64,000 nucleotides of DNA from Salinimonas chungwhensis DSM 16280 (GTDB lineage Bacteria > Pseudomonadota > Gammaproteobacteria > Enterobacterales > Alteromonadaceae), in NCBI RefSeq assembly GCF_000378185.1, contig NZ_KB899376.1:710357-774356 (forward strand), written 5' to 3'. Shown here in pieces: positions 1-64,000 of this stretch (position 1 is its first letter; each line of letters opens with the position of its first letter). A model generated the notes under the pieces. It did not search any database, was not told where the DNA came from, and was given only the letters and a program-made list of their open reading frames with translations. The translations under genes and the position numbers were made by a program.

Positions 1-1
1 T

Positions 2-232
2 CCGGAACGAGCACGCAAGCTTCTGCTTAACAAACGTGAGCTTGACAGATTAATGGGCGCCCGGGACAGGCAAGGTTATTCTATAGTTGCCACTGCGATG
101 TACTGGAAGAAATGCTGGGTGAAGTTAGAAATTTATCTGGCGAAGGGCAAGCAGACTAAGGATAAGCGCGACACCGTAAAAGAACGTGATTGGCAGCGCC
201 AGAAAGAGCGCGTTATGAAGCATAGCGTGTAA
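2..232 (+). CDS. smpB: SsrA-binding protein SmpB (C-terminal part)
   Basis: The reading frame is open from the first bases of the window and ends at a TAA at 230-232, so only about the last 76 residues are present. The peptide contains the SmpB pattern [13 protein letters not shown], then a segment on [21 protein letters not shown], and a basic tail that ends KERVMKHSV. SmpB binds tmRNA and brings it to stalled ribosomes for trans-translation. The C-terminal basic tail occupies the empty mRNA channel of the ribosome. The tmRNA gene itself lies 1.5 kb downstream on the same strand, the usual smpB-ssrA neighbourhood, here interrupted by an oppositely oriented oxidoreductase gene. The identification is firm; only the N-terminal part is missing. 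Confidence 0.95.
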
Positions 233-234
233 TA

Positions 235-1476
235 TCAGCTGTTACGATTGATGAGCGCTCTGTAGCGCCGTGTCATTTTTGCCCTGTGAACAGCATCGAG
301 GATCAGACTCCAGAGTTGCGAAGGCTGGCGCAGAGGCGATAAGTCATTGCCCAGCCTTCTCAATTGCCTTCTGACCATAGACATGGTTATCAGACTAGCC
401 AAAGTTTTATCTGACAAGCTACTGGTTAGCATGACCCCTCTGTATTCAGGGTTTTCCTGCCATTTTTTCACCAGATCCGGTGTGGTGGCCAGTGCACTTG
501 CCATGCCGACCAAATCACACCCGGATTCAGTCACTTGTCTGGCCACAGGTAACCGGCTGATTCCACCGGTTGTCATTACGGGCATGCCTGCAACTTTAGC
601 AATCTCAGCGGCAAACTGCGCAAAGTACGCTTCAGACTGTAGCGTTTGAGAATCTTCTACCCGCCCTTGCATGGCGGGCATTTCATAACTTCCACCAGAG
701 ATTTCCACTACATCTACACCGAGCTTATTAAGGTGAGCAACGACCTCTCTGGCTTCATCCTGCGACATACCACCACGTTGAAAATCAGCAGCATTCAGCT
801 TTACCCAGACAGAAAAGTCATTACCGCATTTTGCCCTGACTTCACTGACAATATTAATCAGCAAACGGGCCCTGTTGGCCAGACTCCCACCCCACTGATC
901 TGTGCGCTGATTCACCAGCGGTGATAAAAACTGCGACAACAGGTAACCATGTGCTGCATGTATTTCAACACCATCGAAACCTGCTTCCCGGGCTCTTAAC
1001 GCGGTGGTGACGAATTGTCGAATAATTGTGTAAATTTGCTCACAGGTGGCTGCATGGGCCTGAGCAAACTGTTTTGTATAGCGTCCTAGCTTCAGATTGA
1101 CTGCCGACGGAGCGATAGCGTGTTCATTAACGGCTTTAAACACCTGGCGACCAGGGTGATTGATTTGCATAATGGCCAAAGCACCGCCAGAACGTATTAT
1201 TTTTGCCCAATTTTTAAATGGTTCTATTGGGCTGGTCTCATCCAGCACTACCCCGCCCGGTCCAGTCATGGCTGTTTTATCAACCATCACATTACCGGTG
1301 ATAATCGCACCTAACCCGCCATGCGCCCAATAGCGGTATAGCGAAAAAAGATTGTGATCGGGCAGCAAATCGGCCCCAGACATATTTTCTTCCATCGCTG
1401 CTTTTACAATTCGATTTGGCAGAACTTTACGGCAAGGAAGAGTCAGCGGTGTGAACAATGTCTGGTCTGAATACAT
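235..1476 (-). CDS. NADH:flavin oxidoreductase (Old Yellow Enzyme family)
   Basis: This is a 413-residue FMN-binding TIM-barrel protein of the Old Yellow Enzyme / 2,4-dienoyl-CoA reductase-like family. Family signs in order are an N-terminal LPNRIVKAAMEENMS strand, the segment AIMQINHPGRQ, the substrate and FMN site pattern EIHAAHGYLLSQFLSPLVNQRTD, GGSLANRARL, and the phosphate-binding region MTTGGISR followed by CDLVGMASAL. Such enzymes reduce activated C=C bonds with NAD(P)H; the natural substrate cannot be told from sequence. There is no C-terminal iron-sulfur or second flavin domain, so this is a single-domain type. The frame is open for 30 further codons upstream, but homology starts at the ATG at 1476, which I chose. 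It lies head-to-tail against smpB (3 bases apart) and divergent from ssrA. Confidence 0.85.
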   Translation of the reverse strand: MYSDQTLFTPLTLPCRKVLPNRIVKAAMEENMSGADLLPDHNLFSLYRYWAHGGLGAIITGNVMVDKTAMTGPGGVVLDETSPIEPFKNWAKIIRSGGALAIMQINHPGRQVFKAVNEHAIAPSAVNLKLGRYTKQFAQAHAATCEQIYTIIRQFVTTALRAREAGFDGVEIHAAHGYLLSQFLSPLVNQRTDQWGGSLANRARLLINIVSEVRAKCGNDFSVWVKLNAADFQRGGMSQDEAREVVAHLNKLGVDVVEISGGSYEMPAMQGRVEDSQTLQSEAYFAQFAAEIAKVAGMPVMTTGGISRLPVARQVTESGCDLVGMASALATTPDLVKKWQENPEYRGVMLTSSLSDKTLASLITMSMVRRQLRRLGNDLSPLRQPSQLWSLILDAVHRAKMTRRYRALINRNS

Positions 1477-1698
1477 AATTATACTAGTTGGACTGAAATG
1501 CTCGTTTACTTTATCCGTAAACAGCAACAAATGCATCACTGCGCAAACTATTTTATATCTCAGCATTGATCTTCAGCCATTTGTTACCATATATATCTGG
1601 AGTTATTCACCGGTACACGGCAAACGGTGCTTTAAACGCTTGAATTTTAAGCGCTCAAAAGTTTATCCCGCTTGTGGTAAGAGCATATTGAAGGTAGA

Positions 1699-1730
1699 AT
1701 GACATTTCGCTGGTGGCATCAGATTATAAT
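1699..1730 (+). promoter_or_regulatory. Probable ssrA promoter
   Basis: A perfect TATAAT -10 box lies at 1725-1730, about 25 bases before the mature tmRNA 5' end at 1756. The best -35-like element, ATGACA at 1699-1704, is 20 bases upstream, longer than ideal. Position and the perfect -10 box make it a plausible tmRNA promoter; not proven. Confidence 0.5.
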
Positions 1731-1755
1731 TACTGATGTACAGCGACACGCTTCA

Positions 1756-2112
1756 GGGGCTGATTAGGATTCGACAGGATCTAGGACGCTGGAGGTGCAT
1801 GCAGAGGTGCGGATTGCCTCTTAAAAAATCCGCTTTAAATAGTCGCAAACGACGAAAACTACGCACTAGCCGCTTAATAACCGGTATAGGCCCTTCCACC
1901 ACAGCTTTGTTTGCTAGCGTGGATTCGGAAGGTCATATAAGCAAACTAGCGAGGGAAACTCTCCTGAGGTTGAACCGCGAAATAGTATCAGGACCGCTAC
2001 CAAGAACCCTGTTTGTCGGGGTCTGAAGTAGTTAAACAAAAGACAAACTAAGCATGTAGTACCAAAAGTAGACATTTTCTGGACGCGGGTTCAAATCCCG
2101 CCAGCTCCACCA
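1756..2112 (+). ncRNA. ssrA: Transfer-messenger RNA (tmRNA)
   Basis: The 357-base gene begins GGGGCTGATTAGGATTCGAC and ends in a tRNA-like T arm and acceptor with an encoded CCA (GGGTTCAAATCCC, then CAGCTCCACCA). The resume codon GCA is at 1845-1847 and the tag reads ANDENYALAA before TAA at 1875-1877; with the alanine carried by tmRNA this gives the AANDENYALAA degradation tag known from enterobacteria. The molecule rescues stalled ribosomes with SmpB and marks the nascent chain for ClpXP and related proteases. Apparent protein frames across this stretch are shadows of the RNA gene. A strong terminator follows directly. Confidence 0.97.
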
Positions 2113-2118
2113 CACATG

Positions 2119-2148
2119 AAAGGCTCGCCATCTGGCGGGCCTTTTTTG
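2119..2148 (+). terminator. Intrinsic terminator of ssrA
   Basis: The hairpin GGCTCGCC-atct-GGCGGGCC (8 pairs, one G-T wobble) is followed at once by TTTTTT. It lies 7 bases after the tmRNA CCA end. Confidence 0.9.
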
Positions 2149-2572
2149 TGTCTTGAGTTCGTTGAGTTTGAAGGCGCGTAGCGGGTTCACAGATTGTCAG
2201 GAACAACCTATATCGCCGACAGGCGCCCATGGGGGCTGCGCCAGGCATGGCGCTGAAGACAACCCCGCAAGCTCCACTTGTTAAAATACCCCTGGGTTGT
2301 CAGACATGGTTTTTATTTGTATGGGGTTCAGAATCAGGAAATCGGAACAGTGGTGGGCAGATGTCTGATCGGATTTAGCAAAACACTGCAAGCACCGCAC
2401 ACGATTGATATAAATTAATGTGGGCCTGTAAGCAGCAGCTTCGTAAGTGCTCTGTCGGACTATATGTGAGGTCAGCACACCACCGCCAGGCCAACCTCAA
2501 ATCACCCTTTTCAACCCTGTTATATGATAGGCTTTGAAGCTTCACACATATTCAAAAAGAACAGATCAAATT
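2149..2572. other. Intergenic stretch with a partial copy of the ssrA 3' end
   Basis: No gene is supported here. At about 2253-2275 lies CCCGCAAGCTCCAC, which matches 13 of 14 bases of the tmRNA 3' end (CCCGCCAGCTCCAC, 2096-2109). Between the two copies the DNA is GC-rich with short self-complementary pieces (around 2221-2254). The second half is AT-rich and presumably holds the promoter of the next gene; TATGAT at 2523-2528 is a candidate -10 box. Confidence 0.5.
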
Positions 2573-3457
2573 ATGCAAAAGTTTGCGTCCACGTTTTCAC
2601 TCACCTCTTTAACTCTCATGCTCTTGTTAAATAGTGCATATAGTATGGCGCAGCAGAATGTAAACTTTTGGAACGGCAATAAGACAGAATCCAGACAGCA
2701 GTATGAACGCAATATTCTCAAAGCAGCACTGGAAGCGTCGACACAAGCCCATGGTGATTACACCCTTAGCGAAGATAAAAGCGAGCTTTCGTCTGATGAA
2801 GAGTCGGCTGTTTTTCGTGATACCAATACTGATTTGTTTGTTACCGTAGCCGGTAATCCGAAACTTAAACACGAAGAAAAGATAATTGTTACTCATCCGC
2901 TTATGAAGGGCCTGTTGGGTTATCGGTTAATAATCGTGCGTCATCACGATTTAGAAAAATTTGCAGCGATTCGAAAACAAGGCGCGCTCAAAAAACTTAG
3001 CGTGGGGATCCCTGAGGGCTGGGCTGATGCCGATCTTTTCAGACATAACGGTTTTAGCGTTGTCGAAGGAGGCTCTTTTGATGAGATCTTTGACTTGCTG
3101 GCAGCAAAAAAGTTTGACTACGTTTCCCTGGGAGCCAATGAAATTGAAGATGTATTTAAAAATCGCGCTGAAGATAGTGGCATGTTCAACATCGAACCCA
3201 CCATACTGTTGTATTATCCGTTTGCGCTAGTTTTTTATATTGACCCGGAAAAGCCCGAATTAGCCGAAAGGTTGCGTGATGGCTTAGAAGCTATTGAGAG
3301 AAATGGGCACGCACAACGACTTTTTGAACGAGCAACGGGCAATTTAATAGAGCGTCTGGAATTACGAAGCCGTAAAGTTTTTCGCCTGGAAAACCCGATG
3401 CTTCCCCCGCAAATGCGGGAATATCGTTCGACGTTACTGAATCAGTCAGTCGACTAA
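2573..3457 (+). CDS. Periplasmic solute-binding-like protein (SBP family 3 type)
   Basis: The 294-residue product begins MQKFASTFSLTSLTLMLLLN and has a clear Sec signal peptide, with probable cleavage after SMA near residue 26. I took the ATG at 2573; the frame runs 13 codons further upstream without homology-like content. The rest resembles the bilobal extracellular solute-binding (amino-acid-binding type) fold: a segment near residues 110-150 (GLLGYRLIIVRHHDLEKFAAIR), then LSVGIPEGWADADLFRHNGFSVVEGGSFDEIFDLLAAKKFDYVSLG, typical of transporter-substrate-binding domains that lack a cognate ABC transporter. Such orphan proteins in Alteromonadales often act as sensors or have no known ligand. 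No transporter genes are next to it, so the ligand is unknown. Confidence 0.7.
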   Translation: MQKFASTFSLTSLTLMLLLNSAYSMAQQNVNFWNGNKTESRQQYERNILKAALEASTQAHGDYTLSEDKSELSSDEESAVFRDTNTDLFVTVAGNPKLKHEEKIIVTHPLMKGLLGYRLIIVRHHDLEKFAAIRKQGALKKLSVGIPEGWADADLFRHNGFSVVEGGSFDEIFDLLAAKKFDYVSLGANEIEDVFKNRAEDSGMFNIEPTILLYYPFALVFYIDPEKPELAERLRDGLEAIERNGHAQRLFERATGNLIERLELRSRKVFRLENPMLPPQMREYRSTLLNQSVD

Positions 3458-3491
3458 TCAACGTACGGTCAACAGCGTTGCTACCCTACCA

Positions 3492-3520
3492 TTGCACCTG
3501 CACATAGCTTGCAGGTGCAA
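3492..3520. terminator. Hairpin between convergent genes
   Basis: A perfect 10-base-pair inverted repeat, TTGCACCTGC at 3492-3501 and its complement at 3511-3520 with a 9-base loop, lies between two convergent genes. There is no T-run on either side, so it may be a transcript-end hairpin rather than a classical terminator. Confidence 0.5.
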
Positions 3521-3536
3521 CAACTACAATGTCGCG

Positions 3537-4700
3537 TCAGTCGTGGTGTTTATCAGTTTTACCCATGCCCTGCTGACGGTATTTGTAAATTTCCTGCACA
3601 TCTATTTTGTCCATCCCCAGACGAATTACCAGCGTTTCAGAAATTTTATCTTGAATAGCTTGCCGGTTGGGCTCCCAGAAAATCTGCGCAAAGCCAAGCA
3701 GTCCTGTAGCAAAGCCAGCGCCATAGCCACCATAGCGCCCGAAGCTTTGCCACATAGTCATAGGCGTACCGTCCAGCTTAATAACCTTAAGACCAAATAG
3801 CCACTTGCCTGGCGTCTGGCCATTCATCCAACAGGTAACGACGGTAAAATAAAATGCGGCCCAGCCAAACCCAACCCCCAAATCCTCCAGTAAGCCTCTA
3901 AACCAGGCAAGTAAGCTGGGTGTGCCATTTTCATTTACCGGGACATTGAATTTACTCATGAACTCAGCTGTATCAGTCTCTGAGGACGGTGCTTCGATGG
4001 CTTGGGACAGAGCATTTTCACTCGGTAGAGCCTCAATGCTCTGTAATGAATTCTTAAAGGGGTTAAGCAGTGTTTGAATTTGCTCCGCGCTAAGTGAGCG
4101 TTGCATGGCGAGCCGAAGATTACCGGCTAATTCTGCAGCCGCATCTGATGGCAACCTGACATCGTCGATATCATCTGTAATACCCATTAGGTAGTCTTGC
4201 CAACAGTTATAAGCTTCACAGCGCTGCTGCGCAATATCGTCCTCAAGCTGTTCGACCTCTGATGGCATACTCAGTAAGATTGAAACAATCACAATTGCTT
4301 GTGAGCCTTCAGGGCTATTAACGTCGGTTTCAGTATCAGGACCATCGGGTTTATTTATACCGTCAAAAAACGCGATCAAAATACCAAATAGCAAGAAAGC
4401 TGCGATAGCTTTCATTATCTTGCGCGACCATCCGAACCGGGGGGAAGCGCCGTTCTTTTTTCCTGCCCGCCAGAAGAAGATAACAGCCACCAACGCCAGT
4501 AAAATTGATGGCAAATGTGTGAGCATAACGACCAAAAATAGATCCACCAGCAAAGCCCAGCCGCGCCTGAACGGTCTGGCCAGCCGCGTGCCGATGATAT
4601 TATCAGACACGCCGAATTCGTAAGGGGTCACGACATCGCGAATTTGCTTGTCGGTCATCAGCTGACCATGACTTTGTAAAACTGTATTGTGCTTTTCCAT
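3537..4700 (-). CDS. RDD family membrane protein
   Basis: This 387-residue protein carries an RDD domain split by a long soluble segment. The first part (about residues 40-75) has the hallmark arginine and aspartate in LARPFRRGWALLVDLFLVVMLT, followed by a second helix and a third near residues 100-115. Residues about 120-275 are hydrophilic and acid-rich with two cysteines (QRCEAYNCW). The second half of the RDD unit follows (WAAFYFTVVTCWMNGQTPGKWLFGLKVIKLDG), with the conserved TPGK and K-V-x-x-x-D/G pattern. RDD proteins are poorly understood; some are thought to be Na+/H+ or solute transporters. No good ribosome site precedes the ATG at 4700; an alternative ATG at 4658 would remove 14 residues. 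It ends opposite the solute-binding-like gene. Confidence 0.7.
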   Translation of the reverse strand: MEKHNTVLQSHGQLMTDKQIRDVVTPYEFGVSDNIIGTRLARPFRRGWALLVDLFLVVMLTHLPSILLALVAVIFFWRAGKKNGASPRFGWSRKIMKAIAAFLLFGILIAFFDGINKPDGPDTETDVNSPEGSQAIVIVSILLSMPSEVEQLEDDIAQQRCEAYNCWQDYLMGITDDIDDVRLPSDAAAELAGNLRLAMQRSLSAEQIQTLLNPFKNSLQSIEALPSENALSQAIEAPSSETDTAEFMSKFNVPVNENGTPSLLAWFRGLLEDLGVGFGWAAFYFTVVTCWMNGQTPGKWLFGLKVIKLDGTPMTMWQSFGRYGGYGAGFATGLLGFAQIFWEPNRQAIQDKISETLVIRLGMDKIDVQEIYKYRQQGMGKTDKHHD

Positions 4701-5426
4701 GCTGTTTTGTCTTTAAGCGAAGCCGCTATTTGTTCATTCTCTTTGCATTCAGTTATTGACCAGGCAAAATGTGCGATTCCGTATCAGCGCAGTTGATATT
4801 TTGCTGCCCTTTGGCGAATTCACCAGTGCACTGCAGGATTGTTCTCAACAAGCCAAATATAGCCGAATCATGCGATGCAATGCACGAGAATAGACTTTGC
4901 GCCAAGGAACAACATCTTAATCCCGAACAATTCCGATATGTTAGCCTCGTTTATTCATTGTTTACTACTATTTTAATAACCATAGAAAGATAGATGGGCA
5001 AAGCCTGGATGTTCATTCTTCAACCTATAACTCTTACCAAAACAATATCGAGGCTGTATTTATTGGTAAGATGTCTGTATCGGCCATTTTTCCTTTAGCC
5101 CGTTGGTCTTATAGTGAGTAAAAATCCGCCATTACCAATATTAATGGTTTCCCGGTATGCTTTGCTAAGGTGAGGATACAATCAAAACAGATTTTATAAA
5201 TTTTTTATGCCTTTTTACTATAATTAATGGTGTGCATCAGCAAGTGTCAGCATAGACAAATTATTTTGCTGCCAGAGTTAGCAAAAGGGAATCGTTCATC
5301 GCTTGCTGTCATACTCTTTTAGCAAAGGCTTATTTATTTAGCAAAGGCTTATTTATGATGTACCTGAGGTGCTTGCAGGTATTATCTTGTAACACTACCG
5401 ACACTTAATTTATAAGGATAAAAATT
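4701..5426. other. AT-rich intergenic region without a supported gene
   Basis: This 726-base stretch has no convincing coding frame. It contains an inverted repeat TCTTACCAA (5032-5040) with its complement at 5063-5071, a TATAAT box at 5219-5224 that could serve the lipoprotein gene at 5427, and two exact tandem copies of a 19-base unit at 5319-5356. Confidence 0.5.
5319..5356 (+). repeat. Tandem pair of an exact 19-bp repeat
   Basis: The unit TTAGCAAAGGCTTATTTAT occurs twice without a gap (5319-5337 and 5338-5356), 70 bases before the start of the lipoprotein gene. It lies inside the presumed 5' leader. Confidence 0.9.
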
Positions 5427-5996
5427 ATGGGTGGTCAAAATAGTTCAGCGCATTTAACCTCATTCACCAAGCTTCTTCTGCTGTTAGTTATAACAGTCAT
5501 GGCAGGGTGTGCATCACGTCCGCGCGGTGAGTTATTTACTGAATCTGCAATTCAGGTAGATCCTCAGAAGGCGCAGGTAGTGATCTATCATAATCAATCT
5601 TTGGGCTCCGGGTTTTCATTTCTAATGTCTGATGGCAATCAGGATTTAGCTGTTTTGTCTTACATGTCCTTTATGGCTTTGGATGCCCAACCCGGGCCAC
5701 TTGAGATCTTTTCAGATGCAAGGGTGACTAAACTGATTCTTCCTCCGCTGAGTCCGCTGACAGCACCATTAACTGCCATAGGAGTCGCGGCTGATGCTAA
5801 CACCAATAAAAAAGTCGATATGAAAAATATTGCGACGTTGAAGGTACGGGCTGGTGAACAATATTTTTATAAATTAAAGATCGAAAAAAAGGCGTTCCAC
5901 TTTGAAGACGCTACCGCCACACTTGTTGCTGTTGATAAAAAAATTGCTTTACAGGATCTGAAAAAAACCAGGCAAGCTCTGCTTCCCAGTACATAA
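5427..5996 (+). CDS. DUF2846-like lipoprotein
   Basis: The 189-residue product starts MGGQNSSAHLTSFTKLLLLL and has a lipoprotein signal with lipobox MAGC, so the mature protein begins at the cysteine near residue 27. A ribosome site AAGGA lies before the ATG. The body resembles DUF2846 proteins: QKAQVVIYHNQSLGSGFSFLMSDG, a central hydrophobic strand and loop, and the C-terminal pattern EQYFYKLKIEKKAF. Members are small periplasm-facing lipoproteins of unknown role. It stands alone with a long leader that holds a tandem repeat, and its stop is followed by a terminator hairpin shared with the opposite gene. Confidence 0.7.
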   Translation: MGGQNSSAHLTSFTKLLLLLVITVMAGCASRPRGELFTESAIQVDPQKAQVVIYHNQSLGSGFSFLMSDGNQDLAVLSYMSFMALDAQPGPLEIFSDARVTKLILPPLSPLTAPLTAIGVAADANTNKKVDMKNIATLKVRAGEQYFYKLKIEKKAFHFEDATATLVAVDKKIALQDLKKTRQALLPST

Positions 5997-6035
5997 TTTG
6001 AATCCGGTGTTTGTTTCAGTTTGACCGGAAGGTAA

Positions 6036-6074
6036 AGGAAAAAAAGAGCGATGGCTTGAATGTCATCGCTCTAT
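6036..6074 (-). terminator. Intrinsic terminator (minus strand)
   Basis: AGAGCGATG at 6045-6053 pairs perfectly with CATCGCTCT at 6064-6072. On the minus strand the hairpin is followed by a run of seven T, so it ends the cyanophycinase transcript; it also lies just after the lipoprotein gene. Confidence 0.85.
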
Positions 6075-6134
6075 AGCGCGCCGGCAATCTCAAAGCCGCC
6101 ACATCAAAAACCACGTAATTATCCTGTTGACGCC

Positions 6135-7856
6135 TTAAGTGTCCAGGTCGGCGGTTTTCTTATAGGACACTCTCATCCCTTCTATTGCACATCCGTTGTC
6201 TGAGCTGTTGATATCGGCATAGCGAGCTGCACGCGCATCAAATACAAATTTCCAGACCTGCTTTTCGCTACGATGAGACGCCCGCGCATTGTGCTTTCGT
6301 TGACGGCACATTTGTTGAGTGAGACGTCGTAAGTTCGCGTCACTCAGCAAGCTAGTCATATCTGTTTTCAATCGGCCCTGACTGGTCGGTCCCTCGTCAC
6401 TGTCACTGTTACTGTCAGGCGACATATTAATCTGATTATCTGTAATTTTTAGCGGTGTACCCTGGGGATAATAGCTGTATATAAAGCCGTGGCTGGTATC
6501 AGCCTTCACCTTCACCACCCCATGCTCACCCTCAACGCTTGCGCCCGGGCCATTCTTCGTGTGGTCGATTATCAACGCTGTGGTCTCATCCACCCCATAC
6601 CCGAAATGCTGACCGCTATCACGGATCAGCACATGTAACCGCAAAGTTCGATCTCTCTCACTAAAATGCGTATCCATGATCCCCGCGTTGACACGCCCTA
6701 ACCCACCTTCAGGATGGTAGGTCAGTGCATCTGGGTGATATTCGTTTTGGCACTCTTGCTGACAACGCTGGCTCGGCGGTGTTCCGGCAAATGCGCCGTT
6801 TGTCAGTGCCTCCACAGCAGATCCGTTGGATACTATGGGTACCTTTCCATAAACGTTCTCGCCACCGCTTTGTATGGCGGTTCCGGCACTGGTCCCAGCT
6901 ATCACGGGTCGTTGTCGCAAAGTCTCGGTCCAGGGATAAGGCTCCCCATTTTTATTAAACAGGACTTTCCGGATCAGGCTTTGATCGCCACCATTGAACA
7001 TTATTGTTGTAGCGCTACTGATATGATTAACAATGCCCGAAATACCGGCTTCACACAAAAGCGCTTCCTGCTGTGTTCTTACTGGATATACGTGCTCTCG
7101 GGCGAACGTGTTGTGACGCTGTCGGTAAATATCAAGTTTGGCGCAGTCATTTTGCGTCGACGCTTCCGCCAGTGCAGGCGTTAATGGAAGCCACTGTGTC
7201 TCAGTCCTTTCAAAAGTAAACAGTTGTTCATAGAAGTCTACTGATTCGTACGGATCACGGCTTGCTGCTGTAACCACCAAAAGGCGCGGAATTGCCTTAC
7301 CAGGCCCCTGCCCGGCACGCTCTGTGAGTTGTCTGATACGCTCAACAATCCTTAAAGCCGCAGCTGAGCGATTCTGTTCAACTGCGACAACCTCTGCACT
7401 TTGTGGTATCTCTAGACTATCCAACAAGGCGTAATAAACACTGTCACTAAGCTGATCACTATATGGCTTGCCGGCCTCATCCCAGGCTGCTAACAGCGCC
7501 CTTTTGGTCAACCCGGTCTGTGGACTGATAGCTAATTGCGAAATTCGCCTGACGACTATTTGCAGATGAGGTAAATGGGGATCGGTTTGACGTAAAAACT
7601 GTACCGCCTTTTCAAGACGTTTTATTGCCGCGTTGTCGATTTTATACAGTGGCGATTTTTTGCCTTGTGGTACCGCGCCTGTTTGACAGTTTTTGGCTGA
7701 TAACGAACTACAGGTATGCAATGCGCCACCAATCATTACTGTTACATCGGAGGCCTTACAGCTGAGCGAAAAAATACATAGAAATAATATTAAAAGAGCA
7801 GAACGTGCGTGCTTATCACTGCAACTTGCAGAGATCTTATCTATAAATAGCGACAT
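6135..7856 (-). CDS. cphE: Secreted cyanophycinase-type serine peptidase (S51 family)
   Basis: The 573-residue protein has an N-terminal export signal (LLILFLCIFSLSCKA, residues about 21-35; a cysteine is present but the lipobox is not canonical). The catalytic core matches cyanophycinases: a GGDQ segment at 289-292, the nucleophile elbow GTSAGT with Ser323, His397 in DTHFSERDR, and Glu424 in GYGVDETTALI. Cyanophycinases cut the beta-Asp-Arg polymer cyanophycin into dipeptides. At 573 residues it is about twice the length of the intracellular cyanobacterial enzyme, as known for extracellular forms; residues 60-190 and the C-terminal 100 are extra. It is divergent from a TonB receptor, a permease and an isoaspartyl dipeptidase, which together fit cyanophycin use. 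The symbol reflects the extracellular type and is inferred; another S51 peptidase activity is possible. Confidence 0.8.
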   Translation of the reverse strand: MSLFIDKISASCSDKHARSALLILFLCIFSLSCKASDVTVMIGGALHTCSSLSAKNCQTGAVPQGKKSPLYKIDNAAIKRLEKAVQFLRQTDPHLPHLQIVVRRISQLAISPQTGLTKRALLAAWDEAGKPYSDQLSDSVYYALLDSLEIPQSAEVVAVEQNRSAAALRIVERIRQLTERAGQGPGKAIPRLLVVTAASRDPYESVDFYEQLFTFERTETQWLPLTPALAEASTQNDCAKLDIYRQRHNTFAREHVYPVRTQQEALLCEAGISGIVNHISSATTIMFNGGDQSLIRKVLFNKNGEPYPWTETLRQRPVIAGTSAGTAIQSGGENVYGKVPIVSNGSAVEALTNGAFAGTPPSQRCQQECQNEYHPDALTYHPEGGLGRVNAGIMDTHFSERDRTLRLHVLIRDSGQHFGYGVDETTALIIDHTKNGPGASVEGEHGVVKVKADTSHGFIYSYYPQGTPLKITDNQINMSPDSNSDSDEGPTSQGRLKTDMTSLLSDANLRRLTQQMCRQRKHNARASHRSEKQVWKFVFDARAARYADINSSDNGCAIEGMRVSYKKTADLDT

Positions 7857-8227
7857 AAGCTGTGAGCCTTTTTCAGCAATATTGAAGTAAATTTATTGTT
7901 GCCAACCCCATTTTGGGGTGATATAACGAAAAAGACTTGAAGCAAAATTAAGCTAACCCCAGCGGTTCGGTTTGTCAAAATAAATCCAATTACAGCGTGA
8001 AAAATGTTAAAAAAAGCACCTCGCCTTTCAACATATTTTTACTCGCCCCACTACCTGTCGGAGTGGTTTGACGAGTAGGCCACTACCGGTTCTTCCAACA
8101 ACCGGTAGATTTGCTCGTATGCCGATCTCCCTTTCAATTCGTTTCTAATAATTATAACAACAGGCCAGCAGTGTCATTGTGCTATGGGCAACTGACTGCG
8201 TCTATTTGAAAAATCCAGGTAAAAACT
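7857..8227. promoter_or_regulatory. Divergent promoter region of the cyanophycin-type locus
   Basis: This 371-base region separates the cyanophycinase gene from the TonB receptor gene and must hold both promoters. It contains a perfect small palindrome ACCCCA-ttt-TGGGGT at 7905-7919, close to the cyanophycinase start, and a two-stem structure at 8071-8118 in the probable leader of the receptor gene. No promoter boxes stand out. Confidence 0.5.
8071..8118 (+). promoter_or_regulatory. Structured leader upstream of the TonB receptor gene
   Basis: A perfect 9-pair stem CTACCGGTT (8083-8091) with AACCGGTAG (8100-8108) is enclosed by an outer stem ACGAG (8071-8075) with CTCGT (8114-8118). It lies about 110 bases before the receptor ATG. 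No T-run follows, so it is not a plain terminator. It may be an mRNA leader structure or a protein-binding site. Confidence 0.5.
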
Positions 8228-11185
8228 ATGTTTAACAAACTCACAGTCGCCACTGCGGTATCCGCAGCACTGGGCTTCCATGTAGCCGCTCAGGAAAATA
8301 GTAATGAAATAACTACGCAGAAAGTGAACACTCAACAGGAGCAACAGGTTGAACGTATTGATGTGACTGGTAGCCGCATCAAGGGTGTTGATCTTGAAGG
8401 TACTCAGCCTTTGACCGTATTGGATGAGGATTTCATAAAACGTTCCGGCGCCAACAGTATTTACGACTTACTTCGAGATGTTGCCCAGTTACGTGGCGGT
8501 ACAGGAACGTTTTCAACAGCGCAAAGTGGCAGTTTATCAAACTCAACACCAGCCGGTCAGTCGGCGGCAAGCCTGCGTGGTATGGGCCCGTCTTCCACCC
8601 TGACACTTGTCAACGGTCGACGTATCGCACCCAGTTCCTTTGCCGCTGGTACTGAAAACTTTGTTGATGTAAATTCTATTCCGCTGGGGGCCATTAAACG
8701 TATTGAAATTCTGGCAACTGGTGCTTCTGCGGTGTATGGCGCTGACGCGGTAGCCGGTGTTATCAATTATATTCTCAAAGATGATTTTGAGGGTTTCGAG
8801 CTTGATGCGAGTTACGGCAACAGCTTTCACAGCTCTGATGAAAGCCGGGCACAAATTAATGTGCTTTACGGTACAGAACTGGGTAACGGCAATCTGACAG
8901 TATTTGCCGATTATTTTGATCGCGCCGCCTTTCGGGCGATTGATCGGGACTACACCCGTGACCCCGTTCTGCAAAGCAGTTACTCTTATTTACCAAAGCT
9001 TGAAAACGCGCCCAACATCTATTATTTCTCACAGCAGGACTTACTCGAACTTCCCGCGCCAAATTGTAAAACACCATTGGTTACCACGGAGTTTGGTGAA
9101 GAAATCTGTGCTTACTATGGTAATCAGGATGACTATCTGGATACGCCGTTTGAAAGTGTTTCTGCCGGTGCCACTTACACTCATCAGTTTGACAGTCTAA
9201 CCTGGAAAACGGATGTATTTTTTAGTCAGACAGAGTCCACAGCCTATTCTTCACCATCCCCGATAAATCGTCTTGATGACAGTGATGGCCCATTTGTGCT
9301 TGAAGATGCGCTCTTCATGTTTGATCAGCCAGATGGCTCAAATTTTTATCTCGATCAGATGTATATCGACCCGTTTGATTCGGTGGCCGGCCGTGAAGTA
9401 TTTGGTTTTGGCTTTGATGCCCGCTTTACTAACCCGCGCACAGTAGGTATCGAAACCACAAATTACCGGCTGGTTAGCGAACTTTCCGGCGATATTGGTC
9501 AGTGGTACTGGGAGTCCGGTATAACCGTTTCCCGCTCTGAGTCCGAACAGGAAGTTGTTGCGGGGATCTACAATCGCTACAAGTTTCACGCGGCATTGAC
9601 CGGAGAGCTTTGTCAGGATGGTAGTATTGCCAGCTACGACGGCGATATGTTGACTTGTGCGCAAGGTGCACCCCGCCCGTTTTTTAACCCTTTTTTGCTC
9701 AATGATGCACAAAATGATGCAACTCTGGCGCTTACCGAAGCTTTTCCAACCCGAGATGGAGAAAGCGCGGTGTATGCCTGGGATGCCAATATCAACGGTG
9801 ATTTGTTCACTTGGGAGGCTGGTACTGTCAGCGCTGCGTTTGGGCTTGAGATGCGACGGGAAGAGTTATCAGACATCCCTTCTATGAATTCCAGGGCTCG
9901 CGCTGAAAATAATTACCTGGTGGATGTATTTGGATTTGGCTCTAGTGTGGCTGAAGCAGATCGCACTCAATGGGGCGCATTTGCAGAATTTTTTATCCCT
10001 GTTCATGACACGTTCGAAGTTCAGCTAGCCGGTCGCTACGATCATTTTGATGATTTTGGCGGTACCTTCAACCCGAAAGTAGGCTTCACATTTCGTCCGA
10101 TTGACAGTGTCATTTTCAGAGGCTCCTGGTCGACATCATTTCGCGCACCCTCGCTTACACAGGCTGGTATAGAGCTTCGTACCACTACATCAACATTTGA
10201 TTGTGCGGTAAATCAGGCAGTCGCAGACCTTTACTGCATGGGTGATGGCACAGAAGTAACGGTAAATACACTGGAGCTGGGTAATGACGCGCTGCGTGCT
10301 GAAGAATCAGAAGCCATTAGCATCGGATTTGGCTGGAGTCCGGGCGAAAATACGAATCTGACAGTGGATTACTGGCAATTTGATCACGAAGACGTAATTG
10401 ATACCAACATGACAGCGGTACTGGATCGCGCGCTTACCGATTCATCTTTGCGGCACTGCGGCCTGGTACCTACCGACGCTCAGGGGATCGCGTACGAGCA
10501 GGAAGTCTGCGATGTTACGGATGCGGCCGGTTTGACTATTGAACAATCCGGGGCAGATCTTGGGCAAATACTTGATGCTTACATTGCAGAATTTAATCCA
10601 CGTGAAAATGAGCTTTTCCTGCCCCTATCCAGAGATCATGTCATTCCGTTAGAGAACACCGGCACCCAGGAGCTAAGTGGCTTCGATGTTAAATTTGATC
10701 ATCGTTTTGAAATGGACATCGCCGATATCATTTTGCGCGCTGATGCGACGCATTACATCAAGTATGAAAGAAACCGTCCTGGCTCAGACAGCATTGAGTC
10801 CCTGGCCGGTACTTACCGTTACCCGGAAAATGTTGCAACGTTCTCGATTACCTGGAGTGCTGAAGATTACTATGTGCGTCTCAATGCCAATTATACCGAC
10901 AGTTATCTTGACGATATCGAAGGCTTGCGAGGCCGTGAAATTGATGAGCTTATCGAGCTTGGGGCTATCGCAGAGGCTAATGATACGCGCCAGATTGACG
11001 ACTGGCTTACCTGGGATTTGTCGGCAGGTGTGGATATCAGTAAGGCTCTGACGATACGTGCAAACATCGACAATATCACTGATGAAGTGCCGCCTCGGGC
11101 GTATGCTTCAGCCAGAGGCTTTGATGCGATCAATCATGACGCACTAGGTGCAATTTACCGGGTTGGTTTAACCTATCGCTTTTAG
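8228..11185 (+). CDS. TonB-dependent receptor, probably for cyanophycin fragments
   Basis: The 985-residue outer-membrane receptor has a signal peptide (MFNKLTVATAVSAALGFHVAAQ), a TonB-box-like segment VERIDVTGSRIKG near residue 42, a plug domain to about residue 175 (DEDFIKRSGANSIYDLLRD, LRGMGPSSTLTLVNGRRI, IKRIEILATGASAVYGADAVAGVINYILK), and a long beta-barrel that ends in GLTYRF with terminal aromatic Phe. It belongs to the large receptor group common in Alteromonadales that includes peptide and polysaccharide importers. The gene is divergent from a secreted cyanophycinase and followed by a permease and a dipeptidase, so beta-Asp-Arg dipeptides or short cyanophycin pieces are the likely cargo; this is inference from context. 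A possible ribosome site CCAGG precedes the ATG. Confidence 0.85.
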   Translation: MFNKLTVATAVSAALGFHVAAQENSNEITTQKVNTQQEQQVERIDVTGSRIKGVDLEGTQPLTVLDEDFIKRSGANSIYDLLRDVAQLRGGTGTFSTAQSGSLSNSTPAGQSAASLRGMGPSSTLTLVNGRRIAPSSFAAGTENFVDVNSIPLGAIKRIEILATGASAVYGADAVAGVINYILKDDFEGFELDASYGNSFHSSDESRAQINVLYGTELGNGNLTVFADYFDRAAFRAIDRDYTRDPVLQSSYSYLPKLENAPNIYYFSQQDLLELPAPNCKTPLVTTEFGEEICAYYGNQDDYLDTPFESVSAGATYTHQFDSLTWKTDVFFSQTESTAYSSPSPINRLDDSDGPFVLEDALFMFDQPDGSNFYLDQMYIDPFDSVAGREVFGFGFDARFTNPRTVGIETTNYRLVSELSGDIGQWYWESGITVSRSESEQEVVAGIYNRYKFHAALTGELCQDGSIASYDGDMLTCAQGAPRPFFNPFLLNDAQNDATLALTEAFPTRDGESAVYAWDANINGDLFTWEAGTVSAAFGLEMRREELSDIPSMNSRARAENNYLVDVFGFGSSVAEADRTQWGAFAEFFIPVHDTFEVQLAGRYDHFDDFGGTFNPKVGFTFRPIDSVIFRGSWSTSFRAPSLTQAGIELRTTTSTFDCAVNQAVADLYCMGDGTEVTVNTLELGNDALRAEESEAISIGFGWSPGENTNLTVDYWQFDHEDVIDTNMTAVLDRALTDSSLRHCGLVPTDAQGIAYEQEVCDVTDAAGLTIEQSGADLGQILDAYIAEFNPRENELFLPLSRDHVIPLENTGTQELSGFDVKFDHRFEMDIADIILRADATHYIKYERNRPGSDSIESLAGTYRYPENVATFSITWSAEDYYVRLNANYTDSYLDDIEGLRGREIDELIELGAIAEANDTRQIDDWLTWDLSAGVDISKALTIRANIDNITDEVPPRAYASARGFDAINHDALGAIYRVGLTYRF

Positions 11186-11186
11186 C

Positions 11187-11246
11187 GATGGCGTTAACCG
11201 CCATCACGGTTGTCATCTTGCCGGGCGAACCTACTTGGCGCCCGGC
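11187..11246 (+). promoter_or_regulatory. Two tandem hairpins between receptor and permease genes
   Basis: Hairpin one is GATGGCG-ttaac-CGCCATC (11187-11193 and 11199-11205), starting 2 bases after the receptor stop. Hairpin two is GCCGGGCG (11220-11227) with CGCCCGGC (11239-11246). Neither has a T-run. They end 5 bases before the permease ribosome site, and could stabilise the upstream message or lower expression of the downstream genes. Confidence 0.6.
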
Positions 11247-11263
11247 ATCTCAGGAAGTCATTC

Positions 11264-12673
11264 ATGTCATCTCAGATGAAGTCTCACACTTTTCCCAGCG
11301 CCAGCGTTATTTTGCTCTCGGTGGCTATTATTGCCTATTTGAGCGCATTTCTGGTAACGCCCGGCTTTTTCGACATTGCTGATGAGAATCAGGATGTAGG
11401 GTTAAGCCAGTTTGTATACGCCAATGATAAAGGTGGCGCCCGGCTCTTTGGTGAGCAGGGTAATATTGGTTTGCTCAATGTACTATTTGAAGGAATGGTA
11501 GCGGGCAATAAATTTGGTGCCACCATTGGTGTTGCTGCCTTTATTCTCATTACTGGTGGTGCGTTTGGTGTGCTGATGCACACCGGTGCCATTAATCGTG
11601 GTGTACTTGCTCTGGTAGCGCGAACCCAACGATTTGAAAGTCTCTTCCTGCCGCTGTTATTTATTTGTTTTTCTCTGGGCGGTGCAATTTTTGGAATGGG
11701 CGAAGAAGCCATTGCTTTTTGCATTGTACTATTGCCCGTCATGCGCCAGTTGGGATACAACGCGCAGGTGACTGTACTGGTAACTTACGTTGCAACGCAG
11801 ATTGGCTTTGCCACATCGTGGATGAACCCATTTAGCATTGCGATAGCTCAATCCATCGCCGATATTCCGGTATTTTCAGGCGCTTCGGTGCGTATTGCCG
11901 CATGGCTATGCTTTACCGCCGCGGGGTTAATTTTCCTGCTTCGATATGCCGCAAAAACCCGTGCGGAAAAAGCCCCGCCAGAACATCCGATGGCTCACCG
12001 CCTCGTCCTGACAGATAAGCTGATACTGATGTCTTTTATAACGGTTATAGGCTGGGTTATATGGGGAGTTATTGTTCGTCAGTATTATATTCCTGAGCTT
12101 GCGGCGCAATTCTTTACGCTGGGTGTTGTAGTGGCAATAATCGCCAGAGTCGGTCAGGGCACCAGCTTTAGTCAAAGCGCCGATAAATTTGTTGACGGCG
12201 CACAGGAGTTGCTACCAGCCGCATTACTTGTGGCTCTGGCCAAAGGTATCGTCTTACTGCTGGGAGGCAACGATCTGCAGGCACCTTCGGTGTTAAATAC
12301 TGTGCTTTTTCATTGTGCCGCGGCATTGTCTTCGGCCCCTGACTTACTTACCGCCTGGGGAATGTTTGCGTTTCAAAGCCTGTTCAATTTTTTCGTGGCT
12401 TCTGGTTCTGGGCAAGCCGCCATCACCATGCCAATTATGGCACCGCTGGGCGATCTACTTAATATCAGCCGCCAAACAGTCGTGCTTGCGTTTCAGCTTG
12501 GTGATGGACTGACCAACATTATTATTCCCACCTCAGCCAGCCTGATTGGTTGCCTTGGCGTCGTCAAACTGGACTGGGCTAACTGGGTTGCCACTATCTG
12601 GCGTTTTCAGTTGTGTCTTTTCGCGCTTGCCAGTTGTTTTGTCGTAGGCGCTCACCTTTTCAATTACTCTTAA
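11264..12673 (+). CDS. YfcC-family permease (basic amino acid / dipeptide transporter)
   Basis: The 469-residue inner-membrane protein has about 12 hydrophobic segments. It carries YfcC-family signatures: GANKFGATIGVAAFILITGGAFGVLMHTGAI-like region near residues 80-115 (written AGNKFGATIGVAAF in part), SLGGAIFGMGEEAIAF, and TQIGFATSWMNPFSIAIAQSIA. I chose the ATG at 11264 because AGGAA lies 7 bases upstream; in-frame codons before it have no support. YfcC proteins are annotated as putative basic amino acid or C4-dicarboxylate carriers, few with proven substrates. The position between a receptor for probable beta-Asp-Arg and a cytoplasmic isoaspartyl dipeptidase suggests it carries the dipeptide across the inner membrane; this is inference. 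The dipeptidase start follows its stop by only 3 bases. Confidence 0.8.
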   Translation: MSSQMKSHTFPSASVILLSVAIIAYLSAFLVTPGFFDIADENQDVGLSQFVYANDKGGARLFGEQGNIGLLNVLFEGMVAGNKFGATIGVAAFILITGGAFGVLMHTGAINRGVLALVARTQRFESLFLPLLFICFSLGGAIFGMGEEAIAFCIVLLPVMRQLGYNAQVTVLVTYVATQIGFATSWMNPFSIAIAQSIADIPVFSGASVRIAAWLCFTAAGLIFLLRYAAKTRAEKAPPEHPMAHRLVLTDKLILMSFITVIGWVIWGVIVRQYYIPELAAQFFTLGVVVAIIARVGQGTSFSQSADKFVDGAQELLPAALLVALAKGIVLLLGGNDLQAPSVLNTVLFHCAAALSSAPDLLTAWGMFAFQSLFNFFVASGSGQAAITMPIMAPLGDLLNISRQTVVLAFQLGDGLTNIIIPTSASLIGCLGVVKLDWANWVATIWRFQLCLFALASCFVVGAHLFNYS

Positions 12674-12676
12674 ATA

Positions 12677-13852
12677 ATGGTTTCTATGTTAACACTTATT
12701 AAAAATGCCGATGTTTACTCACCGCAGCCTTTAGGGCAGCAGGACATGCTAATTGCCGGCCAGCACATACTATCCATCGCCCCGTCAATCGAACTAAATA
12801 CCAATGTTGCTGTGACATGCATTGATGCCTCAGGATGTATTATCACGCCGGGATTTGTAGACTCGCTGGTACATGTTTGTGGCGGCGGCGGCGAAGACGG
12901 GTTTGCCAGCCGCACACCCGAGATGCAACTGACCGATGCAACCTTATCAGGCATTACCACAGTAGTCGGTGCGCTGGGCACTGATTCAATAGCCAGAACG
13001 CATTCGAATCTGGTTGCTAAAACAAAAGGCCTAAGAGAAGAGGGGCTTAATGCCTACTGTTACACCGGCTCGTATCATTTCCCGGCCCCTACTCTCACCC
13101 AGTCTTTAGAAAATGACATTATGTTTGTCGACGAAATAATTGGGGTGGGCGAAGTCGCCATCAGCGATCACCGCAGCTCTCAGCCGTGCGCTCAACGTCT
13201 TGCTGAACTGGCATCCCATGCTCGCGTCGCCGGCATGCTGAGCAAAAAACGTGCGCCAGTCAGTATCCATGTCGGCCCTGCAGATACCCATCTTGCACTG
13301 CTTCACGAGGTAGCTGAAAATTATGATGTTCCACTGAATCGTTTTTATCCAACGCACATTAACCGAAACCGCGCGCTACTTGATGCAGGAATCCGTTTTG
13401 CTGCCGGTGGCGGCACCATTGATTTTACTACCAGTACCACAGAGTATGATCTTGCGCACGGCGAGTACGCAGCGGCGGCAGCCCTGGCTTACGCATTAAA
13501 CGCCAACACCGATCCCACTCGGCTTACCATGAGTTCAGATGGCCACGCTAGCTTACCGGTGTTTGATGATAGTAATAACCTTATCGGACTGGAAGTGGGA
13601 CGGGAAGTCTCGTTGCTCGATGCTTTTGTGGATGCAGTTAAAAAATATGGTGTGCCGCTGGAGCATGCATTGATGTCAGTGACGTCAAATCCAGCAGATG
13701 TGTTGGGAATTAAAAAAGGCCAGCTTGCTGCAGGCGCTGATGCAGATTTGCTGATTTTAGACAGCCAGCGTCTTCGCCCCATACATGTTTTCAGCCGTGG
13801 TCAGCACATGGTAGAAGAAGGAAAAGCGATTATAACCGGTCGGTTTGAATAA
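12677..13852 (+). CDS. iadA: Isoaspartyl dipeptidase with altered metal site
   Basis: The 391-residue protein aligns over its whole length with E. coli IadA, an amidohydrolase that splits beta-aspartyl dipeptides. Substrate residues are kept: Glu in GGGGEDG, Tyr in TGSYHFP, Arg in ISDHRSS, Arg in HINRN, and Ser after the catalytic Asp in SSDGHAS. Metal ligands are mixed: the second His of the HxH motif, His in SIHVG, His in PTHINRN and Asp in SSDG are present, but the first HxH His is Leu (DSLVHV) and the carboxylated Lys is Glu (GEVAISDHR). I checked both codons, CTG and GAA. The gene starts 3 bases after the permease stop without a clear ribosome site, so coupled translation is likely. In context it would release Asp and Arg from imported beta-Asp-Arg. 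An ATG at 12686 is an alternative start. Confidence 0.85.
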   Translation: MVSMLTLIKNADVYSPQPLGQQDMLIAGQHILSIAPSIELNTNVAVTCIDASGCIITPGFVDSLVHVCGGGGEDGFASRTPEMQLTDATLSGITTVVGALGTDSIARTHSNLVAKTKGLREEGLNAYCYTGSYHFPAPTLTQSLENDIMFVDEIIGVGEVAISDHRSSQPCAQRLAELASHARVAGMLSKKRAPVSIHVGPADTHLALLHEVAENYDVPLNRFYPTHINRNRALLDAGIRFAAGGGTIDFTTSTTEYDLAHGEYAAAAALAYALNANTDPTRLTMSSDGHASLPVFDDSNNLIGLEVGREVSLLDAFVDAVKKYGVPLEHALMSVTSNPADVLGIKKGQLAAGADADLLILDSQRLRPIHVFSRGQHMVEEGKAIITGRFE

Positions 13853-13959
13853 CGATACCTCGCCATCGTTGTCGATCTGCTGCAATACCGCTACCAAAAG
13901 AACCATATACGCACATTACAAGTAGTTAATATGCAGCACTTAACGAAGGTATAGCGGTA

Positions 13960-14538
13960 ATGAGTCACGAAAATATAATGGATTTGCTGGATACGCTGGT
14001 AGAAGATACAAACGATGAAGTTACGGTAGATGATGTCGTGGCCAACTTCAAGGAAAGAGGATTCGGCCCCCTCATTCTGATACCGGCGCTTATTGCATTA
14101 TTACCCACAGGCGCTATTCCCGGTGTTCCCACCGTTTGCGGTATTACACTTTTTCTGGTCTGTATACAGATCGCCGGTGGCAGGAGTCATCCCTGGCTGC
14201 CTGCTCGTTTAAGAAACCGTTCTATCTCTCACGATAAACTGGTCAAAGCAGCCGATAAAGCCCGGCCCTATGTGAAAAAGCTGGAATCTCTGTTTCATCC
14301 AAGATTTACGAAACTGACCGAGTCACCGGCAAAAAACGTCGTTGCTTTTTACTGCGGCGTTGTTGCTCTGTGCATGATTCCATTAGAAGCGATGCCCTTT
14401 GCCGCTGCGCTACCTGCGTTTGCGTTATGTATTACCGCCATTGGTATTACTAACTGTGATGGTCTGGTTATGACCATTGGCCTTGTCCTTCAGGCGAGTA
14501 CGGGTATCTTACTTTTTCAGGTAATAGGCATGCTTTGA
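13960..14538 (+). CDS. ExoD-family exopolysaccharide synthesis protein
   Basis: The 192-residue membrane protein matches the ExoD family: an acidic N-terminal helix (MDLLDTLVEDTNDEVTVDDVVANFKERGFG), then hydrophobic segments PLILIPALIALLPTGAIPGVPTVCGITLFLVCIQ, a cytoplasmic loop (GGRSHPWLPARLRNRSISHDKL), and two or three further helices. The P-TGAIPGVPT motif is typical. ExoD was named from rhizobial exopolysaccharide mutants, but its biochemical role is not known. It follows the dipeptidase after 107 bases and probably has its own promoter, so it need not belong to the cyanophycin locus. Its stop is 2 bases from the end of the opposite gene. Confidence 0.8.
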   Translation: MSHENIMDLLDTLVEDTNDEVTVDDVVANFKERGFGPLILIPALIALLPTGAIPGVPTVCGITLFLVCIQIAGGRSHPWLPARLRNRSISHDKLVKAADKARPYVKKLESLFHPRFTKLTESPAKNVVAFYCGVVALCMIPLEAMPFAAALPAFALCITAIGITNCDGLVMTIGLVLQASTGILLFQVIGML

Positions 14539-14540
14539 TA

Positions 14541-14840
14541 TTAGCGCAGTCGCTCAATAGCCGGTAGTGAGTAATACTTATCCGGGTCCGAAGCTTTCAG
14601 CGAGTCGAGCTGCTGTTGCTTGTTATCTCGCGCCTGCCTGCTGTAGCCAAACACATCATTATGCGCTGCATCAATGGTCTCTCTGGCTTCCTGCTTACTG
14701 ATAATACCCAGCGTCTGCCCGGCGTGGATAAAGCCTTCCAGCCTGTACCAGCGGGGTGTATCTTCTTTACCCTGACGGCTCAGCCTGTAGACCTGCAGTA
14801 ACTCTTCGCGACAATGCGCTAAATACGCTGTTTTATCCAT
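14541..14840 (-). CDS. Hypothetical protein, third gene of the EVE cluster
   Basis: The 99-residue product starts MDKTAYLAHCREELLQVYRL. I chose the ATG at 14840 because AGGAA lies 8 bases upstream; longer forms have no ribosome site. It is mostly helical and charged, with a repeated theme RYRLEGFIHAG-type core (written PRWYRLEGFIHAGQTLGIISKQEARETI) and no signal peptide or membrane segment. I do not recognise a named family with certainty. It begins 2 bases after the nucleotidyltransferase stop on the same strand and is surely co-transcribed with it and with the EVE gene. Confidence 0.65.
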   Translation of the reverse strand: MDKTAYLAHCREELLQVYRLSRQGKEDTPRWYRLEGFIHAGQTLGIISKQEARETIDAAHNDVFGYSRQARDNKQQQLDSLKASDPDKYYSLPAIERLR

Positions 14841-14842
14841 AC

Positions 14843-15412
14843 TTAACATTCCTGTTCTGGCCAGATGACCGACAACGCCGGCCATTGCCTGCACCATCCT
14901 TTTTGTTCAATACGTGTTCTGAACACCGCGGCGCGGGGAAACGCCGGGTTAATCATGATTGTTTTCTGCCAATTTTGCTGTAACCCATATGGCGCGTAGT
15001 ATGCCAATTCATTGTTTTGCAGCCAGACTGCCACACAGGTGGGCAACTCAACCCAGCGGCGGACCCCATCAAACACACTTGTATAAGGCTGATGGCCATG
15101 CCGGTGATGCATGCGGGCCTGATTACGCACTTCCCAGTTCGCCTCAGGCACCTTCATTTTGAGCATTTTAGCCAGCTTATTTTCTTTAGCCCGGCAAGTA
15201 TCTGTTGGATCAAAATAGACCACATCAACATCATTGAGTAAGGTGGCACAAGGGTAATGATGTAAGGCGTCCCAAATCAAATTGCGTAAAAAACCTGCGC
15301 CAATCATACCCTGAGGTAAGTCGAGCGATTGCACCGCCTGCAGACATGCCATGCGCAGTGAATTCTGCTTTACCAATTGGGAGGTTTGAATGATAGCCTG
15401 CTGCTCAGTCAC
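14843..15412 (-). CDS. Nucleotidyltransferase family protein (DUF925 / NTP_transf_6)
   Basis: The 189-residue protein contains the DUF925 nucleotidyltransferase-like pattern: MIGAGFLRNLIWDALHH near residue 50, then LNDVDVVYFDP, in which the two aspartates correspond to the metal-binding pair of the fold, and WEVRNQARMHHRHGHQPY. Members have a minimal nucleotidyltransferase fold and no proven substrate. The start is best placed at the GTG at 15412: AGGAG lies 5 bases upstream, and the start overlaps the EVE gene end by 8 bases. An in-frame ATG at 15457 has a poor ribosome site. The overlap implies coupled expression with the EVE protein. Confidence 0.75.
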   Translation of the reverse strand: MTEQQAIIQTSQLVKQNSLRMACLQAVQSLDLPQGMIGAGFLRNLIWDALHHYPCATLLNDVDVVYFDPTDTCRAKENKLAKMLKMKVPEANWEVRNQARMHHRHGHQPYTSVFDGVRRWVELPTCVAVWLQNNELAYYAPYGLQQNWQKTIMINPAFPRAAVFRTRIEQKGWCRQWPALSVIWPEQEC

Positions 15413-15878
15413 GGGGGCTCCTGGCGGCGCTGACCAGAGCATTCCATTCTTTTTCACACACTGGCATCACCGACAGTCGATGGCCTTTTTTCACAAGTGG
15501 CAATTGCTCTATTTCCGGCATTTTCTTAATAAATTTAAGCGTAAGTATTTGTGAAAATTTTTCTTTGAATAGGACATCCACCCGATACCAGCGCGGATTA
15601 TCCGGTTCTGATTTTGGGTCAAAATAGGCTGATTCAGGGTCAAACTGGCTATAGTCTGGATAACCAGCGCGAGCGATAGTAGCGATACCGGCTACTCCCA
15701 CCTCGTTGCAGCTGGAGTGGTAAATCAGCACCTCGTCATCCATGGCCACCTCATCACGCAAAAAATTCCGTGCCTGGTAGTTCCTGACTCCATCCCAGGG
15801 CTCGGTCTGATTGGGCCGGGCCATTAAATCGTCAATGGAAAAAGCAGCAGGTTCAGTTTTAAATAACCAATAGGCCAT
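15405..15878 (-). CDS. EVE domain-containing protein
   Basis: The 157-residue protein starts MAYWLFKTEPAAFSIDDL, the classic EVE-domain N-terminus, and continues with WDGVRNYQARNFLRD, DEVLIYHSS, VGVAGIATI and the C-terminal LVKKGHRLSVMPVCEKEW. EVE domains are PUA-like folds with an aromatic cage; characterised relatives bind modified bases such as 5-methylcytosine in DNA. Some are parts of defence systems, but single-domain forms like this one are widespread housekeeping genes. The ATG at 15878 is supported by homology and by GGAA upstream; the longer frame to 16079 runs into the start of the opposite gene. It is the first gene of a three-gene cluster. Confidence 0.88.
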   Translation of the reverse strand: MAYWLFKTEPAAFSIDDLMARPNQTEPWDGVRNYQARNFLRDEVAMDDEVLIYHSSCNEVGVAGIATIARAGYPDYSQFDPESAYFDPKSEPDNPRWYRVDVLFKEKFSQILTLKFIKKMPEIEQLPLVKKGHRLSVMPVCEKEWNALVSAARSPRD

Positions 15879-16019
15879 AAAATTCCATATCATTAGATAA
15901 AATGAGAAGGATAGCACAACACAATATCCATTAAACTTTCCGTATTTATGCTGACCGCCAGTGGATCTCCCTGGGACGAGTGGTACAATGCCGGCCGTTT
16001 TGTACTCTATTGTGACCCT

Positions 16020-18200
16020 ATGCAAGCCACCATCAAAGCCGATCGCGGCCTTTTTTCTTACCCTAAATACTGGCCTCACTGTCTAGGCACGGCACCGTTC
16101 CTTCCCATGTCAAAAGCCGAAATGGATGAACTGGGCTGGGACAGTTGCGATGTCATTCTGGTAACCGGTGATGCCTATGTGGATCACCCCAGCTTTGGTA
16201 TGGCCGTTATTGGCCGGGTGCTGGAAGCCCATGGTTTCCGCGTGGGGATCATTGCCCAACCGGACTGGACCAGCAAAGACGACTTTATGAAGCTGGGCAA
16301 ACCCAACCTCTACTTTGGGGTGACGGCCGGCAATATGGACTCGATGATTAACCGGTATACAGCGGACAAGAAGCTTCGTCATGACGATGCCTACACACCG
16401 GGCAATGTAGGTGGAAAGCGCCCGGACCGCGCAGTAACCGTATATTCCCAGCGTTGTCGTGAAGCATTTAAAGGCACACCGGTTATCGTTGGTGGTATTG
16501 AGGCGAGCTTGCGACGTATTGCTCATTACGATTACTGGTCAGAAAAAGTCCGTCGCTCAGTACTATTCGATAGCAAAGCCGACATGTTGTTTTTCGGCAA
16601 TGCAGAACGGCCCCTGGTTGAAGTAACGCACCGTTTGGCGGCGGGTGAAAATATTGCCGATCTCACCGATATCCGTGGTACAGCCATTATTGTTAAACAG
16701 GCACTACCCGAATGGCAGGGCGTGGATTCCACTTCGCTGGATAAACCCGGCAAGATTGATCCTATTAGCAGCCCTTACCAGATGGAACCTGAATGTGATA
16801 AAGCTGACCAGGATGCGACTAACGCTGAGGACCAGAATAAGGCCCAACCGATTGTCATCCAGCCGGCGGAGCGCAGAAAGCCGTGGGAGCAGGTTTATGT
16901 CAAGCTGCCCGCTTTTGAAACCGTTCGTGATAATAAAATACTGTATGCCCATGCCTCGCGTATTTTGCATCAGGAGGTTAATCCTGGTTGCGCTCGCGCG
17001 TTGATGCAGCGTCATGGTGACCGGCACATATGGATTAATCCGCCGGCAATGCCGTTAGAAACCGATGAAATGGACGCGGTTTTTGATTTGCCGTATCAGC
17101 GGGTACCCCACCCTGTCTATGGTGATGCTAAAATTCCAGCTTATGACATGATACGGTTTAGTATCAACATTATGCGCGGCTGTTATGGCGGTTGCACTTT
17201 TTGCTCCATCACCGAGCATGAAGGCCGGATTATTCAAAGCCGTTCAGAAGATTCAATTATTCGCGAAATCGAGACCATTCGCGACACCGTACCCGGTTTT
17301 ACCGGAGTTATTTCGGATTTGGGCGGCCCTACTGCAAACATGTATCGTTTGCGCTGTAAAAGTGCTAAAGCTGAAGCGACGTGCAAACGTCCGTCCTGTG
17401 TTTATCCAAGTATTTGCGCCCATATGGATACCGACCACACCCCGACCATCGACTTGTATAAACGGGCGCGCGAACTTCCTGGCATCAAAAAGGTGCTAAT
17501 TGCCTCGGGCGTACGGTATGATTTGGCGGTAGAGGATCCGCGGTATGTTAAAGAGCTGGCATTGCATCATACCGGTGGGTATCTGAAAATCGCGCCGGAG
17601 CATACCGAGGAAGGCCCGCTGGACAAAATGATGAAGCCGGGCATGGGCAGTTATGATCGGTTTAAAGAACTGTTTGATAAATACAGCGAAGAGGCCGGTA
17701 AAAAACAGTATCTCATACCTTATTTTATTGCTTCGCATCCAGGCACCACTGATGAAGATATGCTGGCGCTGGCGATATGGCTCAAAGAGAACCGGTTTAA
17801 ACTGGATCAGGTCCAGAATTTTTATCCGTCTCCTATGGCAACGGCAACGACCATGTATCACACAGAAGTGAATAGTCTGCGTAAAGTCAAAAAAGACAGT
17901 GAGCATGTCCCTTCTGCAAAAGGTGAAATACACCGTCGGTTACATAAAGCCATGTTGCGTTACCATGATCCAAAAAACTTCGCTCAAATCCGCGAAGCAC
18001 TGAAGAAAATGGACCGGGAAGATTTGATCGGCCGCGGCCCACAACACCTGGTGCCGCCGGAATCTAAAGAAGAAAAACGCGCCAGGGCACCTAAAGCACG
18101 ACGCGGTGAGCGCGCGCTCTCAAAGCATACTGGCTTACCACCAAAAGGGTTTCGGGATAAAAAGCGCCGGGGCCCCAGGTCCGATCAGCGCCAGAGCTAA
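16020..18200 (+). CDS. ygiQ: YgiQ-family radical SAM protein
   Basis: This 726-residue protein follows E. coli YgiQ closely from [12 protein letters not shown] onward, including [47 protein letters not shown] split over the N-terminal domain. The radical SAM cluster motif is CYGGCTFC (C-x3-C-x2-C) near residue 390, and the C-terminus is very basic. A B12-like N-terminal domain, the radical SAM barrel and a DUF3362-type tail give the family order. The reaction is not known. I took the ATG at 16020 from homology; its ribosome site is weak. The gene is divergent from the EVE cluster. A GC-rich hairpin follows the stop. Confidence 0.9.
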
Positions 18201-18222
18201 TATTTTACCCTTTAAAATATAT

Positions 18223-18243
18223 GCAGGCGCCTGCTGCGCCTGC
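18223..18243 (+). terminator. Hairpin after ygiQ
   Basis: GCAGGCGC-ctgct-GCGCCTGC forms a perfect 8-pair stem 23 bases after the ygiQ stop. There is no T-run, so it may act as a 3' end stabiliser or a weak terminator. Confidence 0.5.
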
Positions 18244-18595
18244 GATGCTAACATTGCCGGGAAACGCACTCATAGTGTGAAATAGTGTCTACTTCTTTTC
18301 TGCAATCCGGTAATATCAGGCTCGCGCTGAGGGCTTGATTAAGGCAAATCACAATGAATATGACTGTTATACTGCCCCTGATAATAGTATGGTGACGTTG
18401 TGCCAGTGAACCATCCATTTCAATAGACTTTGCAGTGACCTTCTTGTTGCTAAAACAGAACGGCAAAGATGGTTTCATCACAATGGTAGATAAACATGAA
18501 GCTATTATCGAACGTGACTAAGAAATGAACGCTAATAGATATATAAACTGACTATAGATGCCACATTGTGCCTGAACATAGTGCCTCGCTAGACA
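18244..18595. other. Intergenic region, no gene seen
   Basis: A 77-codon minus-strand frame exists here (18248-18481) but has unusual composition, no ribosome site and no recognisable domain. I see no RNA gene or repeat. Confidence 0.4.
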
Positions 18596-18964
18596 TTAAA
18601 CGTTTCCACTAAACCAGTTGCTGCATCGATGTAACCAATACGTGAAATCATGTTTCATGTTGTTTATCACCATTTGATACCCTCTTTTGGGAATCGCTTC
18701 AATACGCCAGTCACAATCCACAGACACAGACTTCAATTCTTTACGCAATCGGCAAACAAGGTGATTAATCATATCGTCGCTGACAATGTTATGCTGCCAT
18801 ATATGCTGACGAATTTGTTGCCGGGAAACAAAATGATTATCCTGAGTCAGAAAAAGCTCCAGCAATAATGCACACTGAGGAGAGAGCACGCGACGATCAC
18901 CCTGAGAATTGCAAACGGTGCGTGTGGCTGAATCATAGTTAGGAAAGACGGGGTGCATACTCAT
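18596..18964 (-). CDS. Small winged-helix DNA-binding protein (OmpR/CadC type)
   Basis: The 122-residue product consists almost only of a transcriptional-regulator C-terminal winged helix: the beta-sheet start, LSPQCALLLELFLTQDNHFVSRQQIRQHIW, the recognition helix region SDDMINHLVCRLRKELK, and the wing WRIEAIPKRGYQM. No receiver domain precedes it, and the last 25 residues (FTYWLHRCSNWFSGNV) are too short and polar to be a clear membrane anchor. It resembles the DNA-binding part of ToxR/CadC-like regulators. The ATG at 18964 has AGGGG upstream. The target is unknown; the divergent DUF3718 gene at 19201 is the natural candidate. Confidence 0.75.
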   Translation of the reverse strand: MSMHPVFPNYDSATRTVCNSQGDRRVLSPQCALLLELFLTQDNHFVSRQQIRQHIWQHNIVSDDMINHLVCRLRKELKSVSVDCDWRIEAIPKRGYQMVINNMKHDFTYWLHRCSNWFSGNV

Positions 18965-19200
18965 GATGGTCCCCTGATATTTAGCTTATAAAGCTTAGCA
19001 TATAGAATTATTCTTATATTAAATTCTCAGCTTACAATGACAATCTCATGATTAATCATCTGATAAGTAAAAACATTTAATATCATCAAATCTTCATCAA
19101 TTCATCAGCGCAATTTTTTGAGCAGCGAACTAGCTTTAAGAAGCCTGCGCAGTGGTACCGCAAAGGATCTCAACTAATATCAGCCAAGAAGGAAAAAATT

Positions 19201-19593
19201 ATGATCAGATGTAATGTTGCGTCTGCCGGACTATGTCTGCTTTCTTTAAGTCTTGCGGGACCGTCCATAGCCGAAAGTTATCCTGCAGAAATGGAAAAGG
19301 ACCTGATTGCTGTATGCCAGCATGCAGGAGAAGATAATAGCCTGAAAATGCATCAAACTGTACGTGGGTTATCCGTGGGAACAAGTCATACCGGCCCTAT
19401 GTACCGGGTTCTGGTTGCTGGTTTGCGTTGCAATGGAATGACTGTGTCACAATTTGCCAGTTATTACGGTGCGCAGAGCACCTATGACGTGTTAAAAAGG
19501 TTTAGTCCGGAAACTTCTGTGGAAATAAAGGATATCCAGATAAGCCGTTTGCCACCGGAAAATATTGTGGTCAGCGTTGCAGCCGCCCGCTAA
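19201..19593 (+). CDS. Secreted DUF3718-like protein
   Basis: The 130-residue protein has a signal peptide (MIRCNVASAGLCLLSLSLAG, cleavage after SIAE-like end near residue 24). The mature part has two cysteines in the arrangement LIAVCQHAGEDN and GLRCNGMTVSQFASYYGA, the same C...CNG spacing as the DUF3718 protein at 62562 in this window. The family is nearly confined to Alteromonadales-type bacteria and has no known function; the cysteine pair probably forms a disulfide in the periplasm. AAGGAAAAAAT precedes the ATG. The upstream 236 bases, shared with a winged-helix gene, are AT-rich with a 12-base palindrome ATGATTAATCAT at 19048-19059. Confidence 0.6.
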   Translation: MIRCNVASAGLCLLSLSLAGPSIAESYPAEMEKDLIAVCQHAGEDNSLKMHQTVRGLSVGTSHTGPMYRVLVAGLRCNGMTVSQFASYYGAQSTYDVLKRFSPETSVEIKDIQISRLPPENIVVSVAAAR

Positions 19594-19611
19594 CTACCAT
19601 CAGTGAGATGC

Positions 19612-19645
19612 AAAAAAGGCGTCACGATGAGAAGGCGTCTTTTTT
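19612..19645 (+). terminator. Intrinsic terminator
   Basis: AAAAAAGGCG pairs with CGTCTTTTTT (one G-T wobble) around a 14-base loop and ends in the T-run. It follows the DUF3718-like gene. Confidence 0.75.
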
Positions 19646-19669
19646 ATATATGATAAAAACACACAGATA

Positions 19670-20683
19670 CTACCTGTTTCTTAACGCAGCCGGCGTTAAT
19701 CCGGTCCAGCGTTTAACCGCCCTTCGAAAATTTGCCAAATCAGTAATCGCCATCTTCAATGCACTCAGCTCGTTACTCATCTGACAATCTTTAAGTAAAA
19801 ATACCGCCTGCTCGCGGCGATATGCATCAACAAGCTGTGAAAATGATACGTCCAACTCATGTAGCCTACGTTTAAGCGTGGCCACGCTGATACCACATAG
19901 TTGTGCTGCGTCTGCTGCGCTGATTTGTGGGGTTTGCTCAAGCAATAAACGAATTGCCTCGGGCAGCAGCACCCCCCGTAGATATGTCTTTTTATAATGT
20001 CCAATAACCGCGTGTCTCACATACGGTTCATATTTTTCGAATCTCGCATTAACCGCTGAACGGTCGAAACGGACTGAAAAACTATCTTGCTCAAAAAAGA
20101 GGTTTCTGCCCAGATGCATCTCATAGTCAGCCATCTGGCGTGGTCGATGGAAGGGGAAGTGAAAAGTAAGGCCCAGACGTGACCCAGTCCAACGTTTACT
20201 GAGCGCATAGAGTGCGGACATAACGATTTCAGCTTTGCAGACCCAGTTTTGATAGCTACCAGCTGGATCGCGCATGATCATTACAAGCTGGCTATCCTTC
20301 CGATAAATTGCAAATGCGACTATCGGGCAGACCAGGTGCATAAAATGGGAGGTAATTCTTATTACCTGATTGAAATCCCGACAATATTCTAATCCTCTTA
20401 GTAACCCGCCGTAGTGTGAACTCGCAAGTGCCTGACCAACCTGAAAACTAAAGTCTGTTCCTTTACACAATTTATGCGCATTGGCTATCAGTTTTGTCAG
20501 TTGAGAAAAAGAAATACACTCAGCTTCCTGTAGCGCATTTTCAAAAACCCCGGTCCCTCGTAATAGTCGGTGGCCGTCTATCTGACGGGCCCTACAGACA
20601 TCCATAATAGCCTTGGCGATAGGAGAGCCAGGAATTGTTCGCGCGTCCGGCGCTATCAATGCATGAGTTAAATTCCTTCTCAT
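19670..20683 (-). CDS. AraC-family transcriptional regulator
   Basis: The 337-residue protein has the long N-terminal AraC-type ligand-binding region (about residues 20-210: SPIAKAIMDVCRARQIDGHRLLRGTG, FSFQVGQALASSHYGGLLRG) of the kind found in OruR/ArgR-like regulators, and a C-terminal AraC helix-turn-helix with ISAADAAQLCGISVATLKRRLHE, then FRRAVKRWTGLTPAALR. The first helix-turn-helix is normal; the C-terminal motif fits the family. Its ATG overlaps the stop of the preceding gene in an ATGA, so it is translated with the GGDEF-like membrane protein. The pair is divergent from a TonB receptor and phytase gene, which are the likely regulatory targets. Confidence 0.85.
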   Translation of the reverse strand: MRRNLTHALIAPDARTIPGSPIAKAIMDVCRARQIDGHRLLRGTGVFENALQEAECISFSQLTKLIANAHKLCKGTDFSFQVGQALASSHYGGLLRGLEYCRDFNQVIRITSHFMHLVCPIVAFAIYRKDSQLVMIMRDPAGSYQNWVCKAEIVMSALYALSKRWTGSRLGLTFHFPFHRPRQMADYEMHLGRNLFFEQDSFSVRFDRSAVNARFEKYEPYVRHAVIGHYKKTYLRGVLLPEAIRLLLEQTPQISAADAAQLCGISVATLKRRLHELDVSFSQLVDAYRREQAVFLLKDCQMSNELSALKMAITDLANFRRAVKRWTGLTPAALRNR

Positions 20684-21603
20684 GCCACTGATATCTCACA
20701 GTGGGTCAGTTTAAGATTGAGTCTGGCAAGTAGTTCATCAACATCATGCTCTGGTCCGCATTCGATTACCGCGGTCCGAACAGATTGAAAAACGGCAGTT
20801 GTGTTGGTGGCTATTCTGAAGGCCAAATGGTTAACGGAGTTCTGAATCTGAGAGGCCAGCTCATTAGCCGCGTGCAATTCCATATCTGGTAACAGGATCA
20901 CGAATCGGTCACTGGCATAGCGACAAACAAGATCCTCATGCCGAACATGCATAACCAGCAGGCGCCCTACTTCCTGCAATAAACGGTTACCTTCAAGATG
21001 ACCAAAACGTGAGTTGAAGCGGGAAAACTGATTAATATCCACCATTAAAATACTGGCATGAACCAAGCGCCGTTGATAATCAGCGGCGCGGTCGCAAAAA
21101 TAAGCAGCAGGATAAAGCTGGGTGACGGTATCTATGTTTTCATGATCGCGATAATAACTTTCTCTTCGCTGAAGCTGAACATTGAGCGCCAGTTGTTCCC
21201 TATGCCAGAACACCAGGGCCACAGTCATTATCACCATACCCGCCGCCGCAGGAACTGATTCAATCATGCCTAACCACTGTGATGCCAAAGGGTAATAAAA
21301 GAGCTCATCGAGTAAATCCAGTAGTGCGGTAAATGCCAGACAATTAAGCCCCGCGACCATCAACGTTGTAACCTTGCCCGCTGGTCTGCTTACGATTACA
21401 GCGATAATCCATGTCGCGGCAAATATAAAAACACTCCCCTCAGCAACAATATCCAGCCAGTCAATGTGCGCAAGCTGTTTGGTTATACCATGCGACAGGA
21501 CCAAAAACAGGGCCAAACCTTGCGCCACAATAGTGCCGCCACTCAGATGAATTCGCTGGTTGAACCTTCGGTGATAAACGTTAATGTGTGTCATCAATGT
21601 CAT
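20680..21603 (-). CDS. Membrane protein with degenerate GGDEF domain
   Basis: The 307-residue protein has four or five membrane segments in residues 15-135 and a GGDEF domain from about residue 160. The signature loop is ASDRF instead of GGDEF (CRYASDRFVILL), which removes the catalytic glycines and acidic residue, so cyclase activity is unlikely. The inhibitory-site motif RHED lies exactly five residues before the loop, the R-x-x-D position that binds c-di-GMP in PleD-like enzymes. The protein may thus be a c-di-GMP receptor rather than a producer. Its stop overlaps the AraC start (ATGA), suggesting it acts with that regulator. Confidence 0.8.
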   Translation of the reverse strand: MTLMTHINVYHRRFNQRIHLSGGTIVAQGLALFLVLSHGITKQLAHIDWLDIVAEGSVFIFAATWIIAVIVSRPAGKVTTLMVAGLNCLAFTALLDLLDELFYYPLASQWLGMIESVPAAAGMVIMTVALVFWHREQLALNVQLQRRESYYRDHENIDTVTQLYPAAYFCDRAADYQRRLVHASILMVDINQFSRFNSRFGHLEGNRLLQEVGRLLVMHVRHEDLVCRYASDRFVILLPDMELHAANELASQIQNSVNHLAFRIATNTTAVFQSVRTAVIECGPEHDVDELLARLNLKLTHCEISVA

Positions 21604-21891
21604 GCTGATTACTTAATTTTTATAATGATTTACAGGGTCATTCTGGCTCAGCTATATGACATTCTGATGGCAAAAGCCCTCCCGTAATGTCAAAAAATTT
21701 TATTTTTTCAATATTAATCAGTTAGATAACGACCAGGTCAATTTGGCTCAGTATTTTTTCAATACGGGGAAATAACCGTAGAATCAGCGTTTTATCACTA
21801 CCTCGTCATAAGGTAGTCACACAATAGTCATTTATCCTTCTTAGCTTACCCACCATCAATTGCACACCTACGTTAGGAAGGATTTATTTTT
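21604..21891. promoter_or_regulatory. Divergent promoter region of the phytase-type locus
   Basis: This 288-base region lies between the GGDEF-like gene and the TonB receptor gene and must hold both promoters. The receptor ATG at 21892 is preceded by AGGAAGG. No clear -35/-10 pair or strong palindrome was found. Confidence 0.4.
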
Positions 21892-24585
21892 ATGCTTCGA
21901 CTTTCGCGCATTGCTTGTCACTGTTATGCAATCTTAGGCCTTGGGGCTGCACCGTTTTTTGTTAATGCCGGCGAGATTAACGGTCAGCTTACTAATGATG
22001 ATAATTCACGGGTTTTTGCTGGCGCGCAAATTCGTCTTCAAGAGCTGAATCTTACGACAACGTCTGGCCGCGACGGTAGCTTTAGGTTCCCCTCTTTACC
22101 TGCGGGCACATATACATTGAAAGCGAGTTACCTTGGTGCTGCGCCAGTGACCCAGCTAGTTACACTGACAGATGATCAAACAGTTACCCCCGTTATAACG
22201 CTGAGCGAAAATACTAATTCATTAACTGACATTCTTGTGCGTGGTCAACGCAGCGGCCAGGCTTCAGCGATTAATAAACAGCGGGTATCGTCTCGTATAT
22301 CGTCTATTGTCTCTGCAGACGCAATTGGCCAGTTCCCAGACCAAAATGCAGCAGAAGCGCTACAACGTTTGCCTGGCATATCGCTGGAGCGGGACCAGGG
22401 CGAAGGCCGGTTTGTTGGTATCCGTGGTATTGACCCAAACCTTAACAATGTCACCATAAATGGTCTCAATATCCCCTCTCCCGAGTCAGGCGTTCGCTCC
22501 GTGGCCCTGGATGTAATCCCGTCAGAATTAATCCAGACCCTTGAAGTTTCAAAGTCAGTTACACCGGACATGGATGCAGACGCTATTGGTGGCGCCATCG
22601 ACGTGAAAAGTGTCAGTGCCTTCGATTATCCTGGTTCAACGGCCAGTGTGACGGCACAGGCCAGTCAGAATCAACTGGTTGACAAAACCAGTCCTAAATT
22701 ATCAGCTAAGATGACCAAAAAGTTCAGTGACTCAGTAGGGATTGCTGCTGCGCTGTCCTGGTTTGATCGGGATTTGGGCTCCGACAACATTGAGAGTAAC
22801 GGTGAAGACGAGCTGGAACAGCGAGAATACAATATCAACCGTGAACGGCTTGGTGGTGCAGTCAACCTTGACTGGCGACCTGATTTTAACAACCAGTACT
22901 TTTTGCGCACGCTATACAGCCAGTTTGCCGATGACGAATACCGACAGGCAAATATCTATAGTTTTGAGGGTGAGGATTCTCAGATAGAAAGAGAAAGTAA
23001 GGACCGATACGAAGAACAGTCGATTTTTACAGTAAGTGGCGGTGGTGAACATCAGTTAGGCGTATGGCTGATTAACTGGCAACTTGGCTATGCAAAATCT
23101 GACGAAGATGAGCCCGACGCTTTGTATTATGTTTTTAAGACTGACAATGACAGTATTACAACAGATCTAAATACCCAAATCCCCGTTGTCACCCAAAATG
23201 CTGCGGCTACTGACCTTTCGACATATGAGACCGATGAAGTCAGCTTCGAAGATAATTACACCAAAGACACAGAAACCAGTATTAAAATCGACGTTATTCG
23301 ACCCTTAGTGATTGCTGGCGTAGAAACCGAGCTGAAGTTCGGTAGCAAATACCGCATGAGAGAAAAGAATCGCGACAGTCAGGTATTTATTTACGATGAT
23401 GGTTTTAGCGATATGTCTGCACAGCAATACGCAACAGGCAGTCCTGACTGGCAATTCGGCGATTTTGGACCCGGTCTTGACCGTCAGGGTATGCGGACTG
23501 ATTTTAATAGTAACCGGCAACAGTTATCACTGGCAGCGCTGGACTCAGAAGTTGAATCTAACGGCGCCTCCTATGTTAACAACGAAGACATATTTGCCGC
23601 GTATGGAATGCTGACCGCACAGTTTGAAAAGTTGCAGATCGTGGCGGGCTTACGTTATGAACACACCGACTTCAGCACCGCAGGAATGCGTGTTGAATTG
23701 GTTGAAAACGAACAAACTGGCGAGGAAGGCGTTCGGAATACGCCATGGTCGACGCAACGTGACTATGACTACCTGCTGCCCAGTATCAATTTGCGCTATG
23801 ACCTGACCGATAAGGTATTACTTCGCGGAGCGTACACCCAGACACTCGCACGTCCAAAATTCGAAGATGTGGCTGCATTTCAGATAATTCAAAGTAGTAC
23901 TGAAGAAGATGAAGGCGCCTTTGTTACCGAGCGCGAGGCGGAAGTGGGGAACCCGGATCTTCAACCCTATGAATCGAGTAATTTTGATTTATCAATCGAG
24001 TATTATCCTGGCGCTGTGGGGGTATTATCGGCGGGATATTTTTATAAGGATATAGATAATTTCGTGGTGTTCGCCGATGTTGCCGGAACCAGTGAATGGG
24101 AAGGATTTGACGAGGTGATTCAGCCGGTCAACGGAGAATCGGCGAGTCTGCAGGGCGTGGAGCTGTCCTGGGTAAAGACATTCAACAACGGATTGCTCCT
24201 GTCAGCAAATGGCGCCATCACAGATTCAGAGGCAACCACACTGCTTGATGGTGAATCATTTAAAACCCGCCTGCCTAATCAGTCTGACAAAATCGGCAAC
24301 CTGGCCGTAGGCTACGAAAATAACACCGTTAGTCTGCGGCTTACACTGGCATACAAAAGCGATAACTTTGAAGAGCTTGATGGCGAGATGCTGCGCATCG
24401 AAGACAGTCATCAACAACTCGACTTTACCGGAAAATATTATTTCGATGATTCTATGATGGTGTACTTCAACGGCGTTAATCTGACGAACGAGCCCTATTA
24501 TCATTACTTTGATCAGCCAGACAGAAATGCCCAATACGAAAAGTATGGTCGCACATTTGAAGTTGGCTTTACCTGGCGCATGTAA
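21892..24585 (+). CDS. TonB-dependent receptor with N-terminal carboxypeptidase-like domain
   Basis: The 897-residue receptor has a signal peptide ending near NAGE (residue 27), then a carboxypeptidase-regulatory-like beta-sandwich (residues about 28-105: GEINGQLTNDD, GRDGSFRFPSLPAGTYTLKASYLG), a plug (QNAAEALQRLPGISLERDQGEGRFVGIRGIDP split over 165-200, then LDVIPSELIQTLEVSKSVTPDMDADAIGGAIDV), and a barrel ending RTFEVGFTWRM. This layout is common for Alteromonadales receptors for large or charged nutrients. The next gene is a beta-propeller phytase, so inositol phosphates are the suspected cargo. A terminator follows the stop, yet the phytase is only 106 bases further. Confidence 0.88.
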   Translation: MLRLSRIACHCYAILGLGAAPFFVNAGEINGQLTNDDNSRVFAGAQIRLQELNLTTTSGRDGSFRFPSLPAGTYTLKASYLGAAPVTQLVTLTDDQTVTPVITLSENTNSLTDILVRGQRSGQASAINKQRVSSRISSIVSADAIGQFPDQNAAEALQRLPGISLERDQGEGRFVGIRGIDPNLNNVTINGLNIPSPESGVRSVALDVIPSELIQTLEVSKSVTPDMDADAIGGAIDVKSVSAFDYPGSTASVTAQASQNQLVDKTSPKLSAKMTKKFSDSVGIAAALSWFDRDLGSDNIESNGEDELEQREYNINRERLGGAVNLDWRPDFNNQYFLRTLYSQFADDEYRQANIYSFEGEDSQIERESKDRYEEQSIFTVSGGGEHQLGVWLINWQLGYAKSDEDEPDALYYVFKTDNDSITTDLNTQIPVVTQNAAATDLSTYETDEVSFEDNYTKDTETSIKIDVIRPLVIAGVETELKFGSKYRMREKNRDSQVFIYDDGFSDMSAQQYATGSPDWQFGDFGPGLDRQGMRTDFNSNRQQLSLAALDSEVESNGASYVNNEDIFAAYGMLTAQFEKLQIVAGLRYEHTDFSTAGMRVELVENEQTGEEGVRNTPWSTQRDYDYLLPSINLRYDLTDKVLLRGAYTQTLARPKFEDVAAFQIIQSSTEEDEGAFVTEREAEVGNPDLQPYESSNFDLSIEYYPGAVGVLSAGYFYKDIDNFVVFADVAGTSEWEGFDEVIQPVNGESASLQGVELSWVKTFNNGLLLSANGAITDSEATTLLDGESFKTRLPNQSDKIGNLAVGYENNTVSLRLTLAYKSDNFEELDGEMLRIEDSHQQLDFTGKYYFDDSMMVYFNGVNLTNEPYYHYFDQPDRNAQYEKYGRTFEVGFTWRM

Positions 24586-24621
24586 TACCGCAGGTACGTT
24601 TCACTTGGTTACTTTTTAGTT

Positions 24622-24644
24622 AAGGGCGCTGAAAAGCCCTTTTT
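24622..24644 (+). terminator. Intrinsic terminator after the TonB receptor gene
   Basis: AAGGGC (24622-24627) pairs with GCCCTT (24636-24641) and runs into TTTTT. A run of ten C follows two bases later. Confidence 0.75.
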
Positions 24645-24645
24645 G

Positions 24646-24655
24646 CCCCCCCCCC
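24646..24655 (+). repeat. Homopolymer of ten C
   Basis: Ten consecutive C residues lie between the receptor terminator and the phytase start, 36 bases before the ATG. Such tracts are prone to slippage. Confidence 0.9.
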
Positions 24656-24691
24656 GGTTACGGCTGGTTAACACAGGATTTTATTGTTTAT

Positions 24692-26569
24692 ATGTTACGC
24701 ATTCTTATTTTATCCCTAGCATTAGCTTACTCATCATCGCAGGCTGCGCCTAGGGTTTCAGTGACTAACCCGCAAGGGGCAGCAACCATTGCCGTATTCC
24801 CTATCGCGGGCCAACAGCTCACCCCGCTGACCATTAATAAGGAATTGTTTTATCTGGTAACCAGCGAATCGGAGGGGTTACTTTTCACCGATAGCGTGGG
24901 TAGGACACTGGCCAACTATGAGGGTGCCTATTCGCAAACTGATATTCGGATACACAATTCCGATCACGCAATCATAGCGGCGCTGGATACGAATACCTAC
25001 GCAATCGACATATTGAGTTTTGATATCTCGGCCAGAACCTTCAGCGCAGTAACCACTCTGTCTTCAAAAGATGCTGACCTGGAGTCGGTTTGTATGGGAC
25101 GCAACAACCAGGCTTTTGATGTGGTGGCTACCGACGCCAGGGGCCGCCTTCATCAGTATTACTTCAATGGCAAATCGTTACAATTAGTCAAGACGATGAA
25201 TACCGGAGCCGGTATCACATCTTGTCAAATTAACGAGAGTGAGAAACAACTTGTGCTGGCTGATGAGAATCTTGGCTTGCTGTTTTACTCATCGCAATGG
25301 GAAGCGGATGAGAGCCGGGCGCTGTACCGGCCTGAAGATATAACAGGTTTTGAAGGTGTAGCAACATACAACGATGGCACCGTAGCGGCGGCTTCTCCTC
25401 AATCGTCAAGCATCTGGCTTTATTCAAACGGGCAGTTTTCCGAGCAACCACTGAAGACAACCGGGCACACATACGCCTTCGAATCGGTTCGCTTGAGCCG
25501 TCTGGGCGAGTTTCTGGTTGCCGGCATGTACGATGATGATAGCGAGAAACTTTATACCGCTCAGTTTAGCAACAATGAAGTAGAAAAAACGTCACAGCGG
25601 GATCAAGTAGATGCATCACTGACCGCCTTTGCGCAGACGGATCCCGTGGCTCGTTTTGGCGACGCGGCGGATGATCCAGCTATTTGGGTAATAGACGCCG
25701 CGCCAGAAAAATCCGTTGTAATAGGTACGGATAAGAAAGGCGGCCTTGAATTATATGACCTCCAGGGCAAACGTCTGCAGCGGCTTGACGTCGGACGGGT
25801 AAATAATGTGGATGTTCGGACGATGACATTATCCGACGGTTCATTTCAACCGATGGCGGCAGCCAGCAACCGTACCAGCACAACAGTAGATATATTCTGG
25901 CTGGATACAGATAGTCGAAAGGCAAGCGTCGGTCCCAAAATTGCGACCTCTCTGAACGATATTTATGGCCTTTGCCTGTACCAGCATGCAGAAGGCGTAG
26001 ATGTGTTGGTAAACGATACAGACGGCAATTATGAGCGGCACAGATTATCGAGCTCGAAGCAAGATTTTTCGGCTAAGCGAATCGAAACGTTTTCTGTGCC
26101 CTCACAGCCCGAAGGCTGTGTGGCCGATGATGAAAACGGCGTGTTGTACTACGGAGAAGAAGCAGCCGGGATTTGGAAGCGATCGCTGGTAGATAAAGAC
26201 GCTGAGCCTGAGCTGATTGCCAAGGTTAATGATAAGGTCCACGCCGATATTGAAGGCATGGCTCTGTTTGATGTGGACGGTGAACAGTATCTCATTGCTT
26301 CCAGTCAGGGCAATCATCGCTACGCAGTTTACGCAACTCGCGACAATGTCTTGCTTGGTACATTTAACATTACCGCAGACGTGGCAGCAGGGCTGGATGG
26401 CACATCTGAAACCGATGGCCTGGAAATAACCTCGCGGGCCCTGGGCTCCCAATTACCTAATGGCTTGTTAGTGGTGCAGGACGGCCACAATGTACTGCCC
26501 TCTGATAATCAGAACTTTAAGCTAGTCGATGCCAGATACGTGGCTGAATTTATTCGCAACCGGCGTTAA
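24692..26569 (+). CDS. Beta-propeller phytase, two-domain form
   Basis: The 625-residue secreted protein has a signal peptide (MLRILILSLALAYSSSQA). The C-terminal half is a full beta-propeller phytase: DAADDPAIWV near residue 327, VVIGTDKKGGLELYDLQG, LDVGRVNNVDVR, YGLCLYQ, QPEGCVADDENGVLYYGEEAAGIWK, and VHADIEGMALF, with the acidic Ca2+ and phosphate-site residues of the family. The N-terminal half (about residues 25-300) is a second, incomplete propeller, as in known dual-domain phytases where it raises activity on intermediates. The enzyme removes phosphates from phytate in the presence of Ca2+. AGGA lies 13 bases before the ATG, a long spacing. It follows a TonB receptor in a probable phytate-use locus. 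Confidence 0.9.
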   Translation: MLRILILSLALAYSSSQAAPRVSVTNPQGAATIAVFPIAGQQLTPLTINKELFYLVTSESEGLLFTDSVGRTLANYEGAYSQTDIRIHNSDHAIIAALDTNTYAIDILSFDISARTFSAVTTLSSKDADLESVCMGRNNQAFDVVATDARGRLHQYYFNGKSLQLVKTMNTGAGITSCQINESEKQLVLADENLGLLFYSSQWEADESRALYRPEDITGFEGVATYNDGTVAAASPQSSSIWLYSNGQFSEQPLKTTGHTYAFESVRLSRLGEFLVAGMYDDDSEKLYTAQFSNNEVEKTSQRDQVDASLTAFAQTDPVARFGDAADDPAIWVIDAAPEKSVVIGTDKKGGLELYDLQGKRLQRLDVGRVNNVDVRTMTLSDGSFQPMAAASNRTSTTVDIFWLDTDSRKASVGPKIATSLNDIYGLCLYQHAEGVDVLVNDTDGNYERHRLSSSKQDFSAKRIETFSVPSQPEGCVADDENGVLYYGEEAAGIWKRSLVDKDAEPELIAKVNDKVHADIEGMALFDVDGEQYLIASSQGNHRYAVYATRDNVLLGTFNITADVAAGLDGTSETDGLEITSRALGSQLPNGLLVVQDGHNVLPSDNQNFKLVDARYVAEFIRNRR

Positions 26570-26784
26570 CTCTGATAGTCCAGCGGCAAATGCCTGACCG
26601 CCAGTAAAACCTGGTCCGTTATTTACTGAGTTACTGTGCCCAATGGCCGGTAACTCAGCCAAATTATATTGCATAGCATTTTGCAGCAAGCATTCTCACC
26701 AGCGCCAACCATGATGCAACTTTGACATACCTGATTAGACACTATTGCGTTTATTCGCTATTGCACAATTCCCACACATTCCCT

Positions 26785-28056
26785 TTAAACTGATTTGTCG
26801 TTTCTTCTGGCGATAACAAAAAGAAACGTGCCAACGAATGCAAAGCCTGCCAGCGTCTGCCATTGTGTCGCACTGGTCTGTGTCGCTAACCAGAAGCTAA
26901 GTATCATTGCAATGGGTACGGCAATTAACATTGTCGTGTTAAAGGCCGAATAACCCGCACGTTGGCGCAGAATTGGCAGAGCGATGATCGAGGAGATATA
27001 AGCGAGCAATCGTGCCAACGTACTTACCGCAGCAAGCGCTAAAAAATCATCCCAGAGTGAGAACAGAATCGCGCCTATCCCGAAGAAGATAATGGCGTTG
27101 GCCGGTGTCCCCCAGCGGGAGACCCTTCCAAACCAGGCTGGTAACAACCCATCGTCTGCTAGTGCTGGTGGCATGCGGCTCGCTGACGTGTGACCTGCTG
27201 TTAGATTAGCGAGCACACTTACAACAATAGTTGCTGCGATGAGCAATGCGCCGATATCGCCTCCGTACTCGCCGGCTAACGCAGTCAGTGGCGCCTTGGC
27301 TCCCGTTCCCGCGATGACACTGTGGCTGTAAGCCCATTGCAGTCCAAAATAAATCAATGTGACTACAGCGAGGCCAGTGGTCAGTGCACGTGGCATGGCA
27401 CGTCTGGGATCGTTTGTTTCACCGGCCGGGATAGTTGCATTTTCAAAGCCGACAAAAGCATAGAGCGTTGCTAACGCAATACCTTCTACCGCACTAAACG
27501 TTGGCAATATCACGTCACCGTTATTTGCAGCGGCGCAGATGCCGATGGACATCAAAATTAATAACGGCAATAGCTTAAACAGCGTCATGGCACCTAGTAC
27601 GGCAACCACTTTTTTTATACCAACAACGTTGATAATGGTAAGTCCACCGAGCACACCGACAATCAATACCGTTTTTGCCGTCCCCTCGCCCACAACGGGC
27701 CAAAGCGCCGCCGCATAAGCCACCAACACAAGTACATTGGCCCCCTGGCTGATTAATCGTGCCGCAAAGAAGGTCCAGCCAACTATAAAACCTGGATAAG
27801 CACCAAACGCATCTCCCACATAACGTTGTGGACCGCCCGAGCGGTCGGTGAGCCTGGTGAGCTCGACAAAGCAAACTACAATGGCCATAACAAGTATTCC
27901 ACCAATCAATAACAACCAGGGCGCAAATGTGCCAACGGCTGCATGAAGTGCTTCGGGGAGCCCGAAAATACCGGCACCAATCAGACCATTCACCACTATG
28001 AAAAAGACCCCGAACATTCCCATGTCACGGCGATATTTTGAATTTTGATCAGTCAA
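26785..28056 (-). CDS. APC-family amino acid permease
   Basis: The 423-residue protein has about 12 membrane helices and opens with the APC signature FFIVVNGLIGAGIFGLPEAL near residue 20. Further family signs are AYAFVGFENATIPAGETNDPRRAMPRAL, split around residue 205, and a later SRMPPALADDGLLPAWFGRVSRWGTPANAI segment. Such permeases move amino acids or amines with protons or by exchange; the substrate cannot be read from sequence. The reading frame starts at a TTG at 28056 with GGAAAG about 6-7 bases upstream; an ATG at 28023 is a shorter alternative. It stands alone, convergent with the phytase gene. Confidence 0.85.
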   Translation of the reverse strand: MTDQNSKYRRDMGMFGVFFIVVNGLIGAGIFGLPEALHAAVGTFAPWLLLIGGILVMAIVVCFVELTRLTDRSGGPQRYVGDAFGAYPGFIVGWTFFAARLISQGANVLVLVAYAAALWPVVGEGTAKTVLIVGVLGGLTIINVVGIKKVVAVLGAMTLFKLLPLLILMSIGICAAANNGDVILPTFSAVEGIALATLYAFVGFENATIPAGETNDPRRAMPRALTTGLAVVTLIYFGLQWAYSHSVIAGTGAKAPLTALAGEYGGDIGALLIAATIVVSVLANLTAGHTSASRMPPALADDGLLPAWFGRVSRWGTPANAIIFFGIGAILFSLWDDFLALAAVSTLARLLAYISSIIALPILRQRAGYSAFNTTMLIAVPIAMILSFWLATQTSATQWQTLAGFAFVGTFLFVIARRNDKSV

Positions 28057-28671
28057 ACAATCTTTCCACTTTATATCTCAAAAATCACTAACTTAACTGA
28101 ATTATTATTCAAAGTCCGTTTAATAATTCTATTTTGTATATTAAATGTGGTGTTACTGAATAGTCATTCTCTGATCTTTCGCAGGAAGATTTTTAAGCTT
28201 CAACTCTCTACTTCACAATTTATGAGATATCACCATTAACCGCGTTTTATTTTTGGTCAGGTTATATAAGAGTGGCTTTTTTCGCCGGGCATCACCGCCA
28301 TAGTATCTCTTACGGGTTAGCAACACGGTAACATAATAAGTTTGCATTCTTAGCCGTTGAAGTTGCGCCTCTGGCGCCCAAATTGAGATAAGCGCTAATA
28401 ATCCTGGTTTTTCAATTCTCACAAATGACTCACCGGACCCTTTACTATTTAGCTATGAGATTGATAGTGAAAGGAGCAGGTTTGAACCAGTACGTTAGCA
28501 GGGAGAAAACAACCGCGGGTTGGCGGGTTTTTGAAACATAGTCAGCTCAGCAGAAATGCATATTATTGGACTTTCAGACAAACAAGATATGGCCTAAACA
28601 GCTTGAGAATTATCGTAAGTAAGGATCGTCTGACAATTACAGACCTTACAGCATTTGTCTTTTCGAACAAT
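28057..28671. other. Long intergenic region, no gene seen
   Basis: This 615-base stretch is AT-rich at its left end and has no credible coding frame on either strand. A self-complementary run near 28512-28532 (around CCGCGGGTTGGCGGGTTTTT) could be the end of a small RNA, but no promoter is evident. Confidence 0.35.
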
Positions 28672-28707
28672 AAAAAACCCGCTATATAGGAATACAGCGG
28701 GTTTTGG
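28672..28707 (-). terminator. Intrinsic terminator (minus strand)
   Basis: AAAACCCGCT (28674-28683) pairs perfectly with AGCGGGTTTT (28696-28705). A-runs and T-runs on both sides allow it to work in both directions; it lies just after the AsmA-like gene. Confidence 0.85.
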
Positions 28708-28729
28708 TTAAAGCAATTTACAATACTTT

Positions 28730-29509
28730 TTAACCGTTACCTTTGTTGAACAGCCCTTTTAATTTTTCCTGTGCTTTCTCTTTCAGCTTGTCAGTTTCTT
28801 TCTCAAGTTCTTGTCTGGCTCGGGCTTTGAGTTTTTCACGGGCTTGCTGCTTAGCCTGTTCAATGGCGTTATCCAACAGACTTTCCATAATGGCGCCGCC
28901 TACCTGATCGGCCGGCAACCCATTCGGTTGTCCTACCGGTCCGGCATTAAAGGTGGGTAACGTTATCTCGTAAGATTTTTTATCAATCTGCAACTCACCG
29001 GTCTCCACAGCTTCAAAGTTAAGCCGCAAGCGGGCATTGCTGATAGTGACGTTTTCCACTATTACCCGCGGCATATCTTTATCACCCTGCGGCTGTTCCT
29101 GTTGTTCGCCAGCAGGTAAATTGTTTTGCAGGTTATTTTTAAGGACCAGTAAGTTGCTCTGATTTTGCCCGTTCATTTCATAAAGAATATCCGGAGCGTC
29201 AATCGTTACATTCTGAACCACATAAGGCTGTGAGGCTAATGCCCCTAAATCAAAGGATAATGCATTCATGGCCATCGCAGTATCGTCTGAAAAGCCATCG
29301 GGATTAGCCACCTCAAGACCTGTGATGTTCATCTTCGCGTCGCTGTAAGCAATTTCAACACTGGCAACTGAAACCTCAGCCCCCATATATTCGCTGCCCT
29401 GCTGCTCAAGTTGAGTACGTATGAAGTCGCCTGCCCCGCTCATGACATACCAGACTGCCCCAACGATGAGGACAATCACCACCAAAAGTATGGTTAACAC
29501 TTTTTTCAT
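28730..29509 (-). CDS. AsmA-like membrane-anchored protein
   Basis: The 259-residue protein has one N-terminal membrane anchor (VLTILLVVIVLIVGAVWYVM) and then an AsmA/DUF748-type region: IRTQLEQQGSEYMGAEVSVASVEIAY, ITGLEVANPDGF, FDLGALASQPYVVQNVTIDAPDI. Such repeats occur in proteins that bridge or act at the inner membrane in envelope lipid homeostasis. Only one AsmA-like N-terminal module is present, far shorter than AsmA or YhdP. Residues about 205-255 form a strongly charged coiled coil of KA/KE repeats (EQAKQQAREKLKARARQE). The function is unknown. A strong terminator follows. Confidence 0.7.
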   Translation of the reverse strand: MKKVLTILLVVIVLIVGAVWYVMSGAGDFIRTQLEQQGSEYMGAEVSVASVEIAYSDAKMNITGLEVANPDGFSDDTAMAMNALSFDLGALASQPYVVQNVTIDAPDILYEMNGQNQSNLLVLKNNLQNNLPAGEQQEQPQGDKDMPRVIVENVTISNARLRLNFEAVETGELQIDKKSYEITLPTFNAGPVGQPNGLPADQVGGAIMESLLDNAIEQAKQQAREKLKARARQELEKETDKLKEKAQEKLKGLFNKGNG

Positions 29510-29620
29510 TACTTATTCCCTTATCGAGTGCTGAATTAGTTAGTTAGCTAAAGTAACCCTATTCAGATCAAAATGGTAGCGTCTGGTATGCAACCTCGAC
29601 GGTTCTTTTTATTTGCGAAA

Positions 29621-29648
29621 ACAATGCCGGCAGGCGCCGGCATTTTTC
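29621..29648 (-). terminator. Terminator hairpin at the end of the RND operon
   Basis: AATGCCGGC (29623-29631) pairs perfectly with GCCGGCATT (29636-29644). It lies 4-30 bases after the RND pump stop; on the minus strand it is followed by GTTTTCG. Confidence 0.7.
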
Positions 29649-29651
29649 ACA

Positions 29652-32600
29652 TTACGGATGCATATCTTTTTCGCTAAAAAATAGCGAATAAAGAACCGGC
29701 ACCGCCACCAGCGTAAGCAATGATGCAAATGTCAGCCCTGCCATGATGGTCACTGCCATACTGGCAAAAAATGCATCCCACAAAAGCGGTAACATACCCA
29801 ACACAGTGGTAAGCACTGCCAGCATGACTGGCCGCAGTCGGCTTAGACTGGCACCGGTGATGGCATCGTGCAGATTATCCGCTGTTGTACGACGTATATC
29901 AGCCTCATCCACCAGAACAATAGCATTTTTTATCAACATCCCGGACAGACTCAACAAGCCCAGCAATGCGGTGAAGCTAAATGGCAAACCGGTCAGCAGT
30001 AAACCCGCTGTCACCCCGCAAACAGACATAGGGACGATAATCCATATTAACGCTGCTTGCCTGAGGGCATTGAACAGCAAAATAGTGATTAATATCATGG
30101 ATAAAAAGCTAATGGGTAGCTTGGTTGCCAGGCCTGCCTGCGCTTCCCGGGAGCTCTCATATTCGCCCCCCCACTCCAGTGCGTAACCTGGTGGCAGCGC
30201 CATCGACTCAATTTGTTTAACCACCGTGGCCCGTGCGGTAGCCGCGGTAAGATCACCCACCGGCTCGGCTTGCACGGTTAAGGTTCTGACTCGATTTCGG
30301 CGATGAATAATGCCATTTTCAGAATGCACCTCGAAATCTTTGACCACTTGCCTTACTGGTATAAAGGTTTGCTCCGCGTCACTATAAATCAGCCGGTCTT
30401 CCAACCAAGACATACTTCTGCGTTCTCCAGCAGGCGGGCGGATGACCACCGGCACCTGTCGGTCCTCTTCGCGGTAGACGCCTACCCGCTTTCCGACGGT
30501 AGCAAATTCCAGTGAGTCAGCGATGTCCGTACGCGATAGACCTGCAATCCGCGCCTGCTGCTCATCGATAACAGGTCTGACAATAACTTCACGCTGCCGC
30601 CAGTTCTGGCGTATGTCTGTAATACTGTCAGATGCGTACATAATATTTTGCGCTTTTTGCCCCAGCGCTCTTAACACTTCCGGATCACTACCCATAAACC
30701 GCGCTTCTATCTTGGCACCTTCGGCAGGACCAAAAAAGATACGACGGGTATAGACTTCAGCCTGCGGATGAGAGCGGTTGATGCGTTCACGTAATGCTTT
30801 CATAATCGCAGGGATTTGCTCACGCTGTTCAGTACGCACAATAAACTGGCCATACGCAGGGTTTGGCAATTCAGGGGCATAAGTCAACATAAACCGGCTG
30901 GCTCCCATGCCAATCAGGCTGGTCACGCTCTCAACACCAGGTTGCTGTAAAATTGTTGCTTCGATGGCTTTCATATCATCTTCCGTAGCACGAATATCAC
31001 TGCCTTGAGGCAGGTAATAATCAACATAGAAGATCGGCGTATTGGAAGGTGGGAAAAACGATTGCTTAACCCAGCCAAAGCCAACCACTGCGGCTGCGGT
31101 AGTCATTACAAGAAACACGATGGTCAGGCGCCGGTGGCGTAATGCGCCGCTCAATAATTTTTTATAGGCTCTGAACCCACGGGTATCATAAATATCTTCG
31201 TCGGTATCACCACTTTGCGCCTTAAATAAATAATGACCCAGTAAGGGAGTCACCGTCACGGCCAGCACCCAGCTCAGTAACAACGAAATCAGTATCACGG
31301 CGAACAATGAGAACATGAAATCGCCGGTAGTATCCTGCGATAACCCTATACCGGCAAACGCCAGGATGCCGATAACTGTCGCCGCCAGTAACGGAAACTG
31401 GGTTTGCTGAGCGGCTTCTTCAGCGGCCTCAACAGAATTTTTTCCCTTTTGACGGTTAAGCAGCATGGATTCACCGATTACAATAGCATTATCCACTAGC
31501 ATGCCCATGGCAATGATCAGTGCGCCCAGAGAGATCCGCTCCATCTGAATGGAGAATATCCACATAAACAATACGGTGCCTAGCACGGTAAGCAGCAGAG
31601 TACCGCCCACCACGACACCGACACGCCATCCCATAACGAATAGTAATACTGCCACCACAATGGTGACTGAAGCTGCAAGATTAACCAGAAAATCCTGTAT
31701 AGCCTGATCCACAACCTTGTGCTGTTCATAAATTGGCAATATTTCCACACCCAGCGGTAGTTTTTCGCGCAGTGTATTTAAGTGGGAAGTAACCCGATTA
31801 CCGATATCTACAATATTTTTATCACTACGCCCGGCGATAGCCAGGGTAAATGCCGCCTCGCCATTGTGACGAACCAGTTGCGTGGGGTTTTCGGTCTCTG
31901 CCCGGTACACGTCGGCAATATCGCCGATATGCAATTGTTCTGTGGTTCCTGGTATACCGAATTTCAGATTCCGGATAGTGTCAGCAGAATCATCACTGGG
32001 AGGAATCACCAGGCGGATGCGCCTGTCTTCCACTCTGACACTACCGGTATCGGCAATAGCACTTTCTGTCTGGAAAACGCCGGCTATTTGATTAAGAGAA
32101 ATGCCCAGGCTGGCAAGCTTTTCCTGAGTCACCTCGACATAAATTGTTTCCTCAGGCACCCCGCCAAGCTGGGCCCGTGTAACCCCAGGCACAGTAAGCA
32201 CTTCGCGTCTTAAACGCGATGATAATTCTCTTTTTTGTTTATGTGAAAAACCCTCTGCGATAACGGCGTAGTACATGCCGTAAACATCACCGAAGTCATC
32301 GTTCACCACTGGTTGCCGGGCTCCCTGAGGCAATCTCATCGTGGCTGCTTCCACCTTACGTCGCAACTCATCCCAGGCCTGTGGCAGCTGTTCACCTGAA
32401 AAATCATCGCGCAGTTTTATGGTAATTTGCGACTGGCCCGGCAGAGAACGTGAAGTAATGTCACCAAGTTGACTGAGCTGCTGGATACGGGACTCCAGTT
32501 GTTCAGTTACCTCTTCTTCAACTTCTTCAGCGGTAGCGCCGGGATAATCAGTGGTAATAATCGCCTGCTTTATAGCAAAAGCGGGATCTTCGAGTTTGCC

Positions 32601-32696
32601 AATTTCGATAACCGCAAAGATACCGCCGACGAAAAATATCACCATTAGCAGCCATACGGTGAGGGGATTTTTAATTGAATAGGTTGCTATTTTCAT
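29652..32696 (-). CDS. RND efflux transporter, inner-membrane pump
   Basis: The 1014-residue protein has the standard RND layout: an N-terminal helix (KNPLTVWLLMVIFFVGGIFAV), a large periplasmic loop with DYPGATAEEVEEEVTEQLE, helices 2-6 with the proton-relay region MGMLVDNAIVIGE, a second periplasmic loop (RFMLTYAPELPNPAYGQF), and helices 8-12 (LSGMLIKNAIVLVDE). It is of the HAE-1/drug or heavy-metal-organics type without the metal-binding motif of CzcA. It is the last gene of a TetR-adaptor-pump operon; its start overlaps the adaptor stop by 4 bases. No outer-membrane channel gene is in the operon, so a TolC encoded elsewhere is needed. The substrate is unknown. Confidence 0.92.
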   Translation of the reverse strand: MKIATYSIKNPLTVWLLMVIFFVGGIFAVIEIGKLEDPAFAIKQAIITTDYPGATAEEVEEEVTEQLESRIQQLSQLGDITSRSLPGQSQITIKLRDDFSGEQLPQAWDELRRKVEAATMRLPQGARQPVVNDDFGDVYGMYYAVIAEGFSHKQKRELSSRLRREVLTVPGVTRAQLGGVPEETIYVEVTQEKLASLGISLNQIAGVFQTESAIADTGSVRVEDRRIRLVIPPSDDSADTIRNLKFGIPGTTEQLHIGDIADVYRAETENPTQLVRHNGEAAFTLAIAGRSDKNIVDIGNRVTSHLNTLREKLPLGVEILPIYEQHKVVDQAIQDFLVNLAASVTIVVAVLLFVMGWRVGVVVGGTLLLTVLGTVLFMWIFSIQMERISLGALIIAMGMLVDNAIVIGESMLLNRQKGKNSVEAAEEAAQQTQFPLLAATVIGILAFAGIGLSQDTTGDFMFSLFAVILISLLLSWVLAVTVTPLLGHYLFKAQSGDTDEDIYDTRGFRAYKKLLSGALRHRRLTIVFLVMTTAAAVVGFGWVKQSFFPPSNTPIFYVDYYLPQGSDIRATEDDMKAIEATILQQPGVESVTSLIGMGASRFMLTYAPELPNPAYGQFIVRTEQREQIPAIMKALRERINRSHPQAEVYTRRIFFGPAEGAKIEARFMGSDPEVLRALGQKAQNIMYASDSITDIRQNWRQREVIVRPVIDEQQARIAGLSRTDIADSLEFATVGKRVGVYREEDRQVPVVIRPPAGERRSMSWLEDRLIYSDAEQTFIPVRQVVKDFEVHSENGIIHRRNRVRTLTVQAEPVGDLTAATARATVVKQIESMALPPGYALEWGGEYESSREAQAGLATKLPISFLSMILITILLFNALRQAALIWIIVPMSVCGVTAGLLLTGLPFSFTALLGLLSLSGMLIKNAIVLVDEADIRRTTADNLHDAITGASLSRLRPVMLAVLTTVLGMLPLLWDAFFASMAVTIMAGLTFASLLTLVAVPVLYSLFFSEKDMHP

Positions 32697-33787
32697 AACA
32701 CCGGCTGCTCACTGTCAAACGGTCTGACTTCCATCTCATCTTGCAACTGGCGGATACCCGCTGCGATGATTTTTTGTCCCGCCGAAACGCCACTGATAAT
32801 TCGCGCCTGCTCATCGCGGATAACACCTACCTCTACCGGTTGATAAGTTACCGTTTGGGTTTTCTCATTATATAACCAAAGCGCAAACTCGCTATCACCG
32901 GAGGTATCTACCGCTGTCAACGGCACCCACCAGCTGTCCGCTTCGGGGCGCTCAATTTCTATCCGTGCAGTGAGTACCATACCCGGGAGAAGTTCAACCC
33001 CTTCAATCCTTGGTAATTTAAATGTGACCCGGTACGTCTGTGTGGCTTCGTTGACCTCTGTGCGATGCTCCAGATAGCTTAATGTGACAGGCTTGCCATC
33101 CTTACCGGTGACCTTCTCGCCTGCATTATTTTCCAGATAAACCTGGTAATGGGGAGCTTCTTCAACGGCCATGCGCATCATGCGTTCGGGTACGTTAACA
33201 TGCACGCGCAGGTAATTTATATTTTGCACACGAAGTACGGGCTGATTGGGTTGAACATAAGAATGCTTTTCTACCAGGCGGTTGGTGATCAATGCATTAA
33301 ACGGTGCATGAAGCTCGGTATATTCCACGTTGATCTGTGCATTCTCAACAGCGATTTCGGCATTTTCAAAATTGGTTTTTAAGCCATCGAACTCAGAATC
33401 ACTGATATAAGATTCCTTTTTCAACTCTTTGCCCCGTTCAAAATCTGACATGGCCTTGCGCAACGAGGATTCTGCCTGACGCAAAGCAAGCTCGTAATCC
33501 TGAGGATCCAGAGCAGCAAGTAACTCACCTTCTGGTACTACTATACCCTGCCGTTCCACTAGCTGGTTAATCCGACCTGCCACCTGAAACGATAAATCCA
33601 CGGTGCTCAAAGCATCCACACGTGCTACAAACCGCCTGGCTGTTGGCTGCACATCGGCTCCTACTTCATGTAGCTGAACCAATGGTTTGGCGCGGACGTT
33701 TTTCTCAGCAGCCTCCTTTGAGCAGCCGGTTAAAATTAAACAGCCAGCGAGTAGCCACATCGCAGATCGTAAGAAATTATTGTTCAC
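32693..33787 (-). CDS. RND efflux periplasmic adaptor (membrane fusion) lipoprotein
   Basis: The 364-residue protein has a lipoprotein signal (SAMWLLAGCLILTGCSKEAAEK; lipobox LTGC) and the adaptor domains in order: a lipoyl half-motif (VDLSFQVAGRINQLVERQGIVVPEGELLAALDP), an alpha-hairpin (residues about 110-165), the second lipoyl half (ELHAPFNALITNRLVEKHSYVQPNQPVLRV), a beta-barrel and a membrane-proximal domain. It links the RND pump to an outer-membrane channel. It starts at GTG 33787 with AGGAG 9 bases upstream, overlaps the TetR gene by 11 bases, and its stop overlaps the pump start. Confidence 0.9.
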   Translation of the reverse strand: MNNNFLRSAMWLLAGCLILTGCSKEAAEKNVRAKPLVQLHEVGADVQPTARRFVARVDALSTVDLSFQVAGRINQLVERQGIVVPEGELLAALDPQDYELALRQAESSLRKAMSDFERGKELKKESYISDSEFDGLKTNFENAEIAVENAQINVEYTELHAPFNALITNRLVEKHSYVQPNQPVLRVQNINYLRVHVNVPERMMRMAVEEAPHYQVYLENNAGEKVTGKDGKPVTLSYLEHRTEVNEATQTYRVTFKLPRIEGVELLPGMVLTARIEIERPEADSWWVPLTAVDTSGDSEFALWLYNEKTQTVTYQPVEVGVIRDEQARIISGVSAGQKIIAAGIRQLQDEMEVRPFDSEQPVL

Positions 33788-34340
33788 GGGGGGTATCTCC
33801 TAAAGACTCAGCCATTTCAATCAGTCTATGGCGAATCGCTTTGCGTTCGGTTTCACTAAACGGGCTCACAGATATCAACTCCTGAAAGCTCAGGCCATCG
33901 GCTGCCAGCCATAGTAGCAAGCTATCGAAGTAATAAGCGTCATCTGCTTTGAGCTCATCCACGAATTCCTTAAAGCGCTGCTGAATAGGCGCCATCAGTG
34001 CATCTCCTTCAGTGGCGGCCACCAGCAATATGCGCGCATAATCCAGATTAACGTGATTGTGAATTTGTTCTCTGCTTTTCAGCACTCGGGTAATGGGTAA
34101 CAGATTATCTTCCTGAGCAACGATATCGTCTTCATAGCACTTGAAGGTATCCATCATGTTCGCCAGTAGCGCTTCCAGTAATGCCTCTTTATTTTTGAAG
34201 TGATGCATTACGCCGCCTTTACTCATCCCACACTTTTCAGCGACCTTGTCGAGGGTCAGCACTTTGGGCCCCTGATTGATGGCAATATCAATAGCCGCAT
34301 TGACGATACGACTACGGGAATTTGTTTTATCGCGGGTCAT
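33777..34340 (-). CDS. TetR-family regulator of the RND operon
   Basis: The 187-residue protein starts MTRDKTNSRSRIVNAAIDIA and has a TetR helix-turn-helix (LTLDKVAEKCGMSKGGVMHHFKNKEALLEAL) with a C-terminal ligand domain. I chose the ATG at 34340, since GGAG lies 5 bases upstream; a longer frame to 34364 has no ribosome site. Being the first gene of the efflux operon, it probably represses its own promoter and is released by a pump substrate. The segment just upstream (34355-34381) holds an ACC/GGT-rich imperfect palindrome of TetR-operator type. Confidence 0.88.
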   Translation of the reverse strand: MTRDKTNSRSRIVNAAIDIAINQGPKVLTLDKVAEKCGMSKGGVMHHFKNKEALLEALLANMMDTFKCYEDDIVAQEDNLLPITRVLKSREQIHNHVNLDYARILLVAATEGDALMAPIQQRFKEFVDELKADDAYYFDSLLLWLAADGLSFQELISVSPFSETERKAIRHRLIEMAESLGDTPREQ

Positions 34341-34354
34341 AGCTTCTCCAAACA

Positions 34355-34381
34355 AACCAACCAACCAACCAGTCGGTTTTT
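34355..34381 (-). promoter_or_regulatory. Candidate TetR operator with AACC repeats
   Basis: Upstream of the TetR gene lie four tandem AACC units followed by AGTCGGTTTTT. Read on the minus strand, ACCGACTGGTTGGT is a near-palindrome like many TetR-family operators. The placement directly before the ribosome site suits autoregulation. Confidence 0.5.
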
Positions 34382-34493
34382 AAATCATTCATACAGAAAT
34401 GTCAATTTTTACTGCAGCAGAAAGAGTATTTTGTCGTTGTTTATACGCCTCTGCATTAACTAAAGCGCGGCAGGTATCGCTTTTTCCCCACAA

Positions 34494-34518
34494 AAAAACC
34501 GGCCATTGGCCGGTTTTT
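34494..34518 (-). terminator. Intrinsic terminator of ahpCF
   Basis: AAAAACCGGCC (34494-34504) pairs perfectly with GGCCGGTTTTT (34508-34518) around a 3-base loop. It lies 16 bases after the ahpF stop on the minus strand and can work in both directions. Confidence 0.9.
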
Positions 34519-34533
34519 CTAAGAGTGAGCTAG

Positions 34534-36120
34534 TTACGCCACTTCTGACATATCTTCCTGACTTTCATGGGTAAGGAGATATTCAAAGGCTGCAAGTGAT
34601 GCTTTTGCCCCTTCACCTAAAGAAACAACGATTTGCTTGTACGGGACAGTAGTAACGTCTCCGGCAGCAAATATGCCCGGTTCAGACGTATTACATTTCT
34701 CATCAACAATGATTTCACCATACTGTGTCAAATCTAACGTTTCCGTTAAGAATTGGCTGTTGGGTATCAAACCAATCTGTACAAATACCCCTGCCAGCTG
34801 TTGTCTGTGCACTTCTTCAGTTTCACGATCCTGATACTCAATCGCTGCAACCTTGCCGTTGTCAGCGATGATTTCTTTCGTCGCTGCATTACGGATAATT
34901 TTCACGTTGTCACGTTTTTCAGCCTGGTCCACCAGCACTTTATCGGCCTTCAATTCGGGCATAAATTCAAAGACGGTTACCGACTTTACGATACCAGCAA
35001 GATCCAGTGCCGCTTCGATACCAGAATTACCACCACCGATCACTGCCACATCCTTGCCTTTAAAGAACGGGCCGTCGCAGTGAGGGCAATAAGCCACCCC
35101 GTTGCCCACATTTTCTCTTTCACCGGGTATTCCTAACTCTTTCCAGCGAGCACCTGTGGCAACGATAATAGAACGCGTCTTAATAGTCTCACCCGATGAC
35201 AACGTAATCGTCTTAATATTACCCTTTTCAATCTTTTCGACACGTACGTGTTCTTTAAGGGAAATATCATAGTCTTTCATATGCTCAGCCAGATTACCAA
35301 CCAGCTCTGGACCAGTGGTTTTAGGCACAGAGATCAGGTTTTCTATACCCATAGTATCTTTCACTTGGCCACCGAACCGATCTGCAATCATCGCCACCTG
35401 TAAGCCTTTACGGGCACTATAGATGGCAGAACTTACTCCGGCAGGGCCACCGCCAATAACAGTTACATCCTGAACCGGCAGACTCTGACCTTTATTGGCC
35501 TCTTTCAGACCAGGGTCGCGCTCAATCAGCTTGTCGATCAAGACTGCTGCATCGACTTTGCCATTAGCAAATAACTCACCATTGAGATATACCGCCGGCA
35601 CGCCCTGAATATCACGTTCTTCGACAACATTCTGATAAAGGCCACCGTCAATCATTTCTGTTGTGATTTTAGGATTAAGCAAGGCAAACTGATTTAATGC
35701 CTGCACGACATCCGGACAGTTATGACAACTTAAGCTGATGAAGACTTCAAAGTTAAGTTCTTCATCGACACCTTTAACGATACTTTTCAAACTGTCATCT
35801 ATCTTCAGCTCTGAGCCGCCTGACGCATGAAGCATAGCTAACACTAATGAATTAAACTCGTGACCAGCTGGAATACCCGAAAAACGAATACCGGTGTCGT
35901 CACCGTCTGCTTCAATCATAAAGCTTAGCGAGCTACGCAGGACGCCATGGGTATCTCGCTCTTCAAAGTGAATGTTTTCGCTTACGCTGGCGATGTCAGA
36001 CAGAAACGTCACGAGTTCGTCACGCTTGCTGTGTTCGCCAACCTGAAGCACAAACGTTACCTCTTTTTTCATCGACTCAGCATAGCCTTTCAGCGCTTGC
36101 AATATTTCTTTAGTTAACAC
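34534..36120 (-). CDS. ahpF: Alkyl hydroperoxide reductase subunit F
   Basis: The 528-residue flavoprotein matches AhpF in full. The N-terminal double thioredoxin-like domain carries [10 protein letters not shown] (the C-x-x-C pair) near residue 130. Then come the FAD Rossmann motif [25 protein letters not shown], the redox-active [14 protein letters not shown] and [23 protein letters not shown] (active disulfide C-x-x-C plus NAD(P) Rossmann), and [14 protein letters not shown]-type FAD end (written [15 protein letters not shown]). It passes electrons from NADH to AhpC. The start is a GTG at 36120 with AGAGG 10 bases before it. It follows ahpC on the same strand, with a perfect palindrome in the 75-base gap. 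Confidence 0.96.
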
Positions 36121-36154
36121 GTTGAATCTGCCTCTTTTAAAATGAGTTTAAATT

Positions 36155-36176
36155 GGTGCGGGTATATACCCGCACC
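36155..36176 (-). promoter_or_regulatory. Perfect 22-bp palindrome between ahpC and ahpF
   Basis: The 22 bases are fully self-complementary, with a half-site GGTGCGGGTAT and its complement. As RNA they form a 9-pair stem with a 4-base loop. No T-run follows, so this is more likely an mRNA-stability or processing element that lets ahpC be expressed above ahpF, or a protein site. Confidence 0.8.
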
Positions 36177-36195
36177 ATGTAGAACACAATCTGAT

Positions 36196-36759
36196 TTAGA
36201 TTTTGCCTACCAGGTCTAGAGAAGGTGCTAGTGTTTCTTCACCTTCTTTCCATTTAGCCGGGCAAACTTCACCTGGGTGCTCTGCAACATACTGTGCTGC
36301 TTTTACTTTACGGACCAGGTCATCTGCATCACGGCCAATACCTTCTGATGTGATTTCCATTGCCTGAACGATTCCGTCCGGGTCAACCACGAATGTAGCG
36401 CGGTCAGCAAGACCCATGTTTTCACGCATACAATCAAAATTGCGGGTAATTTCGCCGGTAGGGTCACCAATCATTGCAAATTTGATTTTGTTGATAGTAT
36501 CTGAAGACTGATGCCATGCAGCATGTGTAAAGTGCGTATCTGTAGATACAGAGAAGACTTCAACGCCGCGTGATTGCAGTTCTTCATACTTATCGGCAAT
36601 ATCACCCAACTCTGTTGGGCATACAAATGTAAAGTCAGCTGGATAAAATACAAATACAGCCCACTTTCCCTTAATATCTTCGCTGCTTACTTCAACAAAT
36701 TCGCCATCTTTAAATGCATTTGCTTTGAAAGGTTTGATAGCAGTGTTAATCAGTGCCAT
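36196..36759 (-). CDS. ahpC: Alkyl hydroperoxide reductase subunit C (peroxiredoxin)
   Basis: The 187-residue protein starts [16 protein letters not shown] and is a typical 2-Cys peroxiredoxin. The peroxidatic cysteine is in [16 protein letters not shown], the resolving cysteine in [13 protein letters not shown], and the C-terminus ends in the usual helix. It reduces H2O2 and organic peroxides and is recycled by AhpF, whose gene follows. I chose the ATG at 36759 by homology and because GGAG lies 6-8 bases upstream. The 5' leader holds an inverted repeat TTTACCC-ga-GGGTAAA. Control by OxyR is usual for the family, but I did not find a convincing OxyR site. Confidence 0.96.
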
Positions 36760-36794
36760 TGTTAATCTCCATCTGGTTAAATTTATAGTGAACA

Positions 36795-36810
36795 TTTACC
36801 CGAGGGTAAA
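36795..36810 (-). promoter_or_regulatory. Inverted repeat in the ahpC leader
   Basis: TTTACCC and its complement GGGTAAA flank a 2-base centre (36795-36810), about 36 bases before the ahpC ATG. The tiny centre suits a protein-binding site better than an RNA hairpin. Its role is unknown. Confidence 0.5.
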
Positions 36811-37029
36811 AATCACTGTGTTTACGGAATATGTAGAGTGTCGGTTTCGTTTATATAAGCCAACGCCCCTTTAAGTTGTATCTAGAATAGCTAAACAGCT
36901 AACAAAATGATAATTGGTAAATTTGAATACCTTGATTATATTTTGCGATTAATAAATCGTTTTTTGCGCGGATTTATTGAACTACGAATAATGCCAGAAT
37001 AGATCGGCTTATGCAACGGGAGGAAAGCT

Positions 37030-38406
37030 GTGCCTACATCACCCTGTACGCTTATGAAGGAAAGTCGAAAAGACTTCATCATCCGGCATATTCGCAGGAT
37101 CGATGCTCAGGACCCTACTCCTATGCTGAGCAAACATGCCAAGATGGGCAATAATCCTTTCGCTTTCTATCGGGGCACGGCACAACTTTTCTATGCTGAC
37201 TTGCAGCGAAATAGTCTCAACCTACCATCAGCCTTGGATGCGTTACCGCTGACCTGCATCACCGGAGATTGCCATTTATCTAATTTTGGCTTTGTTACAG
37301 AAGAAGGCTCCCATGGCGACTCGGTGATATTTACCCCCAACGACTTTGATGATGCCTGTGTAGGTTTCGCCCACTGGGATATATTACGCTTTCTGATTTC
37401 ATTACCGCTGGCTGCTGAATTTTGCAATGGTATTGTAGGTGACCGCTATTCACATCCCAATAATGGCAGTGTAAAGCCCGTAATCTCTGATCAGCAGGTT
37501 GCGGAGGGAATGTCGTTGTTTTTAAAAACGTATAGCGAAACTTGTGCTTCACTGATTGATAACCCGCAATTACGTCACTCAGCTATCGATCAGATACCTG
37601 AAGATACCAAGTTGCACAAGTTATTCAGAAAAGCGAAAAGCCGTGCCGCCGGTGGGACAGATTTTGTGACAAAAAGTGCATTGGCAAAAGCGATTTACAT
37701 GGCCGAGGATGGGTTGGCGTTTATCCCTGACACCGACAAATTTTCTACGCTGGCGCCATATTATTATCGTGAAGTCGAATATGCCTTCGCCCCGTTTATG
37801 GATGATAAGATAATTGACATCGTCAGCCGTAATAATGCTGGTACTGGTTCTGTGAATATGGCGCGATTTTATTTTTTGGTAGGGCCGGCGAAACCACATA
37901 ATCAAGAAAGTTTTTCCCGCTGTCATATCGTAGAGGTCAAACAACAAAGAGCGGCTGCACCACTTTATTATTTCAATGACTTATCGCCCATCAATCGGCT
38001 TAATCCCGCTCACCTGACCGCCAGATGCCAGCGTAAAATGGAACGTCGGCCCGATTTATTGTTGGACGAAGCACTGTGGCAGTCGACTCACTATCTGGTT
38101 CGTTCTCGTCACCATGCCCGAGTGGGAGTTGCTCCTGAGGATGTAGCGATGGGAAGAAAAAATGTTAACGGCGGATTTGCAGCATTTACGCAACTGTGTG
38201 CTAAAGCACTGGCTACTGCTCATGCCAGGGGAAATCGGCGCTCAGACCGTTTTGAACAAAAAATTTGTGAAATACTTCCCGCGCATGTTGACGCGTTAAC
38301 AGACAGCGCGGTTCTTTACGCCAGGCAGGTACTGGAGGATTATCAGCTGTTTACTGAAGCGCTAAACAGTAAAGGCCTGGATGAAAGCAACGACGATGAA
38401 AAATAA
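37030..38406 (+). CDS. DUF2252 family protein
   Basis: The 458-residue protein matches DUF2252: KHAKMGNNPFAFYRGTAQLFYADL near residue 40, then ITGDCHLSNFG, FTPNDFDDACVGFAHWDILRFLISLPLA, a pattern like the catalytic loop of aminoglycoside-phosphotransferase-like kinases (GDCHLSNF with D-x-x-x-x-N; DFDD as the metal-binding equivalent). The resemblance to that kinase fold is an inference; the substrate is unknown. The start is a GTG at 37030 with a strong GGGAGGA site upstream. It is divergent from ahpC and convergent, 12 bases apart, with the TPR gene. Confidence 0.85.
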   Translation: MPTSPCTLMKESRKDFIIRHIRRIDAQDPTPMLSKHAKMGNNPFAFYRGTAQLFYADLQRNSLNLPSALDALPLTCITGDCHLSNFGFVTEEGSHGDSVIFTPNDFDDACVGFAHWDILRFLISLPLAAEFCNGIVGDRYSHPNNGSVKPVISDQQVAEGMSLFLKTYSETCASLIDNPQLRHSAIDQIPEDTKLHKLFRKAKSRAAGGTDFVTKSALAKAIYMAEDGLAFIPDTDKFSTLAPYYYREVEYAFAPFMDDKIIDIVSRNNAGTGSVNMARFYFLVGPAKPHNQESFSRCHIVEVKQQRAAAPLYYFNDLSPINRLNPAHLTARCQRKMERRPDLLLDEALWQSTHYLVRSRHHARVGVAPEDVAMGRKNVNGGFAAFTQLCAKALATAHARGNRRSDRFEQKICEILPAHVDALTDSAVLYARQVLEDYQLFTEALNSKGLDESNDDEK

Positions 38407-38417
38407 GCAGTCAGCGG

Positions 38418-40082
38418 CTACTGCGCTTCGCTGGATAGAGAAATGTTCTCAGATGCTACCTGTAAAATAGCGAAATACTCATCGCATTTTTTTTGTTGGT
38501 CTTCACTTAATGAGTGTGAGTTAAGTGTCTTCGCAGCCTGTTGAAGTACGGCAATCTGTTCTTGCGAAAGTACATCTTTTTTTATGAGCTGGGTGAGCAC
38601 TTTAAGCAAACTAAGTGCGATTTGCCGATTATCCGGTGATAACTGCAAAGCTTGACGCAAGTTGTTATACGCAGGCTGCATTCGATTTTCCTTGTAATTT
38701 ACCGCAGCCATTTCCTTTAACTCTTTAGTCGTAAAATTGATTTCACGACGTTCAATCTCTTCCTGCTTGAGATATTCATCCACCACATATGAAGAGAATG
38801 TATCGCCTTCAATTTGCTGACGAAGCTTATCTAAAATAGCTAGGCAATGTTCTTTCATACCCAGCTCATGAAATGCTTTCATCTTATCAAGGTTATCTTC
38901 CATGGAGGTGCCAGTCAATTCAGGCTTTTTATCCTTCATTATCGCTTCGGCTTGCTGCTTATTATCGCTTAGGCAAAGCATCCGCGCCTTGATGATATCC
39001 AACTGCTCCCGCAGCTCAATCCCTGCCCCTTTGCGGCGCTCAAGCTGTTGCAAATCGTGCGAGGCGCGTTTGAGCAGCTGATCGACGTCATGTTGTGTCA
39101 TCGACGTGGCTAAATCCAGGGTCGCCCGAACCACATTTAAGGACAATTCAGGCGAATCATGGATCGAGTTTTTAGCAAAGCGGGCCATGTTCTGCACAGC
39201 CTTGAGTTGTCCATGACGGTCTCGGGTTAGCCGCGCCAAGTCCCACAGCTTTTTATTGCGTTCTATGTTTCGCGGGGCGAGCTGACTGGCTAGTTTAATT
39301 TTTTCATAGGCCTGCGTATAGTCTTCCTTTTCCAGGTAGTACTGGGCAAGCAAATCCAATGTCTGAAAGCGCGTATCATCCCGCTCAAGTAAGTCTTCGA
39401 CGATTCCTTCAGCTTTCTCCAAATTGTTTTGGCGCAATACGCTTCTGGCCAGACCAACATGAATCCAGGCGTGATCCGAATTGTCTAATAGCTTGCGATA
39501 GTAATCTTCTGCCTGCGAGAACTCGCGCAGAGCAATAAGACACTCTCCCACCGCGCGACGAAGTCTTGGATGAAACTCCGCCATACCGGGATCAGTAAGA
39601 TGCCTTTGGGCATAGTAAATTGCAGCAGAATAATCCTGCTGATAAAGACAATGTAGTAACTTATGCAATTTATTGCGAACAGTGATGAGATAGCGCAGAC
39701 GGGTTTCTATCCGCTTGCGGTCTAAGGGTTTGACCCAAAAATCATCTGGCTGAAGCTCGACAATACAGTTTACCAACTCAGCACTGGTTTCCGCGCTTAA
39801 AAAGATAACTGTGGTTTTCTGCGTCACATGGTGGTGATGTTTCAGCTCTTCGAGCAGATGGAAGCCATCTTTATCGTGACTGATGTTAAATGCAATAAGG
39901 ATAAAATCAAAATGCTGCCTTTCGCATTCTCTAAGCGCATGATAAGCATTTACCGCACAGCTCACCCGCTTGATACCTATCTCGCGAAGGGCCTGAGTGA
40001 TCTGGTCGTGAACAAGATTTTGATTATCTATAATCAAAAACCGTAAGTCAGCCATCGGGGTGATTGGAGGAAATTTGTCCAT
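38418..40082 (-). CDS. TPR protein with a pseudo-receiver domain
   Basis: The protein (about 554 residues) begins with a response-regulator receiver fold (residues about 13-135): ADLRFLIIDNQNLVHDQITQAL, FDFILIAFNIS, VIFLSAET, DDFWVKPLD. The phospho-acceptor Asp of the DFILI-D position is Ala (codon GCA, confirmed), while the switch Thr/Ser and the Lys of VKP remain. Residues about 140-530 are tetratricopeptide-type helical pairs (e.g. DYYRKLLDNSDHAWIHVGLARSVLRQNNLEKA). So it cannot be phosphorylated in the normal way and probably acts as a scaffold. The start is uncertain: GTG 40088, ATG 40082 or ATG 40055 are possible. A diguanylate cyclase lies upstream on the same strand. Confidence 0.8.
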   Translation of the reverse strand: MDKFPPITPMADLRFLIIDNQNLVHDQITQALREIGIKRVSCAVNAYHALRECERQHFDFILIAFNISHDKDGFHLLEELKHHHHVTQKTTVIFLSAETSAELVNCIVELQPDDFWVKPLDRKRIETRLRYLITVRNKLHKLLHCLYQQDYSAAIYYAQRHLTDPGMAEFHPRLRRAVGECLIALREFSQAEDYYRKLLDNSDHAWIHVGLARSVLRQNNLEKAEGIVEDLLERDDTRFQTLDLLAQYYLEKEDYTQAYEKIKLASQLAPRNIERNKKLWDLARLTRDRHGQLKAVQNMARFAKNSIHDSPELSLNVVRATLDLATSMTQHDVDQLLKRASHDLQQLERRKGAGIELREQLDIIKARMLCLSDNKQQAEAIMKDKKPELTGTSMEDNLDKMKAFHELGMKEHCLAILDKLRQQIEGDTFSSYVVDEYLKQEEIERREINFTTKELKEMAAVNYKENRMQPAYNNLRQALQLSPDNRQIALSLLKVLTQLIKKDVLSQEQIAVLQQAAKTLNSHSLSEDQQKKCDEYFAILQVASENISLSSEAQ

Positions 40083-40249
40083 AAGCACAATTCACTTCAC
40101 TGTGTAACTGATAATTATCCGCCGTACTGTTGAATCAGATAAAATTAAGGCACGGATGACGATTGACATTTGCCAGGGCGTATTATTCTATATGCTGCGC
40201 CTAGCTGTAAAACATAACATTCTAAACAGTTAAATAAAATTATCCAGAT

Positions 40250-41176
40250 TTACGGCCAGTGATTTAACGTGACACCGTTTCTACCTTCATTTTTGGCCGT
40301 ATACAAGGCATTATCGGCACAGTCTACTAACATTCGGCTATCAGGTCTGCCTCCGGCCAGTGCCGCAAAATCTACCGTTGCTATTCCGATGCTCAAAGTC
40401 AGATAGCCATGCTCACTGTCTGCATGGCGAATATTGGCTGCCGCCAGACGCGCGCGAATTGCCTGGGCTATTGACTGAGCGCCATCAGCGTCTGTATCAC
40501 TGAGAATAATGCCAAACTCTTCCCCTCCGACACGGCTGACCAGGTCAGTGCCCCGCCTTGCGCATGCCGATAGTATGCGGGCCACGGCAACCAGGCAATC
40601 GTCGCCCCGACCGTGCCCGTAGCGATCGTTGTAATCCTTAAATTTGTCGATATCAATAATTAGTAACGATAACGCATGATTTTCACGCTGATTGCGCTCG
40701 ATTTCCTGGCTCATCGCTTCTTCAAACTTACGTCTGTTGGCAAGGTTGGTCAGAGGATCAGTCGCCGCCAGCGCCTCGAGCTGGACAGTCTGCCGGTATA
40801 AGCGGGTATGGGTTTGCACCCGTGCGCGCAAAATGGGAATTTGGACAGGCTTGGTGATATAATCAACTGCCCCCAGTTCAAACCCCTTCGCCTGCTGTTT
40901 TACCGTATCCAGCGCGCTGACAAAGATAACGGGTATTTTGTGGGTTTGCTCACAGGATTTGAGCTGTCGACAAAGGGCAAAACCATCAGTGACTGGCATC
41001 ACTACATCCAGCAAAATCAGATCGGGCTGGGCGTGCAATGCCTGGGTCAGTCCTTCCTGCGCACTTTTAGCCACCAGAATATCGTATTCAGCGCTCAGTG
41101 CATCGGCCATCATCCCTATGTTAGCAACATTGTCGTCCACAATCAGGACCTTGCTCGGTGGATATGCGCTTGTCAT
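40250..41176 (-). CDS. PleD-like response regulator with GGDEF domain
   Basis: The 308-residue protein has an N-terminal receiver domain (KVLIVDDNVANIGMMADAL; acceptor Asp in PDLILLDVVMP; FVSA; Lys in YITKPVQ) and a C-terminal GGDEF domain (ATDPLTNLANRRKFEEAM, DIDKFKDYNDRYGHGRGDD, VSRVGGEEFGIIL). The GGEEF loop is intact, and the inhibitory R-x-x-D site (RGTD) lies five residues before it. It is thus a probable c-di-GMP synthase controlled by phosphorylation and product inhibition. I chose the ATG at 41176, with GGGAA upstream. The partner kinase is not next to it; the TPR pseudo-receiver gene lies downstream. Confidence 0.92.
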   Translation of the reverse strand: MTSAYPPSKVLIVDDNVANIGMMADALSAEYDILVAKSAQEGLTQALHAQPDLILLDVVMPVTDGFALCRQLKSCEQTHKIPVIFVSALDTVKQQAKGFELGAVDYITKPVQIPILRARVQTHTRLYRQTVQLEALAATDPLTNLANRRKFEEAMSQEIERNQRENHALSLLIIDIDKFKDYNDRYGHGRGDDCLVAVARILSACARRGTDLVSRVGGEEFGIILSDTDADGAQSIAQAIRARLAAANIRHADSEHGYLTLSIGIATVDFAALAGGRPDSRMLVDCADNALYTAKNEGRNGVTLNHWP

Positions 41177-41641
41177 AACATTCCCTATTTCAGTACCCCG
41201 GATCAGGCAACCATATATGACATAACACTGGCCTGCTCGGGAGCCGGTGCACAAAATTGTTGTCAGTAAATGATTATTATCTGTTTCATTTATTTTTTAG
41301 GGGGCTTAACGTATATCGTACATAACGGGACCGCTGCCGCCTCAACGTTCAACAGAATTGAAGTTCGGTTGATTTGTATAAACATTACGCTAGTTATGGA
41401 TACAAAGCAGTATTGGTTCAAAGTAACTGTCAACAGTATCTTCGATACGATAGATTCCGTAACAAATTTGCTACTGCATCTGTCCGGGCTACCCTGGCAA
41501 TTATGCCAGACTCAAGCGGAACGTTTTGGCCAGCCATAACAGCCCATACCATCGTTACTATCCGATAAGCATCAACAACGTGTGTTACCAGCCACTAGGC
41601 ATTGCTTCTTAGTCCTACCGGTCCGGTGAACTTTTTTTGTA
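41177..41641. other. Intergenic region, no gene seen
   Basis: This 465-base stretch lies between two minus-strand genes. Short frames on the plus strand have no ribosome site and no recognisable domain. A small palindrome ACCGG-t-CCGGT near 41619-41629 lies just after the oxygenase stop, but it lacks a loop and a T-run on the minus strand. Confidence 0.4.
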
Positions 41642-42316
41642 TCAGCGAGGCGGGTCGATTTTATCAGCGGTGGATGTATTTATTCTGAACCAGGATGCAA
41701 CAGAGAATCTGTCTTTGCTGGCCGGTCTGACCTCGTGAGGAAATTCCTCGCTGAGAAAAATAACCAGGGTACCAAGCCTGGGTAGCACTTTTATTCCCGA
41801 TTTATCGTTGTCATCGCGGTACAGAATTAGTTCTCCGCCATCGCTGTCAGCCCAGTCAGGATTTAAATACGTGACCAACGAAACCACCCGATTCGACTCG
41901 CCGCGAAATGCGTCTAAATGGCGCTTGTAAAAGTCGCCTTTCTGATAATATGCAAAGTGACTTTCTATTGAAAACAACCCCAAAAATAGCCGCCTGTTCA
42001 GATGTACCTTCAACATTTCCAACCAGTCGAGCCATAATCGGCCAGTCTCAGAAGTGCCATCTATCCAGCAGACCTTGTCGGTTCTTATTCGGCCATTTTG
42101 ATGATAATGCTGCTTTCGTCCGATGCCGGCCTCCTCAAAAATGGTCGCGTTAAGCTGACGATAATACCGATAAAGCTCACTGGTCATTTGCGTCGGTAAT
42201 GCATCAGGGATAACTGCAAAGCCCTGAGTAAGTAAAGCATCACTAATCTGATCAAAAAGGTGAAGGCTGGTTATCTCTGGCTCTGCGCCGGGCGCTACAA
42301 TTTGTTGAGATTGCAT
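41642..42316 (-). CDS. 2-oxoglutarate/Fe(II)-dependent oxygenase
   Basis: The 224-residue protein has the double-stranded beta-helix of prolyl-4-hydroxylase-type oxygenases. The iron triad is visible as H and D in YKRHLDAF near residue 133 and the distal H in EEFPHEVRPAS near residue 193, followed by the 2-oxoglutarate-binding Arg in KDRFSVASWFR. SLVTYLNPDWADSDGGELILY is the typical strand pair between them. Homologues include PKHD-type hydroxylases; the substrate, protein or small molecule, is unknown. It is a single gene divergent from the GNAT-nitrilase fusion. Confidence 0.85.
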   Translation of the reverse strand: MQSQQIVAPGAEPEITSLHLFDQISDALLTQGFAVIPDALPTQMTSELYRYYRQLNATIFEEAGIGRKQHYHQNGRIRTDKVCWIDGTSETGRLWLDWLEMLKVHLNRRLFLGLFSIESHFAYYQKGDFYKRHLDAFRGESNRVVSLVTYLNPDWADSDGGELILYRDDNDKSGIKVLPRLGTLVIFLSEEFPHEVRPASKDRFSVASWFRINTSTADKIDPPR

Positions 42317-42526
42317 GACTGAGAATGTCTGTAAATATCAAGTGGCGCTTTATAATACAGTTTCGTATTGTCGGCAAGCAGATTCCCCACTTTCCCGATT
42401 ATCTTTATCATCAGATAATCCAAACCTATTATTTGACTGTAACAATATTTCTGTAGCAATCCCCCGTGATTCAGCACAAAATGCTATTCTCCTACCCATA
42501 AATTTGTATATGTAAGGCGGTAATGT

Positions 42527-44080
42527 ATGAGTCAGGACCAGACGAGCGTAGAAGATACAGAACATCATCTGGAATTGAGAAACCTTCGGCTTGACGATTA
42601 TAACGATGTAAAAACACTGATGGATAAGGTGTACGCCAATGTTGGTGGCGCATGGCCATACCAAAATTTCAAAGCACAGGTAACCACCTTTCCTGATGGT
42701 CAGATTTGTATTGAAGATAAAGGTAAAGTCGTAGCTTTCGCCATCACGGTAATCGTTGATTATGATCAGTTTGGCGATAAACATAGCTATGATGAGATAA
42801 CCGGTGATGCCTATCTTTCTACCCATGATCCAAATGGCGATGTGCTTTATGGCGTAGAAGTTATTGTCTGTCCGGATTACAGAGGACTTCGCTTGGGCCG
42901 TCGTCTTTATGAGGCACGTAAGGAACTCTGTCGTAACCTTAATCTAAAATCGATTATGGCTGGCGGAAGAATTCCTAACTATGCCAATTATTCGAACGAT
43001 ATGAGTCCGTACGAATACATAGAACAGGTTAAGTCAAAAGACATCTATGACCCGATTCTTACTTTTCAGCTGTCAAACGGCTTTGAAGTAAAGCAGGTTC
43101 TGACCGCGTATTTACCCGAAGACGAAGCATCAAAGGGCTATGCGACCTTATTGCAGTGGCACAATATTTATTTTGAGCCTAATACCCTTAGTCTTATCGA
43201 AGGGAAAAAGTCCAGTGCCCGTATTGGTTGTATTCAATGGCAAATGCGCTATTTCAATAATGTTGAAGAGTTTTTACAACAAGCCGAATACTTCGTAGAC
43301 GCGCTTTCGGATTACGGCTGTGATGTGGCGTTATTTCCTGAGTTTTTCAATGCGCCATTGATGGGCCTGAGTCCGGGGGAATCATCTATTGATGCCATCT
43401 GGCACCTCGCCACGTACACTGATGAAATTCTCACTGCGATGTCACACCTGGCAGTATCGTACAACATCAATGTCATTGCCGGTTCAATGCCGGTAGTAGA
43501 TGATGATGAATTGTATAATGTGGCCTATATCTGCAAACGTGATGGCACTATAGAAAGCCAGTACAAATTGCACCCTACGCCCCATGAGAAAGAAGACTGG
43601 ATCATGAAAGGGGGCGATAGCCTTAAAGTGTTTGATACTGATTTTGGCAAAATTGGTGTGTTAATTTGTTACGATGTGGAATTTCCTGAGTTGGGCCGTG
43701 TGCTGGCCGAACAGGAGATGCAAATCCTGTTCGTACCTTTTTGGACAGACACAAAAAATGGTTATCTTCGGGTACGGCGTTGCTCTCAGGCCCGGGCTAT
43801 CGAGAATGAGTGTTACGTCGCCATTGCCGGAAGTGTAGGTAATTTGCCTAAAGTCGATAACGTCGACATTCAATATGGGCAAACTGCGGTTTTCTCCCCG
43901 TCTGATTTTGCATTTCCCCATGATGCAATTGTTTCGGAGACCACCCCTAACACAGAAATGACCTTAATTGTGGACCTTGATCTGGATAAGCTTAATCGTC
44001 TGCAAAATGAAGGTTCTGTGCGCAACTACCTGGACCGCCGGCGGGACCTCTACCGTGTGGATTGGATTGGCAACCGCTAA
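42527..44080 (+). CDS. GNAT acetyltransferase-nitrilase fusion protein
   Basis: The 517-residue protein joins two enzymes. Residues about 14-215 are a GNAT N-acetyltransferase with the acetyl-CoA loop VEVIVCPDYRGLRLGRRLYEARKEL. Residues about 228-515 are a carbon-nitrogen hydrolase with the full Glu-Lys-Cys triad: Glu in LFPEFFNAP, Lys in QYKLHPTPHE and Cys in GVLICYDVEFPE. Such fusions are widespread and conserved, but the joint substrate is not known; transfer of an acyl group linked to amide hydrolysis is plausible. The gene stands alone with GGCGGT-type weak ribosome site before ATG 42527. Confidence 0.9.
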   Translation: MSQDQTSVEDTEHHLELRNLRLDDYNDVKTLMDKVYANVGGAWPYQNFKAQVTTFPDGQICIEDKGKVVAFAITVIVDYDQFGDKHSYDEITGDAYLSTHDPNGDVLYGVEVIVCPDYRGLRLGRRLYEARKELCRNLNLKSIMAGGRIPNYANYSNDMSPYEYIEQVKSKDIYDPILTFQLSNGFEVKQVLTAYLPEDEASKGYATLLQWHNIYFEPNTLSLIEGKKSSARIGCIQWQMRYFNNVEEFLQQAEYFVDALSDYGCDVALFPEFFNAPLMGLSPGESSIDAIWHLATYTDEILTAMSHLAVSYNINVIAGSMPVVDDDELYNVAYICKRDGTIESQYKLHPTPHEKEDWIMKGGDSLKVFDTDFGKIGVLICYDVEFPELGRVLAEQEMQILFVPFWTDTKNGYLRVRRCSQARAIENECYVAIAGSVGNLPKVDNVDIQYGQTAVFSPSDFAFPHDAIVSETTPNTEMTLIVDLDLDKLNRLQNEGSVRNYLDRRRDLYRVDWIGNR

Positions 44081-44332
44081 TCAACTGAAACGCCAGGGAC
44101 GGCGTTTGATCTGTTATCGGTGTACTCATTGCTTCGTCAGTTTGAATCTGAGGGTTAATTTCCGGATAATGCGACTTATTTTCCGTTTCATAATCGGCTT
44201 AACGAAGGTGAATTTGCGTCGAGACATGGTCGCAATAGCGAGATAAAAACGCTGACAATGGCAATTGGCGCGAAATAGCGCTACTATATTGCGTTGCAAA
44301 TTTCGCCAGTAATTGTGGATACAAGAGTTAAT

Positions 44333-45127
44333 ATGGCAAACGATTCCAGAGATGATGATTTTCCCACCATTCGCTTAGATGACGAAGATCGTCGCGAGTA
44401 TCAGCAAAAAAAGCATACCGCCTCCCATACCATCAAAGGTAAGGATGCGGGTTCCTCTACTCCCCCGCCCAGCGACAGCAAGTCACCGCGCTCAGGTGCC
44501 AGCACCGTTTTTGTAGTTATTGCGCTGCTTATAGCACTGGGTGGCTTAGGCGGTTGTTATTATTTATACACGCTGTTGCAACAACAACAGGCAGTGGCCC
44601 TTGATGCTGAATCCCGTCTTGCAGAACTTGAGCGTAAATTGAGTGCCACCGATGAGGAAATGGGCGAATCGACCGTAGCTTTACAGGTTAAAGTCAACGA
44701 ATTGTCTGAAAAGTCTCAGGAATTGTGGGAGCAGATGGACAAACTCTGGGCCTCAGCGTGGCGCAGAAACCAAAAAGAGATCACTGATCTCAACGATAAA
44801 GTCAACGGGATGGAAAAGTCTCTAACGAGTTCTATTGAAACCGTGGCGAATGATGTAGATACGCACCAAAGCCGTCTTACCTCGATTAATAATCAATTAG
44901 CGTCACTCGCAGATGAGCTGCTTGCGCTGAACGTCGCTATTGAACAGGTCAATAATGATAAGACTCAGCAGGCGCGCAGCGTTAAAAATGTAAGTGACAA
45001 GCTTAGTGTTATTGAAAAGCGTAACAACGCTCTGGCGAGCCGTATGAGTTCACTGGAAAGCGAGATACGCGATATTGCAACCAAAGTAATCAGCGCACCC
45101 TCTGGTACAGGTGGAAGCGGCCAGTAA
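44333..45127 (+). CDS. Membrane-anchored coiled-coil protein
   Basis: The 264-residue protein has a disordered, charged N-terminus (MANDSRDDDFPTIRLDDEDR), one membrane helix (about residues 57-80: STVFVVIALLIALGGLGGCYYLYTLL), and a long predicted coiled coil to residue 255 with heptad-like LAELERKLSATDEEMGES and LSVIEKRNNALASRMSSLES. It ends in a glycine-serine tail. I chose the ATG at 44333 over a frame start at 44294 because AAGAG lies just upstream. The topology suggests a cytoplasmic N-terminus and a periplasmic coiled coil. I do not recognise a named family. Confidence 0.7.
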   Translation: MANDSRDDDFPTIRLDDEDRREYQQKKHTASHTIKGKDAGSSTPPPSDSKSPRSGASTVFVVIALLIALGGLGGCYYLYTLLQQQQAVALDAESRLAELERKLSATDEEMGESTVALQVKVNELSEKSQELWEQMDKLWASAWRRNQKEITDLNDKVNGMEKSLTSSIETVANDVDTHQSRLTSINNQLASLADELLALNVAIEQVNNDKTQQARSVKNVSDKLSVIEKRNNALASRMSSLESEIRDIATKVISAPSGTGGSGQ

Positions 45128-45143
45128 TTACCGGCCTAGTATC

Positions 45144-45176
45144 ACCGTTGGAATTCAATACTTTGAATCCAACGGT
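45144..45176. terminator. Bidirectional hairpin between convergent genes
   Basis: ACCGTTGG-a-ATTCAA pairs with TTGAAT-CCAACGGT, with a one-base bulge. It lies between the coiled-coil gene and the cytochrome gene, which converge. Confidence 0.7.
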
Positions 45177-45191
45177 CTCCACTGCTGACGC

Positions 45192-45680
45192 TTAAGACCC
45201 TTCCTTACTGGCGGACTCCGGTACTCTGAGTCGGTAGAGCCGATATTCAGACATTCTATAGGGTTCTACTTTATATTTTGTCTGCAAATAAGCGGTTAAA
45301 TCTACCAGTTCAGCCACTGTGAGTTGCTCATTAATTGACGGCATTTTTGATTGCCCATCACGGCTGGTCAGACTTAGAGCGTATCGCGGGCTTAGCTTAT
45401 GCGAAGGATTGATGATACTGGTAACCAGTTCTCCATACGTCTTGACCCGAGAACTGGTCCCGCCAAGCTTGATAGGTTGAGATATCCGGTATTCGTGATC
45501 TTCCGGAACATCCAGCCCCTGGACCTGATGACAATCAATACATTGATAGTTAAGCAGGACCTGTTTACCCGCCTCCACGTTACCCTCTGGCAAGCTAAAC
45601 CCGCGGGGTGAATCTGCGCCATCGCTGCAGGCTGCAAGTGCTACAACCGCTAGACATGCACCAATCTTATTTCTGCTCAC
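45192..45680 (-). CDS. Cytochrome c-type lipoprotein
   Basis: The 162-residue protein has a lipoprotein signal (GACLAVVALAACSDGAD; lipobox LAAC). One haem-attachment motif, NYQCIDCHQ, lies near residue 50. A methionine in KMPSINEQLTVAELVDLTAYLQTKYK near residue 113 is the likely sixth haem ligand, and the helix after it is typical of class I cytochromes c. It is probably an outer- or inner-membrane-anchored electron carrier. The start is a GTG at 45680 with AGGG 9 bases upstream. No oxidase or reductase genes are adjacent, so the partner is unknown. Confidence 0.85.
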   Translation of the reverse strand: MSRNKIGACLAVVALAACSDGADSPRGFSLPEGNVEAGKQVLLNYQCIDCHQVQGLDVPEDHEYRISQPIKLGGTSSRVKTYGELVTSIINPSHKLSPRYALSLTSRDGQSKMPSINEQLTVAELVDLTAYLQTKYKVEPYRMSEYRLYRLRVPESASKEGS

Positions 45681-45797
45681 ACTGGTTACCCTTTGTTATT
45701 CTTCGGCTTTTACACAGTATAGCTACAAAAACTGGTTGTTCTGATACATTTGAGTAAATTTAACCCAAATGTCGCACAGCATTGTTTTAGATCAAAT

Positions 45798-47162
45798 CTA
45801 CAGCAGAAGAAAAAGTTCCATCGCATAAATATGTTCTTCTTCTGCAAACCCATAGGTAAGAAGTTTAAGCGAATAGTTATCGTGTTCTATCACAATAGAG
45901 TCACCAAAATGCTCGGCATCTTCACCGGCAACTCTGAGCGCATCCTCAACCGGCTGACCATAGTAAAAACTATTAAATTGCCAATGGCGATAATCTGAAG
46001 ACAGCGGGCTAAGATAATCAGGATCTACATGAATTTTATAGATGGAATCACCACTGGTTTCAACGAGAGTAAATGCGTCATATAATTGAAAGCGTCGACC
46101 TCTTACTTCTTGAGTGATGCCGAAAGCCGGCTGACTAAGCATATCAACCGTTATTGCTTTTTTATCGTCGGCTAAATGCGCTGCAACGGATGATAATACA
46201 GCATTGTTATTATCGATGAGCGCTTTAAGAAAATTGTCGGGCAAAGAAAAATTCTCTGTAGCCAGAGAAAAACCAGTTAACACTACAGATCGATATTCCT
46301 GATTATTTTTTAAGTATTCCTCCGTACTTAATTCAAGAACTGTGTCTTTATCTCGATAGCCGGAGAGGCGGGTGTACTGTTCGTCCGACACAACATCGTC
46401 TTTTCCGATTTGGTCAGCAACATGCCACTTTCTTTCATCAAATCTGTCATCAAAAGGAACATGGTTTAAAAAACTGTAGTTGAATAAGTCGCTGACACTA
46501 CTTATCTTCATCAGTGTTTTATTGTGAAAAGTAAGCCAATGGTCACGTCCATAACTTAAAATATTCCATTCCGGATAGGGTGAAAACATAAATGTGGGTG
46601 TGCCAAATTGCGCCAGAACAGTGTCCATTGATGAATTTAACGCTATGCCGTATATTCCGGTTTCAGGTGATACGAGCGTGCTGGAGGGCAACGCAGGCTT
46701 GCGTGTTTTTGCAGGAATAACAAACTCGTATTTGTACTTCAAACTTATAGATTTGCTAAACCCGAACTGTTGTTTGCCCTCTGATGACAGAGGTGTTAGC
46801 GCTCTTGATGCAACATCAGCTGTCTCTTTGCAGCTTTTTATTAACTGCGCACTGACTATAAGTCGACTTGAATTTGACTGACTAACCTTAACCTTTTTTT
46901 CCGTCAACGCCAGGCTATCTGCACCGCGCTTTTGCGCATCTTCACGTAATAAAGGTAGAAGCCGTTGAAATGCTTCTTCGACGTCCGAATTATCAGGCCT
47001 GGACGGTAACGAATGCGAACGTATTACAGTATCGGTTACTTTATAATCGCAGGCGGGGTATTCATTGACGATTGGAGGTAGCTGAGTGTTTGCTGACACC
47101 GGTGCAGATAAAAATATACTGGTGATAAATGTTGCGGTCAATCCGTGGATAATCGTTTTCAT
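45798..47162 (-). CDS. Secreted hypothetical protein
   Basis: The 454-residue product starts MKTIIHGLTATFITSIFLSA and has a signal peptide with probable cleavage after VSA near residue 24. I chose the ATG at 47162 because AAAGGAAA lies upstream; the frame extends 23 codons further without support. Residues about 30-160 look like a YajQ-less, strand-rich domain with paired cysteines (PACDYKV and IKSCKET). A middle segment IYGIALNSSMDTVLAQFGTPTFMFSPYPEW recalls short repeated modules of bacterial outer-membrane-assembly-type small folds, but I cannot name a family. It takes the place downstream of rpsO where pnp usually lies. Function unknown. Confidence 0.65.
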   Translation of the reverse strand: MKTIIHGLTATFITSIFLSAPVSANTQLPPIVNEYPACDYKVTDTVIRSHSLPSRPDNSDVEEAFQRLLPLLREDAQKRGADSLALTEKKVKVSQSNSSRLIVSAQLIKSCKETADVASRALTPLSSEGKQQFGFSKSISLKYKYEFVIPAKTRKPALPSSTLVSPETGIYGIALNSSMDTVLAQFGTPTFMFSPYPEWNILSYGRDHWLTFHNKTLMKISSVSDLFNYSFLNHVPFDDRFDERKWHVADQIGKDDVVSDEQYTRLSGYRDKDTVLELSTEEYLKNNQEYRSVVLTGFSLATENFSLPDNFLKALIDNNNAVLSSVAAHLADDKKAITVDMLSQPAFGITQEVRGRRFQLYDAFTLVETSGDSIYKIHVDPDYLSPLSSDYRHWQFNSFYYGQPVEDALRVAGEDAEHFGDSIVIEHDNYSLKLLTYGFAEEEHIYAMELFLLL

Positions 47163-47243
47163 AGCATTTCCTTTATTGCTTGCTAATACCATCCCCTTTT
47201 CAATGCAGGAAGTCAATCGCACCCTGAGCAAATTTCAGGCACA

Positions 47244-47268
47244 AAAAAAGCGCCAAATCGGCGCTTTT
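47244..47268 (-). terminator. Intrinsic terminator of rpsO
   Basis: AAAAGCGCC pairs with GGCGCTTTT around a 5-base loop; a run of seven A on the plus strand gives the T-tail on the minus strand. It ends the translation operon before the unknown secreted-protein gene. Confidence 0.85.
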
Positions 47269-47284
47269 CTGATGAAACCTTGTC

Positions 47285-47554
47285 TTAGCGACGGATACCC
47301 AGGCTTTTGATTAGATCAAGATAGCTCTGTGCATTTTTGCCTTTAAGATAATCAAGAAGCTTACGACGCTGGCTAACCATACGTAGCAGACCACGACGTG
47401 AGTGGTGATCTTGTTTATGGCTGGCAAAGTGAGACTGAAGCTTGCCAATGTTGTGGGTCAACAGTGCGATTTGCACTTGCGGTGAACCAGTGTCACCTTC
47501 TTTAACGCCGTATTCAGCGATGATGTTCGCGGTTTCTTCTTTAGTTAGTGACAT
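47285..47554 (-). CDS. rpsO: 30S ribosomal protein S15
   Basis: The 89-residue protein is a full-length S15: [33 protein letters not shown] in its N-terminal part, then the [26 protein letters not shown] core that binds 16S rRNA helix 22. It starts with ATG at 47554 and AGGAGA upstream. It has its own promoter in the 123-base gap after truB and a strong terminator after it. In many gammaproteobacteria pnp follows directly; here it does not. Confidence 0.97.
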
Positions 47555-47620
47555 AATTTTCTCCTGATTGAGAGTGAAAGCAGGCCGATCACTAATTCAG
47601 CCAGCTTAATAAGAGCGCGT

Positions 47621-47648
47621 ATTATAATGATGAGGCTGTGTGACGCAA
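47621..47648 (-). promoter_or_regulatory. Probable rpsO promoter
   Basis: On the minus strand TTGCGT (47643-47648) and a perfect TATAAT (47621-47626) are separated by 16 bases. The predicted start of transcription is near 47614, about 60 bases before the rpsO ATG. Confidence 0.65.
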
Positions 47649-47677
47649 GTCAAAGTTAGTAAAAAACAGCGTTTTGC

Positions 47678-48649
47678 TTAAACCACACGCCGTTTTGGAT
47701 TTATAAATACCCTATCATCATTTAAATGGTGGGGCTGATCTCGCGGCTGAGTGACGCCCTCACCTACCCCCAGAAATACTGAGGCAGAACCAGTATTATG
47801 ATAAACCCGATAAAACTGCCCTCTCACCGGCGCCTTATGTACCTGACCAACGATACTCTGCCCATTATCAAAGCGATTTTTTTCAATATCATCAAGATAC
47901 ACCGTCGGCAAACGGGCTACAGCGGTATCCATGGGTAACAACAGGGCATCCATTTGATCAAATACCGGTGCGTCGTCGCTTTGTCTTAATGCTTCAAGCT
48001 GCGCGATGGTGACCATTTTTTCCGCCGGATAATCAGCAACGACGGTTCTGTGCAAACGGGTGACATAGGCCCCGCAGCCCAGTTTCTGGCCAATATCGTC
48101 TACCAGCGACCGGATATACGTTCCCTTGCTACACTTCACTCGCATGGTTATATGCGGTAAGGATATATCAAGAATATCCATATCAAAAATGGTTATGTCC
48201 CGCGGCTCCCTTTCTATTTCTATACCCTGTCGCGCATAAAAATATAACGGTTTGCCCTGATGTTTAAGCGCCGAGTACATTGAGGGTATCTGTTTACTCT
48301 GACCAAGAAAACTCAGGCATGCTTGCTCTACCTGTTCCTCACTTACTGCCACCGGACGCTCCTCCACGACATCTCCATCAGCATCAGACGTCGTCGTTCT
48401 TATACCCAGACGCGCGGTGACTTCATACACTTTTTCGGCTTCCAGGAGAAACTGAGAAAATTTAGTGGCTTCGCCCAAACAAATAGGCAGCATACCCGAG
48501 GCTAATGGATCCAGGGCGCCGGTGTGGCCTGCTTTTTGTGCCTGAAATAGCCAGCGTACTTTCTGTAAGAGTTGGTTCGAGGAACCGCCAACTGGCTTAT
48601 CTAACAGAACAATCCCATTAATCGCCCGGCCCTTCCGACGTCTTCCCAT
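47678..48649 (-). CDS. truB: tRNA pseudouridine(55) synthase TruB
   Basis: The 323-residue enzyme makes pseudouridine 55 in the T loop of tRNAs. It has the catalytic-Asp motif [26 protein letters not shown] near residue 40-60, the KLTKxY-type strand replaced by [34 protein letters not shown], and [18 protein letters not shown]. The C-terminal PUA-like part ends in a basic tail. Its ATG follows the rbfA stop without a gap, so it is co-translated in the rimP-rpsO operon. Confidence 0.96.
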
Positions 48650-49045
48650 CTACTTTTGCTCTTCGTCTTCATCCTGATGTTTGGCCTGATCATTGGCCAC
48701 AACTTCAGAAACCAGGCTGGAAATTCGGATACCTTCAATAATCGACGTATCCTGAAAAAAGTGCAGGTGTGGAACAGACCGCATTCTCAGGCGCTTTGCT
48801 AAAATCCCGCGCACAAAGCCCATATAATCATTAAGTTGCTTGACCTGCGCGGCTTCATCAACGTCTTCGCCGTAAATAGTAACAAATATTTTGGCGTGGG
48901 CCAGGTCTCTGGAGACTTCAACATCAGACACTGTAATAAGCGGTAAATCACCAACCCGATGCTTGTACTCATTTTGAATAATGCTGGCTACTTCTTTGTG
49001 TACCTGCTGACCGACCCGATCAGTACGAGAAAATTCCCGTGCCAT
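48650..49045 (-). CDS. rbfA: Ribosome-binding factor A
   Basis: The 131-residue protein is a KH-fold RbfA: AREFSRTDRVGQQVHKEVASIIQNEYKHRV split near the start, LITVSDVEVSRDLAHAKIFVTIYG, and RMRSVPHLHFFQDTSIIEGIRI. It helps 16S rRNA 5'-end maturation and cold adaptation. AGGAG precedes the ATG at 49045. A strong terminator-type hairpin lies between infB and this gene, so its expression depends on read-through. Confidence 0.95.
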   Translation of the reverse strand: MAREFSRTDRVGQQVHKEVASIIQNEYKHRVGDLPLITVSDVEVSRDLAHAKIFVTIYGEDVDEAAQVKQLNDYMGFVRGILAKRLRMRSVPHLHFFQDTSIIEGIRISSLVSEVVANDQAKHQDEDEEQK

Positions 49046-49072
49046 AACTTACTCCTGTTAATCAATACAGAC

Positions 49073-49096
49073 AAAAACGGGGGCGTATCGCCCCCG
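49073..49096 (-). terminator. Intrinsic terminator between infB and rbfA
   Basis: On the minus strand a perfect 8-pair GC stem, CGGGGGCG-ata-CGCCCCCG, is followed by TTTTT. It lies 24 bases after the infB stop and before the rbfA ribosome site, inside the operon. Confidence 0.9.
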
Positions 49097-49119
49097 CTTC
49101 TACTATTGCCTGTTGTCGT

Positions 49120-51735
49120 TTAGATCTCGCGAGCAACTTCAATAGTTTCAAATACTTCGATTTGATCGCCAACTTTGACGTCATTGTAGTTTTTCACGCC
49201 AATACCACATTCCATACCGTTACGTACTTCCTGCATATCATCTTTATAACGACGCAGCGACTCAAGCTCGCCTTCATAAATTACAACGTTCTCTCGCAGA
49301 ACCCGGATCGGTGCACTACGTTTGATAATGCCTTCTGTCACCATACACCCGGCGATCGCGCCAAGTTTTGGTGATTTGAAAACATCACGTACTTCAGCCA
49401 GACCAATAATCTGTTGCTTGAATTCAGGTGCCAGCATACCACTCATGGCTGCTTTCACTTCATCAATCAGATTATAGATGACACTGTAATACCGCAGATC
49501 AATTTCTTCAGCCTCGAGCATGCGACGTGCTGATGCATCGGCACGGACATTGAAGCCCAGGACGATTGCGCCAGAAGCTGCAGCTAACGAAGCATCAGTT
49601 TCGGTGATACCACCTACACCACTGCCTACAATATTAACTTTTACTTCAGCAGTGGACAGCTTAGCCAATGATTCTGCAATAGCTTCCACAGACCCTTGTA
49701 CGTCGGCTTTGAGGACGATGTTGAGGTCAGCCACCTCACCGGTTTCCATGTTTGCAAACATGTTTTCCAGTTTAGCTTTTTGCTGACGAGCCAGCTTAAG
49801 CTCACGCTTTTTCTGGTGACGCTTGGACGCTACTTCACGTGCTTTACGCTCATCGCGGACCACGGCTGCATCTTCACCAGCTACCGGCACACCAGACAAA
49901 CCAAGTACTTCTACCGGCGTGGAAGGGCCTGCAACTTTAAGCTCTTTGCCGTGTTCGTCACGCATTGCTCTGACACGACCGTATTCCTCACCGCATAACA
50001 GAATATCACCTGCACGCAACTCACCCTCCTGGATAAGTACTGATGCCACCGGACCACGGCCTTTATCAAGGCGTGATTCGATTACGATGCCCCGACCAGG
50101 CCCTTTCTCGATAGCCTGAAGATCCAGTAATTCTGCCTGCAGATTGATCGCTTCAATAAGGTCGTCTACGCCCATACCGGTTTTCGCCGATACGCTTACA
50201 AACTGATGCTCTCCGCCCCACTCTTCAGAAATAACCTCTAACTGAGACAATTCATTTCTGACGCGATCCGGATCTGCAGTTTCCTTATCCATCTTGTTAA
50301 CCGCAACAATCAATGGAACGCCTGCCGCGCGACTATGCTGTATCGCTTCTTTGGTCTGTGGCATTACGCCATCATCAGCCGCTACAACCAGCACAACGAT
50401 ATCTGTTGCATTAGCACCACGGGCTCGCATTGCAGTAAATGCTGCGTGTCCAGGGGTATCTAAAAAGGTAACATCGCCTGTTTCTGCCAGTACTTTGTAA
50501 GCACCTATGTGCTGGGTGATACCGCCAGCTTCGCCATCGGCAACTTTTGCACGACGAATGTAATCGAGCAACGACGTTTTACCATGGTCAACGTGCCCCA
50601 TAATTGTAACTACCGGCGCACGATTGGTTTTCTCACCAGTATTCGTACCTTCTGCCAACAGCTCCTCTTCAAGGGCATTGTCGTTAACCAGTTCGTACTT
50701 ATGCCCAAGTTCTTCGACTACGAGTACTGCGGTTTCCTGATCCAGCACCTGATTAATCGTTGCCATTTCGCCCATTTTCATCATGGCTTTGATAACAGCA
50801 TTGGATTTAATTGCTAGTTTACTTGCCAGTTCGCCTACCGTGATAGTCGCACCAAGCTTAACTACACGTTCTACCGGCTGGGCGGGTTTATTAAAGCTTT
50901 GCTTCAAATGTTCTCCTGCGTTTTTCTTCGACTTTTTACGACGTCGAGAAGAGCGCTCTACCTGCAAATCTTCTTCGTCTTCAGCTTCTTGTGCGTAGCG
51001 GTTAGAGTGCAAATGCACTTCTTTTGCCTCTTCGCGTTTACGACGCTCTTCTTCTTCTTTCCAACGTCTTTCGTTCTCTTCTGCCAGCTTACGGGCTTCA
51101 TCAGCCGCGCGCTTGGCGTCTTCCTCATATTTCTTCTGAGCTTCAGCTTCCTGCGCTTTACGCAAACGTTCTTCTTCCTGACGTGCTGCTTCCGCCTCGG
51201 CTTTTTCTGCTTCCGTCAGTTCAGGTTCGTCTTCCGCACTTTCTTCCTGTCGTTTAGCTGCCGCTTCTTTGGCTTTTGCTTCTTCCTCTTTACGTGCCTG
51301 CTCAGCTGCCTTTTTCGCCTCTGCAGCCTGTTTTGCCTTTTCTTCGGCAACACGTTTAGCTTCTGCCTCTGCCGCGGCCCGCTCCTCAGCTTCCTGTTTC
51401 AAGCGTGCTTCTTCTTCTTCCTGACGCTTCTGCTCATCGGCGTCACTACGCTTTACATAAGTCCGCTTTTTGCGTACTTCAACCTTAACTGACTTCGACT
51501 TACCCACATTTAAGGTACTGGTAGTCTTACGCTTAAGCGTCATTCGCTTTGGCTCGTTAGCGGCGTTATCGCCGCCATGCTGCTTACTTAAATGATCAAG
51601 CAGCTGCCGCTTTTCGTCTTCAGTCACCTGGTCGCCAGCATTTTTGCTCATACCGGCCTCTTTAAACTGACTCACCAGACGGTCAACAGTTGTTCCGATG
51701 TCACTGGCGAGTTTTTCTACAGATACTTCTGCCAT
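49120..51735 (-). CDS. infB: Translation initiation factor IF-2
   Basis: The 871-residue GTPase has an N-terminal IF2_N domain ([23 protein letters not shown]), a highly charged Glu/Lys/Ala-rich helical region (about residues 95-245), a second IF2_N unit ([26 protein letters not shown]), and the G domain with GHVDHGKTS near residue 378, [12 protein letters not shown] and SAKTG. The C-terminal domains follow for fMet-tRNA binding. It places initiator tRNA on the 30S subunit. The length is close to the 890 residues of E. coli IF-2. It lies between nusA and rbfA. Confidence 0.98.
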
Positions 51736-51759
51736 TATGTGTTTATCCCCTTGTTGACC

Positions 51760-53253
51760 TTACTCTTCGTTAAACCAGACAATATTACGGGCTGCCATAA
51801 TAAGCGCACCGGCTTTTTCTTCGTCAAGTTCTTCTAAATCGCTAATATCATCCGTACCCTGTTCAGCCAGATCTTCCAAATCTGCGATGCCGCGTCCCGC
51901 TAACTGATAAGCAATATGCTCACTCATGCCTTCAAGCTTGAGCAATGCCTCTGTTGGCTCCTTACCATCCATCGTTTCTTCTGATGCCAGTGCGCGGGTA
52001 GACAAAATCGCCCGAGCGCGGTTTCGCAGCTCTTCAACCATTTCCTCTTCCATGCCATCAATTGCCATTAGTTCACTGACCGGAACATAAGCAACTTCTT
52101 CCAGCGTGCTAAAGCCTTCATCTATGAGCACCAGCGCGAAATCTTCATCAATATCCAGATATTCAGTGAATAATGACAGAACTTTTGAGTTCTCTTCTTC
52201 GTGCTTGGCATTCAAATCGTCAATGGTCATGACGTTAAGTTCCCAACCGGTCAGCTGACTGGCCAAACGGACATTTTGCCCGCTACGGCCAATTGCCTGG
52301 GCCAGATTGTCCGCCTCCACAGCCACGTCCATCGTATTGCTATCCTCATCAACAACAATCGATGCAACTTCAGCGGGGGCCATCGCATTGATGACAAATT
52401 GTGCCGGATTTTCATCCCACAAAACGATATCCACGCGCTCACCACCCAGTTCACTGGAAACAGCCTGAACACGTGAGCCACGCATGCCTACACAGGCGCC
52501 CACAGGGTCAAGACGTTTGTCATTAGTCTTGACTGCTATTTTTGCCCGCGAGCCAGGATCCCGCGCGGCTGATTTGATCTCTAATGTCTCTTCGGCGATT
52601 TCAGGCACTTCCAGTCGGAATAACTCAACCAGCATATCCGGATGAGTACGACTTACGAATAATTGCGCACCGCGTGCTTCTGGACGAATAACATACAAAA
52701 GACCACGAACCCTGTCGCCTGGACGGAAGGTTTCCCGTGGCAACATGTCATCGCGATAAATAACACCTTCTGCGTTATTGCCTAAATCTACGATAATGTT
52801 ATCACGATTGACTTTTTTGACCGTACCGGTGACCAGTTCGCCGACTTTATCTTCGTATTCGGCTACCATCTGCGCACGTTCAGCCTCGCGCACCTTTTGC
52901 ACTATGACTTGTTTGGCCGTTTGCGTGGTAATTCGATCAAAGGCAATAGACTCAATTTGCTCTTCTACGTAGTCGCCAGGCTGTACGTCTGGCTCATCAA
53001 TCTGTGCGGCTGAAAAAGTCAGTTCAGCATAAGGATTTTGTTGCTCCTGATCGTCAGGAATAACCAGCCAGCGGCGAAATGTATCAAAGTCTCCGGTACT
53101 TTGATCAATACTAACCCGTACTTCTATATCCCCGTCGCTCTTCTTTTTTGTCGCACTGGCAATCGCAAACTCCAGCGCTTCGAAGATTTTTTCTCGCGGC
53201 ACTTGTTTTTCATTTGAAACGGCTTCTGCCACTAACAAAATTTCTTTATTCAT
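51760..53253 (-). CDS. nusA: Transcription termination/antitermination factor NusA
   Basis: The 497-residue protein has the NusA domains in order: the RNA-polymerase-binding N-terminus ([21 protein letters not shown]), an S1 domain ([21 protein letters not shown]), two KH domains ([32 protein letters not shown] split around residue 250), and two C-terminal helix-hairpin repeats ([22 protein letters not shown] and the later one ending [11 protein letters not shown]) as in E. coli. It modulates pausing, termination and antitermination. infB follows after 24 bases. Confidence 0.98.
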
Positions 53254-53297
53254 TTTCGCCTCACTAATGCTTCCTAATGAAAGCGCGTGCTGTTCCG

Positions 53298-53756
53298 TTA
53301 GTCGAACGTGGGAACAACGGTAGCTTTATCGATATTCGCCACAGCTAACTGAAACTGCTGGCCATCCACGTCTATACTCACTGTGCCATTGTCACAACCA
53401 GTGAGCTGTCCTTTGAAATTACGTCTATTATCCATGGGCATAACCAGACGAATTTGTACTACTTCACCGACAGCCTGCTGGAAGTGTTTTTCCCTGAACA
53501 ATGGTCTGTCCAAACCCGGTGAGGAAACTTCTAGATTATATTCGGTGCTAATCGGGTCTTCGACATCAAGAATGGCGCTTACCTGATAACTGACGTCCGC
53601 ACAATCATCCACGGTGATACCATTTTCATGATCAATAAATACACGCAAAATTGAGTGTTTGCCGGCTCGAACAAACTCAACGCCTACCAATTCGAAGCCC
53701 GATGCTTCAACGGCAGGTTCAAGCATGTCGGTCAGTTTATCTTCAAGTTTTGCCAA
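53298..53756 (-). CDS. rimP: Ribosome maturation factor RimP
   Basis: The 152-residue protein aligns with RimP from [20 protein letters not shown] onward: [23 protein letters not shown], the C-terminal SH3-like [14 protein letters not shown]. It is needed for 30S subunit maturation. The start must be the TTG at 53756: GGAGG lies 6 bases before it, homology starts there, and the longer frame reads through two terminators. A 240-base leader with two terminator hairpins precedes it; nusA follows. Confidence 0.93.
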
Positions 53757-53772
53757 TCCTAACCTCCAAAAA

Positions 53773-53794
53773 CAAAAAAAGGGCTTATTAGCCC
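53773..53794 (-). terminator. Leader terminator 2, next to the rimP ribosome site
   Basis: On the minus strand GGGCT-aata-AGCCC is followed by seven T. It directly precedes the GGAGG of rimP, so read-through is required for operon expression. Confidence 0.8.
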
Positions 53795-53846
53795 AACCTG
53801 TTACATTATCCTGTCTGAGCAGCACCGGCTCAATGTAAATACAACA

Positions 53847-53872
53847 AAAAGCCCCGGACCAGCGGGGCTTTT
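53847..53872 (-). terminator. Leader terminator 1 upstream of rimP
   Basis: On the minus strand AAAAGCCCCG pairs perfectly over 10 bases with CGGGGCTTTT, then TTTTTG. It is the first of two tandem terminators in the rimP leader. Confidence 0.85.
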
Positions 53873-54002
53873 CATAAAAAAACTGAACCCAAACCACCAG
53901 ACTGGCAGTTGCTCGCATTTAACCCCGCATTTAACGTGTTAAACGGCTAAGCCCCTCGCTACGATCAACATAACTACCGGACCCAACGAGTCGATGGCGC
54001 AT

Positions 54003-54031
54003 AGTATACTGATTCAGCGCCGTTTAAGCAA
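54003..54031 (-). promoter_or_regulatory. Promoter of the rimP-nusA-infB operon
   Basis: On the minus strand TTGCTT (54026-54031) and TATACT (54003-54008) are exactly 17 bases apart. Transcription would start near 53996, giving a leader of about 240 bases with two terminators before rimP. Confidence 0.7.
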
Positions 54032-54037
54032 CCTGCA

Positions 54038-55030
54038 CTAACTATCTTTCCAGTGGGCTCTGATAGTCAAAATCTCATCAAGATTGTCAATAAGCAGGTC
54101 TACCAGTGCAGGTTCAAAATGGCGTCCTTTCTGATCTTGCAACAGTTGCAGTGCATCTTCCACACTCCAGGCTTTTTTATAAGGCCGTTCGCTGGTCAGG
54201 GCATCAAAGACATCCGCCACAGCGACAATGCGACCTTCAATGGGAATTTCTTCACCAGCCAGGCCAGTAGGATAACCACTGCCATCCCACTTTTCATGAT
54301 GAGTCAGCGCCACGGAACGTGCTACTTTAAGCAGTTCACTGTCTGCATCAGATAAGATTTCTGCACCAATTTGCGGGTGTGTTTGCATAATAGTAAATTC
54401 TTCCTCCGTGAGCTTACCAGGCTTCAGCAGAATATTATCGGCAATGCCAATTTTGCCAATATCATGCATCGGCGCTGCATGTAGGAGTATTTCCGCCTGC
54501 TCATGAGAAAAGCCGTAAGCCAGTGCCAGCACTTTTGAGTAGTGGCTCATCCTTAGCACATGTGTGCCGGTCTCATTGTCTTTGTATTCCGCCGCCCGGC
54601 CCAGGCACTGCACTACCTGTAGTCGAGAGCGCTTAAGCTCATCAGCCTTGACCAGCGACAGGTGTGTATTAACCCGGGCTTTCACCACCGGCGCGGATAC
54701 TGGTTTCGTAATATAATCGACCCCACCAACTTCAAAGCCCCTGGCTTCATCATTGTCTTCGCCCAGTGCGGTGACAAAGATGACCGGGATGTTTGCAGTT
54801 TCGTTATCGGATTTTAATGCCAGGCACAAGTCGAAACCGGTCATGCCGGGCATCATGACATCGGCCAGGATCAGGTTCGGCTGACTCTTAAGCGCCAGGC
54901 GAAGCGCCTCTTCTCCACTTTTAGCAAACATCAATTGATAATCCGGCGCTAAGATTGTGTTAAGGACACGCAGGTTAACAGGCTCATCATCAACCAGTAG
55001 AATTGTAGGCTTAGGGGCTATTTGCTGCAT
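54038..55030 (-). CDS. Response regulator with HD-GYP phosphodiesterase domain
   Basis: The 330-residue protein has a receiver domain ([19 protein letters not shown]; acceptor Asp in [20 protein letters not shown]; Lys in YITKPVS) and an HD-GYP domain with HDIGKIGI near residue 190, [12 protein letters not shown] (the GYP signature) and [20 protein letters not shown]. It should hydrolyse c-di-GMP when phosphorylated. Its start overlaps the hybrid kinase end by 20 bases, so the two form a coupled pair. It ends just before the rimP operon promoter. Confidence 0.93.
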
Positions 55031-58000
55031 TGCTGGCCTCTTCTGGGGTAGTGTCTAAAACAGTTACAAGCGCTTGAATGCCCGTCGCCGCTTGCTCAAA
55101 ATCAAAGTTATCTGTATCCCGCAGAATGTCATCCAGTTCAAGCTGTCTGTCGCCGGCATAACATCGTTTGAGTTCGTTGACGGCACTATCATCAAGTTGA
55201 TACTGGCTGACGCTCAGATACAGTTTTTTAAGTAATTTACGTAAGATGTCGCAACTGTTCGCACTAATCCCCCCTGCCATGGCAGATGTTGATTCTGGGT
55301 GCGAACTACATTCAACACTGATTGCCTCAATTTGTTCATCAATAGCGGTAAATGTTTGCTCGGTCCGGTTGCCTCGCTCAACATTATTTAGCAAATCATG
55401 AAGACTCTCTAACGCAAGATTACCAGCTACACCTTTAAGCCGGTGTGCAAGCGCAGTAACCTGATCCTTGTTATCTTGGACCAAAGCAGTTTTAAGGCTT
55501 TTTATCTGAAGTGGCAGTTCATTAATAAAAGACTGTCGTTCAGCATCAAACCGGTCCTGACTGCCCCATAGTGAGAGCCCTTTTTTCCAGTTGACTGACA
55601 TCAGTTTCTTATTTTTAACACGCGTGGCAGGCTGATTGTAATCAGTTAGTTCGCCCAGCACACGGGCAATTTCAGTATATAATTGTTCGTAATCAACCGG
55701 TTTATTGGCAAAGCCTTCCATGCCTGCCCTGCGAGCATCATGTTTGTCCTGTACAAGTACACTGGCCGTCAACGCTATCATGGGCGTATGGGGAAGATTA
55801 TATTGCGCTTCGAAATCCCGGCGTTTTCTGGCCGCAGTTAAACCATCCATAACGGGCATTTGTAGGTCCATCAATACCACATCGTAAGATGTCGCAACCA
55901 TTTTTTCTAATGCCTGTTCGCCATTTTCTGCAATGTCAATATGGTGCAGATCTCGAGCCAGTAATAAAGAGATGAGTTCGCTGTTTTGTCTTATATCGTC
56001 TACCACCAGAATACGACGGGGGGCCAGATTGATAGTGTGCGCAACATGGTCAATGACAGGTTGTTTCACGGGCATCATAGGCAATTCGAACCAAAATACA
56101 CTACCTTCCCCAATGGTACTGTCTGCTTCTATCGTTCCACCCATAAGCTCAACCAGCTGTTTGCTTATAGTGGTCCCAAGCCCGGTCCCGCCGTAGCGTC
56201 TGCTCATAGATGCGTCAGCCTGGTCGAAGGCATCAAAAACCCGTGATAACTGGTCCCCGGTCATACCTATACCGGTATCGCTGACCTCAAATCTGACGTG
56301 AGTGTTGACCTGTTTGACGCGTAATGTAATGCTACCGCTTTCAGTAAATTTAACGGCATTACCAATCAGATTCGTCAATACCTGACGCAGCCTTTCAGGC
56401 ACCCCGTGATAGGCGTTGGCTAGCCCGTCCTGCATGTCAACTTGGAGCGTCAGGGATTTACGCTGAGCTTCTAACCAGAATGTACTGATGACAGTATCAA
56501 CTTCATCGGCAAGAATGAAGTCACGGTATTCCAGTTCGAGTTTGCCCTTATCCAGTTTAGCACTACTGAGAACATCGTTAAGTAAATGCAGCAAAGATCG
56601 CGCTGAGCGATTGATGGTCGCGCAATGCTTGTGTTGTGTCTCGGCTAGCGGCTCATCCAGCAACAAATCACTAAATCCAATAATCGCGTTCATTGGCGTT
56701 CTGATTTCATGACTCATATTAGCTACAAATGCAGAACGTGCAGCTGCTGCCTGCTCGGCCGCCTCTTTGGCAAGCACCAGCTCTTCTTCCATTTCCCGCC
56801 GTTCAGTGATGTCAAAAATAAAGCCATCCAGCCAGGCTGGGTGGTCACCTTCACCAGCAACCATAATGCCCTGCTCTCGTAACCAGCGTACGGAACCATT
56901 TTTGTGAATAATCCGATACTCTTTGGTAAACGCCCCCGAGGTTTCTGCCGCCTCGGAAACCAGAGACAGGTCGTCGGGATGGCAGATATCGATAAAACTT
57001 TTGGCCGGGTTAGGTAGCGCGAACATTTTTGCCGGATAACCTGTAATCTGTTCTACCGCGTCCGTAATAAACACCATTGGCCAGCCCGGCTCATTGAGAC
57101 AGCGATATGCTATGCCGGGAACATTATTGAAAAATGAGCGAAATTTGGCTTCACTCTGACGCAGCGCATTTTCCATTTTTATTCGATCTCTAATGTCACT
57201 GATAAAAGCGATGAAATAATGCTGCTGGCTGATTTGAGTATGGCCAATACCGACCCGAACCGGTATTTTATCGCCGGACTTATGCATCGCGAATACATCA
57301 CGATTCCCACCAATCACGCGCTGCCAGATTGGACTACTGTATGGCTCCTCAGTAAACAGCGCCATATATTCCTCGCGACGCTCCTGAGGAATTATTTTGT
57401 AGACAGGACAGAACTTAAGTTCACGGGGCGAAAAGCCCAGAATGTCGCTCACTGCAGGATTAGCTTCGACGATTCTGCCATAGCCATCAATGGTCAACAC
57501 ACCATCTACTGCCGTGTTCATCATCGCTCTCAATGTAGTTTCACTTTCCTGTGCTCTGGCGGAGGTGTTGCGGTATTTGATTAGCAGACTTACGCCGAAA
57601 ACAAGCGCAATAATAATCACCACAATGAGGCTTACCAGTGTGGCCAGCACTATGGGTATATCGCTTGGAACATTTGTAGCAGGAGGGCTATCAGGTCGGA
57701 TAAAACGTGCAGCTGACATCCCCGTATAATGCATGCCGGAGATAGCCAGGCCCATGACACTGCTGGCGATGACATTGATGCTTCTGGCACTGGTCTGTAA
57801 AATAACGATTCTGTAGAGCCCAAAGCGTATCCACAACGCCAGCATAGATAACCCTACAGCCAGTACAATAGAGGCAGCAAACATAACGGGGTCGTAGCGT
57901 AGCATAGATCCCATTTCCATGGCGGCCATGCCCACATAGTGCATACTGCCGATACCTGCGCCCATCAAAATACCGCCAAGTATAATGTGAACAACGTGCA

Positions 58001-58355
58001 GTCTGGACAGCCGTATTAGCAGGAGCGCTGTCCAGGCGGAGAACCAGCCAGGGATAAAAGAGATCCCGGTCATTGCCCAGTCGTAATGCACCTCTGTGCC
58101 AATTTTGAATGCGAGCATTCCCACAAAATGCATGCCCCAGATACCTGCACCAAGTGCTAAACTTCCGACACTCAACAGCAACAGCTTCTGGGAAAAGGTC
58201 GCACAGCTGCGGGCCTGGCCTGATACTGAAAATGCCATGAATGAAGCAAAAACTGCAATTAATACAGACAACATGACTAACGTGGGGGAATAACTACCCT
58301 GAAGTACTACCGGTGACTCAGAACTAATAAATTGGAAGTGTAACCAGTCAGTCAT
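55011..58355 (-). CDS. MHYT-PAS hybrid sensor histidine kinase with HPt domain
   Basis: The 1114-residue protein has an N-terminal MHYT membrane sensor with three M-H-Y/F-x-G-M motifs (GMHFVGM, SMHYVGM, GMHYTGM) in residues about 10-250, two PAS domains (about 270-390 and 400-525; [15 protein letters not shown] and [17 protein letters not shown]), a histidine kinase domain ([16 protein letters not shown], then [21 protein letters not shown] and [13 protein letters not shown]), a receiver ([22 protein letters not shown]) and an HPt domain ([15 protein letters not shown]) near residue 1000. MHYT domains are thought to sense gases such as O2, CO or NO through copper. It overlaps the HD-GYP response regulator gene. 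Confidence 0.92.
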
Positions 58356-58711
58356 TTAATGCAGCCTGCGATAAAAAATTAAAACACCGGGGAATAAGAA
58401 GTCCCTTGACAGCGCAAATAAATATTACTGCGTGTGCGGTATAGGTCGAGCCGCCTCTGGCGTTAAGCCTTCAGCTGGGGAAAAGACTTTATTGGTGTTT
58501 ATCCTATCAGTTGTCTGAAGAGGAACTGATACACAGATTTATGCTTTAGTATCAGCAGAGATACCGCAGAGAGGTAGATAGATGAGCTGATTTATAACTT
58601 ACATTTGAAGATTAAGAAAATATCCACAGGCTTCTTCGTTAAACCACACACCTTTACCGGGCAAGAACGGCAACACAAAAACAGTGAAGTTTAGAATTAT
58701 ACAGCAGACAC
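58356..58711. other. Intergenic region before the sensor kinase gene, no gene seen
   Basis: About 356 bases between the tRNA terminator and the kinase start. No coding frame, repeat or RNA gene stands out; it presumably holds the kinase promoter. Confidence 0.4.
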
Positions 58712-58740
58712 AAAAAAGCCGCTTAGATTAAGCGGCTTTA
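58712..58740 (-). terminator. Intrinsic terminator of the tRNA pair
   Basis: AAAGCCGCTTA (58715-58725) pairs perfectly with TAAGCGGCTTT (58729-58739) and on the minus strand runs into TTTTTT. It ends the tRNA transcript. Confidence 0.92.
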
Positions 58741-58744
58741 GAAG

Positions 58745-58821
<77 letters not shown>

Positions 58822-58843
58822 TTTGTTCTGGTAAAATGTGAAG

Positions 58844-58920
<77 letters not shown>

Positions 58921-59090
58921 ACTGTAAACAACTGACAAATCCACTGGGTGGCCTGCTCAAGTGGTGCGTATTATACATAGCACCAACCCAATAACAAGAG
59001 GCATTATCATCAAATATTTCATTTATTTGACTAACCGATGAATTATCACGCAATATGATTATTATACCACCAAATTGCCCATCTGGTGAT

Positions 59091-59393
59091 TTAACGCAAC
59101 TTTTCCATTTTCTCAGCAAGCTTAAAGTCAAGCTCTGTCAGACCACCGGCGTCGTGGGTCGTCAGTGTCACTTCAACCTTATTGTAAACGTTGAACCACT
59201 CAGGATGATGTACCAGTTTTTCTGCCCAGATCGCTATTTGCGACATCCAGCCAAACGCACCAATAAAGTTTTTGAATTTGAACGTCTTGGTAATCTTATC
59301 GCCCTGCCGCTCCCATGGGGCATCGCTTTGTGCCATCTTATTCAGGGACTCAAGTGCTAATGCCACTTCATTATCGCTCAATTTATCAGCCAT
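59091..59393 (-). CDS. phhB: Pterin-4a-carbinolamine dehydratase
   Basis: The 100-residue protein matches Phh[33 protein letters not shown] near the middle, with the active-site HHPEW and the later [12 protein letters not shown]. It dehydrates 4a-hydroxytetrahydropterin, recycling the cofactor of phenylalanine hydroxylase. No phhA gene is adjacent in this window. The ATG at 59393 has AAGGAAAAG upstream. It follows the tRNA genes on the same strand but with a 170-base gap. Confidence 0.95.
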
Positions 59394-59694
59394 GGTCTTT
59401 TCCTTTTATTTTCGATGATTGAATTTGTTGTACGCTTTACGACACTACCACGCTGAACATGATTGACCAGATATGAATTGGATTTTAGAACAAGTTGTTG
59501 CGCACAGAAAATTGTACGCCGACCTGTACAGGCGAATTATGTCGAATTTTCAATAACTAAGTAGTTTTTACTGACATAGGTAAAGTATTACAGCGATACA
59601 TGTAGCTGTTTAAGACTGAACCTACCCGGTCACTTATTTGTATTGAAATTAACACGTTAACTTAATTAACCCAGAGAGGCGCTGCAGAATTTAT
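59394..59694. other. Divergent intergenic region phhB / MscS gene
   Basis: About 300 bases that must hold promoters for both genes. Nothing distinctive was seen beyond general AT-richness. Confidence 0.4.
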
Positions 59695-60714
59695 ATGGAG
59701 TTTCCCAAGCTAGATGAGGTCTTCAACCTAATAAACGGCAAGCTACAGACGTGGCTTGAAGGGGGTATTAAACATCTGCCCAATATGGTTGTGGCCGTTA
59801 TTATTGCTATTGCATTCGGACTGCTCGCTAAGGGTGCCGGCAGCGCTTTACGACGGGTTTTGCGTCGCGCCTTTGAGTCCCGTCAAATTGCGGACTTACT
59901 CACCGCAATTGCTAAATCATTCATCACGGTAGCGGGAATCTTCATCGCGCTGGATTTCGTGGGTCTGCAGGGCACGGTTACTTCGCTGTTGGCAGGTGCT
60001 GGTATTGTCGGTCTGGCTATTGGTTTTGCCTTTCAGGACTTGACCGAAAACTTCATCGCCGGGATCGCCATGGGCATTCGTAAACCCTTTGAGATTGGCG
60101 ATGTGATTGAAGCCGATGATGTATTTGGCAATGTCCGCTCTATTAATTTACGTAATACCCTGGTTGAAACCTTTCACGGTCAGCTTGAAATTATTCCGAA
60201 TAAAATTTTGTTTCGCAATATTCTCACTAATTATAGCGCCCTTGGTTATCGCCGCATTGAAGTACCGGTAGGTATATCCTATGCCGACGATCCCGAAAAA
60301 GCACGGGACGTTATTGTTGAAGCTATCAATCAGCGTGAATATGTCATTCGTAAAGATGAGACTGACGTTTATGCCTCATCCTTTGGAGACAGTAGTGTAA
60401 ACTTACTGGTGTGGTTCTGGATAAATTACCCAGGGGATCACAGCTTCATGAGTGTGCGGCATGATGCCGTAGTTACTGTCAGAAAGGCCCTGGCCGACAA
60501 TGATATTCTTATTCCCTTCCCCATCCGCACCTTGGATTTTGATGCAAAGGGTGGAAAGCAACTTGATGGCATGCTTAATGCTTTAAATTCAGCAGAAACG
60601 AAAACGTCATCGCATGATGGCGCCAGCAACAACGGTCAAAAGTCAGGAAGTACTCAGTCAGCAGGGCGTGCTGACGCGTCTGGAGAAGATGACGGGGCCG
60701 ATGATCAAAGTTAA
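59695..60714 (+). CDS. MscS-family small-conductance mechanosensitive channel
   Basis: The 339-residue protein has three membrane segments in residues about 25-125. The pore helix is TSLLAGAGIVGLAIGFAFQDLTENFIAGIAMGIRKPFEIGD, split near residue 100-145, followed by the MscS beta domain (RSINLRNTLVETFHGQLEIIPNKILFRNILTNYS) and the alpha-beta domain. The tail after residue 295 is low-complexity Ser/Gly/Asp. It protects the cell from low-osmolarity shock. A small entericidin lipoprotein gene follows after 26 bases, likely in the same transcript. Confidence 0.92.
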   Translation: MEFPKLDEVFNLINGKLQTWLEGGIKHLPNMVVAVIIAIAFGLLAKGAGSALRRVLRRAFESRQIADLLTAIAKSFITVAGIFIALDFVGLQGTVTSLLAGAGIVGLAIGFAFQDLTENFIAGIAMGIRKPFEIGDVIEADDVFGNVRSINLRNTLVETFHGQLEIIPNKILFRNILTNYSALGYRRIEVPVGISYADDPEKARDVIVEAINQREYVIRKDETDVYASSFGDSSVNLLVWFWINYPGDHSFMSVRHDAVVTVRKALADNDILIPFPIRTLDFDAKGGKQLDGMLNALNSAETKTSSHDGASNNGQKSGSTQSAGRADASGEDDGADDQS

Positions 60715-60740
60715 CAACCACAACATGAAAGGAAAACAAT

Positions 60741-60896
60741 ATGAAAGTGTTATCAGTAAACGGTCGTTATATGGTTATTCTTATGGCTTTTCTAGGCTCC
60801 CTGCTAAGCGGGTGTGCCACTATGGAAGGCGCCGGTGAAGACATTCAATCTGCGGGTGAAGCGGTTGAAGACACCGCAGAAGATGCGTCTAACTAA
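60741..60896 (+). CDS. Entericidin A/B family lipoprotein
   Basis: The 51-residue product (MKVLSVNGRYMVILMAFLGS and onward) has a lipoprotein signal with lipobox LSGC and a short mature part TMEGAGEDIQSAGEAVEDTA, the typical entericidin pattern of G-x-G-x-D-I and repeated acidic residues. AAAGGA lies before the ATG. Entericidins are small envelope lipoproteins linked to stress and cell lysis in enterobacteria; the role here is unknown. A terminator follows, so the MscS-entericidin pair is one unit. Confidence 0.85.
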   Translation: MKVLSVNGRYMVILMAFLGSLLSGCATMEGAGEDIQSAGEAVEDTAEDASN

Positions 60897-60911
60897 TACC
60901 AGAGAAGAGAC

Positions 60912-60938
60912 AAAAAAGACCGCACCCGCGGTCTTTTT
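60912..60938 (+). terminator. Intrinsic terminator of the MscS-entericidin unit
   Basis: AAAAAGACCGC pairs perfectly with GCGGTCTTTTT around a 4-base loop and ends in the T-run. Confidence 0.92.
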
Positions 60939-61025
60939 ATTTCCTACCCCGCCTTATTAACTTCTTGAATGTCATATTGGTTCTTTAATAAGATAGCGTG
61001 ATATAAAAAAGTTCCGGAGTTCCTT

Positions 61026-61958
61026 TTGTCCAGTGAAAAACAGGCCCTGCCCATTAACCTCAATCGTATCGATCTAAATCTTTTCGCCGTATTCGATGCT
61101 ATCTATACAGCAGGTAGCCTGACCAAAGCCGCGGATGTATTGTGTATCACGCAACCTGCTGTGAGCAATTCACTGGCCCGTCTGCGGGACATGCTCAATG
61201 ATCCGTTATTTGTGCGTACCGGACATAGCATGACACCTACACCAGTGGCGCAAAACATTATTGTACCTGCTCGCGAGGCGTTGCGTCTTTTGCGCACGAG
61301 TGTGCAGGAAAGTCATACATTCAATCCGCTTACATCAGAAAAGTCATTCAACTTCGCCAGTCGCGATTTACTGGAAGTCAGTATCATGCCGAGATTGATG
61401 GCCAGATTACAGGAGGTTTCTCCGGGTATATCACTAACCAACTATGAAATCAGCCGCAGTCAGGTAGTCGCCGCTATGGCCAGTGGTAGTCTGGACTTTT
61501 TCGCTGATGCATCAACCTTCTCTGATCCTCATTTGTGTAAGCAAAGGATTGCCGAAGATAAATTTGTAGTCCTTGCCCGCCCCGACCACCCCCTGCTGGA
61601 AAATGGTCTTGACTTAGATACCTTCCTTAAACTTGGACACATTCACGTATCTCACCGCCGCAGTGGCCCGGGGCCTATCGATATTGAACTGGATAAGCTT
61701 GGTAAACGGCGTCGTGTTGTCATGCGCGGTCAGCATTTTTTGACCGTACCCAGTGCTATAGTCAAAACCGATCTTATCGCGTGTATGCCATATCACCTCG
61801 CCAAGCATTATGATCTGGCAATTTACCCCCTGCCTTTTGAGTTACCCCCGGTAGAATATTTTCTCTATTGGCATGTGAGTGCTGATCATGATCAGGCTCA
61901 TATCTGGATGCGTGAACAAATAATGGAAGTGGCTAAAGCCTATCAGCCACACAAATAA
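61026..61958 (+). CDS. LysR-family transcriptional regulator
   Basis: The 310-residue protein has the LysR helix-turn-helix (DLNLFAVFDAIYTAGSLTKAADVLCITQPAVSNSLARLRDML, split around residue 15-60) and a substrate-binding domain. The FVRTGHSMTPTPVA linker is typical of the NodD/LeuO/PcpR branch. It starts at TTG 61026 with GGAG 6 bases upstream. The ligand and targets are unknown; it stands alone, with no divergent gene next to it. Confidence 0.9.
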   Translation: MSSEKQALPINLNRIDLNLFAVFDAIYTAGSLTKAADVLCITQPAVSNSLARLRDMLNDPLFVRTGHSMTPTPVAQNIIVPAREALRLLRTSVQESHTFNPLTSEKSFNFASRDLLEVSIMPRLMARLQEVSPGISLTNYEISRSQVVAAMASGSLDFFADASTFSDPHLCKQRIAEDKFVVLARPDHPLLENGLDLDTFLKLGHIHVSHRRSGPGPIDIELDKLGKRRRVVMRGQHFLTVPSAIVKTDLIACMPYHLAKHYDLAIYPLPFELPPVEYFLYWHVSADHDQAHIWMREQIMEVAKAYQPHK

Positions 61959-62561
61959 TTCATGTGGTGCAGCGCATAAACTTTTTATGACGAACAGCAC
62001 CTAAATTAGTCGCGCAATCTGACCCACCATTGCGATAACGTCCCCTAAACACTGTTGATAATGTTTTTGCGAAATTGAAATCTCTTCGTATGCTTAAATC
62101 TTTGCGATATTTCACTGCCAGAGTGAGGCAAATTCACTGAACCGACCTACATAGAACAGACAATGACCATTAAGGTAAGGCACTTTTAATGCAACCGCCT
62201 AGCACGGCCTGTTAGTCAGACTTTACATGAGAGACAAGGCAACACAGCATCGGGATCCATACGTTACATTGAGCACTTTTAAACGTGCCAGGCCATTTAT
62301 TACCAGCCATTTTTCGACACAATCAACGCTTTGAACACCCCAAATTGCTACAAAAGTATAAAGTACAACTAAATTACGTATAAACAAATAACTTTTATAC
62401 TTCAAATACTTAATCACGCAAAAACATTTAATCACCCTTTATATGTATGAATCAATATACCAAAGTATTGCTTCTGTTCTTTTTCTGTTCAGTTTTATTT
62501 TGTTTAATAGCTCCCGAACAAACAACCCGCTCGGTAAAACAAAGCATTTAGGAATAAAACC
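61959..62561. other. Intergenic region, no gene seen
   Basis: This 603-base stretch contains a few short frames without ribosome sites or recognisable content. The right end is strongly AT-rich and presumably carries the promoter of the next gene. Confidence 0.4.
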
Positions 62562-62957
62562 ATGTTGAAAATCGTTAAAACCTCTTTAGCTGTTGCTGCT
62601 GCCTCATTCATCTTCTGTGGAACTGCTAACGCGGGCGTTGAAGACGCACTGGCAAACATTTGTACCATTGTCCAGGCTGACGACAAAGGTGAGTTACGTA
62701 AAAAAATGCGTGCTGTTCAGTCGGATTATCGTCTTAAACTGCACGATTACTACACCGGTGTTAGCTGCAACGGCAAAAGCCTGATTCGCACAGCAATTGA
62801 AAATAACGCTGTTGATGTAGGTACACTGCTAGTTAAGAAAATGCCCTCTCGCGAATTGCAAACCCCAGAGGCTGATGGCAAGACATTACAAGCCTGGATT
62901 GCTGAAAATGGTTTTCAGAGCAGCCCTATCGCCAGTGAGTTATCCAGCCGTATCTAA
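62562..62957 (+). CDS. Secreted DUF3718 family protein
   Basis: The 131-residue protein has a signal peptide (MLKIVKTSLAVAAASFIFCG, cleavage after NAG near residue 26). The mature part carries the DUF3718 pattern: LANICTIVQADDKGELRKKMR, LHDYYTGVSCNGKSLIRTAI, then VDVGTLLVKKMP. Two cysteines with the CNG motif probably form a disulfide. The family is typical of Alteromonadales and relatives, function unknown. AGGA precedes the ATG, and a strong terminator follows. A second, more distant member lies at 19201. Confidence 0.85.
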   Translation: MLKIVKTSLAVAAASFIFCGTANAGVEDALANICTIVQADDKGELRKKMRAVQSDYRLKLHDYYTGVSCNGKSLIRTAIENNAVDVGTLLVKKMPSRELQTPEADGKTLQAWIAENGFQSSPIASELSSRI

Positions 62958-63048
62958 ATCTGTTTCATGACCATGTATCAGTTCAACATGGTTGCGGGGT
63001 AATACCCGCACAGCGGCCTCTTCCCTGGGGCCGCAACTTATTGCCAGA

Positions 63049-63075
63049 ACCACCTGCTCAGGTGGTTTTTTTTTG
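63049..63075 (+). terminator. Intrinsic terminator of the DUF3718 gene
   Basis: AACCACCT (63049-63056) pairs with AGGTGGTT (63061-63068), then nine T in a row. It follows the DUF3718 gene; another GC stem lies at about 63013-63034. Confidence 0.9.
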
Positions 63076-63157
63076 TAATGAATCCAGGTGCCCTAATTAA
63101 AGCGCAAAACTGGCTTATTGGTTTTCTACGCTATCAAAAAAGCACTACAAATAAAAA

Positions 63158-63231
63158 AAGCCAGCGCGCGATATAAAGTCCCCGAATAGTTGGATAATCC
63201 AACTACCAGGGACACTTCAACAGCCTGGCTT
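63158..63231 (-). terminator. Nested-hairpin terminator of the acyl-CoA dehydrogenase gene
   Basis: On the minus strand an outer stem AAGCCAG (63231-63225) with CTGGCTT (63164-63158) is followed by a T-run. It encloses a long inner structure: GTCCC with GGGAC around a perfect TAGTTGGAT/ATCCAACTA palindrome near 63187-63205. This is far larger than other terminators in the window. Confidence 0.65.
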
Positions 63232-63251
63232 CTATACTTTTTCTCTTAACC

Positions 63252-64000
63252 TTATTCTGTTTTGAACATGCTTTCAGAGATACCCATAACACTATCGGCA
63301 CCGGCATAAATAGCAGCAGCATGGGCATCAGCACGGGGTAATAAGCGACTGAAATAAAATTTTGCCGTTTCGATTTTACCCTGATAAAAATCGGAATCAG
63401 CGGTACCTGCTGCAAGTTTCTCTTTGGCAACCAGCGCCATCTTTAACCAGTAATAAGCCAGCGTGACATAACCTGAAAACATCAGGTAATCCACAGACGC
63501 CGCTCCAAGCTCATCAGGATTATCACCTACGTGACTACCAACGTGCCTGGTTAATGCCTGCCAGTTTTCCATTGCTTGTAATAGCTGGTCACGCCAACCG
63601 CCAGCCTGCCCAGCGTCGTCTACTGATGAACAGAAAGTGCTCATTTCTTTAAGGAAAATAGCCAGTAACTCACCTTTTGATCCCAATATTTTTCGTCCCA
63701 ATAAATCCAGTGACTGGATCCCCGTGGTGCCTTCGTACAAACTGCTGATGCGCGTGTCCCGCGCGAGCTGTTCCATCCCCCACTCGCTGATATAGCCGTG
63801 ACCACCATAAATTTGGATACCGTGACTAGTACTTTCCTGGGCGGTTTCTGTGAAAAAGGCTTTAACAATTGGCGTCAGTAACGCCAGTTTTGACTCAGCC
63901 AGCTGGATATCTTCGGCTGTTTTACTGTGCTGACAAATATCTACCTGCTGCATACAGTAATACGCTAATGCGCGGCTGCCTTCGGCGAATGCTTTTTGCG
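63252..64000 (-). CDS. Acyl-CoA dehydrogenase (C-terminal part)
   Basis: The frame is open to the window end, so about the last 249 residues are present. It reads KAFAEGSRALAYYCMQQVDIC at the edge, then FTETAQESTSHGIQIYGGHGYISEWGMEQLARDTRISSLYEGTTGIQSLDLLGRK, which contains the C-terminal acyl-CoA dehydrogenase pattern with the FAD-binding and catalytic region (QIYGGHGY, the RD-x-R-I-x-x-x-YEGT motif). After it comes a C-terminal extension of about 130 residues with helices, as in the long fatty-acid-oxidation type dehydrogenases (FadE-like or DUF-tailed forms). It oxidises an acyl-CoA thioester; chain length cannot be told. A large nested hairpin follows its stop. Confidence 0.92.
   Translation of the reverse strand, partial: QKAFAEGSRALAYYCMQQVDICQHSKTAEDIQLAESKLALLTPIVKAFFTETAQESTSHGIQIYGGHGYISEWGMEQLARDTRISSLYEGTTGIQSLDLLGRKILGSKGELLAIFLKEMSTFCSSVDDAGQAGGWRDQLLQAMENWQALTRHVGSHVGDNPDELGAASVDYLMFSGYVTLAYYWLKMALVAKEKLAAGTADSDFYQGKIETAKFYFSRLLPRADAHAAAIYAGADSVMGISESMFKTE

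Follow-up and report, generated by a model that had tools for sequence, protein, structure and literature searches.

Cyanobacteria and other bacteria store nitrogen as cyanophycin, a nitrogen-rich polymer. A cyanophycin utilisation locus was reportedly described by Ben Hania in 2017 in a Bacteroidetes strain (cited in PMC10206079); the one analysed here belongs to gammaproteobacteria and has a TonB-dependent receptor (TBDT) and a YfcC-family permease as near-constant members. Cyanophycin-utilisation loci containing a cyanophycinase, iadA and a transporter are already in print (PMC10206079). The CphE enzymes of Pseudomonas anguilliseptica BI and P. alcaligenes DIP1 have Thr223 where CphB has Gln173, the rest of their pocket being that of CphB (PMC3235067). 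A TonB-dependent route for cyanophycin, which the first-pass annotation of this DNA had taken to be not well described, was already proposed in 2012, when a TBDT beside a cyanophycinase in Citromicrobium sp. JLT1363 was suggested from gene context to import cyanophycin (PMC3400609); that case is one of proximity in a single strain, and the passages that treat it mention neither a permease nor a dipeptidase. How scavengers take cyanophycin through the outer membrane has been predicted, and a literature search whose scope left most subscription journals outside found no experiments on it. Both the utilisation loci and the proposal of a TBDT are therefore known from these sources, and the locus of Salinimonas chungwhensis DSM 16280 is a variant of them.

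This locus, found within a window of 64,000 nucleotides (the whole stretch of DNA analysed), holds what defines a cyanophycin-utilisation locus, that is, a clustered cyanophycinase (by residues and fold), an isoaspartyl dipeptidase and a transporter. The S51 gene is divergent from an arm of TBDT, permease and iadA genes, with iadA beginning 3 bases past the permease stop (Table 1), and all four open reading frames agree to the base, in coordinates and strand, with those first annotated. Scans of positions 5990-14000 gave no clear excess of promoters (7 found, 10.5 expected from shuffles) or of terminators (9 found, 8.3 expected). Control by ArgR was considered and rejected: in a scan with the ArgR consensus, the best sites in 23 divergent intergenic regions were no better than those in dinucleotide-shuffled sequences, a fraction of 0.17 or more of which attained the site score in every case, and no ArgR-like box above chance was found between the two arms in the window.

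Table 1. Features of the locus, in window coordinates
Feature	Position	Strand	Basis
S51 peptidase, 573 aa	6135-7856	-	ORF list, profile searches, residues, predicted fold
Intergenic region between the two divergent arms, 371 bp	7857-8227		
TonB-dependent receptor (TBDT), 985 aa	8228-11185	+	Plug and barrel domains
YfcC-family (Pfam DcuC) inner-membrane permease, 487 aa from TTG	11210-12673	+	NF008611, PF03606
IadA isoaspartyl dipeptidase, 391 aa	12677-13852	+	TIGR01975; no signal-like N-terminus

The S51 protein was found to carry the catalytic triad Ser323, His397 and Glu424 at the positions originally assigned, and this triad, together with five cysteines, is invariant in 24/24 sequences of the family alignment A1 (24 rows; L044, whose frame is broken, and L046, L047 and L048, whose signature is broken, were left out). 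Its pocket was compared with the substrate-pocket residues of CphB (Q101, D172, Q173, R178, R180 and R183, with Thr for Q173 in CphE) and consists of Gln292, Asp395, Thr396, Arg401, Arg403 and Arg406, which is the published CphE set and equals that of CphB except for Thr in place of Gln173; triad and pocket together make up the nine-residue cyanophycinase signature used below. The Pfam S51 score of 21.7 bits is just below the gathering score of 23.9, and the TIGR02069 cyanophycinase score of 69.2 bits (E 3.5e-19) does not reach the cut-off of 126.6, so that the protein is not filed as a TIGR02069 equivalog; a CphE-like control protein from genome G806 also falls short of it (115.1 bits). By these scores the protein is divergent. 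The predicted fold is cyanophycinase-like, as the AlphaFold model (pLDDT 85) had as its top PDB matches 7uqw (a cyanophycinase with a cyanophycin dimer), 3en0 (E 6.1e-11) and 7uqv, all ahead of PepE-type dipeptidases. The N-terminus, on which the predicted secretion is based, forms a hydrophobic helix in the model, and AxA-like sites were seen by eye in several relatives.

Compared with CphE, through the published residues and the CphE-like protein of G806 in place of the CphE sequence itself, the window protein shares a putative exported-type N-terminus, the Ser-His-Glu triad, the Gln/Asp/Thr/Arg/Arg/Arg pocket and a His-Glu spacing of 27, and differs in its length of 573 aa as against about 420 aa (PMC3235067), in a helical insertion, in a Ser-His stretch of 74 vs 53 residues and in its five invariant cysteines. 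The G806 protein (420 aa, with the CphE residue spacing) outscored the CphB of the source genome of the window with 24/24 members of the window protein's family, in a comparison of one sequence of each kind and of unequal length. By its residues and fold the S51 protein is predicted to be a cyanophycinase of the extracellular CphE type.

The permease scores 351.4 bits with DcuC (PF03606) and 566.4 bits with YfcC (NF008611, cut-off 500). In most full-length relatives the alignment begins only at about residue 15-26 of the TTG-start product, which makes an in-frame ATG downstream the likelier start, and this is probably the true one. The dipeptidase scores 440.6 bits with TIGR01975 (cut-off 331.25), and is close to the solved IadA structures 7cf6 and 1onw; its predicted role is the cytosolic cleavage of beta-Asp-Arg. 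Promiscuity has been shown for two isoaspartyl dipeptidases encoded in cyanophycin clusters (PMC10206079), so that the substrate specificity of the locus rests on the S51 protein. That the four genes serve, by the same route, a different polymer or peptide with isoaspartyl links or branched aspartate, such as isoaspartyl peptides of aged proteins or a polymer that resembles cyanophycin but differs in composition, is in keeping with the range of beta-aspartyl dipeptides accepted by the IadA and IaaA enzymes of cyanophycin clusters (PMC10206079), with the presence of a pseudo-CphB (7uqv) among the best structural matches and with the long helical insertion (behind the first strand) and extra C-terminal part which this S51 family has as its own, besides its only distant kinship to CphB. 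We nevertheless think it unlikely, since 33/33 readable module-linked copies of the order-wide sample retain the triad along with all six pocket residues of CphE, and the family is nearer to the CphE-like protein of G806 than to the CphB of the source genome.

Lack of recurrent co-occurrence of the four families in related genomes was one of the outcomes named beforehand as refuting the cyanophycin reading; the families do recur together, which leaves that reading standing. Within the genus, the S51 family, IadA (>50% identity) and YfcC (>50%) occur in the same 10/59 genomes. The arrangement of the locus is repeated in 10 of 12 named loci, the other 2 being cut by a contig start, and in the first set of 22 complete loci only the four families were common to all (ORFs of at least 120 aa). 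Across the order, the S51 family was present in 41/394 genomes (about a tenth) at 44 places, not counting a weaker S51 relative in G019 (L049); the named and order-wide sets were not summed, four loci of one (L025, L026, L027 and L030) lying seemingly on the same contigs as four of the other (L072, L071, L074 and L073, respectively). The signature is intact at 33/44 places, with YfcC near 33/33 of these, IadA near 32/33 (the one shortfall being a locus cut by its contig) and a TBDT near 30/33. At a further place the contig ends within S51, and all three partners are present there. All four genes were found at 30/44 places, 26 of them divergent as in the window and 4 on one strand in the order TBDT-yfcC-iadA-S51, where the end of iadA shares 1 or 4 bases with S51. 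That S51 lies beside the other genes by chance was ruled out by the co-occurrence in the genus, the sharing of the four families and the partner counts in the order; the linkage is more than chance.

At the remaining 10/44 places the signature is broken, and none of the three partners is near any of them (0/10). Partners and intact active site are therefore kept or lost jointly. We rejected the view of the broken copies as one old side branch, as well supported branches of the S51 tree, in which several rows have long branches or odd composition, force at least 4 changes between the intact and broken states. Genome-wide searches for IadA gave no match in broken-copy genomes G073, G087, G097, G1127 and G903 and only matches of at most 26 bits in G998 and G1110; the only IadA of G857 and G913 (42% and 40% identical) is on another contig, and the single IadA of G1136 is beside its intact S51 copy. 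Counting against the reading, a genus member outside the order-wide sample (G034, locus L044) has an S51 gene interrupted by stops, with open partner genes. Judged from sequence, the S51 cutting enzyme appears to have decayed where the module is missing in the relatives examined.

The TBDT scores 119.6 bits with the barrel domain (PF00593) and 68.7 bits with the Plug domain (PF07715). Its model has a pLDDT of 72.8 with parts of the plug below 50 and resembles receptors for siderophores, colicins and B12 most closely, so that no cargo can be read from the structure. TBDTs of related loci fall into two classes of identity to that of the window, 55-86% and 30-42%. With 36 TBDT matches above cut-off in the source genome, a TBDT beside any gene is not rare; it is absent near 3/33 intact loci (L080, L083 and L099, two of which, L080 and L099, have S51-yfcC-iadA on one strand), and the CphE-like gene of G806 has an OprD porin and family-3 binding proteins near it instead. 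These data would suit a receptor outside the pathway with other cargo, for instance a siderophore, the dipeptides crossing by porins. We regard this as improbable, given a TBDT near 30/33 intact vs 0/10 broken loci and its leading position in the four single-strand rows. It is also disfavoured by the class-wide survey, for which the best 24 of 47 S51 places were read: a TBDT was in the stretch for 7/9 long S51 copies with the motif vs 0/12 short CphB copies (L053, L067 and L070, with no readable motif, being left out). The TBDT is predicted to import cyanophycin dipeptides or oligomers.

Thr396 alone was rejected as a mark of external enzymes, since among the 12 short CphB copies of that survey one has Thr (L066, beside cphA) and three have Ser. 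Outside the order, L050 and L107 have S51 with the signature and lack the module, which counts against the cyanophycin reading. In its favour, S51 in other families is fused to or adjoins an enzyme of the Asparaginase_2 (IaaA) type, and a TBDT is near.

A canonical cphA-cphA'-cphB-iadA cluster is present on another contig of the source genome (L033), so that the organism probably makes cyanophycin too. The CphB encoded there shares with the window protein the S51 fold family, the triad and an adjacent iadA, and differs in being short, without a signal-like N-terminus, with a DQHF motif, within a cphA cluster and with no TBDT in the stretch. That cluster would fit a locus recycling the organism's own cyanophycin, for instance when sister cells have lysed, a role that we consider highly improbable: cphA is above the 850-bit cut-off in 4/59 genus genomes (G000, G007, G018 and G039) and the S51 family is in 10/59, only G000 having both, and the cphB and iadA of the genome could already carry out internal turnover.

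The cyanophycin reading is supported by the recurrent co-occurrence, the joint retention or loss of partners and signature, and the match to the CphE pocket. On the computed family assignments, intact active site with its CphE residue set, model fold, recurrent linkage and joint loss, we consider it likely that the four genes form a module that scavenges nitrogen and carbon from external cyanophycin or from a polymer closely related to it. From these we infer a substrate, a site of action for S51, cargoes for the two transporters and possible co-regulation: S51 would be exported and, either in the periplasm or outside the cell, cut the poly-Asp backbone to dipeptides of beta-Asp-Arg (beta-Asp-Lys). 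These, or short oligomers, would cross the outer membrane by way of the TBDT and the inner membrane by way of the YfcC permease, and IadA would convert the imported pieces to aspartate and arginine in the cytosol. We lean, with less assurance, towards a dedicated TonB-dependent importer of beta-Asp-Arg or cyanophycin oligomers in a module gained and lost as a unit across the order, the exported cyanophycinase decaying to a non-catalytic form once the import half is lost.

These results give a residue signature and a set of partners by which cyanophycin scavenging may be recognised where the TIGR02069 cut-off misses both the window protein and the CphE-like control. As the module is compact, is present in about a tenth of the sampled genomes and lends itself readily to deletion or expression, it makes the TonB-dependent uptake of products of cyanophycin directly testable.

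The four genes that the first-pass annotation had read as a cyanophycin-use locus were all recovered as open reading frames in the same places (table below), and its triad of Ser323, His397 and Glu424 was borne out in the sequence of the S51 protein. This protein scored 21.7 bits against Pfam S51 (cut-off 23.9) and 69.2 bits against the cyanophycinase profile TIGR02069 (cut-off 126.6), and by sequence reads as a distant member of its family.

Genes of the predicted cyanophycin-scavenging locus in the window
Gene	Position	Strand	Evidence
S51 peptidase	6135-7856	-	open reading frame; weak S51 and cyanophycinase profile matches
TonB-dependent receptor (TBDT)	8228-11185	+	open reading frame, divergent from S51; domains above curated cut-offs
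YfcC-type permease	11210-12673	+	open reading frame, divergent from S51; above curated cut-off
IadA isoaspartyl dipeptidase	12677-13852	+	open reading frame, divergent from S51; above curated cut-off

As the first-pass annotation had expected, the four families recur together in other genomes. Across 98 genomes, the own one and those of relatives, with 59 from the genus, the S51 family was present in 16, and within the genus in 10 (G034 among them), the same 10 that carry IadA and YfcC (each at >50% identity). Among the 27 first-fetched loci with an S51-family reading frame, 22 held all four genes, two were cut by a contig start and three had neither partners nor triad. Lacimicrobium, Thalassotalea, Colwellia, Thalassomonas, Aliiglaciecola and Shewanella are hosts of complete loci. 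The only families common to all 22 (reading frames of at least 120 aa) were S51, TBDT, YfcC and IadA, with the next most frequent neighbour families found at 7. These 22 include locus L044 (genome G034, contig 5), where stops lie within S51 and the adjoining TBDT, YfcC and IadA genes are open, from either recent decay or an assembly error.

A search of 394 genomes of the order with the S51-family profile (E 1e-20 or better, all matching places read) gave 44 places in 41 genomes, counts that are not a probability, as near relatives are not independent. The nine-residue signature (triad plus six pocket residues) was intact in 33, with YfcC nearby in 33, IadA in 32 and TBDT in 30; the single intact locus without IadA was cut by the contig. 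The signature was broken in 10, none of which had any of the three partners nearby, and at the remaining place, L105, S51 itself was cut and all three partners were present. All four genes were found at 30 of the 44 places, 26 divergent like the window and four on one strand (L094, L097, L100, L105; order TBDT-yfcC-iadA-S51, with a 1- or 4-base overlap between iadA and S51). The three intact loci with no nearby TBDT were L080, L083 and L099. In L080 and L099 the order is S51-yfcC-iadA on a single strand; both are second copies, their genomes having a complete locus as well. The S51 tree, whose long branches leave its details unsure, requires at least four intact/broken changes and sets two broken copies beside intact copies from their own genus (L092 beside L082, L106 beside L087). 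In genus g16 (L046, L047, L101, L103, L104), S51-family reading frames of 592-604 aa were without catalytic residues and nearby partners; these are possible pseudoenzymes with another role, because the frames remain open.

The AlphaFold model of the S51 protein (built on 24 aligned sequences; mean pLDDT 85) had as its top solved matches 7uqw (PCC6803 cyanophycinase with bound cyanophycin dimer), 3en0 (cyanophycinase) and 7uqv (pseudo-CphB), with PepE-type dipeptidases ranking lower. All 24 aligned members matched TIGR02069 at E 0.001 or better, one also matching PepE weakly, and all 24 share five invariant Cys, which would fit an exported protein. According to passages of PMC3235067, the extracellular cyanophycinase CphE of P. 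alcaligenes has the same pocket Gln, Asp and three Arg as intracellular CphB, with Gln173 replaced by Thr; the window protein has the CphE set (Gln292, Asp395, Thr396, Arg401, Arg403, Arg406). Among 12 short CphB copies of the class-wide sample this position was Gln in 8, Ser in 3 and Thr in 1, so Thr is not exclusive to external enzymes. A CphE-like protein of genome G806, 420 aa long if counted from the probable start, has residue spacings (Gln-Ser 35, Ser-His 53, His-Glu 27) identical to those in the published CphE numbering. It outscored the own-genome CphB in BLAST against all 24 S51-family members, a comparison of a single sequence per kind, the CphE-like one being longer. It scored 115.1 bits against TIGR02069, below the cut-off, and failing this cut-off alone therefore does not exclude an external cyanophycinase.

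In the class-wide sample (369 genomes, 47 places, of which the best 24 were read), 9 of the 12 short CphB copies lay near cphA and none had a TBDT in its stretch; a TBDT was present at 7 of the 9 long, motif-bearing copies (window included), the others being L050 and L051. At three of these loci, L054, L055 and L068, the next gene was of Asparaginase_2/IaaA type with a signal-like N-terminus (at L068 assigned from our own profile only), and at L052 (9012-11042) a cyanophycinase-like S51 domain is fused to an Asparaginase_2 domain of isoaspartyl peptidase type, with TBDT and FecR nearby. The CphE-like gene of G806 (L107, 9367-16415) lies with a second S51 gene (possible SLH domain), a porin of the OprD family and two family-3 binding proteins, a candidate alternative route through the outer membrane; porin and TBDT may be interchangeable at this step. 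Beyond the order, the profile matches with the signature and without the module include L050 and L107.

Elsewhere in the own genome, a canonical cluster (contig 17, 4567-11418) comprises cphA (1141.5 bits), a cphA-like second gene (cphA'), cphB (268.3 bits) and iadA (385.5 bits), and because of it the organism probably has the means to make and use its own cyanophycin. Only one of the four genus genomes (of 59) with cphA above cut-off also has the S51 family. The own genome has a type II secretin above its cut-off, which would allow export past the periplasm, and 36 TBDT matches above cut-off. A second TBDT lies within the window at about 23092-24483 (+; G000:C1:733448-734839).

The families, active site, predicted fold, recurrent linkage and joint loss are established computationally. 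Cyanophycin is the putative substrate, which S51 would cut externally; TBDT and YfcC would import the dipeptide or oligomer, and the IadA step would be cytosolic. Control of the module may be joint; no conserved regulator was found among its neighbours (reading frames of at least 120 aa, 22 first-fetched loci), nor any ArgR box in the 23 divergent intergenic regions scanned with the ArgR consensus.

Cyanophycin was proposed as a TBDT substrate in Citromicrobium from a neighbouring cyanophycinase (passage in PMC3400609), and PMC10206079 describes how cyanophycinase genes cluster with iadA or iaaA and cites the cyanophycin utilisation locus of Ben Hania 2017. Cyanophycinases of Thalassotalea and Pseudoalteromonas tunicata are noted in passages of PMC7564069 and PMC2536512 that draw no TBDT link. 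Experimental TBDT uptake of cyanophycin was not found in the titles and abstract openings searched, a coverage outside which most subscription journals lie. The reaction and the locus type are known already; new are the unusually long S51 enzyme and TBDT and YfcC as near-constant members.
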